DNA of 64,000 nucleotides from Saccharothrix syringae (GTDB lineage: Bacteria; Actinomycetota; Actinomycetes; Mycobacteriales; Pseudonocardiaceae): positions 1,798,001 through 1,862,000 of the forward strand of contig NZ_CP034550.1 of NCBI RefSeq assembly GCF_009498035.1. The letters run 5' to 3'. The translations under genes and the position numbers were made by a program. Numbering within the stretch: position 1 is the first letter of the stretch; each line of letters starts with the position of its first letter. The notes beneath the pieces were generated by a model that was not told the origin of the DNA, searched no databases, and saw nothing but the letters and a program-made list of their open reading frames with translations. Positions 1 through 64,000 of this stretch are shown here, one piece after another.

Positions 1-2
1 TC

Positions 3-530
3 GCGAACGAGGGCAGCACCAGCTACGGGCGGTGGGTCGAGATCGACCACGGCGGTGGCTGGCGCACCCGGTACGCGCACCTGTCCGCGCAGGCGGTGTC
101 GGTCGGGCAGGCCGTGCGCCTGGGCCAGCGCATCGGCAACGTGGGCACCACCGGCGGGTCGACCGGGCCCCACCTGCACTACGAGCAGCGGCTCAACGGG
201 GTCGACCAGAAGGCCGTGTTCAACGGGACCCAGGCGTACTACTGGGGCACCCGCAGCTACACCAGCCGCAACTCCTGCGGCAGCGTGACCGGCACGGTCG
301 GCACCGACAGCGGCGCGGCGGTGACCGTCCGCTCCGGGCCCGGCACCCAGTACGCGGCGGTCGGCTCGGTCGCCAGCGGCGCGACCGTGACCATCCGCTG
401 CCAGGCGCGCGGCGAGACGATCACCGGCAGGTACGGCACCACCGCGCTGTGGGACCAGATCGGGTCCGGCTACATCTCCGACGCGTACGTGTACACAGGT
501 TCGGACGGCCAGGTCGCCCCGAGCTGCTGA
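3..530 (+). CDS. M23 family metallopeptidase with SH3-like tail (5' end cut by window)
   Basis: The frame is open from base 3 to the TGA at 528-530, so the N-terminus lies outside the window. The fragment starts inside a lysostaphin-type (M23/LytM) peptidase domain: Y-A-H-L and later PHLHYEQ, the HxH zinc motif, are visible. These enzymes cut peptide cross-links in peptidoglycan outside the membrane. The last 75 residues ([18 protein letters not shown]) resemble a bacterial SH3 wall-binding domain, with a Cys pair that could form a disulphide. Only this stretch is visible, so signal peptide and full length are unknown. Confidence 0.85.
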
Positions 531-645
531 GTTTCCCCAGGTCGCCGGCCGCTCCCGCCTCGCGCGGGAGCGGCCGTTCCCGAGTTGTCCACAGATCGGC
601 CCGCCCTTGAGCGGCCGGGCCCGGCGCTCGGGCAGGGTCGGAGCC

Positions 646-1797
646 ATGACGAAGCTCCTCTCCACGCCCCGGCTCCACGACCCGGGCGACCTGATCGCCG
701 CCGTACCCCACCTGCTGGGCTTCCACCCGGCCGACTCCCTGGTGCTGCTCGCCGTCGAGCGCGGCGAGGTGGCCCTGACCCTGCGCGTCGACCTGCCCGC
801 GCCCGACCACCCCGACGGCCTGGCCGAGCGGCTGGTGCCGCCCCTGGCCCGCCACCCCGGCGCCGTCGCCGTGGCCGTGGTGGTCGGCGGCGGCTCGGGC
901 GACCCGCCCGAGGACCTGCCGCACGACGCGCTGGTGGACGACCTGGAGGAGGCCCTGCGCGCGGTGGGCACCCCCCTGGTGCTGGCGGTGTGGACGCGGG
1001 CCACGGCCAGGGCCGAACCGTGGTTCGACTACCACGACGCGGGCACGCGGGGGGTGGTGCCCGACCCGACCAGCACACCCCTGGCCGCAGCCACGGCCGC
1101 CCGGGGGTACGTCACCCACCCCAGCCGTGAGGCGATGGCCGGGCTGCTGGCACCCGACCCGCCCGAGCTGCTGTCCCACCGGTCCGAGCTGCTCGACCGC
1201 CGGGCCATGGGCGCCGCGCGCCCCGACCCGGGCGTCCGGGCACGCCACCGCGACCTGGTCCGCGCCGAGGTGGTCCGCGCCGCAGGCCGCAAGCGCCCGC
1301 TGACCGACGAGGAGGTGGCCGACCTGGCGCACGCCCTGGGCGACCCGTGGGTGCGCGACGCGAGCCTGGCCCACTGCGTGGGGGAGCACGCCGGGAGTGC
1401 CGAGGTGCTGTGGACCGAGCTGACCAGGGCGTGCCCCGCCCCGGAACGAGCCGAACCCGCCACCCTGCTGGCCTTCTCGGCGTACTTGAGGGGGATGGGG
1501 AGCCTGGCGTCGATGGCGCTGGAGCGGGCCGAGGAGGCCCACCCGGGGCACCGGCTCAGCGAGTTGCTGAGGGAGGCGCTGGACACCGGCCTGCCACCGG
1601 ACCGGCTCCGGCGGCTCGCGGAGCAGGCCGCCGAGAACGACTGCACGTCCCCGGAGTGGTCCTCGCCGGAGCGGTTGTCCTCGCGGTTCGCTTCGGAGCG
1701 GTCGTGTTCGGAGCGGTTCGCTTCGGAGCGGTCGTCTTCGGGCTGCTCATGCCCGGACCGGGCTTCGACGGACCGGACTTCCCGGGAGGTCGATTGA
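646..1797 (+). CDS. DUF4192 domain protein with low-complexity Ser/Glu/Arg tail
   Basis: About 383 residues starting MTKLLSTPRLHDPGDL. The opening, with LIAAVPHLLGFHPADSLVLL, is typical of the actinobacterial DUF4192 family, which has no established function. I chose ATG 646 because it starts right at the conserved motif; an in-frame start at 607 would add 13 Arg-rich residues. The last 50 residues are a low-complexity run with a five-residue period (SER-F-A, SER-S-C), encoded by a 15-bp DNA repeat, and are probably disordered. The gene converges on the S9 peptidase gene, with a perfect 18-bp hairpin between them. Confidence 0.8.
   Translation: MTKLLSTPRLHDPGDLIAAVPHLLGFHPADSLVLLAVERGEVALTLRVDLPAPDHPDGLAERLVPPLARHPGAVAVAVVVGGGSGDPPEDLPHDALVDDLEEALRAVGTPLVLAVWTRATARAEPWFDYHDAGTRGVVPDPTSTPLAAATAARGYVTHPSREAMAGLLAPDPPELLSHRSELLDRRAMGAARPDPGVRARHRDLVRAEVVRAAGRKRPLTDEEVADLAHALGDPWVRDASLAHCVGEHAGSAEVLWTELTRACPAPERAEPATLLAFSAYLRGMGSLASMALERAEEAHPGHRLSELLREALDTGLPPDRLRRLAEQAAENDCTSPEWSSPERLSSRFASERSCSERFASERSSSGCSCPDRASTDRTSREVD
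1692..1732 (+). repeat. 15-bp tandem repeat in the DUF4192 3' end
   Basis: TTCGGAGCGGT recurs at 1692, 1707 and 1722, an exact 15-bp period that keeps frame and encodes a five-residue Ser-Glu-Arg unit. Diverged copies lie upstream (CCGGAGCGGT near 1666) and in the non-coding DNA around 2014-2060 (AGCGGTTCGAGCCTC). Confidence 0.75.
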
Positions 1798-1953
1798 CAG
1801 CTCCCCGACCGATTCCGCCTTTCGGGGCGTTCGCCACCTGCCTCACGGGCGCGCCCGAGGCAGCGGTGGGCTGCCGCGGGCACGCACGGCCGGTCCGATC
1901 CCGGCCGGTGCCGGTGCCGGTGCCGGTGCCGGCGCTGGCGCTGGTCTGGGCCA

Positions 1954-1991
1954 GGCCGGTCCGATCCCGGGCGCCCGGGATCGGACCGGCC
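1954..1991. terminator. Perfect 18-bp inverted repeat between convergent genes
   Basis: Bases 1954-1971 are the exact reverse complement of 1974-1991 with a 2-base centre, giving a very stable hairpin. It lies between the 3' ends of the DUF4192 and S9 peptidase genes and probably terminates both transcripts. There is no T-run, which is common in actinomycetes. A partial copy of one arm (GGCCGGTCCGATCCCGG) sits at 1889, next to a CCGGTG hexamer run. Confidence 0.6.
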
Positions 1992-2060
1992 CCACCTCGG
2001 CGCAGTTCGGGCCTGAGCGGTTCGAGCCTCAGCGGTTCGGGGCTCGGAGCGGTTCAAGCC

Positions 2061-4109
2061 TCAGAGCAGCTCCGGGCGGCGCCAGGGCTCGCCCAGCACG
2101 TGCTCGGCCAGGAACGCGAACACCGTCTCGTACCAGACCTTCGAGTTCCCCGGCGTCAGGATCCAGTGGTTCTCGCTCGGGAAGTACAGGAACTTCGCCG
2201 GCACGCCGTGGCGCAGGAGGTCGAAGTACAGGCGCTGCCCCTCGCCGATCGGGACCCGGTAGTCCTTGTCGCCGTGGATGACCAGCATGGGCGTCTTGAT
2301 GTCCGCCACCCGCAGGTGGGGTGAGTTGGCCGCCAACCGCTCCTGCTGGCGCAGCGGGTCGCCCATCTCGCGGATCCAGTAGTACGAGTCGTCGGTGGTG
2401 CCGGTGAACGCGTCCAGGTGCCACAGCGACGCGTGCGTCACGATGGCCTTGAACCGGTCGGTCCGGGTGGCGATCCAGTTCGCCATGTACCCGCCGAACG
2501 ACCCGCCCATGGCGGCCGTGCGCGAGTCGTCGACGTCCTCGCGCCGCACGGCCACGTCGGTGATGGCCATCAGGTCCGTGTACGGCTTGGCACCCCACGA
2601 GCCCCAGCCGGCGCGCACGAAGTCGTGCCCGTAGCCGGTGGACAGCGCCGGGTCCGGCAGCAGCACCGCGTACCCCCGCGCGGCCATGAGCCACGGGTTC
2701 CAGCGCCAGCTCCACCCGCTCCAGCTCATCACCGGGCCGCCGTGCACCCACAGCAGCAGCGGGGCGGGCTGGTCCGCCGACGCGCCGCGCGGCAGCACCA
2801 GCCACGCGCGCACGGTGCGGCCGTCCTCGACCACCGTGTCGATCTCGGTCAGCGTGCCCGGCAGCGACTCGACCGCGCCCGGCGCGGGCAGCGGCACCGC
2901 GTCCTGGTCGGCGCCCGCGGCGGACAGGCGCACCGGCTGCGGCGGGTGGTCCCACGCGCTGCGCAGCGCGTACACGGTCGAGCTGTCCGGGCTGACCCGC
3001 ACGTCGGTGTACGCGCCGGTGGCGGTCAGCTTGACCACCTCGCCCGACGCCAGGTCGAGCCGCCAGACCGGCTGGTGCCCCCGGTGGCTGCTGGTGAAGT
3101 ACACCGCCGCGCCGTCCGGGCTCACCACCGGGTGCTCGGGCTCCTCCGGGAACCCCGGCGCCAGCTCGGTCACCTCGCCGTCCACCGAGATCCGCACCAG
3201 GGTGTTGCGCCACGGGCTGTCCGGCGTGGAGTCGAGCGCCCGCACCGCCACCACGCCCGACGAGTCCGGCAGGAACACCGGCTGGAGGAAGGAGTGCCCT
3301 TCGAGGTCGGCCAGCACGCGGTCGGTCGACCCGTCCGCGGCGACGAGCCGCAGCCGCACCCGCGACCCGTACGACGCGCTCACCGCGACGCTCTCGGTGC
3401 GCACCACCCACCGCCCGTCCGGGCTGATCACGGGGGAGTCGTCCAGGCGCGCGGTGGCGTTGGGCGTCAGGTCGACCAGGTCAGCGGCCGCGTCCAGGCG
3501 CGGGGCGTCCACGTCGACCGGGCGGGTGGTGGCCAGCACGCGCGGGTAGCGCGGGCCGAGGTCGGCGTCCCAGTACCGGATCGGGTAGGACTCGTGCAGG
3601 ATCGCGGTCACCCCGGCGTCCTCGCGGGCCTTGCGCAGCTCCTCGTCGGCCTCGCCGAACGCCGCCGTCGAGTGGGTGTGGGCCACGAGCAGCACCGTGC
3701 CCGCGTCCCGCGCCACCGCGAAGCCCGCCACCCCGCCCGAGGGGCGGAACAGCTCGCGCGCCTCGCCGGCGGGCGGCAGCAGCCACAGCGCGGCCCGGTC
3801 CTTCGGCTTGTCCTTGCCGGTCGCGGCCTCCGGGTCCGGCCGCGACGAGACGAACAGCAGCCCGCCGTCCGGGGTGAACGCGGGCGAGCCCTCGGCCTTC
3901 GCGCCGCGCGTCAGGCGCCGCGCCGGCCGCTCCCCGGCGGGGTCGACCTCCCACAGCGCGCCCTGCCAGGTCTTGCGGTCCGGCGACAGCGCCGCCACCA
4001 CCGTGACCAGCCGCGTGCCGTCGGGCGAGAGCGCCAGCGACGTCAGCCGGGGCATCTCCGCGTACGAGGTCAGGTCCCCGAACCCGGCCTCGGTGATCTT
4101 GTCCGTCAT
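2061..4109 (-). CDS. S9 family peptidase (prolyl oligopeptidase / acylaminoacyl-peptidase type)
   Basis: 682 residues, usual for the family. The N-terminal 400 residues are a WD-like beta-propeller with repeated SPDG/SPDS motifs. The C-terminal alpha/beta-hydrolase carries the full triad: Ser537 in GGSFGGYM, Asp616 in HGDKDYRVP and His648 in SENHW. It should hydrolyse short peptides or N-acylated residues; with no signal peptide it is probably cytosolic. Its ATG directly follows the galE stop codon, so it is probably co-transcribed and coupled with galE, though no metabolic link is obvious. Confidence 0.92.
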   Translation of the reverse strand: MTDKITEAGFGDLTSYAEMPRLTSLALSPDGTRLVTVVAALSPDRKTWQGALWEVDPAGERPARRLTRGAKAEGSPAFTPDGGLLFVSSRPDPEAATGKDKPKDRAALWLLPPAGEARELFRPSGGVAGFAVARDAGTVLLVAHTHSTAAFGEADEELRKAREDAGVTAILHESYPIRYWDADLGPRYPRVLATTRPVDVDAPRLDAAADLVDLTPNATARLDDSPVISPDGRWVVRTESVAVSASYGSRVRLRLVAADGSTDRVLADLEGHSFLQPVFLPDSSGVVAVRALDSTPDSPWRNTLVRISVDGEVTELAPGFPEEPEHPVVSPDGAAVYFTSSHRGHQPVWRLDLASGEVVKLTATGAYTDVRVSPDSSTVYALRSAWDHPPQPVRLSAAGADQDAVPLPAPGAVESLPGTLTEIDTVVEDGRTVRAWLVLPRGASADQPAPLLLWVHGGPVMSWSGWSWRWNPWLMAARGYAVLLPDPALSTGYGHDFVRAGWGSWGAKPYTDLMAITDVAVRREDVDDSRTAAMGGSFGGYMANWIATRTDRFKAIVTHASLWHLDAFTGTTDDSYYWIREMGDPLRQQERLAANSPHLRVADIKTPMLVIHGDKDYRVPIGEGQRLYFDLLRHGVPAKFLYFPSENHWILTPGNSKVWYETVFAFLAEHVLGEPWRRPELL

Positions 4110-5072
4110 TCACGCCCCCTGTCGTGACCGGGTGAACTCCCAGGCGTCGCGCACGATGCCGGTGAGGTCCACCCGCTCCGGCTTCCACCCCAACTCGGTG
4201 CGGGCCTTCTCGCTGGAGGCCACCAGCACCGCCGGGTCGCCCGCCCGCCGGGGCGCCACGGCCGCCGGGATCGGGTGGCCGGTCACCTCCCGGCACGCGT
4301 CGACGACCTGCTTGACGGAGAAGCCCAAGCCGTTGCCCAGGTTGTAGATCCGGTGCTCGCCGGCCGCCGCGTGCTCCAGGGCCAGCAGGTGCGCGTCGGC
4401 CAGGTCGGCCACGTGGATGTAGTCGCGCACGCAGGTGCCGTCCTCGGTCGGCCAGTCCTCGCCGTAGACCTGGATCCGCTCGCGCTGCCCGAGGGCGACC
4501 TGGAGCACCAGCGGGATCAGGTGGGTCTCGGTGCCGTGCCGCTCGCCGAACCGCCCGTAGGCGCCCGCGACGTTGAAGTAGCGCAACGACACCGCGGCCA
4601 GCCCGTGCGCGGCGGCGTAGGAGGTGATCGCGTGGTCGATCGCGAGCTTGGTCGCGCCGTAGGTGTTGGTCGGCCGCGTCGGCGCGGTCTCCGCGATCGG
4701 CACCCGCTCCGGCTCGCCGTAGGTGGCGGCCGTGGAGGAGAACACCAGCCGCGGCGTGCCGTGCCCGCGCATCGCGTCCAGCAGCCGCAGCGACGTGACC
4801 ACGTTGCCGTGCCAGTACTTCGCCGGGTCCTGCATGGACTCGCCGACCAGCGACTTGGCCGCGAAGTGGAGCACGCCGTCGAAACCCTCGGCGAGCACCT
4901 CGCCGATCGCCTCGTCGATGCCCGCCTCGACCAGCCGGACGCCGTCGGGCACCGCGTCCGCGTGCCCGGTGGACAGGTCGTCGAGCACGACCACCTCGTG
5001 ACCGGACTCGACCAGCCTGGCCGCGCAGACGCTGCCCACGTACCCGGCACCGCCCGTGACGAGCAGCTTCAC
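4110..5072 (-). CDS. galE: UDP-glucose 4-epimerase
   Basis: 320 residues. TGGAGYVGS at residues 7-15 is the Rossmann glycine motif for NAD, and YGATK supplies the Tyr/Lys catalytic pair of extended short-chain dehydrogenases. It interconverts UDP-glucose and UDP-galactose in the Leloir pathway and supplies UDP-galactose for envelope polymers. Galactokinase lies just upstream in the same direction (28-bp gap) and the S9 peptidase gene follows without a gap, so ideR-galK-galE-S9 looks like one transcription unit. Confidence 0.93.
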
Positions 5073-5100
5073 CTCTGGATCCCCGCTTTCGTCGGTCGTT

Positions 5101-6261
5101 TCACTCGTCCCGGCCCGCGCCCGCGGAGGGCACGGCCGTGAACGTCCGCGGCGTGGTCCAGCCGCGTTCGGCGAACGCGGCGAGCACCCGCCGCACCACC
5201 CGGTCGTGCTCGGGCACCGGCACCAGCGCGATCGCCGACCCGCCGAAGCCGCCGCCGACCATCCGGGCGCCCAGCGCGCCCGCCTCGCGCGCGGCGTCCA
5301 CCGCCACGTCCAGCTCCGGCGCGGACACCCGGTAGTCGTCGCGCAGCGACGCGTGCGAGGCGTCCAGCAGCGGACCCAGCTCGGCGAGCCGGTCGGCGCG
5401 CAGCAGCTCCACCGCCTCCAGCACCCGCCGGTTCTCCGTCACCACGTGCCGCACCAGCGGCCGCAGCCGCTCGGGCAGCCGGTCCAGCGCGCCGGCCAGC
5501 CCGTCGGGACCCACGTCGCGCAGCGCGGGCACGCCCAGCAGCCCCGCCGCCTCCTCGCACCCGGCCCGGCGCGTGCCGTAGCCGCCGTCGGTGTGCGAGT
5601 GGCTGGCCCGCGTGTCCACGACCAGCACCTCCAGGCCGTGCGCTGCCGCGTCGAAGGGCACCTGCTCCGACTCGAACGACCGCACGTCCAGGAACAGCAC
5701 GTGCGCCTCGGTGCAGCACAGCGACGCCGTCTGGTCCAGCAGCCCCGTCGGCGCGCCCACGAAGTCGTTCTCCGCCCGCTGCACCCAGCGCGCCACGGTC
5801 GGCAGGTCGTCGACCCCGCGCTCCGCCAGGCCCAGCAGCGCCAGCGCCACCGCGCACTCCAGCGCGTGCGACGAGGACAGGCCCGCGCCCGCCGGCACGT
5901 CACCGGCGATCACCAGGTCGGCCCCGCCGGTCACGCCCTGCTCGCGCAGCACCCACGCCACGCCGGCCGGGTACGCGGCCCAGCCGTCCACCACACCGGG
6001 CGCCAGGTCGGCGACCGCCACCGGATCGGTGTGCTGCACACCACCGTCGTCACCGAGCGTGGCCACGTGCAGCACGCCGTCGTCGCGGGGGGAAGCGGCC
6101 ACCGCGGTGCGGTGCGGCAGGGCGAAGGGCAGCACGAAACCGTCGTTGTAGTCCGTGTGCTCCCCGATCAGGTTCACCCGACCGGGCGCGGACCAGACGC
6201 CTCGCGGCGCGGCGCCGTGCAGCCGGGTGAACGCGGTGGCCGCGCGCCGCGCCGGCCTCAC
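5101..6261 (-). CDS. galK: galactokinase
   Basis: 386 residues, normal for GHMP galactokinases. The signature [15 protein letters not shown] lies near the N-terminus, [11 protein letters not shown] is the ATP-binding GHMP motif, and [11 protein letters not shown] is motif 3. It phosphorylates galactose with ATP. I chose the GTG at 6259-6261 because it overlaps the ideR stop (GTGA) and puts the signature at the usual distance from the start. No galT is visible in the window. Confidence 0.93.
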
Positions 6262-6950
6262 CGCGCCTGCACCAGGACGGCGTGCGCGACCGCGGGGTCC
6301 AGCTCGGCGGTGGTGCCGTTGCCGCGCACCTGCACGACCTTGGCGACCGTCATCGAGTCGACCTCCACCATGCCGCCCGGCACCACGCCGGCGGCCTTCA
6401 GCTCGGCCATCAGGTCCGGGTCGAGCTGCACGTGCTCGGCGATCCGCCGCACCTCGACGCGACCGCCGCCGCGGCGCGCGACCTCGTCCACGCGCAGCAG
6501 GTCGGCCTCGGCGGGCGGCGCGGGCTCGCCGTCGCCCAGCTTGTCCAGCCCGGGGATGGGGTTGCCGTAGGGCGAGGTGGTGGGGTTGCCCAGGAGCTTG
6601 ACCAGCTTCCGCTCGACCGCCTCGCTCATCACGTGCTCCCAGCGGCATGCCTCGCTGTGCACGTGCTCCCACTCCAGGCCGATGACGTCGACCAGGAGGC
6701 GCTCGGCGAGCCGGTGCTTGCGCATGACCGCGATGGCCAGGTTGCGGCCCTGCTCGGTCAGCTCCAGGTGGCGGTCGTCGGCGACGACCACGAGGCCGTC
6801 GCGTTCCATGCGGCCGACCGTCTGGCTCACCGTCGGGCCGCTCTGGCCCAACCGCTCGGCGATTCGGGCGCGCAGAGGCACGACGCCCTCTTCTTCGAGC
6901 TCGTAAATCGTGCGGAGGTACATCTCCGTGGTGTCGATGAGGTCGTTCAC
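6258..6950 (-). CDS. ideR: iron-dependent transcriptional repressor, DtxR/IdeR family
   Basis: 230 residues from GTG 6948-6950, the same length as mycobacterial IdeR; GGGGAG lies about 6 bases upstream. The order is winged HTH ([20 protein letters not shown]), dimerisation/metal domain, SH3-like tail. The IdeR metal ligands fall at the expected numbers: Met10, His79, Glu83, His98, Cys102, Glu105 and His106. With Fe(II) it represses siderophore and iron-uptake genes. It is divergent from the rhodanese gene (62-bp gap) and its stop overlaps the galK start, an unusual coupling of an iron regulator to a sugar kinase. Confidence 0.94.
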
Positions 6951-7012
6951 ACCCGCTCCCCTTACGTATGGCGTCAATGCTAGTCGGCCGGTCACGGGTG
7001 CAGGATGGTGCC

Positions 7013-7858
7013 GTGCATCCACTGATCAGCACCGACGCCCTGGCCTCCGCGCTGGACGGCGCGCACGCCCCGGTCGTGCTCGACGTCCGCTGGCGGTTGG
7101 GCGGACCCCCGGGACGTCAAGATTACGAGGTCGGGCACGTCCCCGGCGCCGTCTACGTCGACCTCGACACCGAACTGTCCTCCGCGCCGGGCGCCGGCGG
7201 CCGCCACCCCCTGCCCGACCCCGCCGCCCTGCAGACCGTCCTCCGCGCCGCCGGCGTCCGCGAAGGTCACCCGGTAGTGGCATACGACGCGGCCGACGGC
7301 TCCGTCGCGGCCCGCGCCTGGTGGCTCCTGCGCTGGGCGGGTCACCGGGAGGTGGCCGTGCTGGACGGCGGCTTCGCCGCCTGGACCGCCGAGGACCGCC
7401 CCGTCACCACCGAGGTGCCCACCCCGGCTCCCGGGGACATCACCGTCCGCCCCGGCTCCATGCCGACCCTGACCGCCGACGAGGCCGCCGCCTTCCCCGC
7501 CGCCGGCACCCTGCTCGACGCGCGCGCCCCCGAGCGCTACCGGGGCGAGACCGAACCGGTCGACCCGCGCGCCGGCCACATCCCGGGCGCCCTGAACGCC
7601 CCCACCGCCGGCCACACCGCCGACGGCCGCTGGCTGCCGCCCGCCGCCCTGGCCGAGCGCTTCACCGCGATCGGCGTCTCCCCGACCCGCCCGGTAGCCG
7701 CCTACTGCGGCTCCGGCGTCACCGCCAGCTCCGTGGTCCTGGCCCTGGAAGCCGCCGGCGTCACCACCCCCGACGCCCCCGCCCCCCTCTACCCGGGCTC
7801 CTGGTCGGAGTGGTCGAGCGACCCCACCCGCCCCGCCACCACCGGCCCAACCCCCTAA
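7013..7858 (+). CDS. sulfurtransferase (two-domain rhodanese)
   Basis: 281 residues from GTG 7013, which gives [10 protein letters not shown], the usual N-terminus. Two rhodanese domains are present: an N-terminal one with the conserved Y-E-x-G-H-V-P-G-A motif and no active Cys, and a C-terminal one with Cys232 in AYCGSGVTA, which carries the persulfide. Such enzymes move sulfur from thiosulfate or 3-mercaptopyruvate to cyanide or thiols; the substrate cannot be told from sequence. A 22-bp repeat array follows its stop. Confidence 0.9.
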
Positions 7859-7876
7859 CCCCCGCCCACTCCCGCG

Positions 7877-7974
7877 CGTGTCATGCGCCCAGCCCCGGCG
7901 TGTCATGCACCCAGCCCCGGCGTGTCATGCACCCAGCCCCCGCGTGTCCTCCGCTCGGACACCGCGTGTCGTGC
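7877..7974. repeat. 22-bp phased array, CGTGTCATGC family
   Basis: The 10-mer CGTGTCATGC occurs at 7877, 7899 and 7921, exactly 22 bp apart and separated by CCCAGCCCCGG-like sequence. A one-mismatch copy (CGTGTCGTGC) is at 7965. The period is not a multiple of three and no reading frame is maintained, so it is not coding. A larger version of the same family lies at 36211-36409. Confidence 0.8.
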
Positions 7975-7990
7975 ACTCAGGCACCGCGAG

Positions 7991-8023
7991 TTGACCGGTC
8001 GGCACCGCGTGCCGACCGGTCAA
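7991..8023. repeat. Perfect 14-bp stem inverted repeat
   Basis: TTGACCGGTCGGCA at 7991-8004 is the exact reverse complement of 8010-8023, with a 5-base loop CCGCG. It lies between two 22-bp phased arrays in the gap between the convergent rhodanese and DUF3558 genes, and could act as a two-way terminator. Confidence 0.6.
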
Positions 8024-8057
8024 GCCGGGGGAGTCGGACCTCGGAACCGGGGCCAGC

Positions 8058-8167
8058 CGAACGCTCAGACCGGGCGAGTCGAACGCTCAGACCGGGTGAG
8101 TCGAACCTTCAGACCGGGTGAGTCGAACCTTCGGGTCGGGTGAGTCGAACCTTCCGGACCCCTGAAT
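8058..8167. repeat. 22-bp phased array, TCGAAC-TCAGACCGGG family
   Basis: CGAAC-NN-TC units start at 8058, 8080, 8102, 8124 and 8146, again exactly 22 bp apart, with the consensus GAGTCGAACgcTCAGACCGG. The unit differs from the CGTGTCATGC array upstream but shares its period. No gene is visible between 7859 and 8271. Confidence 0.8.
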
Positions 8168-8271
8168 TCGACATTCGGGCGAAATGAGCAGCCCCCGACA
8201 TCAATCCAAGCACGCCTCACCGACGTTTTTCGGTGGGGCGTGTGGGCATTCCGGGCGTCACACTCCGGGTG

Positions 8272-8895
8272 TCACGCGTTCGGGATCTTCTCGAAACCCT
8301 TGGTGGCCAACTTCAGCGCCACCGGGCACGGGTCGATCTCGTCGATCGGCGTCACGCTGGCCATGAACGCGGGCGTGACCTCCGACGAGTCGTCGGTCAG
8401 CATGACGAGCACCGTGCAGTCGCCGCCGCTCTCCCGGATCTCGTACGCGGTGTTCCCGCCGACCTCGATGGTGCGCGGCTCGCCCTCGTACGAGAGCGGC
8501 GACAGCATGAACAACACCACCGTGTACGGCTCCTCGGTGCTCTGCACGCACCCCGGCTCGCCGCCCTTCGCCGCGCCCACGGCGGCGGTCACGTCCTCGG
8601 GCGTGAGGAGGGCGCAGTCGTCGTAGCCCTCGGTCTTCTTCTTGGTGGTGATCTTCACGTTGCCGGAGGGCTTCTTCGGGTCCGGGGCGCCCGAGTCCTC
8701 GTCCGTCGGCTCGGTGGTCTTGGGGGAGGACGTCTTCGTCGAGGACGCGGGCGGCTTGCTCGACGTCGTCTTCCCGGTCCCGCCGCCGGCGGCGGCGAGT
8801 GGCTTGCCCGTGACCGACGTGGCGCAGGCGGAGAGGCCGAACACGAGCGCCACGGCCAGCGCGGCGGTCAAGGCGGGGACTCGTCGCAGGTGCAT
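8272..8895 (-). CDS. DUF3558-type lipoprotein
   Basis: 207 residues. It has a type II signal peptide (Arg-Arg, then a hydrophobic stretch) ending in the lipobox LSAC, so it should be anchored to the outer face of the membrane. A long Ser/Thr/Lys/Pro linker (about residues 40-85) precedes a C-terminal domain with paired Cys and the YDDCALLTPEDV motif of actinobacterial DUF3558 proteins. Function unknown. I took ATG 8893-8895 because it places the signal peptide correctly. Confidence 0.8.
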   Translation of the reverse strand: MHLRRVPALTAALAVALVFGLSACATSVTGKPLAAAGGGTGKTTSSKPPASSTKTSSPKTTEPTDEDSGAPDPKKPSGNVKITTKKKTEGYDDCALLTPEDVTAAVGAAKGGEPGCVQSTEEPYTVVLFMLSPLSYEGEPRTIEVGGNTAYEIRESGGDCTVLVMLTDDSSEVTPAFMASVTPIDEIDPCPVALKLATKGFEKIPNA

Positions 8896-9184
8896 GGCGC
8901 TTCGACCTCGTTCCGACGTGCGGGGTTCCATCTCGACACCCGCGATCCTGGCCCGCCCGGTACCGGCAGACGCGCAGACTCTAAGTCCCCCGGTCCGGCC
9001 TGGGCGCAAGTCCCCCGGTCCGGGGGTGGGCGTGAGGGCCGGGGCGGACGCGAGGCCCGCGGGTCCGGACCGGACACCGGGGGCCGCCGGCCGCAACTCC
9101 ACGGGCCCGACCGCAGCTCCGCCGGCCATGCCCACCACGCCCCGCACCCCCACCAGCCCCCCGCCGGTGAGTTAGGTTGCCGAC

Positions 9185-10360
9185 ATGGGCAAGGCAGCCG
9201 CTGTCGTCTGGGACGAGTCCTTCCTCGGCTACGACCTGGGCGGGGACCACCCGCTCAACCCCGTCCGCCTGGACCTGACCATCCGCCTCGCCACCGGGCT
9301 GGGCGTGCTGGACGGCGTGGACCTCATCCGGCCCACCCCGGCCACCGAGACCGAGATCGAACGCGTCCACGAACCCTCCTACCTCAACGCCGTGCAGGCC
9401 GCGCCGATGGCGGGCTGGGACGTGGGCCACGGCCTGGGCACCCCGGACAACCCCGTCTTCACCCGCATGCACGAGGCGTCCGCGCTGGTCGTCGGCGGTT
9501 CGCTGGCCGCCGCGCGGCGGATCGCCGAGGGCACCGCCGACCGGGCGGTCAACATCGCCGGGGGCCTGCACCACGCCATGCCCGACCGCGCCGCCGGGTT
9601 CTGCGTCTACAACGACTGCGCCGTCGCCATCTCCTGGCTGCTCGACCACGGCTTCGACCGCATCGCCTACGTCGACACCGACGTCCACCACGGCGACGGC
9701 GTGCAGGTCGCCTTCTACGACGACCCGCGCGTGCTGACCGTCTCCCTCCACCAGAACCCGCTGACCCTGTGGCCCGGCACCGGCCGCCCGGCCGAGCTGG
9801 GCGGGCCCGGCGCGGAGGGCACCTCCGTCAACCTCGCCCTGCCCGCGGGCTCCAACGACCGCGCCTGGCTGCGCGCCTTCGACGCCACCGTGCCCGCCCT
9901 GCTGCGCGCCTTCCGCCCCCAGCTGCTGGTCACCCAGTGCGGCGTCGACACCCACCGCGAGGACCCGCTGGCCGACCTGGCGCTCACCGTCGACGGCCAC
10001 CGCGCCATCTACCACCGCCTGCGCGAGCTGGCCGGCGAGGTCGCCGGCGGCAAGTGGCTCGCCCTCGGCGGCGGCGGGTACGAGCTGCTGCGCGTGGTGC
10101 CCCGCAGCTGGACCCACCTGCTGGCCGCGGTCCTGGACCACGACCTCGACCCCGACACCCCGCTGCCCGCCGACTGGGTCGCCCACGCCTCGGCCCTCGC
10201 ACCGCACCGCCCGCTGCCGATCTCCCTGACCGACGGCGCCGACACCGGCTTCCGCCCCTGGGGCGGCGAGCTGGACACGCCCGTCGACCTGGCGATCCGC
10301 GACACCCGGCGCGCCCTGTTCCCGCTGCACGGCCTGGACCCCGACGACCCGAGGGACTGA
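9185..10360 (+). CDS. acuC: acetoin utilization / lysine deacetylase AcuC
   Basis: 391 residues of the histone-deacetylase fold. YVDTDVHHGDG and DTHREDPLADL hold the zinc ligands and the catalytic His pair, and GGLHHAMPDRAAGF is typical of AcuC. AcuC proteins remove acetyl groups from the active-site lysine of acetyl-CoA synthetase and so switch it on. Six bases downstream begins a GNAT/acyl-CoA synthetase fusion, the likely opposing acetyltransferase, so both arms of the switch are probably made together. Confidence 0.9.
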   Translation: MGKAAAVVWDESFLGYDLGGDHPLNPVRLDLTIRLATGLGVLDGVDLIRPTPATETEIERVHEPSYLNAVQAAPMAGWDVGHGLGTPDNPVFTRMHEASALVVGGSLAAARRIAEGTADRAVNIAGGLHHAMPDRAAGFCVYNDCAVAISWLLDHGFDRIAYVDTDVHHGDGVQVAFYDDPRVLTVSLHQNPLTLWPGTGRPAELGGPGAEGTSVNLALPAGSNDRAWLRAFDATVPALLRAFRPQLLVTQCGVDTHREDPLADLALTVDGHRAIYHRLRELAGEVAGGKWLALGGGGYELLRVVPRSWTHLLAAVLDHDLDPDTPLPADWVAHASALAPHRPLPISLTDGADTGFRPWGGELDTPVDLAIRDTRRALFPLHGLDPDDPRD

Positions 10361-10366
10361 TCACCG

Positions 10367-13036
<2,670 letters not shown>

Positions 13037-13170
13037 ACCGGTCACCGCGTTGGTACACGAGCGTCACCCTTGACCGATCCGGACCGCCTAATCTTCACCG
13101 TTTCCCTGGACGGATTTCTTTCGCGCGCCTAAGTTCCGCACGTCCGGGGAACGACCCGAAGAGGGGAAGA

Positions 13171-14004
13171 ATGGCTCTGGCAACACTGCGCGCCCTGGTG
13201 GTCGCGTGCACCGCCGCCCTCGTCCTCGCCTCGTGCTCCTCCGGCGACGAGTCGACCGTGGCGGGCAAGGCGGAGAGCACCGAGCGGCTCACCATCGCCG
13301 TCGCCTACGACCAGCCCGGCCTGGCCGTGCGCCGGCTCGACGGCACCCACAAGGGCTTCGACGTCGACGTGGCCCGCTACGTCGCCAAGGAGCTGGGCGT
13401 CCCGGAGACCGGCGTCAAGTTCGTCGAGGCGGTCCCGGCCGAGCGCGAGAACCTGCTCACCACCGGCGCCGTCGACCTCGTGGTCTCCAGCTACTCGATC
13501 ACCGACAAGCGCAAGGAGGTCATCGACTTCGTCGGCCCCTACTTCGTCGCGGGCCAGGACCTCCTGGTCCGGCTGACCGACGAGCGCATCACCGGACCCG
13601 AATCGCTCAACGCGGGCAACCTCAAGCTGTGCTCGGTGACCAACACCACGTCGGCGCAGCACGTGAAGGACCGGTTCGCGCAATCCGTGCAGCTGGTGGA
13701 GTACCCCAACTTCAGTGATTGCGTCACCGCCCTGCTCGCCGAGCAGGTCGACGCGTTGACGACCGACGACGTGATCCTCGCCGGCTACGCCGCGCAGAAC
13801 CCCGAGCTGCTGAGGGTGGTCGGGCAGCCCTTCAGCAAGGAGGAGTACGGCATCGGCATGCGCAAGGGCGACTCCGACAGCAAGGCGAAGATCACCGCCG
13901 CCGTCCGGAAGATGATCGACTCCGGCGAATGGCGCAAGTCCCTGGAGGCCAACGTGGGCGAATCGGGTTACGCCATCCCCGACCCGCCCCAGTTGACCTC
14001 GTGA
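13171..14004 (+). CDS. glutamate/polar amino acid ABC transporter substrate-binding lipoprotein
   Basis: 277 residues, with GAGGGGAAG just before the ATG. A signal peptide ends in the lipobox LASC (Cys about residue 22), followed by a Ser/Gly linker and an SBP family 3 domain; YSITDKRKEVIDFVGPYF is the family signature. It should capture glutamate or a related amino acid for an ABC importer, but no permease or ATPase is adjacent, so it is an orphan here. The next gene, a GntR regulator, starts 58 bp downstream. Confidence 0.87.
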   Translation: MALATLRALVVACTAALVLASCSSGDESTVAGKAESTERLTIAVAYDQPGLAVRRLDGTHKGFDVDVARYVAKELGVPETGVKFVEAVPAERENLLTTGAVDLVVSSYSITDKRKEVIDFVGPYFVAGQDLLVRLTDERITGPESLNAGNLKLCSVTNTTSAQHVKDRFAQSVQLVEYPNFSDCVTALLAEQVDALTTDDVILAGYAAQNPELLRVVGQPFSKEEYGIGMRKGDSDSKAKITAAVRKMIDSGEWRKSLEANVGESGYAIPDPPQLTS

Positions 14005-14062
14005 TCCGCACCCCACCCCGTTAGCGGTCCGACCGGCGGGGACGCGCCCGTAGGCTCGCTGG

Positions 14063-14836
14063 GTGCCCACTTCGCATTTCATGCCCCACTACCGCGCGGA
14101 CGGCCCCGTCCGCGCGGGCGTCCCCGAACACGGCCGCGTGCCGCGCTACTACGCGGTCAAGACCGAACTCCTGTGGCTCATCGAAGCGCTGGGGGAGGGC
14201 ACGGCGCTGCCGTCCGAGCGCGACCTGGCCGAGCGGTTCTCGGTGTCGCGGGTCACGCTGCGCCAGGCCGTCGGCGAGCTGGTCATGGAGGGCAAGCTCC
14301 AGCGGCGGCAGGGCAGCGGCACCTACGTCGCACCGCCCAAGCTGGTGCAGCCGCTGTCCCTGGTCAGCTACACCGAGGGGATGCGCCGCCAGGGCGTGAC
14401 CCCCGCCCGCGGCGTGATCACCGTCGAGCACCTGCCCGCCGACGACGTGCTCGCCCGCGACCTGCGGGTGCCGCGCGGCGACGCGGTCATCCACCTGGAG
14501 CGCGTCCTGCTGGCCGACGACGAGCGGGTCGGCCTGGAGTCGACCTACCTGTCGGCGGCCCGCTTCCCGACCCTCCTCGACGTCTTCGACCCCACCACCT
14601 CGCTGTACGCGTGCCTGCGCGACCGGCTCGGGGTGGAGTTCACCGAGGCCGAGGAACGCGTGGAGACCGTGCTCGCCACCCCGCGCGAGGCGCTGCTGAT
14701 CGGCACCAACCCCGCCCTGCCCATGCTCCTGCTCCACCGGGTGTCCTACGACCGCGACGGCGCGCCGGTCGAACGCGGCCGTTCGCTGTACCGGGGGGAC
14801 CGGTTCAGCTTCATGGCGCGCCTCCGGTCGGAGTGA
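14063..14836 (+). CDS. GntR family regulator, HutC subfamily (DasR-like)
   Basis: 257 residues. The N-terminal winged HTH contains [20 protein letters not shown] and [11 protein letters not shown]; the C-terminal UTRA effector domain contains [14 protein letters not shown] and [15 protein letters not shown]. From memory of Streptomyces DasR, resemblance extends through the whole length, so the ligand may be a phosphosugar such as glucosamine-6-P (inference). The start is unsure: GTG 14063 lacks a clear ribosome site and ATG 14081 is possible. No sugar genes adjoin it, so it is probably a trans-acting regulator. Confidence 0.85.
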
Positions 14837-15020
14837 CCGCTCGACCGTCCACAGTGGACGTGCCCCGACGGACGCGCCCTCTCGGGTGACGCCGGGGCGG
14901 TCGAGGCCCGGAAACGCCCATTGGCAGGAACTTCGGCGTGCCCTTGCCGGGGTACGGTTGGTGCACAGGGACGTGAGTCCTCCTCACCCGCAGTGCGGCG
15001 GGGGAAGCGGGGGTGGCGCC

Positions 15021-15347
15021 GTGACGTTCAAGGAAGAGTTCCTCGCGGAGCTCGAAGACTGCCTGCGCGGGTACGGCGCGGTACCGGTGCTCAACCCGAA
15101 CGCGCTCGCCCGGCTCATCGACTTCGTGCGGCGGATGTCGGACGACGACCCGCGGCTGAGGTGCCTGGAGGGCGTGGACCAGGGGTCCGGGTCGTTCTGG
15201 AACAACCCGGCGGTGTGGTGGGAGCTGGTGCCCAGGTTCGGCGTGGCCTCCGGGGACTGCGCCGAGCTGCTGGACCGGATGCTGGACGAGGCGATCAGCG
15301 ACGAGATCGACGTGCTGGAGATGGAGATCCGCGAGCTGCCCGGCTGA
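15021..15347 (+). CDS. hypothetical protein, about 108 residues
   Basis: I do not recognise a family. From GTG 15021 (with a G-rich stretch before it) it reads VTFKEEFLAELEDCLRGYG and ends with an acidic helix (DEISDEIDVLEMEIREL type). It is soluble, acidic and Trp/Phe-containing around FWNNPAVWWELV, suggesting a folded helical domain. Codon position 3 is almost all G/C, which supports coding. It converges on the paralogous-pair operon, with a hairpin at 15379-15414. Confidence 0.6.
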   Translation: MTFKEEFLAELEDCLRGYGAVPVLNPNALARLIDFVRRMSDDDPRLRCLEGVDQGSGSFWNNPAVWWELVPRFGVASGDCAELLDRMLDEAISDEIDVLEMEIRELPG

Positions 15348-15378
15348 CGGCCCGCCCGCCGTGCACCCGGTGAGTTCA

Positions 15379-15414
15379 CCCGTTGTGCACCTGGGTCGCC
15401 AGATGCACAACGGG
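15379..15414. terminator. Perfect 11-bp hairpin between convergent genes
   Basis: CCCGTTGTGCA (15379-15389) is the exact reverse complement of 15404-15414, with a 14-base loop. It lies between two 3' ends and probably ends transcription in both directions. A short CACCTGCA run follows at 15425-15445. Confidence 0.6.
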
Positions 15415-15490
15415 GAGCACCCTCACCTGCACTTGCACCTGCACGGTCGGACCGGACGCCGGTCACCCGGGGAACCGGTCACGCGGGACG

Positions 15491-16123
15491 TCACACGGAC
15501 AGCAGGCGGTCGAAGAACGACCGGTAGCGCTTGAGCGCCTGGCGCAGCTCCTCGGTCTCGACCTGCTCGCCCTGCTGCCACTGGCCCTCCAGCGAGCGCT
15601 TGTGGTCGGCGAACGTGGTGGCCAGGTTCTGCATCACCTGCGCGACCAGCTCGTCGGCCCGCTGCACGGCCTGGCGCGGGTCGTCGACGAAGTCGGCCTG
15701 CAACGCGCGCCACTCGGACTGGTAGTCCGCCGCGTCCTCGGCGTTGAACAGCGAGGTGTCGCCCGCCGTCGGCGAGACCGCCGAGGGCTCGACCGGTTCG
15801 TCCCCGGCAGGGGGCCGCTCGTCGTCGGCACCGCGGTCGGCCTGCTCGTGGACCGCGTCCCGGTCGACCGGCTCCTGCTCGAAGGGTTCCTGCTCGACCG
15901 GCTCGTGCCCGACGCGCTCGTGGGCGAGCGGTTCGGCGTCGTGGTCGCGGTCGGTGTCGTAATCGGTGGGGTCGGTGTCGCGGCGGTCGTGCTCCTGGGG
16001 CACGACCACGCCCTGCTGCCCGACGGGGCCGCCCGGTTCGGCGTCGTGCGCCGGCGGCTCGTGCCCCAGCGGTCCGCGCTGCGCGGCCAGGTCCTCGGTG
16101 GTCAGTCGACGCTCGGTCATCAC
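15491..16123 (-). CDS. unknown protein with disordered acidic N-half and helical C-domain
   Basis: 210 residues. Residues 1-125 are very rich in Asp/Glu/His/Pro with imperfect EQEP repeats and are probably disordered. Residues about 130-208 form a helical domain (YQSEWRALQADFVDDPRQAV ... RQALKRYRSFFDRLL) clearly similar to the C-terminal domain of the neighbouring gene at 16120-16707. The genes overlap by four bases (ATGA), so the products probably act together. No known function; the shared W-x3-Q-x2-F-V-D-x-P-x2-A-V core looks like a protein-interaction domain. Confidence 0.7.
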   Translation of the reverse strand: MMTERRLTTEDLAAQRGPLGHEPPAHDAEPGGPVGQQGVVVPQEHDRRDTDPTDYDTDRDHDAEPLAHERVGHEPVEQEPFEQEPVDRDAVHEQADRGADDERPPAGDEPVEPSAVSPTAGDTSLFNAEDAADYQSEWRALQADFVDDPRQAVQRADELVAQVMQNLATTFADHKRSLEGQWQQGEQVETEELRQALKRYRSFFDRLLSV

Positions 16124-16707
16124 CGCGCCCCTTCCTGCCGCTCGTCCCGGCGCTCGTCGCGGGACCCGGCCTCGTGGCGGTCGCCCAGCAGGTCCTCGAA
16201 CAGGGTCCGGTAGTGGACCATGGCGTTGCGGAGGTCTTCGGTGGACGCCTCGCCCCGCTCCTGGCGCTCGGAGATCGCGTGCGCCTCGCGGTAGTGCTCG
16301 ATGGCGCGCGCGTGCTCGACGGACAGCAGCGACAGCCGCCGCTCGTACCCCTCGGTGGGGTAGCCCCGTTCCGCCATCAGGTCGGTCACCAGGCGGTCCG
16401 CCTGGCCCACCGCCGCGGCGGGCGAGTCGACGAACTGCTCCTGGACGCGGGTCCAGTTGCGCTCGTAGCTGTCGCGCGTCACCGGGGTGAGCGGGCGCAG
16501 CTCCAGCTTGGAGTGCTCGCGCGCGCGCTCGGCGAGCTCGCGCTCGGCGGCCATGCGGCTGTCGGTGCGCTGCATGACCCGGTCGTACTCGGGCCCGAAC
16601 TTCTCGCGCAACCTCTTGCGCTGCACGGACTTCCGCACGAGCAGCGCCGCCGCGACCAGTACGACCAGCACGACCAGGATGATGCCGATGACGGTGCCGG
16701 TGGACAT
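16120..16707 (-). CDS. single-pass membrane protein, paralogous C-domain to its neighbour
   Basis: 195 residues. One transmembrane helix near the N-terminus (IIGILVVLVVLVAAALL-like, residues 6-24) is followed by a basic stop-transfer segment (RKSVQRKRLREKFG) and a cytosolic helical domain. That domain (WTRVQEQFVDSPAAAVGQA ... AMVHYRTLFEDLL) matches the next gene's C-domain. It probably anchors a membrane complex with that soluble paralogue. The Arg/Glu-rich tail is probably disordered. Function unknown. Confidence 0.75.
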   Translation of the reverse strand: MSTGTVIGIILVVLVVLVAAALLVRKSVQRKRLREKFGPEYDRVMQRTDSRMAAERELAERAREHSKLELRPLTPVTRDSYERNWTRVQEQFVDSPAAAVGQADRLVTDLMAERGYPTEGYERRLSLLSVEHARAIEHYREAHAISERQERGEASTEDLRNAMVHYRTLFEDLLGDRHEAGSRDERRDERQEGAR

Positions 16708-16800
16708 CTCTGCCTCCTCACGGCTTCGGATGCCACCGGGCTACCCGTCACGACTCGGACCCGAAACCTCCTCACAGCTTGACGCGGGCGGCCCGACCGC

Positions 16801-17604
16801 CTAGCGGGACACCGCCCTGCGGTACTGCCGCACCGCCAGCGGCACGAACACCACCAGGAACACCACGACCCAGATCAGCGTCATCAACACCGGGTGGCGC
16901 AACGACCACGCCTCCGCCACCGGCGCCATCGGGTTGGTGTTGCCGAACAGCTCGCGGGTCGCCGCGGTCACCGCCGACACCGGGTTCCACTCGGCGAACA
17001 CCCGCAGCGGACCGGGCAGGTTGTTCTCCTGCACGAACGTGTTCGCGATGAACGTCAGCGGGAAGATCACGATGAAGGACGCGTTGTTGAACACCTCCGG
17101 GCTGCGCACCATCAGCCCGACGATCGCCATTCCCCACGACAGCGCATAGGCGAACAGCAGCAGCAGCGCGAACCCGGCCAGCGCTTCGAGGAACGAGGAG
17201 TGGACGCGCCAGCCGACCAGCAGGCCCGTCACCGACATCACCACCACGACGATCACGTTGTTGACCAGGTCGCTGGTGGTCCGCCCGATCAGCACCGCGG
17301 ACCGCGCCATGGGCAGCGAGCGGAACCGGTCGACCACGCCCTTCTGGATGTCGTCGGCCAGGCCCGAGCCGGTGATCGTCGCGCCGAACACCACGGTCTG
17401 CGCGAAGATGCCCGCCATCAGGAACTCGCGGTAGTCCATGCCCGGGATCTCGATCGACCCCCCGAACACGTAGGCGAACAGCAGCACGAACATCACCGGG
17501 GCCAGCGTCGAGCCCACGATCAGGTCCGGTACCCGCTTGATCTTGATCAGGTTGCGCTTGGCGACGACCGCGCCGTCACCCAGAGCCTGCACGAACGCGG
17601 TCAT
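16801..17604 (-). CDS. ABC-2 type transport permease (DrrB-like)
   Basis: 267 residues with about six transmembrane helices. FRSLPMARSAVLIGR and FIVIFPLTFIANTFV are characteristic of DrrB/ABC-2 exporter permeases. Its ATG overlaps the ATPase stop by four bases. The pair would export a hydrophobic compound or lipid; related pairs give drug resistance. The next gene to the right of the pair is a decayed MerR regulator. Confidence 0.9.
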   Translation of the reverse strand: MTAFVQALGDGAVVAKRNLIKIKRVPDLIVGSTLAPVMFVLLFAYVFGGSIEIPGMDYREFLMAGIFAQTVVFGATITGSGLADDIQKGVVDRFRSLPMARSAVLIGRTTSDLVNNVIVVVVMSVTGLLVGWRVHSSFLEALAGFALLLLFAYALSWGMAIVGLMVRSPEVFNNASFIVIFPLTFIANTFVQENNLPGPLRVFAEWNPVSAVTAATRELFGNTNPMAPVAEAWSLRHPVLMTLIWVVVFLVVFVPLAVRQYRRAVSR

Positions 17605-18578
17605 GCCCCCTGCCCCTCCTGCTGCCCGTCCTCCGCCGCGTGCCCGGTCAGCGAGAGGAACACGTCGTCCAGCGTCGGCCTGCGCAGGCCGATGTCCAAC
17701 ACCTTGATCGCCTCCGCGTCGAGCCGCCGCACGCCGTCCACCAGCACCGCGGCCCCGCCCGACACCGGCACGGTCAGCCGGTGGCCGCGTGCGTCGGAGG
17801 TGATCTCGCCGATCGCCAGCGGCGCCAGCGCGGCCCGCGCGGTCGCGGCGTCCTGCGCGGAGGCCACGGTCAGCTCCAGCCGCTCGCCGCCGACCTGGTC
17901 CTTCAGCTCGTCGGCGGTGCCCAGCGCGATGACCCGGCCGTGGTCGATCACCGCGATCCGGTCCGCGAGCTGGTCCGCCTCCTCCAGGTACTGCGTGGTC
18001 AGCAGCAGCGTGGTGCCGCCCGCCACCAGCTCCGAGATCACGTCCCACAGCCCCAGCCGGCTGCGCGGGTCCAGCCCCGTGGTCGGCTCGTCCAGGAACA
18101 GCACCGCCGGTTCGGCCACCAGCGCGCCCGCCAGGTCGAGCCGGCGCCGCATGCCGCCCGAGTACCCCTTCACCGGCCGGTCCGCGGCGTCGGCGAGGTC
18201 GAACCGCTCCAGCAGCTCCCGCGCCCGCTCCCGGCTGCGCCGCCGGCCGAGGTGGTAGAGCCGGCCCACCATGTCCAGGTTCTCGAACCCGGTCAGGTTC
18301 TCGTCCACGGCCGCGTACTGCCCGGACAGGCCGATCCGGCCGCGCAGCTCGCGCGCGTCGGCGACGACGTCCAGCCCGGCCACCGTGGCCCGCCCCTCGT
18401 CGTGCTCCAGGAGGGTGGTGAGCACGCGCACGGTCGTCGTCTTGCCCGCGCCGTTCGGGCCCAGCAGTCCCATCACGGTGCCCTCGGGCACCACCAGGTC
18501 GAGCCCGTCGAGGGCCACCACCGACCTGTATCGCTTGACCAGGCCCTCGGCCACGATCGCATCCGCCATGTCGGCCAT
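17601..18578 (-). CDS. ABC transporter ATP-binding protein (DrrA-like)
   Basis: 325 residues. Walker A GPNGAGKTTT, signature YSGGMRRRLDLA, Walker B VLFLDEPTTGLD, and the C-terminal DrrA extension ending in RPTLDDVFLSLTG. It powers the permease encoded downstream. I chose the first ATG of MADMADAIV (18576-18578); the second, nine bases later, is equally possible since neither has a strong ribosome site. The frame is open further upstream through the MerR remnant, but that part belongs to a different gene. Confidence 0.92.
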   Translation of the reverse strand: MADMADAIVAEGLVKRYRSVVALDGLDLVVPEGTVMGLLGPNGAGKTTTVRVLTTLLEHDEGRATVAGLDVVADARELRGRIGLSGQYAAVDENLTGFENLDMVGRLYHLGRRRSRERARELLERFDLADAADRPVKGYSGGMRRRLDLAGALVAEPAVLFLDEPTTGLDPRSRLGLWDVISELVAGGTTLLLTTQYLEEADQLADRIAVIDHGRVIALGTADELKDQVGGERLELTVASAQDAATARAALAPLAIGEITSDARGHRLTVPVSGGAAVLVDGVRRLDAEAIKVLDIGLRRPTLDDVFLSLTGHAAEDGQQEGQGA

Positions 18579-18689
18579 GATGGACCCGGGGACCGACAAT
18601 TTCAGGCGATTATCCGCCAGACCGCCGCGGTGCGGTGAAAACTGACGTTGTTCGGTACGGCTTGCCGCGCAAGCGGGCCGGGTCGGTTC

Positions 18690-18947
18690 CGGCCACTGTG
18701 GACGGCACCGCCCGGTGGGCGGTTCGCGCACCGTCGCGGCCGGCTCGGCGCGCGGCGCGGACAGCCGGGCCGGTTCCGCGTCGAGCTCGGCGACGTGGCG
18801 GGCCGGCAGCTCCTCGGCAGGCTCGCACGGGCACGCGCCGGTGTCGCGGACGGTCGGCAGGTCGGCGATGTCGCGCAGCCGCAACCCCAGCCGCTGGCAG
18901 CCCCGGACGAAGCGGAGCCGCTCACCGGCCGCCTCGGCCACACGCAT
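18690..18947 (-). pseudogene. MerR family regulator remnant lacking the DNA-binding HTH
   Basis: The minus strand reads VAEAAGERLRFVRGCQRLGL, then LRDIADL, DTGACPCE and ARHVAELDA. This is the second half of a MerR protein (second helix region, Cys-x-Cys effector loop, dimerisation helix). The first 38 or so residues, which hold the winged HTH, are missing, and several conserved positions have drifted (for example EPARLSAPRAE where ERIARLRALRAE would be expected). No ribosome site precedes the ATG at 18945-18947. A perfect MerR-type palindrome is still present 14 bases upstream, so this looks like an internal deletion of an autoregulated gene. Confidence 0.65.
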
Positions 18948-18960
18948 GGGGCGACGGCAA

Positions 18961-18986
18961 ACCTTGGAGCGCGCTCCAAGGTCAAG
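18961..18986 (-). promoter_or_regulatory. MerR-type operator: perfect 22-bp palindrome with -35 element
   Basis: ACCTTGGAGCG (18961-18971) is followed directly by its reverse complement (18972-18982). On the minus strand TTGACC (18981-18986) overlaps the outer edge, as in MerR promoters where the regulator sits in a stretched 19-bp spacer. The expected -10 (TTGCCG) is poor. CTTGGAG-N4-CTCCAAG resembles operators of the NmlR/AdhR branch (from memory). Confidence 0.6.
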
Positions 18987-19332
18987 GTGTGGGGCGGGAG
19001 ACGGCTGGGAGCGGTGCCGGCCGCACGGGAGCGCACAGCCGCCCCGCCGATCGGAGAGGGCCGCGCGGGCTGTCGCACGAGGGCGTTGTCGGTGTGGCGC
19101 CGGGGAATCCGCGTGCCGTGGCGGGGACCGGTCCGGCTCCCGTTGGTGCGGGCCGGCGGGGCTGTGCGGCGTGGCATGCGTCGCGGGCGCCCACCCGCGA
19201 CCGCGCAACCCCACCGGCGGGTTCATGTTATTGGGGGCTATATGCACCTCAGAAGCGATCGAACGAGTGAACTGGTCAGGAGCCGGAACGGCACTAGTGT
19301 GGTCCCAGTTCTTCCAGCGAGGAGAGATCCGC
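18983..19332. other. Intergenic leader of the XRE gene
   Basis: I see no convincing gene here. GC drops at about 19220-19260 (TTATTGGGGGCTATATGCAC), the likely promoter zone for the XRE gene at 19333; TATATG may be the -10 box. Confidence 0.35.
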
Positions 19333-20187
19333 ATGGCAGCCGTCCAAACCCGACGCAAGCGCAAGTTAGGCCAGTTCCTCAACGCGCTGCGCAAACGCGC
19401 GGGCAAGACCGAGGTCGACTACCACGCGCTGACGCGGAAGACGCAGTCGACCCTGTCGCGGATGGAGAACGGCTACATCAGTCCGAGTTGGACCGAACTG
19501 AGCGCGCTGCTCGGCCTGTACGGCGCCACGGAGGCCGAGCGGCGCGAGGCGGAAGCCCTGTGGGAGGACGCCAAGCAGGACGGCACCCGCCTGGTCTACG
19601 CCGCCGCCTACACGCCCGAGGCCCGCACCTACGCCCGCCAGGAGGCGGACGCCACCGAGGTGCGCACGATCGAGATGATCGTCATACCGGGCCTGCTGCA
19701 GACGCCGGCCTACGCGCAGGCGATCCGGCTCGCCGGGCAGCGGTTCATGGACTCGTCGGTGTCGGCGGAACAGGTCGCGGCGGCGCTGGCGAGCCGACAG
19801 CGCCGGCTGCCGGGGCTGCGCCTGCACGCGGTGATCGACGAGGCCGCCCTCCACCGGGTCGTGGGCGGGCAGGCGGTCATGCGCGAGCAGTTGTCGCATT
19901 TGCTCGACATGGGGAAGCAGGACAACATCACCATCCAGGTGGTCCCGTTCGGCGCGGGTGCCCACGGGACCATGTCCGGCGGCGGCGCGACCGCGCTGCG
20001 GTTCGAGGACAGTGAGCCTTCGGCCGTGTACCTGGAGTACGCGGGTGGTGGCAAGTGGGTGGACAATCGCGCCGACGTGCAAAAGTACCTTCTGCACTTC
20101 GAGGAAATGGTGAACGAGGTCGCCCTCTCGCCCAAGGAGTCGGCCGCGTTGATCAGAAAACTGGCAACGGCACTGAAGGACTCATGA
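19333..20187 (+). CDS. XRE helix-turn-helix regulator with DUF5753-type C-domain
   Basis: 284 residues; GGAGAGA precedes the ATG. The N-terminal HTH (about residues 10-70) contains LTRKTQSTLSRMENGYISPS. The C-terminal half carries EMIVIPGLLQTPAYAQAI, the hallmark of DUF5753 proteins that pair with small DUF397 proteins in actinomycetes. The stop overlaps the DUF397 start (ATGA). Homologues such as BldB/WhiJ-linked systems influence development; the role here is unknown. Confidence 0.92.
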   Translation: MAAVQTRRKRKLGQFLNALRKRAGKTEVDYHALTRKTQSTLSRMENGYISPSWTELSALLGLYGATEAERREAEALWEDAKQDGTRLVYAAAYTPEARTYARQEADATEVRTIEMIVIPGLLQTPAYAQAIRLAGQRFMDSSVSAEQVAAALASRQRRLPGLRLHAVIDEAALHRVVGGQAVMREQLSHLLDMGKQDNITIQVVPFGAGAHGTMSGGGATALRFEDSEPSAVYLEYAGGGKWVDNRADVQKYLLHFEEMVNEVALSPKESAALIRKLATALKDS

Positions 20188-20360
20188 ACATCGACAAGAC
20201 GTGGCGCAAGAGCTCCTACTCCGGCGCGGGCAACAACTGCGTCGAACTGGTCGTCGGCCGGGCCGCGACCTCGGTCCGCGACAGCAAGAAACCCGAGCTG
20301 AGACTGACCTTTGGGGACCGTCCATTCCGGGCGTTCCTCACATCCGTCCGGCATGCCTGA
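20184..20360 (+). CDS. DUF397 small protein
   Basis: 58 residues: WRKSSYSGAGNNCVELV is the family signature, and VRDSKKPE with FRAFL is the usual tail. DUF397 proteins are encoded next to XRE-DUF5753 regulators and probably form regulator/anti-regulator or toxin-antitoxin-like pairs (family knowledge, mechanism unsettled). Coupled to the upstream gene by a four-base overlap. Confidence 0.9.
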   Translation: MNIDKTWRKSSYSGAGNNCVELVVGRAATSVRDSKKPELRLTFGDRPFRAFLTSVRHA

Positions 20361-20888
20361 TCCGTCCCCGACGGACCGCCGCCCGCGTCGCGCTCACCGC
20401 ACCCCGCGGGCGGCGGAGAGCACACCGACGGTGGGTGCGCACCGGTTCCGCGCTGGTCCGCGCAGGTGATCACTGAGCCGGTCGGAGGAACAACCGGAAC
20501 GCACCGTAGAATGGTGCGGACATAGCGTGAACGTTTCAGCTCATTGGCTCCGTCAATGACTCCCCTCGCATATTGGGAAATCCGTTCACCCACGCGGGTG
20601 ATTTTTTTAACGGGGTTGGTGGGGTGGCCCCCCGCGCGGGTGGTCGGACCGGCGAACGTGAACGCCCCGGCGGCCCCGCCCCACCCGTCCTCGGTCCACG
20701 GTGGACCGGCCCCGCCACGTCCCCGCGGTCCGCACCGGGGGCCGGCGCCCCGGCGAGGTGGCCGCGTGGTGCCGCGGGCCCCGGAAGCGCTCGACGCGCG
20801 GCGGTGTCGGCCACGGCGGCGTCGTGCGGGCGGTACCGGAACCGCGGCGCGATCCGGTTGGCCGTCCGCACCACCGGCGGCGGGCCGC
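20361..20888. other. Intergenic region with one terminator, otherwise no gene seen
   Basis: Apart from the hairpin at 20586-20608 I see nothing that holds up as a gene. TAGAAT at about 20508 could be a -10 element, but a good -35 is missing. Confidence 0.4.
20586..20608 (+). terminator. Intrinsic terminator with T7 tail
   Basis: TCACCC (20586-20591), loop ACGC, GGGTGA (20596-20601), then seven T. Flanking CCGTT/AACGG can pair outside it. It acts rightward, after the XRE-DUF397 pair, and is one of the few classical U-tailed terminators in the window. Confidence 0.75.
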
Positions 20889-21026
20889 TCACCGGTCCAC
20901 CGCCGCGCAGTCCGAGTCCTCCGTGGTCACCACGCCCGCCCCGGTCACCGGGTGGTGGAAGGTCGTGCGGACGACGCCCGGCGGCACCCGGGTCGGGTCG
21001 AAGTCCGGTTCCCCGAGGATCGTCAC
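20889..21026 (-). CDS. small protein, 45 residues, coupled to an upstream micro-ORF
   Basis: GTG 21024-21026 is preceded by GAGGAGGA at ideal distance and overlaps the upstream stop (GTGA). It reads VTILGEPDFDPTRVPPGVV, then HHPVTGAGVV and ends EDSDCAAVDR. All but one codon has G or C in the third position, a strong coding sign. There is no signal peptide or membrane helix, and one Cys near the C-terminus. I recognise no family. Confidence 0.6.
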   Translation of the reverse strand: MTILGEPDFDPTRVPPGVVRTTFHHPVTGAGVVTTEDSDCAAVDR

Positions 21027-21106
21027 GGGACGGTCCTCCTCGGCGTGAAGTCGTCGGCGAGGCGCCGCAGCGCGCTGCGCACCGGGTCGGCCGTGAGACC
21101 GCCCAT
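21023..21106 (-). CDS. micro-ORF, 27 residues, upstream partner
   Basis: ATG 21104-21106 with GAGG eight bases upstream; the product starts MGGLTADPVRSALRRLADDF and ends RRTVP, an amphipathic basic helix. Third positions are nearly all G/C. The stop overlaps the GTG of the 45-residue ORF. It may be a leader peptide, a small subunit, or the first part of one protein split by a frameshift. Confidence 0.5.
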   Translation of the reverse strand: MGGLTADPVRSALRRLADDFTPRRTVP

Positions 21107-21216
21107 CGCGCCCGCCTCTACGGCAACTTCCCGTCCCGCTGCCCCCAACCGCGAGGTGACGGGCCACAACACCCGCGCACGGCCGCCGGCCACCCCGCAC
21201 CGGCACCGGCCCGCCG

Positions 21217-21250
21217 CGGTGGCTGCCCGGCAACCGCCGGGCAGCCACCG
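21217..21250 (-). terminator. Perfect 15-bp hairpin after the aldehyde dehydrogenase gene
   Basis: 21217-21231 (CGGTGGCTGCCCGGC) pairs perfectly with 21236-21250 around a 4-base loop. It follows the aldehyde dehydrogenase stop by about 12 bases and separates that operon from the small ORF pair. Confidence 0.65.
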
Positions 21251-21261
21251 GCAACCGCGGA

Positions 21262-22755
21262 TCAGTGCACGCCCAGCACCCCGTCGACCCGTCGCGGGAT
21301 GCCCAGCGGGTTGTCGGACCGCAGTTCGGGCGGCAGCAGGTCCTCGGGCCAGGACTGGTAGGTCACCGGCGCCAGCCAGCGCCGGATCGCGGTGGCGCCG
21401 ACGGAGGTGTGCAGCGCGCTCGTGGTCGCCGGCCACGGCCCGCCGTGGTGCATGCCCCACGCCACCGCGACCCCGGTCGGCCACCCGTTGAAGATGAGCC
21501 GCCCCACCGCGGGCCGCAGGGCTTCGGCGACCCGGCCGGCCAGGGCGTGCTCGCCCTCGTCGGCGTGCACGGTGCCGGTGAGCGACCCGGGCAGCAGCGG
21601 GAGCACGTCGAGCAGTTCCTCGGGCGAGGAGTAGGTGACCACGACCGCCGCCGGGCCGAAGTGCTCCTCGGTGAGCTTGCCGAGGTTGTCCGCGAACGTG
21701 GCCAGCGGCACCGAGTACAGGCGCGGCGGGACGCTCCACCCCTCGTCGGGCGCGGTGCCCTCGGCGACCGGCGTCACCAGGCCCGACGAGCCCAGGCCGG
21801 CGGTGCCGGAGCGGTAGGCGTCGCACATGCGCTCGTTGAGCATCGGGCCGCCGGTCGCGGCCGACACGGCCCCGCCCAGCGCGGGGACCAGCGACTCCGG
21901 CGCGAACAGCAGGCCGGGGTTGGTGCAGAACTGGCCCACGCCCAGCGTCAGCGAGCCGACGAACTCGGCGGCGAACCCCTCGGGCCGCGCACCCGCCGCG
22001 CCCGGCAGGACGACGGTCGGGTTGACGCTGCCCAGCTCGCCGTAGAACGGGATCGGCTCCGGGCGCCCGGCGGCGAGGTCGAACAGGGCCCGGCCGCCGG
22101 CGGTGGAGCCGGTGAAGCCGACCGCCTTGATCGCGGGGTGCTCGACCAGCGCGACGCCGGCCTGCTGGCCGTGCACGATGCCGAACACGCCCCCCGGCAG
22201 CGCCGCGGCGACCACGCGCGCCGTCTCGTGCGAGGTGCCCGGGTGGGACGGGTGCGCCTTCACCACCACCGGGCAGCCGGCCGCGAGCGCGGACGCCGTG
22301 TCGCCGCCCGCCACCGAGAACGCGAACGGGAAGTTCGACGCGGCGAACACGCCGACCGTCCCGAGTGGACGGAGCAGGCGCCGCAGGTCGGGGCGGGGCG
22401 GGATGATGTCCGGGTTTGGCGAGTCCAGCGTCGCCTCCACCCAGCTGCCCTCGCGCAGCACGTCGCCGAACAGCCGCAGCTGGTTGGTGGTGCGCTTGAG
22501 CTCCGTGGTCAGGCGCGGGGCGCCGAGGGCGGTCTCCGCGTCGGCCAGGGCGACCAACCGCTCCGACGCGGCGTCCAGCGCGTCCGCCACCGCGTCCAGG
22601 TAGGTCGCTCGTTCGTGGGACGAAAGAGCCGCCCAGGACTCGAACGCGGCGGCGCCGGCCCTCGCCAGGGCGTCGACCTCGTGGACCGCGGTCGACGGGA
22701 TCGGGTTCCCGTGAGGTTCACCGGTTCGTGGGTTGTACCCCTGGATGTCGCTCAC
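21262..22755 (-). CDS. 2-oxoglutarate-semialdehyde dehydrogenase (NADP+ aldehyde dehydrogenase)
   Basis: 497 residues. The catalytic Cys lies in GVGQFCTNPG and the Glu in FYGELGSVNP; VKAHPSHPGTSHET is typical of class III alpha-ketoglutarate semialdehyde dehydrogenases. It oxidises 2,5-dioxopentanoate to 2-oxoglutarate, the last step of the oxidative uronate route. GTG 22753-22755 overlaps the uronate dehydrogenase stop. The matching dehydratase genes lie across the divergent promoter region. Confidence 0.9.
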   Translation of the reverse strand: MSDIQGYNPRTGEPHGNPIPSTAVHEVDALARAGAAAFESWAALSSHERATYLDAVADALDAASERLVALADAETALGAPRLTTELKRTTNQLRLFGDVLREGSWVEATLDSPNPDIIPPRPDLRRLLRPLGTVGVFAASNFPFAFSVAGGDTASALAAGCPVVVKAHPSHPGTSHETARVVAAALPGGVFGIVHGQQAGVALVEHPAIKAVGFTGSTAGGRALFDLAAGRPEPIPFYGELGSVNPTVVLPGAAGARPEGFAAEFVGSLTLGVGQFCTNPGLLFAPESLVPALGGAVSAATGGPMLNERMCDAYRSGTAGLGSSGLVTPVAEGTAPDEGWSVPPRLYSVPLATFADNLGKLTEEHFGPAAVVVTYSSPEELLDVLPLLPGSLTGTVHADEGEHALAGRVAEALRPAVGRLIFNGWPTGVAVAWGMHHGGPWPATTSALHTSVGATAIRRWLAPVTYQSWPEDLLPPELRSDNPLGIPRRVDGVLGVH

Positions 22756-23576
22756 CGGCCGTACTCCTTGACCGCCGTGTCGAACTCCGGCGTGCACCAG
22801 AGCCCGCCGAGGTGGGTGCGCGCGGGCGAATCCGCCGGGGGTTCGCCGCCGGCCGCGACGACCTCCTCGGCGTAGACCTCGGAGTCGTCCTCCGACTTGT
22901 AGCCCAGCGCCTCGGCCTCGGCCAGCGAGAACCACCTGCGCGTGTTGTCCGAGACGCCCCAGACGACCCGGAACCCGGGCGACGGCGCCGACAGGCACGC
23001 CTCGAACAGCCGCCCCGCGTCGTCGGGGGACAGCCACGTCGCCAGCATCCGGAAGTCGCGCGGCTTCTCGAAGCACGACCCGATCCGCACCGCGATCACG
23101 TCCAGCCCGTACCGCGACGCGTACAGGCTGCCCAGCGCCTCCAGCGCCACCTTGCTCACGCCGTAGTACGTGTCCGGCTGCGGGAACAGGTAGTCCGGCG
23201 CCTCGCCCCCCGAGGCCCGGTAGTACCCGACCGCGTGGTTGGAGCTGGCCAGCACGACCCGGCGCACCCCGGCCCGCCGCGCCGCCTCCAGCACCACGTG
23301 CGTCCCGTTGATGTTCACGTCCAGGATCTGCTCCCACGGGCGCTCCAGGCTGTGCCCGCCCAGGTGGATCACCGCGTCCACGCCCCGGCACGCCTCGTCC
23401 ATCGCGGCCTGGTCGGTCACCGACGCCGTCACCAGCTCCACCCGCTCGCCGTCCGCCGCGGCGGGCAGGGGCGCGACGTCCAGCAGCCGCAGGGTGCGGT
23501 CGGGGGCGGCCAGGCGGGTGCGCATGAGCGTGCCGACCCCACCGGCGGCGCCGGTGATCAGGATTCGTGCGGTCAC
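22752..23576 (-). CDS. udh: uronate dehydrogenase
   Basis: 274 residues of the extended SDR fold. TGAAGGVG is the NAD motif; Ser/Tyr/Lys catalysis is seen in ASSNHAVGYY and YYGVSK; RIGSCFEKPRDFRMLATW matches bacterial uronate dehydrogenases. It oxidises glucuronate or galacturonate to the aldaro-lactone, feeding the dehydratases at 25283-27438. It lies between the IclR regulator and the semialdehyde dehydrogenase on one strand. Confidence 0.88.
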   Translation of the reverse strand: MTARILITGAAGGVGTLMRTRLAAPDRTLRLLDVAPLPAAADGERVELVTASVTDQAAMDEACRGVDAVIHLGGHSLERPWEQILDVNINGTHVVLEAARRAGVRRVVLASSNHAVGYYRASGGEAPDYLFPQPDTYYGVSKVALEALGSLYASRYGLDVIAVRIGSCFEKPRDFRMLATWLSPDDAGRLFEACLSAPSPGFRVVWGVSDNTRRWFSLAEAEALGYKSEDDSEVYAEEVVAAGGEPPADSPARTHLGGLWCTPEFDTAVKEYGR

Positions 23577-23597
23577 GTGTAGCCCTTTCCAGAGGTC

Positions 23598-24380
23598 TCA
23601 GCGGCCGAACTGGCGGAGCAGCTCGGTGATCGTGCGGGCGCCGTGCAGCAGTGCGTCGATGACCTGGCGCTCGTGCTCCGGGTCGAGCCGCCCCAGCGGC
23701 ACGGAGCAGCTCATCGCGTCGAGCACGGGGTTCCGATAGGGCAGGGCCACGGCGAAGCAGCCCAGGCCGGGCGTGTTCTCCTCGCGCTCGTGCGCGTAGC
23801 CCGCGGACCGGAACCCGGCCAGCTGCGCGTGCAGCGCCGGGCGTTCCACGACCGTGTTGGGCGTCAGCGGCTCCAGCCGCGCCGGCAGGATCGCGTCCAC
23901 CTCGGCGGGTGACCGCGCGGCCAGCAGCGCCTTGCCCAGCGACGTCGAGTGCGCGGGCAGCCGGCGGCCGACGCGGGAGACCACCCGGAGGTGGTGCTCC
24001 GACTCGCGGCTGGCCAGGTAGACCACGTCCGCGCCGTCGAGCCGCGCCAGGTGCACCGTCTCGTTGATCTCGCGGCGCACCTGCTCCATCACCCGGATGG
24101 CGACCTGCACCACCGGGTCGTGGTCGAGGTACGAGGTGCCGACCAGCAGGGCGCGCACGCCGATGCCGTACGTGCCGCGGGTCTGGTCCAGCTCCACCCA
24201 CCCCCGGGCGACGAGCGTCTGCAGCAGCATGTACAGGCTCGACTTGGGGTAGCTGAGCTCGCGGTGCAGCTCGGTCAGCGTCAGCGGCCGGTCCGACGCC
24301 GACAGCACCTCCAGCAGTTCCACCGTCCGATCGGCCGACTTGACCGCGTTCGGCCGAGCGGGTGACGCGGGTGAAGTCAC
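23598..24380 (-). CDS. IclR family transcriptional regulator
   Basis: 260 residues from GTG 24378-24380, preceded by GGAGG at six bases. The N-terminal winged HTH contains LTLTELHRELSYPKSSLYML; the C-terminal IclR effector domain contains HSTSLGKALLA and GCFAVALPYR. It starts the leftward operon with udh and the dehydrogenase and is divergent from the dehydratase operon, so it probably controls both in response to a uronate-derived ligand. Confidence 0.92.
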   Translation of the reverse strand: MTSPASPARPNAVKSADRTVELLEVLSASDRPLTLTELHRELSYPKSSLYMLLQTLVARGWVELDQTRGTYGIGVRALLVGTSYLDHDPVVQVAIRVMEQVRREINETVHLARLDGADVVYLASRESEHHLRVVSRVGRRLPAHSTSLGKALLAARSPAEVDAILPARLEPLTPNTVVERPALHAQLAGFRSAGYAHEREENTPGLGCFAVALPYRNPVLDAMSCSVPLGRLDPEHERQVIDALLHGARTITELLRQFGR

Positions 24381-24416
24381 CTGATCCTCCAGGGGAAATG
24401 TTCCGGCAACACGCAC

Positions 24417-24446
24417 TTGACACGTCGCTGCGCCGATTCTTACAGT
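24417..24446 (+). promoter_or_regulatory. Near-consensus SigA-type promoter, rightward
   Basis: TTGACA (24417-24422), an 18-bp spacer, then TACAGT (24441-24446). It points toward the dehydratase genes and lies 36 bp upstream of the IclR start codon. Confidence 0.7.
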
Positions 24447-24477
24447 CCGGCCAACACGTTCACAAGTACGACCCCGC

Positions 24478-24491
24478 TTCACATATATGAA
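24478..24491. promoter_or_regulatory. Candidate IclR operator
   Basis: TTCACATATATGAA is a 14-bp palindrome with one mismatched pair in otherwise GC-rich DNA, 32 bp after the -10 box. A second, looser GTTCA/TGAAC pairing (24459 and 24488) encloses it. Binding here would block transcription from the promoter at 24417. Confidence 0.45.
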
Positions 24492-25282
24492 CACCGAGGG
24501 CGTGGAGAGGAGCCAGGGCACATGACCTCCCCAGCGGTCCGCCGACGAGGTCCACACCGCGATCCTGGCCGACCCCGGCGAACCGGGCCGGCGGCGCGCC
24601 GGGGCCGGGCACTCCCCGCCGGCCCGGGGGACGGCCCGGTGACGGCGACCCGCACCCCTCACGACGCGGTGGCGACGGCCGGCGGCGCCGTCGCCCACCC
24701 CGCGGGGCGTCTCACCGGCCCCGAGACACCCGGACCCGCCGCGTTCGGACCCGCCGCGCTCGAATCGGTTGCGCTCGGAGCCGCCGGGCCGGGACCGGCC
24801 GCGCTCGGGCCGGCCGCTCCTGGAGCCGCGCACGAGCACGCCGCCGACCGGCCAAGGCCCGCTCCGGCCACCTCGGGGTTCGTCGCACCGGGAGCCGTCG
24901 CGCCGGCGGTGACCGCGTCCCGGCTCCTCGCACCCGCGACCACCGCACCCGCGACCACCGCACCGGTGACCACCGCGCCCGCAGCTCTCTCTGCTGCCGC
25001 CCTCCCGCCCCACCTCGCCGTCAGCGTGTTCGCCGCCTGCGCGCTGGCTCGCGAGCGGACTCCCGACCGCCACCGCGCGGCCGGGGCCCGTCCGGCGGGA
25101 ACCCCCGCCGGACAAGCCCGCGCCGGGTGTGGTCGCGGTCCTCGGTTCCACCGCGGTCGGGGAGCGGGGCCCGTCCCCGCCGGCCGGAGCGTTGCCGGCA
25201 CCGGCGCTCGCGCACCGGTCGCCGCGGAAGTCCTTCCGGCGTGGGATCACCACCGGAGCGATCTAGGGATGAAGGTCAGGGT
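24492..25282. other. Long low-complexity leader, possible decayed gene
   Basis: About 790 bp between the promoter and the dehydratase gene. GGAGAGGAG and an ATG at 24522 look like a real translation start, but the frame quickly becomes Pro/Arg-rich noise; a one-base shift gives RSADEVHTAILAD, which looks more protein-like. From about 24690 to 24990 there are degenerate repeats of GCGCTCGGAGCC and ACCGCACCCGCGACC. I see no credible intact gene. Confidence 0.4.
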
Positions 25283-26185
25283 ATGCAACTCGATGGGGTG
25301 CTGTTCTTCCCGGTGACGCCGTTCGGCGCGGACGGCGCGCTCGCGGAGGACGTGCTGGCCGAGCACGTCAAGCGCGGGGTGGCGGCGGGCGCGGGCGGCG
25401 TGTTCGTCGCCTGCGGCACGGGCGAGTTCCACGCGCTGGAGCTCGATGAGGTCGAACGGGCGGTCACCGTCGCGGTCGAGGCCACGGCGGGCCGGGTCCC
25501 GGTGTTCGCGGGCGCGGGCGGCCCGGTGCCGACGGCGCGCCGGTTCGCCGAGGCGGCGCGGCGGGCCGGCGCCGACGGCCTGCTCCTGCTGCCCCCGTAC
25601 CTGGTGACCAACCCGCCCAGGGGCCTGGTCCGGTACGTCGCGGAGGTGGCGGGCGCGACCGACCTGCCGGTCATCGTCTACCAGCGCAACAACGCGGTGT
25701 TCACGCCGGAGACGGCGGTCGAGGTCGCCTGCCTGCCGACCGTGGTCGGCTTCAAGGACGGCCTGGGCGACATCGACCTGCTCCAGCGCATCGTGCTGTC
25801 GGTGCGCCGGCACGTCACCAAGCCGTTCCAGTTCTTCAACGGCCTGCCGACCGCGGAGCTGACCGTGCCCGCGTACCGGGGCATCGGCGTGGACCTGTAC
25901 TCGTCGGCGGTGTTCTGCTTCGCGCCGGAGATCTCGCTGGGCTACTACAACGCCGTGCGCTCGGGCGACCGGGAGCTGGTCGACCGCTACCTCGACGAGT
26001 TCTACAAGCCGCTGGTGGAGCTGCGCGACCGGGTGCCCGGCTACGCGGTGTCGCTGGTCAAGGCCGCGGTGCGGGCCACGGGCCTGGACGTCGGAGGCGT
26101 CCGGCCGCCGCTGCTGGACCCGACGCCGGAGCACCTGGCCGAGCTGGAGGAGATCGTGGCGGCGGGCCGGGACCTCGCCTCATGA
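25283..26185 (+). CDS. kdgD: 5-dehydro-4-deoxyglucarate dehydratase
   Basis: 300 residues of the DHDPS/aldolase class I family. The Schiff-base Lys is Lys158 in VVGFKDG, with Tyr133 in IVYQRNN; GTGEFHAL replaces the usual pyruvate-binding motif. It decarboxylates and dehydrates 5-dehydro-4-deoxyglucarate to 2-oxoglutarate semialdehyde, the substrate of the enzyme at 21262-22755. Its stop overlaps the glucarate dehydratase start (ATGA). Confidence 0.92.
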   Translation: MQLDGVLFFPVTPFGADGALAEDVLAEHVKRGVAAGAGGVFVACGTGEFHALELDEVERAVTVAVEATAGRVPVFAGAGGPVPTARRFAEAARRAGADGLLLLPPYLVTNPPRGLVRYVAEVAGATDLPVIVYQRNNAVFTPETAVEVACLPTVVGFKDGLGDIDLLQRIVLSVRRHVTKPFQFFNGLPTAELTVPAYRGIGVDLYSSAVFCFAPEISLGYYNAVRSGDRELVDRYLDEFYKPLVELRDRVPGYAVSLVKAAVRATGLDVGGVRPPLLDPTPEHLAELEEIVAAGRDLAS

Positions 26186-27438
26186 GGATCACCGGCGTCA
26201 CCGTCACCCCGATCGCCTTCCGCGACCCGCCGCTGCTGAACTCGGTGGGTGTGCACGAGCCGTGGGCGCTGCGCACCATCGTCGAGGTTCACACCGACGA
26301 GGGAATCTCGGGCCTGGGCGAGACCTACGGCGACATCGGCCACCTCACCCGGGTGCGCAAGGCCGCGCCCGCGCTGGCCGGCGTGGACGTCCACGACCTC
26401 AACGGCCTGCGCGCCCGGGTCGAGGCCGCCCTGGGCGGCGAGGTCGGCTCGGACCGGCACGGCCTGACCGGCCAGCTCACCCTGGAGTCCACCGTGGACC
26501 GGGTGTTCTCCTCGTTCGAGGTGGCCACCTGGGACATCCGCGGCAAGGCGCTGGGCCGCCCGGTCGCCGACCTGCTCGGCGGGCGCGTCCGCGACGCCGT
26601 CCCCTACAGCGCCTACCTGTTCTACAAGTGGGCCGGGCACCCCGGCGTCGAGCACGACGGGTTCGGCGAGGCGCTGGACCCCGCGGGCGTGGTCACCCAG
26701 GCGCGGATGCTCGTCGCCGAGCACGGCTTCGGCTCCATCAAGCTCAAGGGCGGCGTCTACGCGCCGCACCTGGAGGTCGAGGCGGTCAAGGCCCTGCGCG
26801 AGGCGTTCCCGGACCACCCGCTGCGGCTGGACCCCAACGCGGCGTGGACGCCCGAGACCTCGCTGGAGGTCGCGGCAGAGCTCGACGGCGTGGTCGAGTA
26901 CCTGGAGGACCCGGCACCGGAGATCGAGGGCATGGCGCGCGTGGCGGCGGGCGCGCCGATGCCGCTGGCGACGAACATGTGCGTGATCGCGTTCGAGCAC
27001 ATCGCCCCGGCGGTGGCGCAGGGGGCGGTGCAGGTGATCCTGTCCGACCACCACTACTGGGGCGGGCTGGCGCGGTCCAAGGAGCTGGCGGCGATCTGCC
27101 GCGCGTTCGGCATCGGCCTGTCCATGCACTCCAACTCGCACCTGGGCATCAGCCTGGCCGCCATGACGCACCTGGCCGCGGCCACGCCCAACCTGAACTA
27201 CGCGTGCGACACGCACTACCCGTGGAACTCGGCCGACGACGTGATCACCGAGCCGTTCACCTTCGTGGACGGCGCGATCCCGGTGCCGACCGCGCCGGGC
27301 CTGGGTGTGGAGCTGGACCGCGACGCCCTGGCGCGGGCCGCCGAGGACTACGCCAGGTGCGGCATCGTGCAGCGCGACGACACCGGGTACATGCGGCAGC
27401 ACGACCCGTCCTACGAGAGGAAGCGCCCGCGTTGGTGA
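26182..27438 (+). CDS. gudD: glucarate/aldarate dehydratase (enolase superfamily)
   Basis: 418 residues. The capping domain is followed by a barrel with the Lys-x-Lys acid/base motif (Lys187, Lys189 in SIKLKG), metal-ligand candidates Asp217, Glu242 and Asn265, and His316 in MHSNSHLGISLAAMTH, which is typical of glucarate dehydratases. It makes 5-dehydro-4-deoxyglucarate for KdgD. Whether glucarate or galactarate is preferred cannot be told. Overlaps both neighbours by four bases. Confidence 0.88.
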   Translation: MRITGVTVTPIAFRDPPLLNSVGVHEPWALRTIVEVHTDEGISGLGETYGDIGHLTRVRKAAPALAGVDVHDLNGLRARVEAALGGEVGSDRHGLTGQLTLESTVDRVFSSFEVATWDIRGKALGRPVADLLGGRVRDAVPYSAYLFYKWAGHPGVEHDGFGEALDPAGVVTQARMLVAEHGFGSIKLKGGVYAPHLEVEAVKALREAFPDHPLRLDPNAAWTPETSLEVAAELDGVVEYLEDPAPEIEGMARVAAGAPMPLATNMCVIAFEHIAPAVAQGAVQVILSDHHYWGGLARSKELAAICRAFGIGLSMHSNSHLGISLAAMTHLAAATPNLNYACDTHYPWNSADDVITEPFTFVDGAIPVPTAPGLGVELDRDALARAAEDYARCGIVQRDDTGYMRQHDPSYERKRPRW

Positions 27439-28583
27439 GGACCGTCGCCCATCTGTACCCGTGGGACGTGGTCGGTGACCCGGCCGCGGTCGAGCGAGTG
27501 GCATCGCTCGGCGTGGACGCCGTGGCGCTGGCCGCGTCGTACCACACCGTGCGCGCCGCGACCCCGTTCCACCCCGAGCACCGCCTGGTCGACGCGCGGC
27601 ACGCCGCGTTCTACCTCCCGGTGCGCGAGGAAGTCTGGCGGGGCAAGCGCCTGGTGCCCGCCGAACCGTCCTGGGTGGACGGTCCGGACACCTACGGCGC
27701 GGCCTCGGCCGCGCTGCGGGCCGCCGGCCTGCCGGTGTACGCGTGGACCGTGCTGACGCACAGCAGCCGGCTCGGCGAGGCGAACCCCGACCTGGTGGTG
27801 CGCAACGCCTTCGGCGACCGCTACCCGTACGCGCTGTGCCCGGCCAACGACGACGTCGTCGACTACGCCCGGACGCTGGTGTCCGAGGTGCTGGAGCTGG
27901 GCCGGCCGGACGGCGTGGTGCTGGAGGCGTGCGGCCCGCTCGGCTTCTTCCACGGCGGGCACCACGAGAAGACCGACGGCGCCGACTGGTCGCCGGTCCA
28001 GCAGAAGCTGCTGTCCCTGTGCTTCTGCGCGGCCTGCGCCGAACGCCACCCCGACCCGGACGGCCTGCGCGCGGCGGTCCGCGCGGGGGTCGACCGCGGC
28101 GCGGGCAGCGTGGAGGAGGCGCTGGGGGAGCGGGCGGGGCAGGTGCGCGACGTGCGCACCGGCATCTCCCGGGACCTGCGGCGCGAGCTGGTCGGGCTGG
28201 TCCGGGCCGCGGACCCGCGGGTGCGCGTCGCCGTGCACGCGACCGCGGACCCGTGGGGGACCGGGCCGTTCGCCACGGTCGCGGGGGGCGTCGACGCCGA
28301 CGTCGACGTGCTGACGCTGACCTGCTGGCCGGGCGTCGACGCGTCGCTGCCCGCCATCCGCGCCCTGCGCGCGGAGGCCGGCGGCACCCGCACCGCCGCG
28401 TACGTGCTGGCCCTGCCGCCCAGGCCCGCCGACGGCGAGGAGCTGCTCGCGGAGTGGCTGGCCTGCGCCGAGGCGGGCGTGGAGGAGTTCCACCTCTACC
28501 ACGCCGGCTTGGCGTCCGGGCCCCGCCTGGACGCGCTGCGCCACGCCGTGGCGGGGATCGGGAAGGCACTCGGCGACGGGTGA
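27435..28583 (+). CDS. uncharacterised TIM-barrel-like protein in uronate operon
   Basis: 382 residues from GTG 27435, overlapping the dehydratase stop (GTGA). I recognise no named family. VASLGVDAVALAASYH at residues 22-37 and LPVYAWTVLTHSSRLGEANP at 99-118 look like alternating barrel strands and helices, as in glycosidase-like barrels. Cys196-x-Cys198-x2-Cys201 (CFCAAC) resembles the short Cys cluster of several glycoside-hydrolase-like barrels. Position in the operon suggests it releases or modifies uronates, but there is no signal peptide, so any substrate would be cytosolic. Confidence 0.8.
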   Translation: MRTVAHLYPWDVVGDPAAVERVASLGVDAVALAASYHTVRAATPFHPEHRLVDARHAAFYLPVREEVWRGKRLVPAEPSWVDGPDTYGAASAALRAAGLPVYAWTVLTHSSRLGEANPDLVVRNAFGDRYPYALCPANDDVVDYARTLVSEVLELGRPDGVVLEACGPLGFFHGGHHEKTDGADWSPVQQKLLSLCFCAACAERHPDPDGLRAAVRAGVDRGAGSVEEALGERAGQVRDVRTGISRDLRRELVGLVRAADPRVRVAVHATADPWGTGPFATVAGGVDADVDVLTLTCWPGVDASLPAIRALRAEAGGTRTAAYVLALPPRPADGEELLAEWLACAEAGVEEFHLYHAGLASGPRLDALRHAVAGIGKALGDG

Positions 28584-28591
28584 CCCGGACC

Positions 28592-28631
28592 GGTGGTGGT
28601 GCGCGCCTGCTGCGGAGCGCGCACCACCACC
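28592..28631 (+). terminator. Perfect 15-bp hairpin ending the dehydratase operon
   Basis: 28592-28606 pairs exactly with 28617-28631 around a 10-base loop (CTGCTGCGGA), nine bases after the stop of the uncharacterised gene. There is no T-run. It should end the rightward uronate operon. Confidence 0.7.
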
Positions 28632-28715
28632 TCCCGCTTCACCTGGACGTGTACTAACGGCAATTGTGAAGAAGGCTCGGGCAACCGGGCCCGCCGAGTG
28701 CTCCGTCCTTGGCAC

Positions 28716-29189
28716 ATGAGAAGCCTCGGAACCGCTGTTGGCGCCGGCGCGCTGCTGGTCGCGCTCGTCGGCTGCGCCTCGTCACCCGCGACCGCCCCGG
28801 TCGGCGCCCCCGGTCCCGGTCCGACGCTGACCACGTCAGCCGCCCCGGAGGAGCCGGAGTTCGACAGCCCCGTGCCGCCCGGCGCCCGGGAGGTGCCGAA
28901 GGAGCGGGTGGACGCGGGCGCCCTGGCCGAGGACGCGCCCAAGACCGTCTGGACCGAGGGCGACGGCAGCACCGTCGGCGTCATCGCCCAGGAGGCCGGC
29001 TGCGGCAAGGCCAGCGTCGAGGTCGCCGAGCAGGGCGCCGAGGTCGTGCACGTCGTCCTGGTCGAGACCACGCCCGCCGACCAGCAGGTCTGCACCATGG
29101 ACATCCGCTTCCCGCCGATGACGGCCAAGCTCGACGCGCCGCTGGGCGACCGCCGCGTGGTGCTGACCAGCCGGCAGGACACCGAGTAG
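28716..29189 (+). CDS. small lipoprotein, twin of the next gene
   Basis: 157 residues. Signal peptide ending in lipobox LVGC, Pro/Thr/Ser linker, then a compact domain with two Cys (EAGCGK and QVCTMD) that probably form a disulphide, and the closing motif KLDAPLGDRRVVL. The same domain is found in the next gene. Exported and lipid-anchored; function unknown. Confidence 0.8.
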   Translation: MRSLGTAVGAGALLVALVGCASSPATAPVGAPGPGPTLTTSAAPEEPEFDSPVPPGAREVPKERVDAGALAEDAPKTVWTEGDGSTVGVIAQEAGCGKASVEVAEQGAEVVHVVLVETTPADQQVCTMDIRFPPMTAKLDAPLGDRRVVLTSRQDTE

Positions 29190-29281
29190 GACCCCTTTCC
29201 CGGTGCCCGGCCGACCGGCCCCCAGGTCGGCCGGGCGCCACCCCCTGCAACCCGGGCGGCCGCGAGTACCGTCCTCCAACC

Positions 29282-29815
29282 ATGAGGAACGTCAAGGTCG
29301 CCGTCGCCCTCGCCGTGCTCGCGCTGGCCGGGTGCACCGCCGGCAACGAGTCGCCCGCGCCGGGCGGCACCACCTCGTCGAGCGCGTCGACAACGTTGTC
29401 ACCCGGGTCGTCCACCGCCCCGACGAGCGGGTCGCGACCCGGCCCGACCACGCCGGCCCCCGTGCCGCCGCCGCAGAGCACCCCGCCCCCGCTGCCCGGC
29501 GGCGAGACCGAGGTGCCGGGCGCGCAGGTCGACGGCGGCACCCTGCCCGACACCTACGAGCGGCAGGCGTGGACCTCGGCCGACGGCCGGGTGCTGCGCG
29601 TGGTCGGCCTGGCCGGCGGCTGCAAGACCGCGAGCGCCGAGGTCACCGCACAGTCCGCCGACCAGGTCCGGATCACCCTGGTGACCACCTACTACCCGCC
29701 GGCCGAGGGCACCGCCTGCACCCAGGAGCTGCGGGACGTGCCGCTGGACGTCACCCTCGACGCGCCCCTGGGCGACCGGCTGGTCGTGCTGGAGACGCGC
29801 GAGCAGACCGCCTGA
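29282..29815 (+). CDS. small lipoprotein, twin of the previous gene
   Basis: 177 residues with lipobox LAGC and a long Pro/Ser/Thr linker (about residues 25-75). The C-terminal domain repeats the pattern of its neighbour: GGCKTASAEV, a second Cys in GTACTQEL, and LDAPLGDRLVVLE. Tandem duplication is the simplest explanation. It converges on the fumarase gene with only ten bases between stops. Confidence 0.8.
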   Translation: MRNVKVAVALAVLALAGCTAGNESPAPGGTTSSSASTTLSPGSSTAPTSGSRPGPTTPAPVPPPQSTPPPLPGGETEVPGAQVDGGTLPDTYERQAWTSADGRVLRVVGLAGGCKTASAEVTAQSADQVRITLVTTYYPPAEGTACTQELRDVPLDVTLDAPLGDRLVVLETREQTA

Positions 29816-29825
29816 CCCCGGGCGG

Positions 29826-31490
<1,665 letters not shown>

Positions 31491-31567
31491 GTCGCGGGCT
31501 CCCTTGCGCGCGTTCGGGTTCCGCCGAACCTATACCGATCGCGCGCCCGAATCCGCCCGGCCGTGGT

Positions 31568-32494
31568 GTGATTCGCGTCGTGGTCTTCAGCCTCACCAAG
31601 CGCAGGCTCACCGCGGACCGGCTCGACGCGCTGGCCCGCCGGGCCCTCGGCGCGCCGCTGGCCGCGCACGTCGAGCTGACCGAGGGCATGTTCAACACCG
31701 CCTACCGGCTCACCGCCGCCGACGGCCGCGAGGCCGTGCTCAAGGTCGCGCCGCCGCCGGACGTGCCGCTGCTCACCTACGAGCGCGACCTGATGAGCAC
31801 CGAGGCCCTGGCGTTCCGGCTGATGGCCGAGCGGGGGCTGCCCGTGCCGGAGGTGCTGCTGCACGAGGACGGGCTGCTGCTGATGACCGCGCTGCGGGGC
31901 GCGCCGTGGCACGCGGCCGGCCTGTCCGGGGTCGAGCGCGCGGCGCTGCGCCGGGAGCTGGGCGGGGTCGTGCGGCGCCTGCACGGGATCACCGGCGAGG
32001 TGTTCGGCTACGTCCAGGGGCCGAACGGGGCCACGTGGCGGGAGGCGTTCGGGAACATGGTCGCCGCGGTGCTCGCCGACGCCCGGCGGTTCGGGGTGGA
32101 GCTGCCGGACGTGCGACCCGCGTTCGACGGGTGCGCCGACCTGCTGGACGAGGTCACCACACCCGTTCTGGTGCACTTCGACCTGTGGGAAGCCAACATC
32201 TTCGTGGCTGACGGTCACATCGAGGGCATCATCGACCCGGAACGGGCGTTCTTCGGCGACCCGTTGGCGGAAATCCCGAGCGTGGCCCTGTTCAGCGAGC
32301 CGGACGAGGACTACCTGGCCGGGTACGGCGTGACCGGGTTCAGCGAGGCCGAGCGGACCAGGATCGCGCTCTACCGCGCCTACCTGTGCCTGGTGATGCT
32401 CGTCGAGGGGGTGCCGCGCGGGTACTCCGGGCCGGAGCGGGAGCAGCACGTGGCGTTCTTCCGGGCGAAGCTGGCCGAGTACCTGGACCTGTGA
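31568..32494 (+). CDS. aminoglycoside phosphotransferase family protein (APH-like kinase)
   Basis: 308 residues. The kinase-like core shows the catalytic loop VHFDLWEANIFV (Asp and Asn) and the metal Asp in GIIDPERAFFGDP. GMFNTAYRL and VLKVAP form the nucleotide-binding lobe. It probably phosphorylates a small alcohol or amino compound; it is too distant from known resistance enzymes to call resistance. GTG 31568 is divergent from fumarase (77-bp gap). Confidence 0.85.
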   Translation: MIRVVVFSLTKRRLTADRLDALARRALGAPLAAHVELTEGMFNTAYRLTAADGREAVLKVAPPPDVPLLTYERDLMSTEALAFRLMAERGLPVPEVLLHEDGLLLMTALRGAPWHAAGLSGVERAALRRELGGVVRRLHGITGEVFGYVQGPNGATWREAFGNMVAAVLADARRFGVELPDVRPAFDGCADLLDEVTTPVLVHFDLWEANIFVADGHIEGIIDPERAFFGDPLAEIPSVALFSEPDEDYLAGYGVTGFSEAERTRIALYRAYLCLVMLVEGVPRGYSGPEREQHVAFFRAKLAEYLDL

Positions 32495-32734
32495 GGCGGG
32501 CCGGCCGGGGAGCCCGGGCACGGCAATGCGGAAGGCCGGGCCGGCCCCCGACCGCCCCGACCTTCCTCGGCGTGCGACGGCTCCACGTGATGGGGTGGAG
32601 GCGTCGCGCAGCTCGTTGTAACGCACGACCGTGCCGTGGCGGACGTCACAAGTCAACCCGGCTGAACGGGTGAACCGCGCTGGTCCGCCCGTCGGGATCG
32701 CCGAAGTCCCCCGTTCGGCGGCTTGGCCGGTGCG
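32495..32734. other. Intergenic, no gene seen
   Basis: Non-coding DNA between the kinase-like gene and the minisatellite. No conserved reading frame was recognised. Confidence 0.4.
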
Positions 32735-32964
32735 GCGCCCCGCCGCAGGCGGCTGCCCGCCCCGGCAGGCGCGGCGCCAGGCGTCCCGCCTCGGTCGGCT
32801 CCCGATTCCGGCCGGCACAGCACCGGGCGCCCCGCCTCAGCCGGCTCCCGGTCCCGGCAGGCGCGGAGCCAAGCGCCCCGCCTCCGTCGGCTCCCGGTCC
32901 CGGTCGGCACAGCACCAGGCGCCCCGCCTCGGCCGGGGTCCGGCCTCGGCGGCGCGCCCACCCC
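32735..32964. repeat. Minisatellite, 46-bp period, five copies
   Basis: GCG(C/T)CCCGCC units start at 32735, 32781, 32827, 32873 and 32919, exactly 46 bp apart, followed by CTCGG-CCGGCTCCCGG-type sequence; the last copy is worn. The period is not divisible by three. It lies between the kinase-like gene and the 3' end of the sigma factor gene. A related CCCCGTGCTCCCCGGC motif recurs downstream to 33040. Confidence 0.85.
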
Positions 32965-33050
32965 GGTCGGCGCCCCGTGCTCCCCGGCGTTGCCCAGCGC
33001 TCCCCGGTCTCCCCGATCTCCCCGTGCTCCCCGGCACTGCCCGCGTGAAC

Positions 33051-34043
33051 TCAGCTGGCGTAGGCGCGCAGCCGGGCGGCCCGCTCACCCTGCCGCAGCT
33101 TCGCCATGACCTCCCGCTCGATCTGCCGCACCCGCTCCCTCGACAGCCCGAACTGCTTGCCGATCTGGTCCAGGGTGCGCGGCTGCCCGTCCTCCAGCCC
33201 GTAGCGCAGCCGGATCACCGCCTGCTCGCGCGGCTCCAGCGTGGCCAGCACCCGGCGCAGGTCGTCCTGCAGCAGGCCGGAGATGACCGCGCTCTCCGCG
33301 TCCGTGGCGTCGGAGTCCTCGATGAAGTCGCCCAGCGGGGCGTCCTCCTCGGTGCCGACCGGCATGTCCAGGCTCACCGGGTCGCGCGCGTGGTCGAGCA
33401 GGTCGGACACCTTGTCCGGCGACAGGCCCGACTCCTTGGCCAGCTCCTCGTTGGTCGCCTCGCGGCCGAGCTGCTGGTGCAGGTCGCGCTTGATCCGGGC
33501 CAGCTTGTTGACCTGCTCCACCAGGTGGACCGGGAGCCGGATGGTGCGGCCCTGGTCCGCCATTCCGCGGGTGATCGCCTGGCGGATCCACCACGTGGCG
33601 TAGGTGGAGAACTTGAAACCCTTGGTGTAGTCGAACTTCTCCACCGCGCGGATCAAACCCAGGTTCCCTTCCTGGATGAGGTCCAACAGCGGCATTCCGC
33701 GGCCGGTGTACCGCTTGGCGAGCGATACCACCAACCGCAGATTCGCTTCGAGCAGGTGGTTCTTCGCGACGTGGCCGTCGCGGATCAGCGCACGAAGTTC
33801 GCCGCGGCGCACATCGGTCAGACCGGACTTGGTCTCCAGCATGTGCTGCGCGAACACCCCCGCTTCGATGCGCTTGGCGAGTTCCACTTCCTCGGCCGCG
33901 GTCAGCAGCGCTGTCTTGCCGATGCCGTTCAGGTACACCCGAACGAGGTCGGCGGCCGGTCCCTGGGCGTCGAGGTCCATCTCGGCGCTGGTGCTGGTCT
34001 GCTCGTTCCCGACCTCTCGGTCGAGGACCTTCGGGACGGTCAT
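33051..34043 (-). CDS. sigB: RNA polymerase sigma factor, group 2 (SigB/Hrd-like)
   Basis: 330 residues: region 1.2 ([15 protein letters not shown]), region 2 with [20 protein letters not shown] and [12 protein letters not shown], region 3 and region 4 with [10 protein letters not shown]. It lacks the long N-terminal extension of the primary factor, so it is a non-essential, stress or stationary-phase sigma like mycobacterial SigB. GGGGGAGGGAG precedes the ATG. An upstream SigE/SigH-type promoter suggests control by an ECF factor. Confidence 0.93.
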
Positions 34044-34140
34044 GGAGCTCCCTCCCCCTTGTCGCGGGCTGGCAGTGCGGTCGTGTCGCGCACTCCGCGC
34101 TGCGCTGCGCGGTCACCTTTCGGTGTCTGACACTTGGGAG

Positions 34141-34167
34141 AACGCAAACCCGATCGAAATGGTTCCC
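34141..34167 (-). promoter_or_regulatory. ECF-type (SigE/SigH/SigR-like) promoter for sigB
   Basis: On the minus strand GGGAAC (34167-34162), a 17-base spacer and CGTT (34144-34141) match the GGGAAY-N16-18-CGTT consensus of oxidative/envelope-stress ECF sigma factors. It leaves a leader of roughly 95 bases before the sigB ATG, in a region of reduced GC. Confidence 0.6.
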
Positions 34168-34243
34168 GCATCCTCGACCTGGAAGACGTCACTGCCGTCA
34201 CAGCGGTTGCGCCCGGAATCCTGAGGATTTCCTGAGAAGGATC

Positions 34244-34669
34244 TTAGAGTTCCACCAACACGGTGAACGGACCGTCGTTCGCACTGCGCACGGACATCAT
34301 GGCGCCGAACCGTCCTGTTTGAACCCGAGCACCCCTCAGGCGCAGTTCGGACACCACGGCTTCGACCAAAGGCGCCGCGTGCCCGGGCCGGGCGGCGGCC
34401 GTCCACGACGGCCGCCGCCCCTTCCTCGTCTCGCCGTAGAGGGTGAACTGGCTCACCACGAGCAGCGGCGCGCCGGTGGTGGCGCACGACTCCTCGTCCC
34501 GCAGCACGCGCAGTTCGTGCAGCTTGCGCGCCATCAGCGGCGCCTTGTCGGGAGTGTCGTCGGCGTGCACCCCCAGCAGCACCAACAGCCCGGGCTCGTC
34601 GATGGTGCCGACGACCTCGCCCTCCACCGTCACGGACGCCTCTGTGACTCTCATCACAACAGCTCTCAC
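34244..34669 (-). CDS. dtd: D-aminoacyl-tRNA deacylase
   Basis: 141 residues. [15 protein letters not shown] is the family start; SQFTLYG carries the active-site Ser/Gln/Thr motif, and [11 protein letters not shown] is the Gly-cisPro motif. It removes D-amino acids mischarged onto tRNA. I chose GTG 34667-34669, which overlaps the methyltransferase stop (GTGA), because it gives the expected N-terminus. Confidence 0.93.
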
Positions 34670-36177
34670 GCGGGCACGACCATCCCGTGCCGGACCAGCT
34701 CGCGCACCACCGGCAGCGCCGCCGCGGCCAGCGCGTCCGCGTCCAGGTCCTCGGCGTAGGCCAGCAGGGTGATCAGGTCCTCCAGCGGCAGCACGCCGCG
34801 GAAACCGGCCAGCAGCCGCGCCGCGACCTCGTCCAGCTCGTGCTGCCACCCGGGCCCGTCGGTGCGGTGCAGGCGGCGCACGACCGCCTCCCAGCCCTCC
34901 TCCGACGGCGAGGACACCTCTTCGAGCAGCACGGAGGCGGGCACCGTGAACCGCGTCTTGAGCAGGTCGTCGTTGCCGCGCTCGCGCAGCCACGCGACGC
35001 GGTCGAGCCAGGCGGCGGACTCGGGGCCCAGCGGGTCGTCGTAGGCGTGGCGCAGGTCCTCGCAGACGACCTCGGCGTGCGCGGCGTCGGTGCGGCGCAG
35101 CGTGACGAAGCCGAAGCCGATGCCCTCGACGTCGTGCTCGGCGAACCAGTCCAGCCAGGCGCCCGCCTTGGCGCGGCCCTCGTCGCCGCGCGGGTCCACG
35201 CCCGCGTCGCGCAGCCAGGTGCCCACGTACAGCGTCGGGTCGGCGACGTCGCGCTGCACGAACCAGGCGTCCACGCCGCCGCGCGGCAGCCAGGAGGAGA
35301 CCCGGTCGGCCCAGTCCTCGCCCCGGCGGTGCAGCCAGGACGCCAGTAGCTGCCCGACACCGCCCTCGTTGAGGAACGACGGCATCTGGCGCACCACGAG
35401 CGCGCTGGCGTCGTCGCCGCCCAGGCCGGAGTCGCGGTAGACGTAGTCGACGCGCGGGGGCCCCACCACGAACGGCGGGTTGCACACCACCTGGTCGAAC
35501 CGCCGCCCGCGCAGGGGCCCGAACCACTCGCCCCGGCGCAGCTCGACCTCGACCTCGTTCAGCCGGAACGTGCCCGTCGCCAGGGCCAGCGCCCGCTCGG
35601 ACAGGTCGGTGGCGGTGATCCGCCGGGCGTGGCGGCTCGCGTGCAGGGCCTGGACGCCGCACCCCGTGCCCAGGTCGAGCAGGGTGTCCACGGGCCGCCG
35701 CGACGTGGCGCGGGCCAGGCTGATCGAGGCGTGGCCGACGCCCAGCACGTGGTCGGCGGGCACGGGCCCGCCGCGCTGGTCGGAGTCCAGGTCGGCGACG
35801 ACCCACCAGGACCCCTCGTCGTCGCCGTAGGGCCGGATGTCCAGCCCCGCGCGCAACCGGTCGCCCTCGCCGCGCAGCACCTCGTTGCGGACCGCGTCCT
35901 CCAGGTCCACCCCCGGCAGCGCCGACCGCACGTCCTTCTCCTCCTCGGCGTCACCGAGCAGGAACAGCCGCACCAGCGTGCCGAGCGCCCCGGCGTCGAG
36001 CGACGCGCGCCGGGCGGCCTCGGGCTCACCGCGCCCCAGCGCGGCGTGGGCCTGCGGCCCCAGGGCCTCGACCACCCCGTCCGCGTCGTACCCGGCGTCC
36101 CGGAACGCCTCGCGCAACCGAGCGGTCAGTTCAACAGAAAGATCAGGGAGCACCGCAGCATCGTCCCGCGCCCCCAC
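34666..36177 (-). CDS. N5-glutamine/HemK-like class I SAM methyltransferase
   Basis: 503 residues. A DUF7059-type helical N-domain (about 1-130) precedes a Rossmann methyltransferase core: [11 protein letters not shown] (SAM motif I), [13 protein letters not shown] (post I) and [10 protein letters not shown], the NPPF motif of enzymes that methylate planar nitrogens (RNA bases, Gln). The C-terminal 180 residues are a further helical domain. Substrate unknown; coupling to dtd suggests a role in translation or tRNA/rRNA modification. Confidence 0.87.
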
Positions 36178-36210
36178 CCCCCACGCCCGCCCACCCCACC
36201 TCCCCTCCGG

Positions 36211-36409
36211 CGTGTCATGCCCTCAACCCGCGCGTGTCATGCATTCAGTCCGCGCGTGTCATGCGTTCAAACCCCGCGTGTCATGCATTCAGCGCTCGTG
36301 TGCCGGCGAATGTCGAACTCGGTGGTTCTGAATGCATGACCCGCGGGTGTTGGAGGCATGACTCGCGGGAGCTGAGTGCATGACACGCCGGTTCTGGAGG
36401 CATGACTCG
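36211..36409. repeat. 22-bp phased array, four direct plus four inverted copies
   Basis: CGTGTCATGC occurs at 36211, 36233, 36255 and 36277; its reverse complement form (GCATGAC-x-CG) occurs at 36334, 36356, 36378 and 36400. Every step within each half is exactly 22 bp, so the whole is an inverted array around a 47-bp centre. It fills the gap between the PucR gene's 3' end and the methyltransferase start, and belongs to the same family as 7877-7974. Confidence 0.85.
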
Positions 36410-36415
36410 CCGGGA

Positions 36416-37945
36416 TTAAGGGGGTGGGGTTATGGCCAGGGCGATGGCCATGGCCAGGCGTTGGTCTGGGTTGTCGAGGGGGAGGGGGGTTACTTCGGCC
36501 ATGCGCTGCATGCGGTAGCGGAGGGTGTTCGGGTGCACGGCCAGGGCGCGGGCGGCCTCGCGGGCGTCGCCCTGGGCGGCCAGCCAGGCGCGGAGGGTCG
36601 AGGCGTACTGGGTGCCGTGCCGGGCGTCGTGGTCCAGGAGGTCGGCCACGGGGCCCCGGGTGGGCAAGCGGCCCGCCTCGGCCACGCCCGCCAGCCGCCG
36701 CAGCAGGACGTGCGACCACGAGTCGTCGTAGACGACCGGGTTGCCGGACGAGAGGGCCAGGCACTCGTCGGCCTCGGCGCGGGACGCGGGCAGCGACCCG
36801 GCGTCCGCCCGGCCGCCCACCCCGGCCTGCACCACGGCCTCCGCCGGCAGCTCGCGGACCAGGGCGCGGACCCACTCGACCGCCGCCGCCGGGTCGTCAC
36901 CGCACGGCAGCACCGTGTAGAGCACGTTGCCGAACAGCGCCGACCGCCCGGGCCGCGACCAGCCGAACCCCGCCGTGGCCCGGGAGAACGCCAGCAGCGC
37001 CGCCCCGTGCTCGCCCTCGCCGGCGTGCGCCTGCACCGCGATCACCCGCAGGTCGGTCGACGGCAGCCCCAGCCGCGCCAGGCTGCCCGGCGCGCCCGCG
37101 TCCAGCGCCTCGATCACCAGGTCCGCCTCGGCCTGCCGCTCCAGGTCCGCCGACGCCCGCGCCCGCAGCAGGTGCAGCGCCGCCGTCCGCGCCCCGTCCA
37201 CCAGGGCCGCGTGCCGGACCGCGTCCACCGCCGCGTCGACCTCCACCCACACCGACCCCAGCAGCTCCCGCCCCGCCCGCACGGCCGCCACCAGCCGCCC
37301 GCCGAGCTGGTCGGTGAGCTTCGGCACGAACATCGGCTCGTCGGACCGCGCCAGGTGCGCGAACACGCCGTAGGAGTCCAGCGCCCGCCGCGCCTCCTCC
37401 GGCACCCGCCGCCCCAGGATGGTCTGCACCCGCACCGGGTCCACGTCCTGCTGCCGGTACGAGTAGGCCAGCACCCGCGACTGCTGGTCCTCGATGGTCA
37501 CCGGCCCGCCGACCACCGCCGCGATCGCGTCGGCCACCGCGAACAGGTCGCCCGCGCCCTGACCGCCCAGCACCAGCGTCTGCGCCACGTTCGCCAGCTG
37601 CCCCCACGGCACCGACGGGTCCACCAGCAGCACCGCCGCCCCGGACCGCCGCGCCGCCGCGGCGACCCGCTCGTCCAGCGGCGGCGCGCCGTGCAGCACG
37701 ACGGCCGCCGCCGCGGTCCCGCCGACCAGCCGCGCCGCCGCGGCGGGCGTGGGCACGCCGAGGCCGAGCAGCACGTCGTCGGGCGCCGCCGCGGTGTGCT
37801 CGGCCGGGTCGTGCAGCGCCACGCCGCGCAGCTCGACGTCCCGGCCGCGCGGCGCGCAGCTCAGGTGCGTGCCCAGGCTCCCGAGCACGTCCACCAGCCG
37901 ATCAAGGGCGACCACAGCCGGATCGTAGGGGCCGAACGGCCGCAA
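36416..37945 (-). CDS. PucR/CdaR family transcriptional regulator
   Basis: 509 residues with the family architecture: PucR-like N-domain (about 15-150), GGDEF-like middle domain (VWVEVDAAVDAVRHAALV ...) and a C-terminal HTH_30 with EAARALAVHPNTLRYRMQR. These proteins activate catabolic genes for purines, sugar acids or amino acids. The start is unsure: TTG 37943-37945 gives the longest frame, but the GTG in AVVALDRLVDVLG, about 11 codons in, is also plausible. Confidence 0.88.
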   Translation of the reverse strand: MRPFGPYDPAVVALDRLVDVLGSLGTHLSCAPRGRDVELRGVALHDPAEHTAAAPDDVLLGLGVPTPAAAARLVGGTAAAAVVLHGAPPLDERVAAAARRSGAAVLLVDPSVPWGQLANVAQTLVLGGQGAGDLFAVADAIAAVVGGPVTIEDQQSRVLAYSYRQQDVDPVRVQTILGRRVPEEARRALDSYGVFAHLARSDEPMFVPKLTDQLGGRLVAAVRAGRELLGSVWVEVDAAVDAVRHAALVDGARTAALHLLRARASADLERQAEADLVIEALDAGAPGSLARLGLPSTDLRVIAVQAHAGEGEHGAALLAFSRATAGFGWSRPGRSALFGNVLYTVLPCGDDPAAAVEWVRALVRELPAEAVVQAGVGGRADAGSLPASRAEADECLALSSGNPVVYDDSWSHVLLRRLAGVAEAGRLPTRGPVADLLDHDARHGTQYASTLRAWLAAQGDAREAARALAVHPNTLRYRMQRMAEVTPLPLDNPDQRLAMAIALAITPPP

Positions 37946-38023
37946 CCGCGGCGCGAATCACCCCGCACCCGTTGTGTCCACCCCGGTGCGGGGTGGGACC
38001 ATGGGTGCATTGGAGGTGATGTC

Positions 38024-38338
38024 GTGACCAACCCCGAGCGCGACAGCACACCGGTGCTCATCACCGAGGCGGCTCCCTCCTACGAGGAGCAGCACGCCGC
38101 CCGCAAGCGCAAGTACGCGATCATGATGAGCGCGCGCATCCCGTGCCTCATCCTCGCCATGGTCTTCCACCAGACCTGGTGGCTGGCGCTCGCCTTCCTC
38201 CTGCTGTCCGTGCCGCTGCCCTGGATGGCCGTGCTGATCGCGAACGACCGGCCGCCCCGCAAGGCGGAGAAGGCCAGCCGCTTCGTCCGCGAGCACCGCG
38301 CCGTCGAGGCCCGCCCGCACCAGGTCATCGAGGGCTGA
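38024..38338 (+). CDS. DUF3099 small membrane protein
   Basis: 104 residues from GTG 38024 with GGAGGT before it. VLITEAAPSYEEQHAARKRKY is the DUF3099 signature, followed by two hydrophobic helices (SARIPCLILAMVF and WWLALAFLLLSVPLPWMAVL). Probably an integral membrane protein; function unknown. Its 3' end overlaps the pseudouridine kinase gene tail-to-tail by 14 bases. Confidence 0.85.
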   Translation: MTNPERDSTPVLITEAAPSYEEQHAARKRKYAIMMSARIPCLILAMVFHQTWWLALAFLLLSVPLPWMAVLIANDRPPRKAEKASRFVREHRAVEARPHQVIEG

Positions 38339-39215
38339 GGGCACCGGGCACCGGGGGCTGGGCGCCGACCGACGACACGGCCCGCGCCGCCGCCCGCACA
38401 CCGCCCAGCAGGGCGTCCCGCCGCGACGCCCCGGTCAGCCACGCCGCCAGCAGCCCGGCGTCGAACGCGTCGCCCGCCCCGGTCGAGTCCACGCAGTCCA
38501 CGTCCTCGGCGGGCACCGACAGCACGCCGTCCGCGTCCACCCAGCTCGCGCCGCCCGCGCCGGACGTCAGCGCCACCGCGCCCGCCACGTCCAGCAGCGC
38601 CGAGGCCGACGCGGGCGAGGCCGACCCGGTCAGCGCCACCAGCTCCTCGGTGTTGGGCAGCAGCAGGTCCACGCCCCGCACGTCGTCGAGGAACCCGTCG
38701 TAGACCAGCGCCGCGGACTGCGGGTCGACCGACGTGGTCAGCCCGGCCTCCCGGGCCGCCCGCAGCGCCGCCACCCCGGCGGGCCGCGACGACGCGTCGA
38801 GCAGCACGTAGCCGGACAGGTGCAGGTGGGAGGCCCCGCGCAGCAGCGCGGGGTCCACGTCGCCGGGCGCGAAGCGGGCGTTGGCGCCCCGGTCGGGCAG
38901 CATGGACCGCTGCCCGGTGTCGTCCACCAGCACCACCACGCAGCAGGTGGCCGCCTCCGGGTCGACCGCGAACGCGCACCGCACCCCGGCCGAGGTCAGC
39001 TCCGCGTGCACCTGCCGCCCGGCCGGGTCCGCGCCGACCCGCGCGACCAGCACCGGCGACGCGCCGCACGCGGCCAGCCACACCGCCGTGTTCGCGCCCG
39101 CCCCGCCCGGCTCGATGGTCACCGAGGCCCGCGAGTCGCCGCCGTGCACGACGGGCCCGGAGTGCCGGGCCACCACGTCCAGCCCGGCGTCGCCGACGAC
39201 CACGACGCGGGTCAC
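38325..39215 (-). CDS. psuK: PfkB family carbohydrate kinase, probable pseudouridine kinase
   Basis: 296 residues. PGGAGANTAVWLA and the C-terminal anion hole DSTGAGDAFDAGLL, with its catalytic Asp, define the ribokinase/PfkB family. Its start overlaps the psuG stop (GTGA), so it most likely phosphorylates pseudouridine to make the PsuG substrate. By sequence alone it could be another nucleoside or sugar kinase. Confidence 0.85.
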   Translation of the reverse strand: MTRVVVVGDAGLDVVARHSGPVVHGGDSRASVTIEPGGAGANTAVWLAACGASPVLVARVGADPAGRQVHAELTSAGVRCAFAVDPEAATCCVVVLVDDTGQRSMLPDRGANARFAPGDVDPALLRGASHLHLSGYVLLDASSRPAGVAALRAAREAGLTTSVDPQSAALVYDGFLDDVRGVDLLLPNTEELVALTGSASPASASALLDVAGAVALTSGAGGASWVDADGVLSVPAEDVDCVDSTGAGDAFDAGLLAAWLTGASRRDALLGGVRAAARAVSSVGAQPPVPGALSPR

Positions 39216-40135
39216 CGACCACCCTCCAGCCGGGCCAGCTCGACGGCCACGCCGGCGGCCAGCGCCGCGTTGGACACCACCAGCTCCTCGTTCGAGTCCA
39301 GGCTCACCCCGCCGCTGGCGCCGTGGAAGTGCTCCAGCAGCACGGGCGTGACCTCCTTGCCGCGCACCCCGCGCGCCCGCAGCAGCTCCAGCCCGTCGGC
39401 GAGCAGGCGCTCGTGCAGGTCGGCGGGCATCTCGAAGGACTCGGGCACGGGGTTGGCCAGCAGCACGCCCGCCTCGCCCGGCACGCCCCGGTGCGCCGCC
39501 ACCACGGCCGCGGCCTCGGCCGCCGACTCCACCCGCCACGGCACGCCGAACTCCGACTCCCGCCGGTAGAACGCGGGGAAGCGGTCGGTCCGGTACCCCA
39601 GCACGGGCACCGACCGGGTCTCCAGCAGCTCCAGGGTGGCCCCGATGTCCAGGATCGACTTGACCCCCGAGCACACCACCAGGACCGGTGTGGTCGCCAG
39701 CACGTCCAGGTCGGCGGACACGTCCCACGTCTCCCGCGCGCCCCGGTGCACGCCGCCCAGCCCGCCGGTCGCGAACACCCCGATGCCCGCGGCGTGCGCC
39801 AGCGCGGCCGTGCCCGCCACCGTGGTGGCGCCGTCGCGCCCGAGCGCGAACGCCGCGCCCAGGTCCCGCCGCGACAGCTTCACCAGCTCGTTCGCCGGGT
39901 CGCACACCCGGTCCAGCTCGGCGGCGGTCAGCCCCACCCGGGGCACCCCGCCCAGCACGGCGATCGTGGCGGGCACCGCGCCCGCGGCGCGCACCGCCCC
40001 CTCGATCCGGTCGGCGACCTCGCGGTTGCGCCCGGGCGGTAGCCCGTGCGACAGGATCGTGCTCTCCAACGCCACCACCGGCCGGTTCTCGGCCAGGGCG
40101 GATTCGACCTCTTCGGTGATGCTCGGCGTACTCAC
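39212..40135 (-). CDS. psuG: pseudouridine-5'-phosphate glycosidase
   Basis: 307 residues. VVALESTILSHGLPPGRN and GVFATGGLGGVHRGA are strongly conserved in PsuG; VVCSGVKSILDIGATLELLE and the SFEMP motif near the active site follow. It splits pseudouridine 5'-phosphate into uracil and ribose 5-phosphate, salvaging RNA breakdown products. GTG 40133-40135 has GGGAGGA upstream and is divergent from the DUF3039 gene. Confidence 0.93.
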   Translation of the reverse strand: MSTPSITEEVESALAENRPVVALESTILSHGLPPGRNREVADRIEGAVRAAGAVPATIAVLGGVPRVGLTAAELDRVCDPANELVKLSRRDLGAAFALGRDGATTVAGTAALAHAAGIGVFATGGLGGVHRGARETWDVSADLDVLATTPVLVVCSGVKSILDIGATLELLETRSVPVLGYRTDRFPAFYRRESEFGVPWRVESAAEAAAVVAAHRGVPGEAGVLLANPVPESFEMPADLHERLLADGLELLRARGVRGKEVTPVLLEHFHGASGGVSLDSNEELVVSNAALAAGVAVELARLEGGR

Positions 40136-40166
40136 GAGGGGCCATCCTCCCAGGTAAGCTGGGTGG

Positions 40167-40412
40167 GTGAGCACGCAGACTCTGCCCGACGTGGAGACGC
40201 GGCCGGAAGGCACCGACCACACCGGGGACGACTCCCCGAAGATGTTCCACTACGTGCGCAAGAACAAGATCGCGGAGAGCGCGGTCATGGGCACGCACGT
40301 GGTGGCGCTGTGCGGGGAGGTCTTCCCGGTGACGAAGTCGCCCAAGCCCGGCTCTCCCGTCTGCCCGGAATGCAAGAAGATCTACGACGGCCTGCCCAAG
40401 GGCGGCGAGTAG
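40167..40412 (+). CDS. DUF3039 zinc-ribbon-like small protein
   Basis: 81 residues. FHYVRKNKIAESAVMGTHVV and CGEVFPVTKSPKPGSPVCPE identify DUF3039, found throughout actinobacteria. Cys49, Cys67 and Cys70 with His44 could bind one zinc. Function unknown. It converges on the YihY gene with a hairpin between them. Confidence 0.9.
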   Translation: MSTQTLPDVETRPEGTDHTGDDSPKMFHYVRKNKIAESAVMGTHVVALCGEVFPVTKSPKPGSPVCPECKKIYDGLPKGGE

Positions 40413-40430
40413 GTCCCCACCCCGCGACGT

Positions 40431-40450
40431 CCCGGCGCACCCGCGCCGGG
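40431..40450. terminator. 8-bp hairpin between convergent DUF3039 and YihY genes
   Basis: CCCGGCGC (40431-40438), 4-base loop, GCGCCGGG (40443-40450). GC-rich without a T-run; placed to stop both transcripts. Confidence 0.5.
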
Positions 40451-40467
40451 GCGCCGCCGTCCGGCGC

Positions 40468-41664
40468 TCACCCCGCCAGGCCCGGCCCGCGCCGCACGGA
40501 CGGCGGGTCCTCCCGCGGCTGCTGCGCCGCCGCGCCCCCCTGCCGCTCCTGGGCCCCCGACGCCTGCGCCCCCGACGCCTGAGCCTCCGGCCCCACCGGC
40601 TCCCGACCCGAGGGCGCCTGCCCGGACGGCGGTTCCCCCGCCGCCGCGGTGCCGTGGCCGCCCGCGGCGTGCTCCCGGGCCCGCTTGTCCTCGTCGGAGC
40701 GGATGCGCTCGGCCGCCCGCTCGATCTCCAGCCGCTGCCACCGCCGCCGCTGCCGCCGGGTCATCCGCGCGGGCCACATCTCCTGCAACGCGCTGTTGAA
40801 GTACGCGCCGAGCGTGATCGCCAACCCGATGAAGAACGCGAACAGCAGGAACGCGATCGGCGTGGCCAGCGCGCCGTAGGTGTAGCCGGTGGTGGTGATC
40901 CACCGGATGTAGAGCCGCAGGCCGATCGACGACAGCAGGAACACCGCCATCGCCAGCACGGCGCCGGGCACGAGCCGGTGCCACGGCAGCTTGTTGGGCA
41001 GCGCCACCTTGTAGAGCGTGGCCAGCGCCAGCACCAGCAGCACCCCGATGGTCGGGTAGTAGAACGCGCTCAGCCAGCCCGCGACCGTCGGCTCCCACGC
41101 GTCGGGCAGCAGCCGCGCCAGCACCTCCGGGCCCAGCGCCAGCACCGGCAGGCCGATGATCAGCAGCACCAGGCTGGCCATGTAGAGCAGCAGCGCGAAG
41201 ATCCGCTGCCACACCTCGTTGCGCACCCCGTACTGGTCGTGCGCGGCCGTGATGGCGTCCACGAACGACGACATGGCCGACGAGCCCGCCCACAGCGAGA
41301 TCAGGAAGCCGACCGAGACGATCTCGCCCTTGCCGGTGGTCAGGATCTGGTCGACGGTGGGCGCGATCACCTCGTTGACCACGTCCGAGCTGAAGATCGT
41401 CCGGCAGGTGGAGATGATCCGGTCCTTGACCGCGGCCACCACCTCGGGCCCCAGCCAGTCGCCGACGTAGCCCATGCTGCCGAGCAGGCCCAGCAGCAGC
41501 GGCGGGAACGACAGCGTCTGCCAGAACGCCGCCTCGGCCGACTCGGAGAAGATGCTCCCGGCCCACGCCTTGGACCACGTGCGCGCCAACAGGCGCAGGG
41601 GTCCCTTCCGACCCGTGCGGCGCGCTCCGTCGACCCTGGGCGAAACCATCGCGAGGTCAAGCAT
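40468..41664 (-). CDS. YihY/BrkB family inner membrane protein
   Basis: About 398 residues. Six hydrophobic helices (for example LSFPPLLLGLLGSMGYVG, IIGVLLVLALATLY-like and PIAFLLFAFFIGLAITLGAY) match the YihY family, once mislabelled RNase BN. ALATPIAFLLFAFFIG and LGAYFNSAL are family motifs. The C-terminal 110 residues are charged, then Pro/Gly/Ala/Gln-rich, and probably disordered. The start could be ATG 41664 or 41649; neither has a good ribosome site. Confidence 0.85.
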   Translation of the reverse strand: MLDLAMVSPRVDGARRTGRKGPLRLLARTWSKAWAGSIFSESAEAAFWQTLSFPPLLLGLLGSMGYVGDWLGPEVVAAVKDRIISTCRTIFSSDVVNEVIAPTVDQILTTGKGEIVSVGFLISLWAGSSAMSSFVDAITAAHDQYGVRNEVWQRIFALLLYMASLVLLIIGLPVLALGPEVLARLLPDAWEPTVAGWLSAFYYPTIGVLLVLALATLYKVALPNKLPWHRLVPGAVLAMAVFLLSSIGLRLYIRWITTTGYTYGALATPIAFLLFAFFIGLAITLGAYFNSALQEMWPARMTRRQRRRWQRLEIERAAERIRSDEDKRAREHAAGGHGTAAAGEPPSGQAPSGREPVGPEAQASGAQASGAQERQGGAAAQQPREDPPSVRRGPGLAG

Positions 41665-41783
41665 GGTGCATCGCGGCCGATTCCGCGGCACCGGAGCGCG
41701 TGTCCCGGCGCGAAACCCCGCGCGCGCCGGCAGCGGGTAGGCTGTCCCTGCCCTCGACGGTCACCCGCACCGAGGGCATTCGC

Positions 41784-43553
41784 ATGTCCACCGCGCCACC
41801 GCGGATCAGCCACGGGAGGGGTTCGAGGTTGTCGCAGCCGCAGGTCGTCGCGACCCGACCCCTCCGCGCCTGGCAGCGCCGCGCGCTGACCAAGTACCTG
41901 GCGGCCGGGCCCAAGGACTTCCTGGCCGTGGCGACGCCCGGCGCGGGCAAGACCACGTTCGGCCTGCGCGTGGCGGCCGAGCTGCTGGCCGACCGCACCG
42001 TCGAGGCGGTCACCATCGTCACGCCCACCGAGCACCTCAAGCACCAGTGGGCCAAGGCGGCGGCCGAGGCGGGCATCGCGATCGACTCGAACTTCCGCAA
42101 CACCAACGCGGTCACCTCGCGTGACTTCCACGGCGTCGCGCTGACGTACGCGCAGGTCGCCGCGCACCCGACGTTGCACCGCGTGCGCACGGAGAACCGC
42201 AAGACCCTCGTGCTGCTCGACGAGATCCACCACGGCGGCGACGCCAAGTCGTGGGGCGACGCGATCCGCGAGGCGTTCACCCCGGCGGTGCGGCGGCTGT
42301 GCCTGACCGGTACGCCGTTCCGCTCGGACGACTCGCCGATCCCGTTCGTCACCTACGAGCCCGGCCCCGACGGCGCGATGCGCAGCAAGGCCGACCACTC
42401 CTACGGCTACTCCGACGCGCTGCGCGACGGCGTGGTCCGGCCGGTGATCTTCCTGGCCTACTCGGGCGAGGCGGCGTGGCGCACCAGCGCGGGGGAGGAG
42501 TTCTCCGCCCGCCTGGGCGAGCCGCTGACCCAGGAGCAGACCGCGCGGGCGTGGCGGGTGGCGCTCGACCCGACCGGCGAGTGGATGCCGTCGGTGCTCA
42601 AGGCCGCCGACGTGCGGCTGACGCAGCTGCGCAACGGCGGCATGCCCGACGCGGGCGGCCTGGTCATCGCGACCGACCAGACCGTGGCCAAGGCGTACGC
42701 CGAGGTGCTCAAGCGCGTCACCGGCCACGACGCCACGCTGGTGCTGTCGGACGACCCGAAGGCGTCGGGCCGCATCGCCGAGTTCTCCGCCTCGCAGGAG
42801 CGCTGGCTGATCGCGGTGCGCATGGTGTCCGAGGGCGTCGACGTGCCGCGGCTGGCCGTCGGCGTGTACGCCACCAGCGCGTCCACCCCGCTGTTCTTCG
42901 CCCAGGCCATCGGCCGGTTCGTGCGGGCGCGGGCCAAGGGCGAGACGGCCAGCGTGTTCCTGCCCAGCGTCCCGGTGCTGCTCGGCCTGGCCAGCGAGCT
43001 GGAGGCGCAGCGCGACCACGTGCTGGGCAAGCCGCACCGGGAGAAGGACGGCTGGGACGACGAGCTGCTGTCCCAGGCCAACAGGGTCGAGGACGAACCG
43101 GGCGAGGAGGAGCGGTCGTTCACCTCGCTGGGCGCGTCGGCCGAGCTGGACCAGGTGATCTACGACGGTTCGTCGTTCGGCACGGCGGCGTTCGCGGGCA
43201 GCGACGAGGAGCAGGAGTACCTGGGCCTGCCCGGCCTGCTGGAGCCCGACCAGGTGCGCGCGCTGCTGCGGCAGCGGCAGGAGAAGCAGCTGGTGGAGGC
43301 GAGCAGGCGCAACGCCGCCGCGGCCACCGCGCCCGCGCCGCCCGCGCCGGCGCCGAGGTCGGCGAGCGTGCAGGAGCGGCTGGCGCAGCTGCGCAAGGAG
43401 CTGAACACGCTGGTGGCCATGCACCACCACCGCACCAAGAAGCCGCACGGCAAGATCCACAACCAGCTGCGCGAGTACTGCGGCGGCCCGCCCACCGCGA
43501 TGGCCACCATCGAGCAGCTGGAAGAGCGGATCGCCACGCTGCGCTCGTGGTGA
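41784..43553 (+). CDS. superfamily 2 DEAD/DEAH-box helicase
   Basis: 589 residues. Motif I is ATPGAGKTT, motif II LLDEIHHGG (a DEIH box), motif III LTGTPFRSD, and motif VI QAIGRFVRARAKG. RPLRAWQRRALTKYL is the Q-like motif. The C-terminal part has acidic and Ala/Pro-rich segments and a basic tail (HHHRTKKPHGKIHNQLR). It is likely involved in DNA repair or RNA remodelling; no partner is adjacent. ATG 41784 was chosen; start further in is possible. Confidence 0.88.
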   Translation: MSTAPPRISHGRGSRLSQPQVVATRPLRAWQRRALTKYLAAGPKDFLAVATPGAGKTTFGLRVAAELLADRTVEAVTIVTPTEHLKHQWAKAAAEAGIAIDSNFRNTNAVTSRDFHGVALTYAQVAAHPTLHRVRTENRKTLVLLDEIHHGGDAKSWGDAIREAFTPAVRRLCLTGTPFRSDDSPIPFVTYEPGPDGAMRSKADHSYGYSDALRDGVVRPVIFLAYSGEAAWRTSAGEEFSARLGEPLTQEQTARAWRVALDPTGEWMPSVLKAADVRLTQLRNGGMPDAGGLVIATDQTVAKAYAEVLKRVTGHDATLVLSDDPKASGRIAEFSASQERWLIAVRMVSEGVDVPRLAVGVYATSASTPLFFAQAIGRFVRARAKGETASVFLPSVPVLLGLASELEAQRDHVLGKPHREKDGWDDELLSQANRVEDEPGEEERSFTSLGASAELDQVIYDGSSFGTAAFAGSDEEQEYLGLPGLLEPDQVRALLRQRQEKQLVEASRRNAAAATAPAPPAPAPRSASVQERLAQLRKELNTLVAMHHHRTKKPHGKIHNQLREYCGGPPTAMATIEQLEERIATLRSW

Positions 43554-43856
43554 CCCCGCCGGTGCCGCCCGGTCGGTGACCCGCGTCACCCCTTTCGCCT
43601 GCGTGGAACGCCGTTCCGCGGTGTCGGGGCGATCTTCGAGCCGATCATCGTGGTCGGTCGCAACAAACCCTGCGTTGGTCTCTTTGTGACCGGGCGTGGT
43701 CAAGTGGTCCGTTCGGCGTATTCAGATGACCGTTCGGTTACCTGGCCGTTAGCGCATCGTGTCTCCTTTATCGGTCAAGTGTGCTTCCGGTCACCGTGGG
43801 TGTGGGCATACGTTGTGCGCCACAACATTTACGCTCCTGCGTGAAAGGGATGGCGG
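43554..43856 (+). promoter_or_regulatory. Promoter region of the sugar ABC operon
   Basis: About 300 bp of lower GC with several TGGTC and GTTCGGTTA motifs, and the GTTGTG/CACAAC palindrome near its end. I cannot assign -35/-10 boxes with confidence. Confidence 0.45.
43812..43826. promoter_or_regulatory. Probable ROK-repressor operator
   Basis: GTTGTG-cgc-CACAAC, a perfect 15-bp inverted repeat 31 bp before the binding-protein start. A ROK repressor gene closes the operon, so autoregulation through this site is likely. Confidence 0.55.
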
Positions 43857-44996
43857 ATGCGTAGCAAGAGCCTCGCTCTCATCGCCGCAAGCACGGGCCT
43901 TGCGTTGGCCATGACGGCATGTGGCGCGAACTCGTCCTCGGGTGGCAGCTCCCCCTCGGACACCAACACCAACAGCGCCTCGGGCGGTGGCGAGAAGGTC
44001 GGCGTCATCCTCCCGGAGACCAAGTCCTCCGCCCGCTGGGAGGGCTTCGACAAGCCGCTGCTGGAGAAGGCCCTGAAGGCCGAGGGCCTGGAGCCCGACA
44101 TCCAGAACGCCCAGGGCGACGTCCAGAAGTTCTCCACCCTGGCGGACGGCATGATCAACGCCGGCGTCAAGGTCCTGATCATCGCCACGCCCAACAGCGA
44201 GGTCGGCGCCGCGGTCGCCAAGAAGGCGCAGGCGCAGGGCATCGCGGTCATCGACTACGACCGCCTCAACCTGGGCGGCTCCTCCGACTACTACGTCTCG
44301 TTCGACAACGAGAAGGTCGGCGAGCTGCAGGGCCAGGGCCTGGTCCAGGGCCTGGAGGCGCTGGCCGCGGGCAAGAAGCCGGCCGAGGTCATCGAGATCG
44401 AGGGCGCCCCGACCGACAACAACGCCACCCTGTTCTACAACGGCCAGCAGAAGGTGCTGAAGCCGAAGTACGAGGCCGGCGACTACAAGCTGGTCCAGTC
44501 GCAGCCGATCCCGGACTGGGACAACCAGCAGGGCGGCGTGACCTTCGAGCAGATCCTGACCGGCAACGGCCAGAAGGTCGACGGCGTCGTGGCCGCCAAC
44601 GACGGCCTCGCGGGCGCGGTCATCACCGTGCTCAAGAAGTACGGCCTGAACGGCAAGGTCCCGGTGACCGGCCAGGACGCCACCCCGGAGGGCCTGCAGG
44701 CCGTCCTGCGCGGCGACCAGTTCATGACCGTGTTCAAGCCGATCGACGCCGAGGCCAACGCCGCCGCGAAGCTGGCCGCCGCCCTGGCCAAGGGTGACAC
44801 CGCCGCCGCCGACGCCCTGGCCAAGGGCTCGGTCCAGGACACCAAGGGCAACCGCGCGGTCAAGTCGGTGCTGCTGGAGGCCCAGCTGATCACCAAGGAC
44901 AAGGTCAAGACCGTGGTGGACGCGGGCTTCGTCAAGGCGAGCGAGATCTGCGTCGCGGACCTCACCGCCGCCTGCACCGAGCTCGGCATCAAGTAG
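43857..44996 (+). CDS. CUT2 sugar ABC transporter substrate-binding lipoprotein (XylF-like)
   Basis: 379 residues. Signal peptide ending in lipobox MTAC, Ser/Gly/Asn linker, then a periplasmic-binding fold (VGVILPETKSSARWEGFDKP, GVVAANDGLAGAVI, GQDATPEGLQAVL) typical of xylose/ribose-type proteins. It captures a monosaccharide, probably xylose or a related pentose (inference). AAAGGGA precedes the ATG. First gene of a four-gene operon. Confidence 0.9.
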   Translation: MRSKSLALIAASTGLALAMTACGANSSSGGSSPSDTNTNSASGGGEKVGVILPETKSSARWEGFDKPLLEKALKAEGLEPDIQNAQGDVQKFSTLADGMINAGVKVLIIATPNSEVGAAVAKKAQAQGIAVIDYDRLNLGGSSDYYVSFDNEKVGELQGQGLVQGLEALAAGKKPAEVIEIEGAPTDNNATLFYNGQQKVLKPKYEAGDYKLVQSQPIPDWDNQQGGVTFEQILTGNGQKVDGVVAANDGLAGAVITVLKKYGLNGKVPVTGQDATPEGLQAVLRGDQFMTVFKPIDAEANAAAKLAAALAKGDTAAADALAKGSVQDTKGNRAVKSVLLEAQLITKDKVKTVVDAGFVKASEICVADLTAACTELGIK

Positions 44997-45005
44997 TCAA
45001 GGCTC

Positions 45006-45046
45006 GCGCCGGGGCGGGGTGCGGGAGGCGCACCCCGTTCCGGCGC
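45006..45046 (+). terminator. Two-tier hairpin between binding-protein and ATPase genes
   Basis: Inner 9-bp stem (45015-45023 with 45029-45037) and outer 7-bp stem (45006-45012 with 45040-45046), separated by a GG/TT internal loop. It follows the binding-protein stop by nine bases and would allow partial termination or RNA stabilisation, giving more binding protein than membrane components. Confidence 0.55.
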
Positions 45047-45079
45047 ACCCACGCGTGTGGGCCCAAACGGAGGAAACCA

Positions 45080-45853
45080 GTGAGCGAGCCGATCCTCGAA
45101 CTGCGCGGCGTCAACAAGAGCTTCGGTCCCGTGCACGTCCTGCACGACATCGACTTCGCCGTGCACCCCGGCCAGGTCACCGCGCTCGTCGGTGACAACG
45201 GCGCCGGCAAGTCGACGTTGGTCAAGTCCATCGCGGGCATCCACCCGATCGACTCGGGCCAGGTGCTCTTCGACGGCAGGGAAGTGCACATCCACGGTCC
45301 GCGCGAGGCCGCGGACCTGGGCATCGAGGTCGTCTACCAGGACCTCGCGCTGTGCGACAACCTCGACATCGTCCAGAACATGTTCCTCGGCCGCGAGCGC
45401 GGCAAGGCGGGGCTGCTCGACGAGGCCGACATGGAGCAGGCCGCCCGCAAGACGCTGACCTCGCTGTCGGTGCGCACCGTCAAGTCGGTCCGCACCCAGG
45501 TGTCGTCGCTGTCCGGCGGCCAGCGGCAGACCGTGGCCATCGCCAAGGCCGTGCTGTGGAACAGCAAGGTCGTGCTGCTCGACGAGCCCACCGCCGCCCT
45601 CGGCGTGGCGCAGACGCGGCAGGTCCTCGACCTGGTGCGCCGCCTGGCCGAGCAGGGCCTGGGCGTGGTGCTGATCAGCCACAACATGAACGACGTCTTC
45701 GAGGTCGCGGACCGCATCGCGTGCCTCTACCTGGGTCGGATGGCTGCCGAGGTCAACACCAAGGACGTCACGCACGGCCAGGTGGTCGAGCTGATCACCG
45801 CCGGCCGCTCCGGGGAGCTGGGCATCGCCCGGCCCGAATCCGCCACCATCTGA
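45080..45853 (+). CDS. sugar ABC transporter ATP-binding protein, single-domain
   Basis: 257 residues with one full ABC domain: Walker A GDNGAGKST, signature LSGGQRQTVAIA, Walker B VVLLDEPTAAL. Most CUT2 ATPases (XylG, RbsA) have two fused domains; this one has a single domain, as in FrcA-type systems, so it probably works as a homodimer. GTG 45080 follows GGAGGAAA. Confidence 0.92.
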   Translation: MSEPILELRGVNKSFGPVHVLHDIDFAVHPGQVTALVGDNGAGKSTLVKSIAGIHPIDSGQVLFDGREVHIHGPREAADLGIEVVYQDLALCDNLDIVQNMFLGRERGKAGLLDEADMEQAARKTLTSLSVRTVKSVRTQVSSLSGGQRQTVAIAKAVLWNSKVVLLDEPTAALGVAQTRQVLDLVRRLAEQGLGVVLISHNMNDVFEVADRIACLYLGRMAAEVNTKDVTHGQVVELITAGRSGELGIARPESATI

Positions 45854-45897
45854 TGCCGGCGACCCCAGGCTCACCAGCCGCAGAACGAGGAACGAGC

Positions 45898-47325
45898 ATG
45901 ACCAACACCACGAGCGAGACGTCGCCCAAGGACGCCCAGGGCGCGATCTCCGACTTCGGCATCGACACCACCTCCCAGTCGACCGGCGAGGCGGTGCGCG
46001 ACTACGTCGCCCGCGTCCGCGGCGGCGAGCTGGGCTCCCTGCCCGCGCTGCTGGGCCTGGTCGTCCTGCTGATCGCGTTCAGCTCGCTGGCCGACACCTT
46101 CCTGACGCTGGGCAACATCGCGAACCTCCTCGCGCAGGGCGCGAGCATCGTCATCATCGCCATGGGCCTGGTCTTCGTGCTGCTGCTGGGCGAGATCGAC
46201 CTGTCCGCGGGCACCGCGTCCGGCGTGTGCGCCTCGGTCATGGCGCTGCACCTGGTCAAGGGCGGCAACCTGCTCGGCGGCATGGGCAGCACGGTGTTCT
46301 ACGTGTTCTGCGCCATGCTCGCGCTGGCCATCGTGCTGGCCTCGCTGATGAAGGTCTGGCCCGGCGCCGCGCTGGCCGCCGTCGCGCTCGTCATCTCCCT
46401 CGTCGGCGTCCCGGCCAACCCGTGGGTCGAGATGCTGCTCGCCGTCTGCGTCGGCGCGGCCATCGGCTCCATCACCGGCTTCCTCGTCGCCAAGGTCGGC
46501 ATCCCGTCGTTCGTGGTGACCCTGGCGCTGTTCCTCGCCTGGGGCGGCGTGGTGCTCCAGTTCATCGGCCAGGGCGGCACGCTCGGCCTGAACAACGAGG
46601 TCCTGTTCAACGTCGCCAACGGCAACCTCGACACCGCGGGCTCGTGGATCCTGTTCGTCCTGGCCGCCGGTGGCTACGCCGCCGTCGTGCTCGGCCGCCA
46701 CTTCAGCCGGCTGCGCAAGGGCCTGGTCGCCCAGCCCACCCCGATGGTGCTGACCAAGGTCGGCGTGGTCGTCGTCCTCGCCGCCGCCGCCACCTACGCG
46801 CTCACCCTCAACCGGTCGGTCAGCCCCCGCGTGGTCATCGCCGGCGTCCCGTACGTGGTGCCGCTGGTGCTGGTCCTGCTGGTCATCGGCACGTTCGCGC
46901 TGGAGCGCACCCGCTACGGCCGGCACGTCTACGCCGTCGGCGGCAACAAGGAAGCCGCCCGCCGCGCGGGCATCAACGTCGCCCAGATCCGGATGAGCGT
47001 CTTCGTCATCGCCTCCTCGCTGGCGGCCATCGGCGCGATCGTCTACTCCTCGAAGGTCGGCTCGGTCGACCCGAACGCCGGTGGCGGCAACACGCTGCTC
47101 CTGGCGGTCGGCGCGGCCGTGATCGGCGGCACGTCGCTGTTCGGCGGCAAGGGCCGGCTGCGCGACGCGGTCATCGGCGGCGCGGTGCTGGCGATCATCC
47201 AGAACGGCATGGGCCTGCTCAAGCAGCCCGCCGCGGTCGTGTTCATCGTGACCGGCCTGGTGCTGCTGCTCGCCGCGAGCGTCGACGCCCTGTCCCGGCG
47301 CCGGGCGGCCAACGCCGCCCGCTGA
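45898..47325 (+). CDS. CUT2 sugar ABC transporter permease
   Basis: 475 residues with ten or more hydrophobic helices. LLLGEIDLSAGTASG and GKGRLRDAVIGGAVLAIIQNGMGLL-type motifs are typical of xylose-type permeases. The first 40 residues are polar and probably cytosolic. It forms the import channel with the ATPase encoded just upstream. Confidence 0.92.
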   Translation: MTNTTSETSPKDAQGAISDFGIDTTSQSTGEAVRDYVARVRGGELGSLPALLGLVVLLIAFSSLADTFLTLGNIANLLAQGASIVIIAMGLVFVLLLGEIDLSAGTASGVCASVMALHLVKGGNLLGGMGSTVFYVFCAMLALAIVLASLMKVWPGAALAAVALVISLVGVPANPWVEMLLAVCVGAAIGSITGFLVAKVGIPSFVVTLALFLAWGGVVLQFIGQGGTLGLNNEVLFNVANGNLDTAGSWILFVLAAGGYAAVVLGRHFSRLRKGLVAQPTPMVLTKVGVVVVLAAAATYALTLNRSVSPRVVIAGVPYVVPLVLVLLVIGTFALERTRYGRHVYAVGGNKEAARRAGINVAQIRMSVFVIASSLAAIGAIVYSSKVGSVDPNAGGGNTLLLAVGAAVIGGTSLFGGKGRLRDAVIGGAVLAIIQNGMGLLKQPAAVVFIVTGLVLLLAASVDALSRRRAANAAR

Positions 47326-47326
47326 C

Positions 47327-48499
47327 GTGAGCACACCGACCGCGGGAGCCCGACCGGACGAGGTCCGCAGGCACAACCGCACGGCACTGCTGCGCCGGCT
47401 GCACGTGGACGGGCCCTCCACCAGGGCGTCGCTGGCGGCTGAGCTGGGGCTCAACCGCAGCACGATCAAGGCCCTGGTGGACGGCCTGGCCGAGTCGGGC
47501 GTGGTGGCCGAGCGGGTGCCCGCCCAGCGCTCCGGCGCGGGCCGCCCGTCCCTGCTGGTGCTGCCCCAGCCGCACGCCGCCGTGGTGATGGCCATCGACA
47601 TCCGCGTCGAGCAGGTGGCGATGGCCATGGTGGGCCTGGGCGGCGACATCCTCGGCCGGGACTCGTGGAACCTGCACCACCGGTCCCGCGAGCCCGGCGA
47701 GGTGATCACGCACATCGCCGACTCGGCCAAGCTGCTGGCCGACGAGCTGGGCGTGTCGGCGGTCGGGGTCGGCGTGTCGGTGCCCGGCGTGGTCCGCAGG
47801 TCCGACGGGCTGGTGCACGAGGCGCCCAACCTGCACTGGACCGACGTCGCCCTGGGCCGTCGGCTGTCCGCGGTGCTCAAGCTGCCCGTCCAGGTCGGCA
47901 ACGACGCCGAGCTGGGCGCGCTGGCCGAGCACACCCGCGGCGCCGCCCGCGGCTCCTCCGACGTGGTCTACATCTCCGCCGACGTGGGCATCGGCGGCGG
48001 CGTCATCTCCAGCGGCCGACCGCTGCGCGGCACCGGCGGCTACGTGGGCGAGCTGGGGCACATGGTGGTCCGGCCCGGCGGCCGGCGCTGCTACTGCGGC
48101 TGCCACGGCTGCTGGGAGACCGAGGTGGGCGAGGCGGCGCTGTGCCGGGCCCTCGCGCTGCCCGAGGACGCGCCGCGCGGCGCGGTGGTGGCCGAACTGC
48201 GGTCGCTGGCCGGTTCACCGGACTCGGTGGCCCACCGGCTGGGCGAGTTCACCGAGTGGCTGGCCATGGGCCTGGTGACCGCGGTCAACATGCTGGGCCC
48301 CGAGCTGGTGGTGCTCGGCGACCTGTTCACGGCCCTGCCGGAGTCGCTGGTGGAGCAGCTGCGGCGGACCGTGCAGCAGCGGTCCCTGGTGTCGCGGGCC
48401 GTCGGCGGCACCCGCATCGAGACCTCGCCGCTGGGGCGGGACGCGAAGCTCGTCGGTGCCGCGGAGCTGGCCTTCGAGCCGGTGCTCGACGAGGTCTGA
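47327..48499 (+). CDS. ROK family transcriptional repressor
   Basis: 390 residues. N-terminal winged HTH (TRASLAAELGLNRSTIKALV) and a ROK sugar-kinase-like domain with GIGGGVISSGRPLRG and the zinc motif CYCGCHGCWE. It lies one base after the permease stop and probably represses the operon until the imported sugar binds. The likely operator is at 43812-43826. Confidence 0.93.
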   Translation: MSTPTAGARPDEVRRHNRTALLRRLHVDGPSTRASLAAELGLNRSTIKALVDGLAESGVVAERVPAQRSGAGRPSLLVLPQPHAAVVMAIDIRVEQVAMAMVGLGGDILGRDSWNLHHRSREPGEVITHIADSAKLLADELGVSAVGVGVSVPGVVRRSDGLVHEAPNLHWTDVALGRRLSAVLKLPVQVGNDAELGALAEHTRGAARGSSDVVYISADVGIGGGVISSGRPLRGTGGYVGELGHMVVRPGGRRCYCGCHGCWETEVGEAALCRALALPEDAPRGAVVAELRSLAGSPDSVAHRLGEFTEWLAMGLVTAVNMLGPELVVLGDLFTALPESLVEQLRRTVQQRSLVSRAVGGTRIETSPLGRDAKLVGAAELAFEPVLDEV

Positions 48500-48591
48500 G
48501 GACCGGGCCCGGCTGTCCGCCGAGCCCGGTGGTCCCGGGCGGTCCGGCCCCGTCCTGGCCGGGAACCCCGTGGGAGCCCGGGAAAATGCAG

Positions 48592-48622
48592 GGGGCGGGA
48601 ACCTCGGTGAGGTCCCCGCCCC
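48592..48622. terminator. Hairpin between convergent ROK and DUF7455 genes
   Basis: GGGGCGGG-x-ACCT (48592-48604) pairs with AGGT-x-CCCGCCCC (48609-48622), with one unpaired position, around a short CGGTG loop. Confidence 0.5.
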
Positions 48623-48662
48623 GGACGGCTAGGGTGCCACGAGCCCCGGGGGCTCGCGGTGT

Positions 48663-48842
48663 TCAGCCCTGCTGCAGTTCAGCAGCGAGCTCGCGCAGCT
48701 TCGTGCTGTGCTCGCGGGCGTGGTGCCCGCAGAACAGCAGCTCGCCCCCGGAGGGGAGCACGGCGCGAACCTGGGCAGCGGCCCCGCAGCGGTCGCAGCG
48801 GTCGGCAGCGGTCAACGCGGGGCGGGTGAGCGTGGTAGTCAT
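48663..48842 (-). CDS. DUF7455-type small zinc-binding protein
   Basis: 59 residues from ATG 48840-48842 with GGAGGGAG at good distance. ADRCDRCGAAAQVRAVLPSG, then LLFCGHHAREH: a Cys-x2-Cys / Cys-x2-His zinc-ribbon common in actinobacteria. Function unknown. It marks the last ordinary chromosomal gene before the integrative element. Confidence 0.85.
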   Translation of the reverse strand: MTTTLTRPALTAADRCDRCGAAAQVRAVLPSGGELLFCGHHAREHSTKLRELAAELQQG

Positions 48843-49393
48843 GGAAATCTCCCTCCGTCCCGGCACCGGGGATCGGTGCCCTCACACCTAGCTGCGACCA
48901 CTTCGCATCTGGCGGGTGCGCCGTGTTCGCTGCTTCCACTCTTGCAGACGCACGGGCGTAAGTCAGTGTTCCCTGGGCCGTGGCGACCCGCGTCACTGTT
49001 CGTCTTACCCGGCGCGCGAGTGGTTCGAACCTGGCCCCTCCACCGGTTCGATCACCGGCCGCTCACTTTCCGCTGTCGCCTCAAGGGTTTCCCGACCTGC
49101 GAATACGACGTCAGGATCACCGCCGCTGCTCCGAAAGGTGGTTCCCGCGGGCCCCGCGAGGTGACCGGGAGGACTTCTGTCCGCCCAAAGCGAACAGGGC
49201 CTTGCGTTCCACCATTTGGACGTACGTCTCGCGCCGGGCGTGCCGTCGGACGGGGTAGTGGCGCACCGCCGGCCCGGCGCGCGACCCGGGTGGCCGCACC
49301 CGACGGCGGTGGGCGTCGGGGAGCCGCGACCGGCCGTCGTCGGGCGAGGTGGGCCGAGCGGACTCCCGGGGCCACACGTTCGAGTGAAAAACG
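48843..49393. other. Intergenic, no gene seen
   Basis: About 550 bp at the left border of the element. No reading frame has convincing codon bias or similarity, and I could not find an intact tRNA gene or a clear attachment site. Confidence 0.4.
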
Positions 49394-49431
49394 CCGTGGG
49401 GCCCCCGACCGACCGGCCGGGGGCCCCACGG
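49394..49431 (-). terminator. Intrinsic terminator, leftward
   Basis: A perfect 14-bp stem (49394-49407 with 49418-49431) around a 10-base loop; on the minus strand it is followed by CGTTTTTC. It lies 13 bases downstream of the small minus-strand ORF at 49445. Confidence 0.75.
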
Positions 49432-49444
49432 GAAGCGCGTCGAA

Positions 49445-49528
49445 CTAGTCGAGGTAGTCGCGCAGTAGGTTCGCCTGAAACGCAGTGCGGACCTGCGGAA
49501 ACCGCTGGTCGCAGCGGACCGTAGCCAC
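49445..49528 (-). CDS. micro-ORF, about 27 residues, ending at an intrinsic terminator
   Basis: From GTG 49526-49528 it reads VATVRCDQRFPQVRTAFQAN and ends LLRDYLD. The frame is open further upstream (EESVEDSA), so the start is unsure and no strong ribosome site was seen. Codons such as TTT, CTA and ACT differ from the chromosome, fitting the neighbouring mobile element. It is divergent from the element's first gene. Confidence 0.4.
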   Translation of the reverse strand: MATVRCDQRFPQVRTAFQANLLRDYLD

Positions 49529-49677
49529 TGCACTATCTTCGACTGACTCTTCTGGGCGGGAACGCCAGGACGGCCCCGCAGGGTGCGGACACACCCTCAC
49601 GGGGCCTCGACCTGGACACCGGAGGTCCCGGCCGTGACCCGATCTTGTCATATCCCCAGTTCAGCGGCGGTGGCCGC

Positions 49678-50310
49678 ATGAGTATCGAAGCCGTCTCGTG
49701 GGTGCTCAACAGCGCCCCCATCCCCCGCGACCGCCGCGACGCCTCGTCGTTGACCGTGGTCCTGCTGGGCCTGGCCAACCACGCCGACCCCGCCGGGCGC
49801 AACGCGTTCCCCGCCGTCTCCACGCTCACTCGCTACACGAGGCTGTCGGAGCGCTCGGTCCAGTACGCCCTGCGCGCGCTGGAGGAGCTGGACCTGATCC
49901 GCCCCTCGGACCCGACGATCGTCGCCGCGTACGTGAAGCGGTCCGACCGCCGTCCGCGCGGCTGGGACCTCGCGGTGCACCGCTGCGAGGGGGCTGTGGA
50001 CAACCCGGCGGACGGGGTGCAGAGTCTGCGCCCCGTCGACCTGCACGGGGTGCAAAACCAGCGCCACGGGGTGCAAACAGCGACGTCACGGGGTGCAGAG
50101 CTTGCACCCGAAACGTCCTTGAACCGTCCCAAGAACCGTCCTTCGCGCGAGCGCGCGCCCGAGGCGCGCTCGCTGCCGGCGGAGTGCGGCGAGTGCGACG
50201 CCCGGCCCGGCGACCCGATCAGCGCCCGGCTCATCTGGACCGACGAGGACCGCACGCAGTCCGTGCCGTGCCCGCGCTGCGCGCCGGCCCGGAGCGGGGG
50301 TGCCCGGTGA
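49678..50310 (+). CDS. helix-turn-helix replication/regulatory protein at element left end
   Basis: 210 residues from ATG 49678. VLLGLANHADPAGRNAFPAV and SERSVQYALRALEELDLIRP form a winged HTH of the kind found in phage and plasmid replication initiators. The middle (residues 100-150) repeats the GVQ motif (DGVQSL, HGVQNQ, HGVQTA), and the tail has CGECDARPGD and CPRCAPARSG, a likely zinc ribbon. It may regulate the transfer genes that follow. Confidence 0.75.
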   Translation: MSIEAVSWVLNSAPIPRDRRDASSLTVVLLGLANHADPAGRNAFPAVSTLTRYTRLSERSVQYALRALEELDLIRPSDPTIVAAYVKRSDRRPRGWDLAVHRCEGAVDNPADGVQSLRPVDLHGVQNQRHGVQTATSRGAELAPETSLNRPKNRPSRERAPEARSLPAECGECDARPGDPISARLIWTDEDRTQSVPCPRCAPARSGGAR

Positions 50311-50492
50311 CGCGCGCCCACCTGACCTACCGCGAGCCGCACGGCTGGACCTCCCCCGTCGAGTGCCTGCCCTCCCGCGAGGCCGCCGAATTCCTGCGCG
50401 ATGCCACGAACGCGCTGACCCCGGCCGCCGCTGAGCGCCGGACCTGGTCCATCACCACCTGCGACGACGAGAACTGTGGGGCACGCCGATGA
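50307..50492 (+). CDS. small hypothetical protein, 61 residues
   Basis: GTG 50307 overlaps the previous stop (GTGA), and its own stop overlaps the DUF2637 start (ATGA). The sequence (VTRAHLTYREPHGWTSPVEC, ending CDDENCGARR) has Cys at 20, 53 and 58. No family recognised; its coupling on both sides suggests it is translated. Confidence 0.6.
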   Translation: MTRAHLTYREPHGWTSPVECLPSREAAEFLRDATNALTPAAAERRTWSITTCDDENCGARR

Positions 50493-51559
50493 GCTGGGCA
50501 GAGGAGCGTCGGGCGGACCGCGTCACGGCGGCCGAGCAGCGCCGGGCGGACGAGGTGCTGCGGTTCGAGCAGCGTCGCGCCGACCGGGCCGCCGCCGTCG
50601 AGCAGCGCCGCGCGGAGAAGGACGCCGCGCGTGCCCGCCGTGCCGCGCTGGTCGCGGCGGTGGCCGGGTGGCTGCGCGGCCACACCCTGGACCTGCTGTT
50701 CGTGCCGGTCATCGTGGTCCCGGCGGTGCTGGCCTGGACTGCGATGGCCGCCTACGGCCGCGAGGTGTTCGGGCCGGTCGGGGTGCTGCTACCGCTGTTC
50801 AGCGAGGGCGCGATGTGGTGCTTCGCGTTCGCGGTGCCGATGGCGCAGCGCGCGGGCCGACCCACCGGGTGGCTGCACTGCGGTACGTGGGTGTTCGCGG
50901 CGGTCGCGGGCGGCCTGAACTACGTCCACGGCGCGACCGTCGCCCACGGCGTGGTGATGGCGCTGGTGTCGGTCGGCGGCGTCGTGGTGCACCAGCTCGT
51001 CACCGCCGCCCCGGCCCGCCGCCGCAGCCGCGCCGAGCGCGACGCCGCCCGGCTGGAGCGGCAGGCCGCTCGTCGGGTGCTGGCGGTGCGCCGCGCCGCC
51101 CTGCGCCAGGCGGTGGCGGAGCTGGCCGCCGACGGCACCGCCACGCTGGTGCACCGGCCCGGCACGGTCGCGCTGCGCCGCCGCGCGGGCCGCACCCGGC
51201 TGGTTCCCGCCACCGTTCCCGGGCTTCCCGTCGCCCCGGTCGCCGACGGGCTCGGCGACGAGTTGGCGGCGGAGGTGGCGGCGTTCCTGGCCGCCGTTCC
51301 CGCCGACGCGGGAAACGCCGGGAACCGGCCGGGAAAAGCGGAAACGTCCCCGGAGGGCGTCCCGGCGGAGGCGGCGGGAAAGGTCGCCGAGCACCTTTCC
51401 CGGGTCCGTGCCGCCATCGCGGACGGACGCCTGCCGGCCGCCCCCAGCCAGGCGGCCGTGCGCCGGTTCCTGCGGTGCCGCGCCGAGCACGCCGCGCTGG
51501 TGCACCGCGCCCTGACCGGTCGCGGTGACGACGACTCCCACCCGGCGGTGACGGCATGA
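50489..51559 (+). CDS. DUF2637 membrane protein (Spd-like transfer protein)
   Basis: 356 residues. A charged N-terminal region with repeated EQRRAD is followed by about four membrane helices (LLFVPVIVVPAVLAWTAMAA, GVLLPLFSEGAMWCFAFAV and two more), then a basic cytosolic region. DUF2637 proteins lie beside TraB in actinomycete conjugative elements and are thought to help plasmid spread inside the mycelium. Coupled to the TraB gene by ATGA. Confidence 0.8.
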   Translation: MSWAEERRADRVTAAEQRRADEVLRFEQRRADRAAAVEQRRAEKDAARARRAALVAAVAGWLRGHTLDLLFVPVIVVPAVLAWTAMAAYGREVFGPVGVLLPLFSEGAMWCFAFAVPMAQRAGRPTGWLHCGTWVFAAVAGGLNYVHGATVAHGVVMALVSVGGVVVHQLVTAAPARRRSRAERDAARLERQAARRVLAVRRAALRQAVAELAADGTATLVHRPGTVALRRRAGRTRLVPATVPGLPVAPVADGLGDELAAEVAAFLAAVPADAGNAGNRPGKAETSPEGVPAEAAGKVAEHLSRVRAAIADGRLPAAPSQAAVRRFLRCRAEHAALVHRALTGRGDDDSHPAVTA

Positions 51560-53745
51560 CCCGGGCGGCACGGAAGGACGACGACATGGCCGGCGAGCTG
51601 ATCCCGTTTCCCGGCGCGGCCACTCCCGCGACCGCCGACGAGCCGGGGCCGGTCGCGCCGGTCCCGGCCGCCGGGCCGGTGCAGCCCGCCGAGCCCGTGC
51701 TGGACGGCGAGTTGATCAGCGAAGCCGAGTACCGGCGCAGCAAGGCACGGCGGCTCGCCGAGTCCGCCATGTCCAAGCTGCCCGCGAAGTGGCAGAGCCC
51801 GGAGACCGCGAAGCAGGCCGGGGCCGCGCTGGCGGGCCGCGCCGCCCTCGCCCCGGTCCGCTACCCGGCGGCCGTCGGCCGGGGCCTGGTCGTGTCCGCC
51901 CGCGCCTGGTGGGCGTGGGTCCGGGTGGCCGACTTCTACGACGCCGCCCGCAGCAGCGACAGTCTCGCCAGCCGCTGGCAGGAGATCGCGGTGGTGCGCC
52001 GCCGCCGGGGCGTGATCACGCTGGTGGCGACCTGTGCGACCGGGCTGGGCGGCCTGGTGGTCGACTTGACCGCCGGGTCTGTGCCGCTGGCCGTGGCCGG
52101 TGGCGCGGTGTCCGTGGCGCTGGCCGTCGCCGGACGCCGCAAGGACGGCTCGCCGGGCCGTCAGGCCGTGCTCGGCGGCGCGCGGTCGCTGGCGATGCTG
52201 CTCGACGGCGACAACCTCGTCCAGGCGTTCCGCGACGCCGGGGTGATCGGCAAGGCGGACCGGCTGTACCTGGTGGAGCGACTGCGCCGCGACGACACCG
52301 GGTTCTCGCTGGTCGTGGACCTGCCCGCAGGCCGCCGTGCCTCCGACGTGATCGCGAAGCGGGAGACCCTGGCCTCCGCGCTGGCGGTGGACGAGGTCAG
52401 GTTGATCTTGGAGCGCGTCCGGGGCGACAAGGGGCACGCGGGCAGGCTCGCGGTGTGGATCGGCCACGCCGACCCGTACGCGGCCGACCCGGTGCCCAGC
52501 CCGCTGGCCACGGCCGCGAGCTGGGACCTGTGGAAGCCGGTGCCGTTCGGCACCACCGCCCGGGGCGCGGCCGTGAACCTGCCGGTGGTGTGGACGTCGC
52601 TGCTGATCGGCGCGATTCCCCGGCAGGGCAAGACGTTCGTGATGCGCCTGCCGATCACTGCCGCCGCGCTGGACCCGCACGTGCGGCTGATCATCGCCGA
52701 CGGCAAGGGTGGCAAGGACTTCCGCCCGTTCGAGCAGGTCGCCCACCGGTTCATCCGGGGCTCCCGGGAATCCGAAGCCCGCCGCCTGATCGCCGTGCTG
52801 GAGGAGTGCGCGGCGGACGTCGCCGACCGGTTCGACCGGCTCTCGGAGATGGACGACACCCTGTGCCCGGAGTCCAAGGTCACCCCGGAGATCACCCGCG
52901 ACCCGGCCCACCGGATGCCGCTGACCGTGATCGGCATCGACGAGATCCAGAACTACCTGGGGCTCGACATGCCGTTGAACGAGGATGAGCCCAAGGGCAA
53001 GCGGGTCGGGCAGCGGATCTACGAGCTGCTGACGTTCATCGCGAAGACCGGCCCGGCCGCCGGGTATTCGCTGGTCCTGGCGACGCAGCGGCCGGACGCG
53101 AAGGTGATCCCCGACGGCTTGCGCGGCCAGCTCGGGACGCGGTTCGCGTTGCGGGTGATGAACTGGCAGGCGTCCGAGACGATCATGGGTGCGGGCACCT
53201 ACAAGGCCGGTGTCGACGCCTCCAAGCTGCTCAGCAGCCACAAGGGGGTGGGCTTGCTGCTGGGCGCGGACGGCGAGACGGAGCTGTCCGCCGGGGACGC
53301 AGTGGTCGTGCGGACCCACCTGCTGCACATCGCCGCGATCCGGGCCGCGTGTGAGCGCGGCCGGGCGCTGCGCGAGCAGGCCGGGACGCTCACCGGGGAC
53401 GCGGCCGGCCAGAACGACCTGGCCGCCCTGGACCCCACGGTGGCCGCGCGCCTGGCCGACGAGGTGACCGCCACGGCCGGGCCGGAGCCGGTGGACGCGG
53501 AGTTGGTCGAGCTGCCCGCCGCCCTGGCGGCGCTGGCCGACGTGCTCGTCGACGACGAGCACGGCGTGGTCGCCGTCGCCGAGCTGGCGTCCCGCGTCGG
53601 CTGGTCCGCGAAGGCGCTGGGCGAGGCGCTGACCCGCGCCGGAGTGCCGTCGCCGACGCCGGCACGGCAGCGCGTCAACGGCTCCAAGAACGCCGTGAGC
53701 GTCGCCGATTTGGACGCGATCAGGGTCGCGATCGACGGCCGCTGA
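51556..53745 (+). CDS. TraB/FtsK-like conjugative DNA translocase
   Basis: 729 residues. Two or more membrane helices around residues 150-195 precede a RecA-like ATPase: Walker A IPRQGKTF with Lys359, Walker B TVIGIDEIQNYLG with Asp462, and LVLATQRPDAKVIPD. The C-terminal 60 residues (LASRVGWSAKALGEALTRAG) form a winged helix. In Streptomyces TraB this module binds octamer repeats in clt and moves double-stranded DNA between cells; candidate repeats lie just downstream (53746-53950). ATG 51586, with GGAAGGA upstream, is an alternative start. Confidence 0.9.
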   Translation: MTRAARKDDDMAGELIPFPGAATPATADEPGPVAPVPAAGPVQPAEPVLDGELISEAEYRRSKARRLAESAMSKLPAKWQSPETAKQAGAALAGRAALAPVRYPAAVGRGLVVSARAWWAWVRVADFYDAARSSDSLASRWQEIAVVRRRRGVITLVATCATGLGGLVVDLTAGSVPLAVAGGAVSVALAVAGRRKDGSPGRQAVLGGARSLAMLLDGDNLVQAFRDAGVIGKADRLYLVERLRRDDTGFSLVVDLPAGRRASDVIAKRETLASALAVDEVRLILERVRGDKGHAGRLAVWIGHADPYAADPVPSPLATAASWDLWKPVPFGTTARGAAVNLPVVWTSLLIGAIPRQGKTFVMRLPITAAALDPHVRLIIADGKGGKDFRPFEQVAHRFIRGSRESEARRLIAVLEECAADVADRFDRLSEMDDTLCPESKVTPEITRDPAHRMPLTVIGIDEIQNYLGLDMPLNEDEPKGKRVGQRIYELLTFIAKTGPAAGYSLVLATQRPDAKVIPDGLRGQLGTRFALRVMNWQASETIMGAGTYKAGVDASKLLSSHKGVGLLLGADGETELSAGDAVVVRTHLLHIAAIRAACERGRALREQAGTLTGDAAGQNDLAALDPTVAARLADEVTATAGPEPVDAELVELPAALAALADVLVDDEHGVVAVAELASRVGWSAKALGEALTRAGVPSPTPARQRVNGSKNAVSVADLDAIRVAIDGR

Positions 53746-53950
53746 GGTCCGCACAGGGGTCGGCACACGTGTGCCGACCCCTGCCGCCGCTGTGCCGACC
53801 TCCCGAAGGGGTCGACACAGGCCCTGAGCTGCACGGACAGGCCGTGTGCCGACCTTGGAGGGTCAGCCCGCGGCCTCCCCCGAAACGCCCCGCACAGGCC
53901 CGCTGAGCGGCCTGTGCCGACCGGTCGGCACACCGACCGGGGTCCGCACA
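53746..53950. repeat. Candidate transfer locus clt: nine GGTCGGCACA decamers
   Basis: Exact decamers (either strand) start at 53758, 53770, 53791, 53845, 53913 and 53923; one-mismatch copies at 53746, 53810 and 53941. The pair at 53758/53770 forms a perfect 22-bp palindrome and the pair at 53913/53923 a back-to-back one. No gene lies in this 220-bp gap after the translocase gene. Confidence 0.75.
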
Positions 53951-53967
53951 CCAACCAGGAGGACACC

Positions 53968-54120
53968 GTGCCCACGATCAACACCTCGCGCGAGTTCAGG
54001 CCCGGCCGCTGGCTGGCCCTGGCCGCCGCCGCGTGCGTCGCCGCGTACGTGTTCGGCTTGATCAGCGCCACGCCCGACGGCACCACGACCGCCCCGCCGT
54101 CGGCGGTCTGCGCGCCCTGA
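53968..54120 (+). CDS. small membrane protein, 50 residues
   Basis: GTG 53968 is preceded by AGGAGGA at ideal distance. MPTINTSREFRPGRW is followed by one membrane helix (LALAAAACVAAYVFGLI) and a short outer tail with one Cys. Such small single-pass proteins are common next to TraB in these elements; function unknown. Confidence 0.7.
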   Translation: MPTINTSREFRPGRWLALAAAACVAAYVFGLISATPDGTTTAPPSAVCAP

Positions 54121-54142
54121 CGACGACTCCGAGGTCTTGAGG

Positions 54143-54172
54143 AGTGGCCCCGGTCACATGGCCGGGGCCACT
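54143..54172 (+). terminator. 11-bp hairpin after the small membrane protein gene
   Basis: AGTGGCCCCGG (54143-54153) pairs with CCGGGGCCACT (54162-54172) around an 8-base loop. It separates the transfer module from the operator region. Confidence 0.6.
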
Positions 54173-54191
54173 TCTCGCGCCCTTTGTCGCG

Positions 54192-54307
54192 CCGAGTTAA
54201 TTCGACTTGTCTCCCCTTTTCGGAGTTTGCGCAGGATATGGCGTCGGCCGTACCGAGTTAACTCGGCTAGTCTCTCCTCCGGCATTTGACGCGCCGAGTT
54301 AACTCGG
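54192..54307. promoter_or_regulatory. Three copies of CCGAGTTAACTCGG operator
   Basis: Perfect palindromes at 54253-54266 and 54294-54307 and a worn copy (CCGAGTTAATTCGA) at 54192-54205. Each of the first two is followed by a (C)T(A/T)GTCTC-type stretch. This low-GC region lies before the next gene and looks like the binding zone of an element repressor. No matching repressor gene is identified in the window. Confidence 0.65.
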
Positions 54308-54406
54308 GAAGGAAACCCCTGGTCAGACGGGGTGCTGCGGTTGCATAGTGCACCCGCATAGCGCTACCGTCGGCGGCGTAAAACGACCGGCCACCTGGGA
54401 GGAAAA

Positions 54407-54634
54407 ATGGCTGATCGGAAGCCCTCCGAAAGGCACCGTGCGGCAGCGCTCGCGCGGTGGAGCCGTCGCACGCCGGAACAGCGGCGCGCCGAGAGCGCCA
54501 ACGCCGTGAACGCGATGCGGGCCGCGTTGCGGGCACGGCTGGACCCGGACGGCCGACTGACGGCCGAGCAGTACCGGCAGGCAGTCAGCCGACACATGGC
54601 CGACCTGGCGCGTGCCCGGCACGCGGCGGCCTGA
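54407..54634 (+). CDS. small basic protein, 75 residues
   Basis: GGGAGGAAAA precedes the ATG. MADRKPSERHRAAALARWSR and two further Arg/Ala-rich helices (TPEQRRAESANAVNAMRAAL and [11 protein letters not shown]) suggest a small DNA-binding or helical protein. No family recognised. It is followed by the two-tier hairpin at 54667-54716. Confidence 0.65.
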   Translation: MADRKPSERHRAAALARWSRRTPEQRRAESANAVNAMRAALRARLDPDGRLTAEQYRQAVSRHMADLARARHAAA

Positions 54635-54666
54635 CCAAGGGGTCAACCTCACCCCGAGAAGCAAGA

Positions 54667-54716
54667 GGCCCCGCTTCGAGGTTCCGCGTGTTGGTAGCAC
54701 GCGGCGAAGCGGGGCC
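54667..54716 (+). terminator. Two-tier hairpin
   Basis: Outer 12-bp stem GGCCCCGCTTCG (54667-54678) with 54705-54716, inner 7-bp stem (54684-54690 with 54698-54704), and a 5-base bulge on one side only. Probably a terminator; a structured RNA is possible. Confidence 0.5.
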
Positions 54717-54824
54717 AGAGATCGGAACCCCTTCACAGGAACCGACTCGTCCCGAGTCTAGCCGGCCAAAGCTGGCTCGTGAACCGGGACGGGGACGTTC
54801 CGCACGTCCCAAAGGACTCCCACA

Positions 54825-55190
54825 ATGGTGTCACACCCGGTCGACCTGCGCGAACCCCGCCGCTGCGTGGACTGCAACGCCGACCTCGTGCCCACCGGGC
54901 ACGGCCCGTTCTCCCTCGTGCACGAGGCGAGCTGCCCCGTCGCAATGGACGACCGCGCGCAGCGCGCCGCCGACTTCGCGTGGCTGACGGCCCACCCCGG
55001 CGAGGTCCGCGACCGCGAGCCCAGCGCCGGCGAGCGCGAGATGATCCGCATGCTGGGCGCACCCCGCAAGGTCGTCCGCTCCGTCCGCGTGCAGGTCAGC
55101 GCGCACCACGGCGGGCGGCTGATCATCTTCCACCAGCGCGGCAGGGCGCTCGTCGCCACCGCCGACGTGCCCCGTGGCGGTGCGGCATGA
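54825..55190 (+). CDS. small zinc-finger-like protein upstream of rep
   Basis: 121 residues, with AAAGGA before the ATG. CVDCNADLVPTG and EASCPVAMD suggest a zinc site; the second half has DREPSAGEREMIRMLGAP and a basic strand-rich tail. The stop overlaps the replication gene start (ATGA). Unknown family; coupling suggests a role in replication control. Confidence 0.6.
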   Translation: MVSHPVDLREPRRCVDCNADLVPTGHGPFSLVHEASCPVAMDDRAQRAADFAWLTAHPGEVRDREPSAGEREMIRMLGAPRKVVRSVRVQVSAHHGGRLIIFHQRGRALVATADVPRGGAA

Positions 55191-58100
55191 GCACCCCGAC
55201 CGCCGACACGGCGCTGATCGCCGAGTACGCCAAGCACCGCTTCGGGATTCACGAGCTGGGCGGCTACCACCTGGGCATCACCGCCATTCGCCACGGTGGC
55301 CGGGTGGAGAACGTCAGCGTCCCCGCCGACGACCTCGACGCCATCACCGCGACCGTGGCCCGCTACGCCGACGACCCCGGCGTGATGGGCGTGTTCGACT
55401 CGCAGACGTTGAGCCGCAAGCCGATCAGGGCGGGCCACCGCTACACCAGCGCCGACGCCGACGCGCTCCTGAGCTGCTGGGCGGAGGTCGACTTCGGCAA
55501 GCCCGACGCGCCGCCCACCCTGCACGACGCGCTGCGAGTGGTCGACGCGGTCGGCCTGCCGCCCACGACGATCAAGCACAGCGGTAACGGCATCCACGTC
55601 TCGTGGGCGCTGCCCGAGCCGTGGGAGCTGAACACCGACGCCGACCGGCGCGAGGCCGCCGAGCTGGAGCGCAACCTGGTCCGCAGCGTCGCTTTCCGCG
55701 CGCACGAGCTGGGCCTGTGGAAGGTCGACCGCATCCACGACCTGGCCCGCGTGCTGCGCACCCCCGGCAGCGTGAACCGGAAGAACCTGGCCGACCCGAA
55801 GCCGGTCACGATCCTGTCCCACGAGCCCGGCCGCGTGTACGAGGCCGACGACGTGCGGGCCGTGCTGGTCGAGAAGCGCTACCTGGACTCGATGAACACC
55901 GCCGGTGGCGTCACCGACGCCGACCAGCGCGCCGTGCTCGCACGCGTCAGCCTGGGCAGGGCGTGGGCCGAGGCGCGGCGCGGTGCCGCGCAGGAGCTGG
56001 TGGACATGATCGAGGACAGCGGCCTGGACGTCCGACTCCCGGAACTGTGGCGCGAAGCCGCAAAGCCGACCGTGGACGACAGCAGCGCGGATCTCGGGCT
56101 GGCTAACAGCACCTTCGCGCTGTTCCGCTCCATGGGCGAGGACCAGGCGCTGCACAAGGCCGCCGTGGTGATCATGGGCAGCCGTCTGCGCACCGGCCGC
56201 CGCGTGGAGAAGCTCGACCCCGGCCGGCGCATCGACTACGTGACGCGCACGCTCGCGTTGGTCGTCAAGCCGCGCGAGGACCGCACGCCCACCGTCGTCA
56301 CCGAGGAGGGCATCGCCCCTGTGACCGCCGCCGTCGAGCCGACCACCGACACCCCGGCCGTGACGGACGAGGCCCTGGAGTCGCTGCTGGCCTCCGAGCC
56401 GTCCGCCGAGAACGCCCCGACCACGTCGACCAAGGGCGAGGGCACCAAGAGCAAGAAGCCGAAGCGCCGCCGCGAGGCGGACGAGGCCCACGAGGCGGGC
56501 AACGGGTTGCCCGACGTGATCGTGACCGGCCGACCGCTGCGCGACACCGAGGCCGACGCCCGCAAGTTCCTCGCCCTCGCCCAGATCGAGAAGCCGATGA
56601 TCTTCCACTACGCGGACGCCGGGCTGGTCGAGATCGACCCGAGGACCGGCGAGATGAAGACCATCGCCCCCGCACGCCTGGCCCTGCTGCTCAACACCGT
56701 CATGAACTTCCGCGAGAGGCACACCGAGGAGGCCGACGACGGCACCAAGACCGTCAAGCTGACCCACACGCCGAAGGTGCCGTTCGACATCGTGGCCGCC
56801 CTGCACTCCGCGCCCGGCCTGATCGGCGTCCCGGAGCTGAAGAGGATCGCCAAGCTGCCGTACTTCGCCGAGGACGGCACGCTGGTCACCTCGCCGGGCT
56901 ACAACCGCAAGACTGGCATCTACCTGCACCGTGGGCCGGACAGCCCGCTGATCCCCGAGGTCTCCGCCAAGCCCTCCCCGGAGGAGCTGCGCGTGGCCCT
57001 GGAGCTGTTCACCCAGGATTTGTTGATCGATTTCCCGTTCGAGACCGACGCCGACCGCACCGCCGCCATGACCATGCCGATCACCCTGCTGGCCCGCGAG
57101 ATGATCCGGGGCGCGTGCCCCCTGTTCATGATCGACACTCCCCGCCCCGGCACCGGCAAGGGCAAGCTCGTCAGCGGCCTGGTCAAGCCGTTCGACCCCG
57201 AATTCGCGTTCAGCATCGCGCCCACGGGCTCGGACGAGTGGCCCAAGAGCCTGGTCGCGGCCATGCGCAAGGGGCGGCCCACGGTCGCGTTCGACAACAT
57301 CAACGCCGCCCTGGACTCCGGGGCGCTGGCCGCCGCCGTCACCGAATGGCCGTTCGTCCGCAACCGCCTGATGGGCACCCACGAGGAGATCGTGCTGCCC
57401 ACCCCCGCCCTGTGGGTCGGCACCGGCAACTCCGTCACCGCCTCCAGCGAGCTGGCGCGCAGGATCGTCCGCGTGCGGCTCGACGCCAAGACCGCCAAGC
57501 CCGAGGAGCGCACCGGGTTCAAGCACCCGGAGATCCTGGACTGGATCGAGGAGCACACGCCGCAGCTCATCTGGGCCGCGTTGACCATGATCCAGTCGTG
57601 GATCGCGGCCGGGCGGCCCATCGCGGCCGACCTGCCGAAGTTCGGCAGCTTCGAGAGGTGGACCCGGATCGTCGGCTCCATCGCCGCCCACGTGGGGATG
57701 CCCGACTTCCTGAAGAACCGCAGCGCCGCCAGCGCGGACATCGACACCGAGACCGAGCTGATCATGGCCTTCTGCACCACGTGGGCGCACGACCCCGGCC
57801 GCGACCCGATCAAGGACGAGACGGGCGAAATCCGCGACCCCGGCCGCCCGTCCTGCGCCAACCGCGCGGTCCGCGTGGACGAGCTGCTGGAGCTGGTGGA
57901 CGAGTACAAGCTGGAGCTGCCCGCGCAGATCGGCCCTCAGGGCACCGACCGGCGCTCGAAGTTCGGGACCTGGCTCCGCAAGGTCATCGCCGCCCCCGTT
58001 GGCCCGTACAGCTTCGTCAAGACCCGGCCGCGCAACGTCGCGCACTACCGCCTGGTGGACGACGGCACCGGGGAGTTCGACGAAGGCGGCATCACCATCG

Positions 58101-58270
58101 ACCCCGAGCCGACCAGCAAGCACACGCCCCGCGCGAACCCCCCGACCAAGCCCAAGGCCCAGCCCGCCCCGGAACCGGAGACCGCCCCGGAGCCCACGGT
58201 GGGCGGGTACGCCAGCGACGAGGACGAGGCGCGCTGGGAAGCCCTCATGAACGAGGAGCCCGCCGCCTGA
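55187..58270 (+). CDS. primase-polymerase / helicase replication protein of an AICE
   Basis: 1027 residues. The N-terminal archaeo-eukaryotic primase domain shows Glu100-x-Asp102 in WAEVDFG, HSGNGIHVSWAL (His137) and DLARVLRTPGSVNRK. After a charged linker (about residues 400-450) comes a P-loop ATPase: GTGKGKL near residue 655, Walker B VAFDNIN near 703, and SELARRIVRVRL as sensor/arginine finger. The P-loop has Gly-Lys-Leu where Ser/Thr is usual. Such proteins start replication of the excised circle. The candidate origin is directly downstream. Confidence 0.88.
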   Translation: MSTPTADTALIAEYAKHRFGIHELGGYHLGITAIRHGGRVENVSVPADDLDAITATVARYADDPGVMGVFDSQTLSRKPIRAGHRYTSADADALLSCWAEVDFGKPDAPPTLHDALRVVDAVGLPPTTIKHSGNGIHVSWALPEPWELNTDADRREAAELERNLVRSVAFRAHELGLWKVDRIHDLARVLRTPGSVNRKNLADPKPVTILSHEPGRVYEADDVRAVLVEKRYLDSMNTAGGVTDADQRAVLARVSLGRAWAEARRGAAQELVDMIEDSGLDVRLPELWREAAKPTVDDSSADLGLANSTFALFRSMGEDQALHKAAVVIMGSRLRTGRRVEKLDPGRRIDYVTRTLALVVKPREDRTPTVVTEEGIAPVTAAVEPTTDTPAVTDEALESLLASEPSAENAPTTSTKGEGTKSKKPKRRREADEAHEAGNGLPDVIVTGRPLRDTEADARKFLALAQIEKPMIFHYADAGLVEIDPRTGEMKTIAPARLALLLNTVMNFRERHTEEADDGTKTVKLTHTPKVPFDIVAALHSAPGLIGVPELKRIAKLPYFAEDGTLVTSPGYNRKTGIYLHRGPDSPLIPEVSAKPSPEELRVALELFTQDLLIDFPFETDADRTAAMTMPITLLAREMIRGACPLFMIDTPRPGTGKGKLVSGLVKPFDPEFAFSIAPTGSDEWPKSLVAAMRKGRPTVAFDNINAALDSGALAAAVTEWPFVRNRLMGTHEEIVLPTPALWVGTGNSVTASSELARRIVRVRLDAKTAKPEERTGFKHPEILDWIEEHTPQLIWAALTMIQSWIAAGRPIAADLPKFGSFERWTRIVGSIAAHVGMPDFLKNRSAASADIDTETELIMAFCTTWAHDPGRDPIKDETGEIRDPGRPSCANRAVRVDELLELVDEYKLELPAQIGPQGTDRRSKFGTWLRKVIAAPVGPYSFVKTRPRNVAHYRLVDDGTGEFDEGGITIDPEPTSKHTPRANPPTKPKAQPAPEPETAPEPTVGGYASDEDEARWEALMNEEPAA

Positions 58271-58337
58271 TCCACGGCACCACCCACACGGCCCCCCGAT
58301 CCACACGGACGGGGGGCCGTTCCGCGTCCGGCGGCAG

Positions 58338-58645
58338 GGCCTGGGTTAGGGCCTGGGTTAGGTGCGAGCAGGGTCCGGGTTAGGGGGTGGGTTAGGTGCC
58401 CACAACGTTCTGACCAGGCAAGGTTAGGTGGGTTAGGTGCTCCCTTGACCTCTACGCGGGTAGCGAGGTTGTGGTCGTCGTGGTTATCCCGTGCGCCGTG
58501 TGGGCGTGTACGCGCTCGTGTGGGCCTCCGGTGGACCCCGCTGCACCTAACCCACCTAACCTCCCCAGGTCAGAGCGTTGGGCGCACCTAACCTCCCCCC
58601 TAACCCAGCGGGGTGGAGCACCTAACCTTGCACCTAACCCAGCGC
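58338..58645. repeat. Candidate origin of replication: large inverted repeat with 12 GGTTAGG-core octamers
   Basis: GGGTTAGG octamers on the plus strand start at 58343, 58355, 58377, 58389, 58421 (first base A) and 58430. Their reverse complements start at 58546, 58555, 58587, 58599, 58621 and 58633. The gaps are 12-22-12-32-9 and 9-32-12-22-12, perfect mirror images, so the arms (58338-58440 and 58543-58645) form one long imperfect inverted repeat; AACG-x-TCTGACC is also shared. The 102-bp centre contains CTAC-GCGG-GTAG and TTATCCCG. Confidence 0.8.
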
Positions 58646-58835
58646 ATCGCCGCCCGCCGTGGTCTCACCCCGGAGCCCACCCACTGGCCCGCCGACGGGG
58701 AGCCCGCGGTGCCCCCCTCCACGTCCCTGCGGTCCGCCCGACGCCCCGTGGTGCGCGTGCCCGCGCGCTGCGGCGCAAGCAGGCGCATCGTGAGAAGCGC
58801 GTGTACAACGCGGCGACACGGAAGGAGTGGCGGCC
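58646..58835 (+). other. Leader with a possible ORF tail
   Basis: One frame ends RRKQAHREKRVYNAATRKEW at 58839, which looks protein-like, but it has no good start and runs back through the repeat arm. It may be a remnant. Confidence 0.25.
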
Positions 58836-59156
58836 ATGACGCATACCGACGCGCTCGTGCGCTGGTTCCGGGAGCAGGTCGATGCCGATCTCGCCAACCT
58901 GGCAGAGGACGCCAAGCGGTGCAACGCGGCCCGCGAGCGAGGCGAGCAGGGCGTCGAAATGCTCCCAAAACCAGATCTGGAGGCGCTGGACCGCTATTGG
59001 GCCTACCGCAAGTTCATCGACCAGTACGAGCACTTCCACCGCGAGTGGAGCAAGCACGGCCGCGAGGACTTCGAGGTCGCCGACGCCCTACTCCGGGCGC
59101 TCGCGAGTGCCTATCAGTGCCGCGAGGGCTACGACGAGGACGAGTGGGCACCGTGA
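58836..59156 (+). CDS. DUF6221 family small protein
   Basis: 106 residues from ATG 58836 with AAGGAG before it. TDALVRWFREQVDADLAN at the start and EGYDEDEWAP at the end match DUF6221, common in actinomycete elements and phages. Soluble and helical; function unknown. Confidence 0.8.
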   Translation: MTHTDALVRWFREQVDADLANLAEDAKRCNAARERGEQGVEMLPKPDLEALDRYWAYRKFIDQYEHFHREWSKHGREDFEVADALLRALASAYQCREGYDEDEWAP

Positions 59157-59333
59157 CCTCGTATCGGCAGCGGACCCGAACCCAGGGCCAATGGGTAACT
59201 GATCAGCCTGGGCATCAGTCGGATTCGATGCCGATCGGCTCGTCCGGGCAGCCCGCGGCCAGCACTGCTGATCCATGTGGGCGGAAATGGCGGCGAGACG
59301 TACGTGCGCCGCGTCCGCACGCACTTCCTGTGC

Positions 59334-59843
59334 ATGTCGACGAACGCTGTGCTGCCCGCCTTCATCGCCGCGACCGCCGCCCTCGGCGGCGTGACCCTCG
59401 GTGCCCTCGTCGAGCCGCTGCGGCTGGGTGCCGCGCGGCGTGCCCGTGTCCGCGACGACCGGGCCGCGCGGTGCGCGAAGTTGATCGAGGCGGCGATGAC
59501 GTGCCGCGCCCGCCTGCTGGCGCTGAATTTGGCGCACCGCCGCGCCGCGTCCGGCGTCGAGGTCGACGCGGCGCGCGAGGAGGAGTTGGTGGAGGCGTAC
59601 CGGCTGGCGCGCAACGAGCTGCGGCAGACTGTGGCGCTGCTGCGGTTGAGCGGCCCGGACGAGCTGGTGGAGGCCGCGATGGCGGTGCGACAGGCCGAAC
59701 GTGCGCTCCGCGGTGTCCGGTTCGTCGGTGACGACGGCGCGTTCGACAGGGACAAGCCCCCGCAAGGTGTGCTCGACGTGGCCCGCGCGCTGGAGGACGT
59801 CGTGCACGAGTTCGCCGCGACTGCCCGGAAGCTCGCGGCGTAG
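59334..59843 (+). CDS. hypothetical protein with N-terminal membrane helix
   Basis: 169 residues from ATG 59334; a GTG at 59277 is an alternative. Residues 5-25 (VLPAFIAATAALGGVTLGAL) form one membrane helix, the rest is a long Arg/Glu/Ala-rich helical region, probably cytosolic coiled-coil. No family recognised. Confidence 0.6.
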   Translation: MSTNAVLPAFIAATAALGGVTLGALVEPLRLGAARRARVRDDRAARCAKLIEAAMTCRARLLALNLAHRRAASGVEVDAAREEELVEAYRLARNELRQTVALLRLSGPDELVEAAMAVRQAERALRGVRFVGDDGAFDRDKPPQGVLDVARALEDVVHEFAATARKLAA

Positions 59844-59972
59844 CGGTCTCACCGTGCTGGCGGATCGCCCGTCCACGAGCCGGCAGCGACGCTACGAGGA
59901 TGCTGGTCCGGTCGATCACCGTGGCTTGTCCCACCCGCCGTGGTGCGGAGTCGGGTAGGTGACGCCGCTGGG

Positions 59973-62090
59973 ATGAACCTGCCGGAATCGCACCCGGATG
60001 ATCGGCAGATCGCCTACAACGGTCCGGTGCCCGATGACACCACCGCCGACGCCCGCTCCCGCGTCAAGCCCGACTGGCCGACCTGCTCGCACGACGAGGG
60101 GCGGTGTATCGGTCGTCGGGTCGCTGAGTACGAGTACTGCTTGGCGCACCTGCCGCCGGACGAACTCGACGGCTTGCTCCAGTCCGTTGAACCGGGGGCC
60201 GACCTAGACCTGCGCGGCACCGACCTCACCGGTGCCGTGTTCGACCGACTGCTCGTCCGCATGATCGAGGAGCCCGATAGTCCCGATCCTTCAACTCTTA
60301 TTGGCATAGCCGACCTGCGCTACTGTGATATCCCTGCCGTTAAACGATTTCGTCGCGCACAGTTCGCCGATGATGCCCGGTTTGATGGTGCGACGTTTAC
60401 CGGTGAAGCTCGGTTTGATGGTGCGACGTTTACCGGTGAAGCTCGGTTTGATGGTGCGACGTTTACCGGTGAAGCCGTGTTCGTCAATGTGACGTTCACT
60501 GGAGACGCTGTATTTGACGGAGTAAAATTCGCCAACGAAGCCATATTTGAGCAGGTGGAGTTCGTTGGTAGGGGCATATTTGCCGATGCGCACTTTGTCG
60601 ATGTCGCCGCATTCATCGGTGTGGCGTTTACTGGCAACCCCTGGTTCGAGAGTGCGAGGTTCGACGGTGACGCTTTTTTCGATTCTGCACATTTCGCCGA
60701 TGGTGCCTCGTTCGACAATGCAACGTTCGCCGGTGACACTGAGTTCGGCGGTGCAGAATTCGAAGGAAATGTCCATTTTGACAAGGTGGCTTTTACTGGC
60801 AGTATCCAGTTCGCCGGGACGACATTCGCGCATGTCGTGACTTTTGTTGGAGCGACGTTTGCTTTAGTCGACGTGTTCGGCCCGGTGGTGGCGGAGGTTA
60901 TCAGCTTGAACCGGGCGTCGTTCGCCAAGCGGGTGGCCGTGAAGGTGGAGGCCAGTCTGCTGTCGGCGGAGGATGTCCGTTTCGACGACGGAGTGGAGTT
61001 GAGAATACGTCACGCGCGTGTGTGGCTCCGACGGGCATTCTTCGGCGCGGCATCATCGGTGAGCGGGATCGCCGTCCCATTCGCCGTTACATTCGGCCAG
61101 CAGACTCAGGAGGTCGGGGCCGAACCGGAGCGGATAGAAGCGTGGACGATTGCGGCGAGGCAGGAGTCCGTTCCCAAAAAGCAGCATGATCAGAATAGAG
61201 ATGAGGCGTGGGTGCCACAGGTGCTCTCATTGCAGGAGGCCGACGTGTCGCAGGTGACGCTGACCGACGTGGACCTGCGGTGGTGCCGCTTCGCTGGGGC
61301 GCACCAATTGGACAAGCTGCGCTTGGAAGGCCGCAGCCCGTTCCACCGGCCTCCGGGCAGGTGGTTGACGGGATGGGCTTGGCCGCCGGTATGGCGTTGG
61401 TCGGGGCGGCGTGTGCTGGCTGAGGAACACCCCTGGAGGGCGAGCCGCCGCAAATCTGCTGGCTGGAGCCCTACCGTGCCTCTTCCGAACTACCTAGCCG
61501 AGCAGATACCGGATGGCGGACAAGTGCCAGCGGTGGGGCCGGAGCGGCTGGCCGTACTGTATCGGAGCCTGCGTAAAGCTCTGGAGGATGCAAAGAACGA
61601 GCCCGGAGCGGGCGATTTCTACTACGGCGAGATGGACGCCCGCCGCCACGCCTCCTCAACCGGAACCGGTGAACGCCTCGTGTTGGTCGTCTATTGGCTG
61701 CTGTCGGGCTACGGCCAGCGTGCCGGTCGCGCTTTCGCCGCGCTGGCGTTGCTGGTCGGAGTGCTGTTCACCGGCTTGACCTACTACGGCCTGCCCGACA
61801 CTTCCACTCCGGCGGCCCCGCTGACCGGCACCGTCCGCACGCCCACCGGCCAGCCGCAGCAGGTCACCATCGAGACCACCGCGCCGGCCAAGCTGCCCCC
61901 GCCGGACCGGCGCTGGACCGCGGAGCGCATGGACAAGGCCGCGCGCATCGCCTTGGGCTCGGTGGTCTTCCGCGACACCGACCAGAAGCTCACCACCGCC
62001 GGGTCCTGGATCTTGATGGCCGGGCGTGCGTTCGGGCCGCTGCTGCTCGCGCTCGCGGCGTTGGCGATCCGTGCCCGCGTCAAGCGGTGA
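59973..62090 (+). CDS. pentapeptide-repeat protein with two C-terminal membrane helices
   Basis: About 705 residues. Residues 60-110 include CIGRRVAEYEYCLAHL; from about 130 to 320 there are many F-x-x-A-x-F pentapeptide-type repeats (ARFDGATFTGE, AIFEQVEF, ASFDNATF), forming a right-handed beta-helix. A conserved linker (KNEPGAGDFYYGEMDARRH) and two membrane helices (FAALALLVGVLFTGLTYYG and AFGPLLLALAALAIRA) follow. Possibly an immunity or membrane-scaffold protein. The repeat part has much lower GC than its surroundings, a sign of transfer. Confidence 0.85.
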   Translation: MNLPESHPDDRQIAYNGPVPDDTTADARSRVKPDWPTCSHDEGRCIGRRVAEYEYCLAHLPPDELDGLLQSVEPGADLDLRGTDLTGAVFDRLLVRMIEEPDSPDPSTLIGIADLRYCDIPAVKRFRRAQFADDARFDGATFTGEARFDGATFTGEARFDGATFTGEAVFVNVTFTGDAVFDGVKFANEAIFEQVEFVGRGIFADAHFVDVAAFIGVAFTGNPWFESARFDGDAFFDSAHFADGASFDNATFAGDTEFGGAEFEGNVHFDKVAFTGSIQFAGTTFAHVVTFVGATFALVDVFGPVVAEVISLNRASFAKRVAVKVEASLLSAEDVRFDDGVELRIRHARVWLRRAFFGAASSVSGIAVPFAVTFGQQTQEVGAEPERIEAWTIAARQESVPKKQHDQNRDEAWVPQVLSLQEADVSQVTLTDVDLRWCRFAGAHQLDKLRLEGRSPFHRPPGRWLTGWAWPPVWRWSGRRVLAEEHPWRASRRKSAGWSPTVPLPNYLAEQIPDGGQVPAVGPERLAVLYRSLRKALEDAKNEPGAGDFYYGEMDARRHASSTGTGERLVLVVYWLLSGYGQRAGRAFAALALLVGVLFTGLTYYGLPDTSTPAAPLTGTVRTPTGQPQQVTIETTAPAKLPPPDRRWTAERMDKAARIALGSVVFRDTDQKLTTAGSWILMAGRAFGPLLLALAALAIRARVKR
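60378..60476 (+). repeat. Three tandem 33-bp repeats in the pentapeptide gene
   Basis: Units at 60378-60410, 60411-60443 and 60444-60476 are identical apart from the last base of the third. Each encodes RFDGATFTGEA. DNA identity this high inside a protein repeat points to recent duplication. Confidence 0.9.
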
Positions 62091-62144
62091 GGGGCGCGAT
62101 GAACTCTCGGCGGGTTGGTGACACGGTCACGAGACGATGACCGG

Positions 62145-62390
62145 ATGAACGACGAGAACACCGACGCGGACATGTACGCCCAGGCGTTGTCCAAGGCAGC
62201 GGACTTCCGTGACGACCGGCTGAACAGCCAGTTCCAGCGCGTGCACTGGTCGACGGTGCACCGCATGTTGACTGCGCACGCCCCCGTCGAAGGGAATCCA
62301 GGCGTGTGCGTCGACTGCGGGCAACCGTGGCCGTGCGAGGTGGTCACCGGGGCAGTGAAGGATCTCGGGTTCGGCCCGGCGGGAGGTTGA
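62145..62390 (+). CDS. small hypothetical protein with Cys motif, 81 residues
   Basis: ATG 62145 gives MNDENTDADMYAQALSKAAD, a helical acidic start, and a C-terminal CVDCGQPWPC motif that could bind zinc. No family recognised. Confidence 0.6.
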   Translation: MNDENTDADMYAQALSKAADFRDDRLNSQFQRVHWSTVHRMLTAHAPVEGNPGVCVDCGQPWPCEVVTGAVKDLGFGPAGG

Positions 62391-62500
62391 TCGGGCTGTG
62401 CCCCCGGGAGAGCCGGCGCTTGAACCAGGAGCCTGAAAATCCGGTCGCCGGTCGGCGCGTGCTTGACGCGCCGACCATCCCTGCGGCGCACCCTGTGTCC

Positions 62501-62971
62501 ATGAGGACAGGAGAACCACCGCGCGCACGCGGTAGGTCTGCGGACGAGCTGTCGAAGTCTCGGCACCGGGGCCGCGCCCACGGCGTCGAGCGCGCCGAGC
62601 TGGCGGCCCGCTTCGGGGCCGTGCTGCGCACGGAGCGGGCCGCCCGGGGCTGGTCGCAGGCCCGGCTGGCTGAGGCTGCGGGCATCACCCGGGAGTCGGT
62701 CTACCGACTGGAGGGCGGGCGCCAGCGCCCGTCCACGTCAATGACGTACCGCCTGGCCCAGGCGTTGAGGCCGGGCGCTGACCTGCGCACGGTGGTCGAG
62801 CTGGAGGCACGGCTACGCATCGCCGCGGGGAACTCGCTGCGCGAGTTCAGCACACGGACCCGACGGCGGCGTGAGCGGCTGCTGGCGGAGGCGCTGGCGG
62901 GCGACGAGGTGCCGGTTAACGCGGCGGACCCATTCGCCGGCCTGCTGATGTCGTACTTGGCGGCGTCGTGA
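62501..62971 (+). CDS. XRE family transcriptional regulator
   Basis: 156 residues from ATG 62501. An HTH_3 domain (WSQARLAEAAGITRESVYRL and EGGRQRPS) lies at residues 45-100. The Arg-rich C-terminal part has no known domain. It could bind the CCGAGTTAACTCGG sites, but nothing in the sequence proves that. The stop overlaps the next gene (GTGA). Confidence 0.85.
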   Translation: MRTGEPPRARGRSADELSKSRHRGRAHGVERAELAARFGAVLRTERAARGWSQARLAEAAGITRESVYRLEGGRQRPSTSMTYRLAQALRPGADLRTVVELEARLRIAAGNSLREFSTRTRRRRERLLAEALAGDEVPVNAADPFAGLLMSYLAAS

Positions 62972-63168
62972 CCGGGCGCCAGGGTCGGGACCGCGTCGCC
63001 GAGCTGGCGGCTCGCGCGTCCACGGACGCCGAGCTGGCGGAGTTGGCCGCCGAGGGCCTGGACCGTGTCGCGCGCCGCGAGGTGCGGCGGCGGCGCGGGG
63101 TGGACGCGCTGCTGCGGGACGCGGCGCGGGCGTTGCTGGACGAGAGCGGAAGCGGTGGTGCGGCGTGA
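62968..63168 (+). CDS. small hypothetical protein, 66 residues
   Basis: GTG 62968 overlaps the XRE stop. Charged and helical (VAELAARASTDAELAEL, RREVRRRRGVDALLRD). Its stop overlaps the next start. Unknown function. Confidence 0.55.
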   Translation: MTGRQGRDRVAELAARASTDAELAELAAEGLDRVARREVRRRRGVDALLRDAARALLDESGSGGAA

Positions 63169-63686
63169 GGATCGAGACGATGGACGCGCTGTTGCCGACG
63201 ACGCACGTCGAGGACGAGGACATCGACCGCGAGACGCTGGCGACCCGGTTGGGGGACCGGCGTTGGCGCTCGTGGACGTGTCCGGGGTGCGGCTGCACGC
63301 AGGCCGGCTACCACCTGCCCCACGACCTGGCGCTGTGCGCGGGCTGCGTGCAGCGCCGCCGCGAGGGCAAGGCGCTGCTGTCGGCGCGCGAAATCTGGCA
63401 GGAGGTGTTGGTCTTCCCGGAGGTGAAGGCCGCCGGGCCGTCGTCGCGGCCGGGCCGTGCCCGCCTCACGCGGGACGAGCTGGCGGCGGTGCGGGACCTG
63501 CGGCAGGACGTGGGGAAGCTGTACGAGGCGGCGCTGGACGCGGACGCCGTGCACGTGATGACCCCGGACGGCGACGTAGTCCCGGCGGCGTGCGCGGTGT
63601 GCCAGGGGCCGGTGCTGGCGCGCGACGGCGGCCGGGCCGGGAACGCGTTCTACTGCGGCGCGCACGCGTGGGGAAGGACGGCGTGA
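63165..63686 (+). CDS. zinc-ribbon protein, 173 residues
   Basis: GTG 63165. TCPGCGCTQAGYHLPHDL with ALCAGCVQRR forms a four-Cys zinc ribbon; a second candidate site is CAVCQGPV with YCGAHAW at the C-terminus. It resembles nothing I can name; such proteins often bind nucleic acid. Confidence 0.6.
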   Translation: MRIETMDALLPTTHVEDEDIDRETLATRLGDRRWRSWTCPGCGCTQAGYHLPHDLALCAGCVQRRREGKALLSAREIWQEVLVFPEVKAAGPSSRPGRARLTRDELAAVRDLRQDVGKLYEAALDADAVHVMTPDGDVVPAACAVCQGPVLARDGGRAGNAFYCGAHAWGRTA

Positions 63687-63868
63687 GCGGGGACGTGCGG
63701 GAGTTGGCGGCCGGGACGGCGGAGCGGTTGCGGGCGGTGTTGGAGTCGGTGGACGAGGGCGCGTTGACGGCGGAGACGGACCAGGCGGCGTTCCTGCGCG
63801 GGGCGGTGGCGGCGCTGGAGCTGGTGGCGGACGGCCTGCGCGGGGGTGTCTCAGATCCTTCGCTTTGA
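63683..63868 (+). CDS. small helical protein, 61 residues
   Basis: GTG 63683 overlaps the previous stop. The product is Ala/Glu-rich (VRELAAGTAERLRAVLESVD) and ends VSDPSL. Its stop codon lies inside the hairpin at 63844-63875. Unknown function. Confidence 0.55.
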   Translation: MSGDVRELAAGTAERLRAVLESVDEGALTAETDQAAFLRGAVAALELVADGLRGGVSDPSL

Positions 63869-63875
63869 GACACCC
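63844..63875 (+). terminator. 10-bp hairpin overlapping the last small ORF
   Basis: GGGTGTCTCA (63844-63853) pairs with TGAGACACCC (63866-63875) around a 12-base loop. The TGTCTCA core also occurs in the repeats just downstream. Confidence 0.6.
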
Positions 63876-63915
63876 GCTCGGGTGACGGGTGTCGGTCGGG
63901 TTGCCCCTGGTCGCG

Positions 63916-63981
63916 GTGTCTCAGAAGTACGTATCAAAAGTAGTGTCCCGATATTGTGTCGTGCGCCGACTTTTGAGACAC
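63916..63981. promoter_or_regulatory. Inverted GTGTCTCA(G/A)AAGT repeats, possible recombination site or operator
   Basis: GTGTCTCAGAAGT (63916-63928) and, inverted, ACTTTTGAGACAC (63969-63981), with an extra TCAAAAGTAG half-copy at 63934. It lies right before the partial gene at 63989 and in lower-GC DNA. Confidence 0.5.
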
Positions 63982-63988
63982 TTGGGGC

Positions 63989-64000
63989 ATGGCAGTTCTC
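63989..64000 (+). CDS. Start of a gene cut by the window edge (possible recombinase)
   Basis: ATG at 63989 with TTGGGG before it; only M-A-V-L can be read. The upstream repeats make a site-specific recombinase plausible, but the four residues cannot prove it. Confidence 0.3.

Follow-up and report, generated by a model that had tools for sequence, protein, structure and literature searches.

Which function can be assigned to an array of short repeats that lies, in two mirror-image arms, after a replication gene in Saccharothrix syringae? Within the window (the whole stretch of DNA analysed, 64 kb), GGTTAGG occurs six times on each strand of this array and only once more elsewhere, and the entire 10.93-Mb genome holds 130 copies. 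An earlier note on this DNA regarded the array as the probable origin of a prim-pol integrative element. We arrive at the same reading, namely that a 21.9-kb actinomycete integrative element very probably has its origin of replication in this array, as supported by the arrays 3' of related rep genes, the att repeats, the integrase, the primase-type replication protein (Rep) and the precedent of plasmid pWTY27. The features on which the argument draws are collected in Table 1.

Table 1. Positions of the array, its parts and the surrounding features, numbered from the first letter of the window.
Feature	Position	Strand	Remarks
attL, 19-bp repeat	49447..49465	.	AGTCGAGGTAGTCGCGCAG; direct repeat
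HTH_36 protein	49681..50310	+	start codon uncertain
DUF2637 protein	50489..51559	+	pWTY27 also has an annotated DUF2637 gene, ~3.4 kb from repA
FtsK/SpoIIIE-like protein, candidate DNA translocase (Tra)	51559..53745	+	PF01580, E 1.9e-4, 21.4 bits, under the 24-bit cut-off
rep gene	55187..58270	+	1027 aa from the ATG at 55187 (frame open from 54779); primase-type N-terminus, D5-type AAA+ helicase C-terminus (fold from a relative)
Mirror-symmetric iteron array, proposed origin	58338..58645	.	12 exact GGTTAGG, mirrored spacing
Left arm	58338..58440	+	outer iterons 58344, 58356, 58378, 58390; inner pair 58422, 58431
Left copy of the conserved element	58409..58417	-	CTGGTCAGA (- strand), differing from CAGGTCAGA at one position
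Left inner iteron pair	58422..58437	+	9 bp apart; counterpart in pWTY27 falls within a RepA footprint (PMC3583192)
Central segment, where unwinding is proposed	58441..58542	.	alternating purine-pyrimidine tract GCGTGTACGCGC
Right arm	58543..58645	-	inner pair 58546, 58555; outer iterons 58587, 58599, 58621, 58633
Right inner iteron pair	58546..58561	-	9 bp apart
Right copy of the conserved element	58566..58574	+	CAGGTCAGA exact
Tyrosine recombinase (integrase)	70389-71285	-	beyond the window, beside attR
attR, second copy of the 19-bp repeat	71377-71395 (= L010 11377-11395; G000:C1:1869377-1869395)		beyond the window, 3' end of sigA

The iterons are spaced 12-22-12-32-9 in the left arm and 9-32-12-22-12 in the right arm, with a centre gap of 115. 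Mirroring is exact in all six iteron pairs, which none of 5000 permutations matched, and the probability that this set of gaps falls by chance into a mirrored order with antisymmetric strands is ~2e-5. The 12 copies in two exactly mirrored arms are thus as the earlier note described them, but its octamer core is not, only 7 bp being invariant while the flanking base varies (GGGTTAGG, AGGTTAGG). Its further observations hold as well: AACG-x-TCTGACC is found in each arm, the whole forms an inverted repeat with 103-bp arms (complementary at 79/103 positions) around a 102-bp centre, and the array lies directly 3' of the primase-type replication gene. The centre is hardly AT-enriched, with 68% GC vs 71% in the gene. 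A strong G+C inverted repeat (ACGGCCCCCCG...CGGGGGGCCGT) at 58288-58325, between the rep stop and the array, appears terminator-like by eye.

The length of the element, 21.9 kb, follows from the two 19-bp repeats. The attR copy forms the 3' terminus of sigA, which reads LRDYLD-stop, and the element keeps the last codons of this principal-type sigma factor gene. Among 11 congeneric loci, three (L138, L146, L147) lack the element and have a left flank that lies near an intact sigA end, the core carrying one mismatch; in L145 the sigA end is at the limit of the fetched stretch, and in the remaining seven it was not found within the fetched stretch. A single literature search brought up no paper on an AICE at the sigA 3' end. 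As another att site, a tRNA-Pro called by ARAGORN at 50104-50191 was rejected, as it lies inside the HTH_36 ORF while the att repeat is elsewhere, and the tRNA call is probably false. Blocks of up to 37 bp at 33310-33880 of the window are identical to the sigA region at 71.6-72.2 kb and probably belong to a second, similar sigma factor gene.

The N-terminus of Rep matches phrog_2478 (E 1.9e-17), consistent with a fused primase. No Pfam family was matched at E 0.1, PF12307 of the RepAM type (DUF3631) being absent, and sequence searches of the PDB with Rep returned nothing usable. The AlphaFold2 model of the window Rep had a mean pLDDT of 44 and was set aside, so that the fold argument rests on a K. 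persicum relative, 28% identical to the Rep C-terminus in the alignment, whose predicted structure contains a D5-type helicase fold according to Foldseek, with modest TM-scores of ~0.3-0.4 by query length. The element also encodes two pentapeptide-repeat-like proteins, at 59940-62090 (Pfam) and at L010 8151-9278 on the - strand (by eye), and, at the window end, a small serine resolvase/invertase-like gene (L010 3989-4564).

The earlier note had stated that its reading would be refuted if the array were absent downstream of related rep genes. Rep relatives were detected in 15/150 genomes of the family and 6/25 of the genus with the C-terminal 606 residues as query, and in 18/296 genomes of the class with the full protein (own genome counted in each case), and a scan of genome contigs yielded 47 named loci with Rep relatives. 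We scored 85 loci: the window, 15 from the family, 5 further ones from the genus, the 47 named, 11 from the class and 6 on plasmids. The class loci represent 11 of 18 places, since six matched the primase part only and one only a short C-terminal piece. The score was the composition-corrected best 7-mer in the 700 bp after rep, and the threshold was its 99th percentile in 749 control windows drawn from the same sequences; this score replaced a plain count of the commonest 7-mer because controls often reach five copies (113/178 window controls, 197/571 loci controls). Arrays above threshold follow rep in 67/85 loci, that is the window, 15/15 family, 3/5 genus, 33/47 named, 9/11 class and 6/6 plasmid loci, so that the refuting absence was not observed. 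The sets overlap, and removal of 12 duplicates of the same record leaves 55 distinct arrays. The 14 named loci below threshold include all six with <40% identity. K. banguiense, one of the 18 loci below threshold, has 11 copies of AACCCGC 1.5-2.2 kb after rep. Outside the scoring, no array was seen in pSTRVI02, the seventh actinobacterial plasmid fetched. The rep relative of Amycolatopsis pithecellobii (L078) is interrupted by three stops in the matched frame, and no clear array was seen within 700 bp downstream of the first of them.

The replication role proposed for the window is transferred by homology from the Streptomyces plasmid pWTY27, which requires for its replication a 300-bp segment downstream of repA, a 149-bp piece being insufficient (PMC3583192). 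The RepA helicase of pWTY27 is homologous to that of the window (tblastn E 3e-36, 27% over Rep 548-945). Its iterons lie directly 3' of repA as an exact mirror (11-17-39-9, centre gap 73, 9-39-17-11), the members of each inner pair standing 9 bp apart, and each arm has a copy of CAGGTCAG. On the other hand, the pWTY27 octamer is GTGGGAAC, in mixed orientation inside the arms and in 10 copies rather than 12, and its primase is a separate PF09250 gene, as in pCM32, on an autonomous plasmid, whereas the window primase is fused to Rep and the element is integrative. RepA protects 405-447 and 462-509 (PMC3583192), stretches which, mapped on the sequence, include both inner pairs and some of the centre. 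Since the non-functional 149-bp piece is missing not only the outer iterons but also the final base of one CAGGTCA copy, its failure does not isolate the contribution of the outer iterons. Besides, a linear derivative with added telomeres propagates, from which its authors infer bidirectional replication (PMC3583192). Considering the homologous RepA and the mirrored array needed for replication, we regard the window array as an origin of known kind in a new variant. The novelty claimed by the earlier note, which did not recognise this form from any described AICE, was overstated, pWTY27 having a homologous Rep and a mirrored array of the same kind.

Other systems share parts of this organisation. 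Background cases are the repeats at the pMEA300 origin, the ori/crr of phage P4 and the ssi sites of RSF1010. The rep/ori of SaPIs likewise combines a D5-type helicase with downstream iterons (for the window, fold from the K. persicum relative; PMC7581432; PDB 7ola, SaPI5 primase-helicase), but SaPIs are staphylococcal phage satellites, and their origins are likened here by published description (PMC7581432); a PDB profile search gave no SaPI chain among its 6 matches at E up to 1. The archaeal pRN1 has a primase-helicase Rep with a symmetric region directly after its gene, but it requires hairpin integrity, and no octamer array is reported in the available part of PMC4234260. With the AICEs SLP1 and pSAM2, the element shares the integrase, the att sites, a candidate FtsK-like Tra (the window match being below cut-off) and, as predicted from sequence, its own replication (PMC3218068); its att site is in sigA, whereas the SLP1/pSAM2 type is usually at a tRNA gene (PMC3218068). 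The combination of prim-pol and RepPP is known for AICEs from SCO4617/SCO4618, and the available part of PMC3218068 contains no description of a prim-pol AICE origin.

The arms contain a second conserved element, CAGGTCAGA. Counted in all 55 distinct arrays with iterons masked, against 1000 shuffles and with shared descent uncorrected, AGGTCA occurs in 32/55 arrays (shuffle mean 2.6, max 8) and is absent from 23, and GGTCA occurs in 42/55 (shuffle mean 13.4, max 23). A CAGGTCAGA-like element is flanked on both sides by iterons within 70 bp in 37/55 arrays (shuffle 3.8, max 11) and has an outward-pointing iteron 10-13 bp away in 16/55 (shuffle 0.17, max 3). The 32/55 replaces previous counts on chosen loci (GGTCA in 45/49 and AGGTCA in 28/49 regions; AGGTCA in 22/27; the element in 49/61 without shuffle control), which left out arrays without AGGTCA (e.g., L104 and L106; for the 22/27, several of Amycolatopsis). 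As the excess over shuffles is still large, our confidence in the origin is unchanged under the unselected counts. The commoner distances between element and iterons are 11-13 bp on one side and a close pair at 9-10 or 19-20 bp on the other, unlike those of the window, G059 and G159, which are 4-5 and 12 bp (4 and 12 bp in the window) and the same in both halves. GGTCA does not appear in the main text of PMC3583192 (figures aside).

Within the origin reading, CAGGTCAGA could be the site of a host factor and not of Rep or its primase. That it recurs while the iterons change would agree with this, as would the difference in primases between elements, fused in the window and separate in pWTY27 and pCM32. 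The host genome, however, has 56 copies per 10.93 Mb, not clearly more than the ~47 estimated by hand from base composition (a reversed control gave 9), and a copy with one mismatch abuts the array of a Methylobacterium plasmid. We consider a host-factor site a serious possibility, although we lean towards a site for Rep or the primase.

Mirrors that are exact or within 1 bp per pair are found in the window, G059, G159 (Rep C-terminus 91% and 59% identical to that of the window, respectively), pWTY27, Winogradskya, Micromonospora and Spongiactinospora. The cores among these seven loci are GGTTAGG, GTTAGGT, GTGGGAA, CGGGTTT, CCGGAGT and GCGGGGT, and the inner pairs are 9-10 bp apart in all of them. 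In a permutation test, strict mirror symmetry had p<0.05 in 16/60 arrays (11/47 and 5/13; L083/L105, L053/L087 and L012/L060 are duplicates within the 60), and the remaining arrays are irregular, compact or one-sided. One-sided gaps of 18-11-11-20-47-8 and 21-11-20-48-8 in Lentzea and Saccharothrix compare with 20-11-11-30-46-10 in Nonomuraea, and by these gaps some Lentzea and Saccharothrix loci look like halves of the Nonomuraea type, which we read as half-origins. Two further arrangements were observed. L102 (genome G418, 3' of rep) has four copies of CAGGTCAG and 16 iterons, as if a mirrored origin were nested twice, and L105 and L083 (identical array) have two opposed half-arrays separated by ~400 bp of other sequence. 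Of 13 loci selected because their centre is long, 12 have a centre with lower GC content than the gene, and alternating purine-pyrimidine tracts reach p <= 0.015 in eight. Across many of the related elements the repeats themselves differ in sequence, but the layout stays similar and a short motif is held in common. The recurring geometry, the CAGGTCAGA element and the apparent half-origins are not mentioned in the available parts of PMC3583192, PMC7581432 and PMC4234260.

After more distantly related genes, inverted repeats exceed the maximum of 10 shuffles in 12/20 loci, although L096 does so barely and the arms in L135 and L055 are far from the gene or far apart. The archaeal plasmid pGP6 (L126 4331-4715) has 86-nt arms, 94% complementary, soon after its related rep gene, and Azospirillum p2 an inverted repeat of 31/31 close after its own; those of two Methylobacterium plasmids, Psychrobacter pA32H2 and some others are likewise above shuffles. 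No excess was found in Legionella adelaidensis, C. sphaeroides pC, pSTRVI02, L078, L091, L099, L100 and Psychrobacter pA17P3 (18.0 vs 18.5 in shuffles for the last), and no repeat within 141 bp after the related gene of phage phiAsp2. CAGGTCAGA is mostly absent in the distant loci, with one mismatch in M. tardum and at least two in the other six examined.

The inverted repeat might act as a DNA structure, a cruciform or stem-loop recognised by Rep. Recognition of a long stem-loop was proposed by the authors of pWTY27 for IR2 (PMC3583192), pRN1 requires an intact stem-loop after its rep gene (PMC4234260), and the window arms are largely complementary, as given above. The spacers between mirrored iterons pair above chance in the window (16/34, p 0.029), G059 (18/34), G159 (22/35) and Winogradskya (17/37). 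Pairing is not significant, however, in Micromonospora (25%), Nonomuraea (20%), K. persicum (29%), Protofrankia (26%), Spongiactinospora (34%, p 0.081) and pWTY27 (38%, p 0.092). Of 15 loci tried, ten, the window included, had at least 20 spacer bp and five too few or none; p<0.05 was reached in 4/10. Since spacers pair significantly in four loci and not in six others, we favour a geometry of protein sites over a hairpin, and arrays resembling single halves also argue against the latter; a stem-loop as the recognised form seems improbable to us.

Iterons in general titrate initiators, and an array near rep might serve in partition, as a centromere-like site, or in copy-number control and incompatibility. 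A ParA gene comes after the array in S. cyaneofuscatus, but no ParA/ParB family was matched among the ten window proteins scanned with Pfam, and the pWTY27 counterpart is essential for replication (PMC3583192), which makes this function very unlikely. Also very unlikely is a clt-like transfer site bound by the FtsK-like Tra, which the candidate FtsK-like protein of the element and the binding of repeated 8-bp motifs by TraB of pSVH1 (stated in PMC3583192) might suggest, given that the arrays come right after rep, through which the loci were located, and that pWTY27 has the homologous array as its replication ncs, its clt lying beside traA with other repeats (PMC3583192).

Returning to the array as origin, we propose that after excision Rep, with its primase and D5-type helicase, would bind the octamers. 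Each of the two inner 9-bp pairs may seat one Rep assembly, the outer iterons lending stability, and the two assemblies, facing each other head to head, would open the centre, where the primase part could then start two forks that run in opposite directions. In either arm, the CAGGTCAGA-like copy would provide another site, almost constant in sequence, which a conserved portion of Rep or the primase perhaps reads for loading or primer start.

More tentatively, and with the several parts taken jointly rather doubtful, one origin design may apply to a whole family of mobile replicons with PrimPol and D5-type helicase. Its half-origin block would consist of an iteron, CAGGTCAGA ~12 bp off and, beyond it, two iterons separated by roughly one helical turn. 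Mirrored blocks would place opposed Rep hexamers for bidirectional replication, single blocks, as those of Lentzea and some Saccharothrix may be, would replicate one way, CAGGTCAGA would be the fixed primer-start or loading signal, and Rep and iterons would drift together.

Ghinet et al. (PMC3218068) place prim-pol proteins with those AICE replication proteins that are less well characterised, and no mapped prim-pol AICE origin was found in the literature examined, as far as its available parts extend. The recurring layout, with a near-fixed element and iterons that vary with lineage, points to candidate binding sites, to a minimal unit and to a contrast between one-way and two-way replication. 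For elements in Pseudonocardiaceae, Micromonosporaceae, Streptomycetaceae, Nocardioides and Frankia, origins can be predicted from this layout, which may be of use in building vectors for such hosts.
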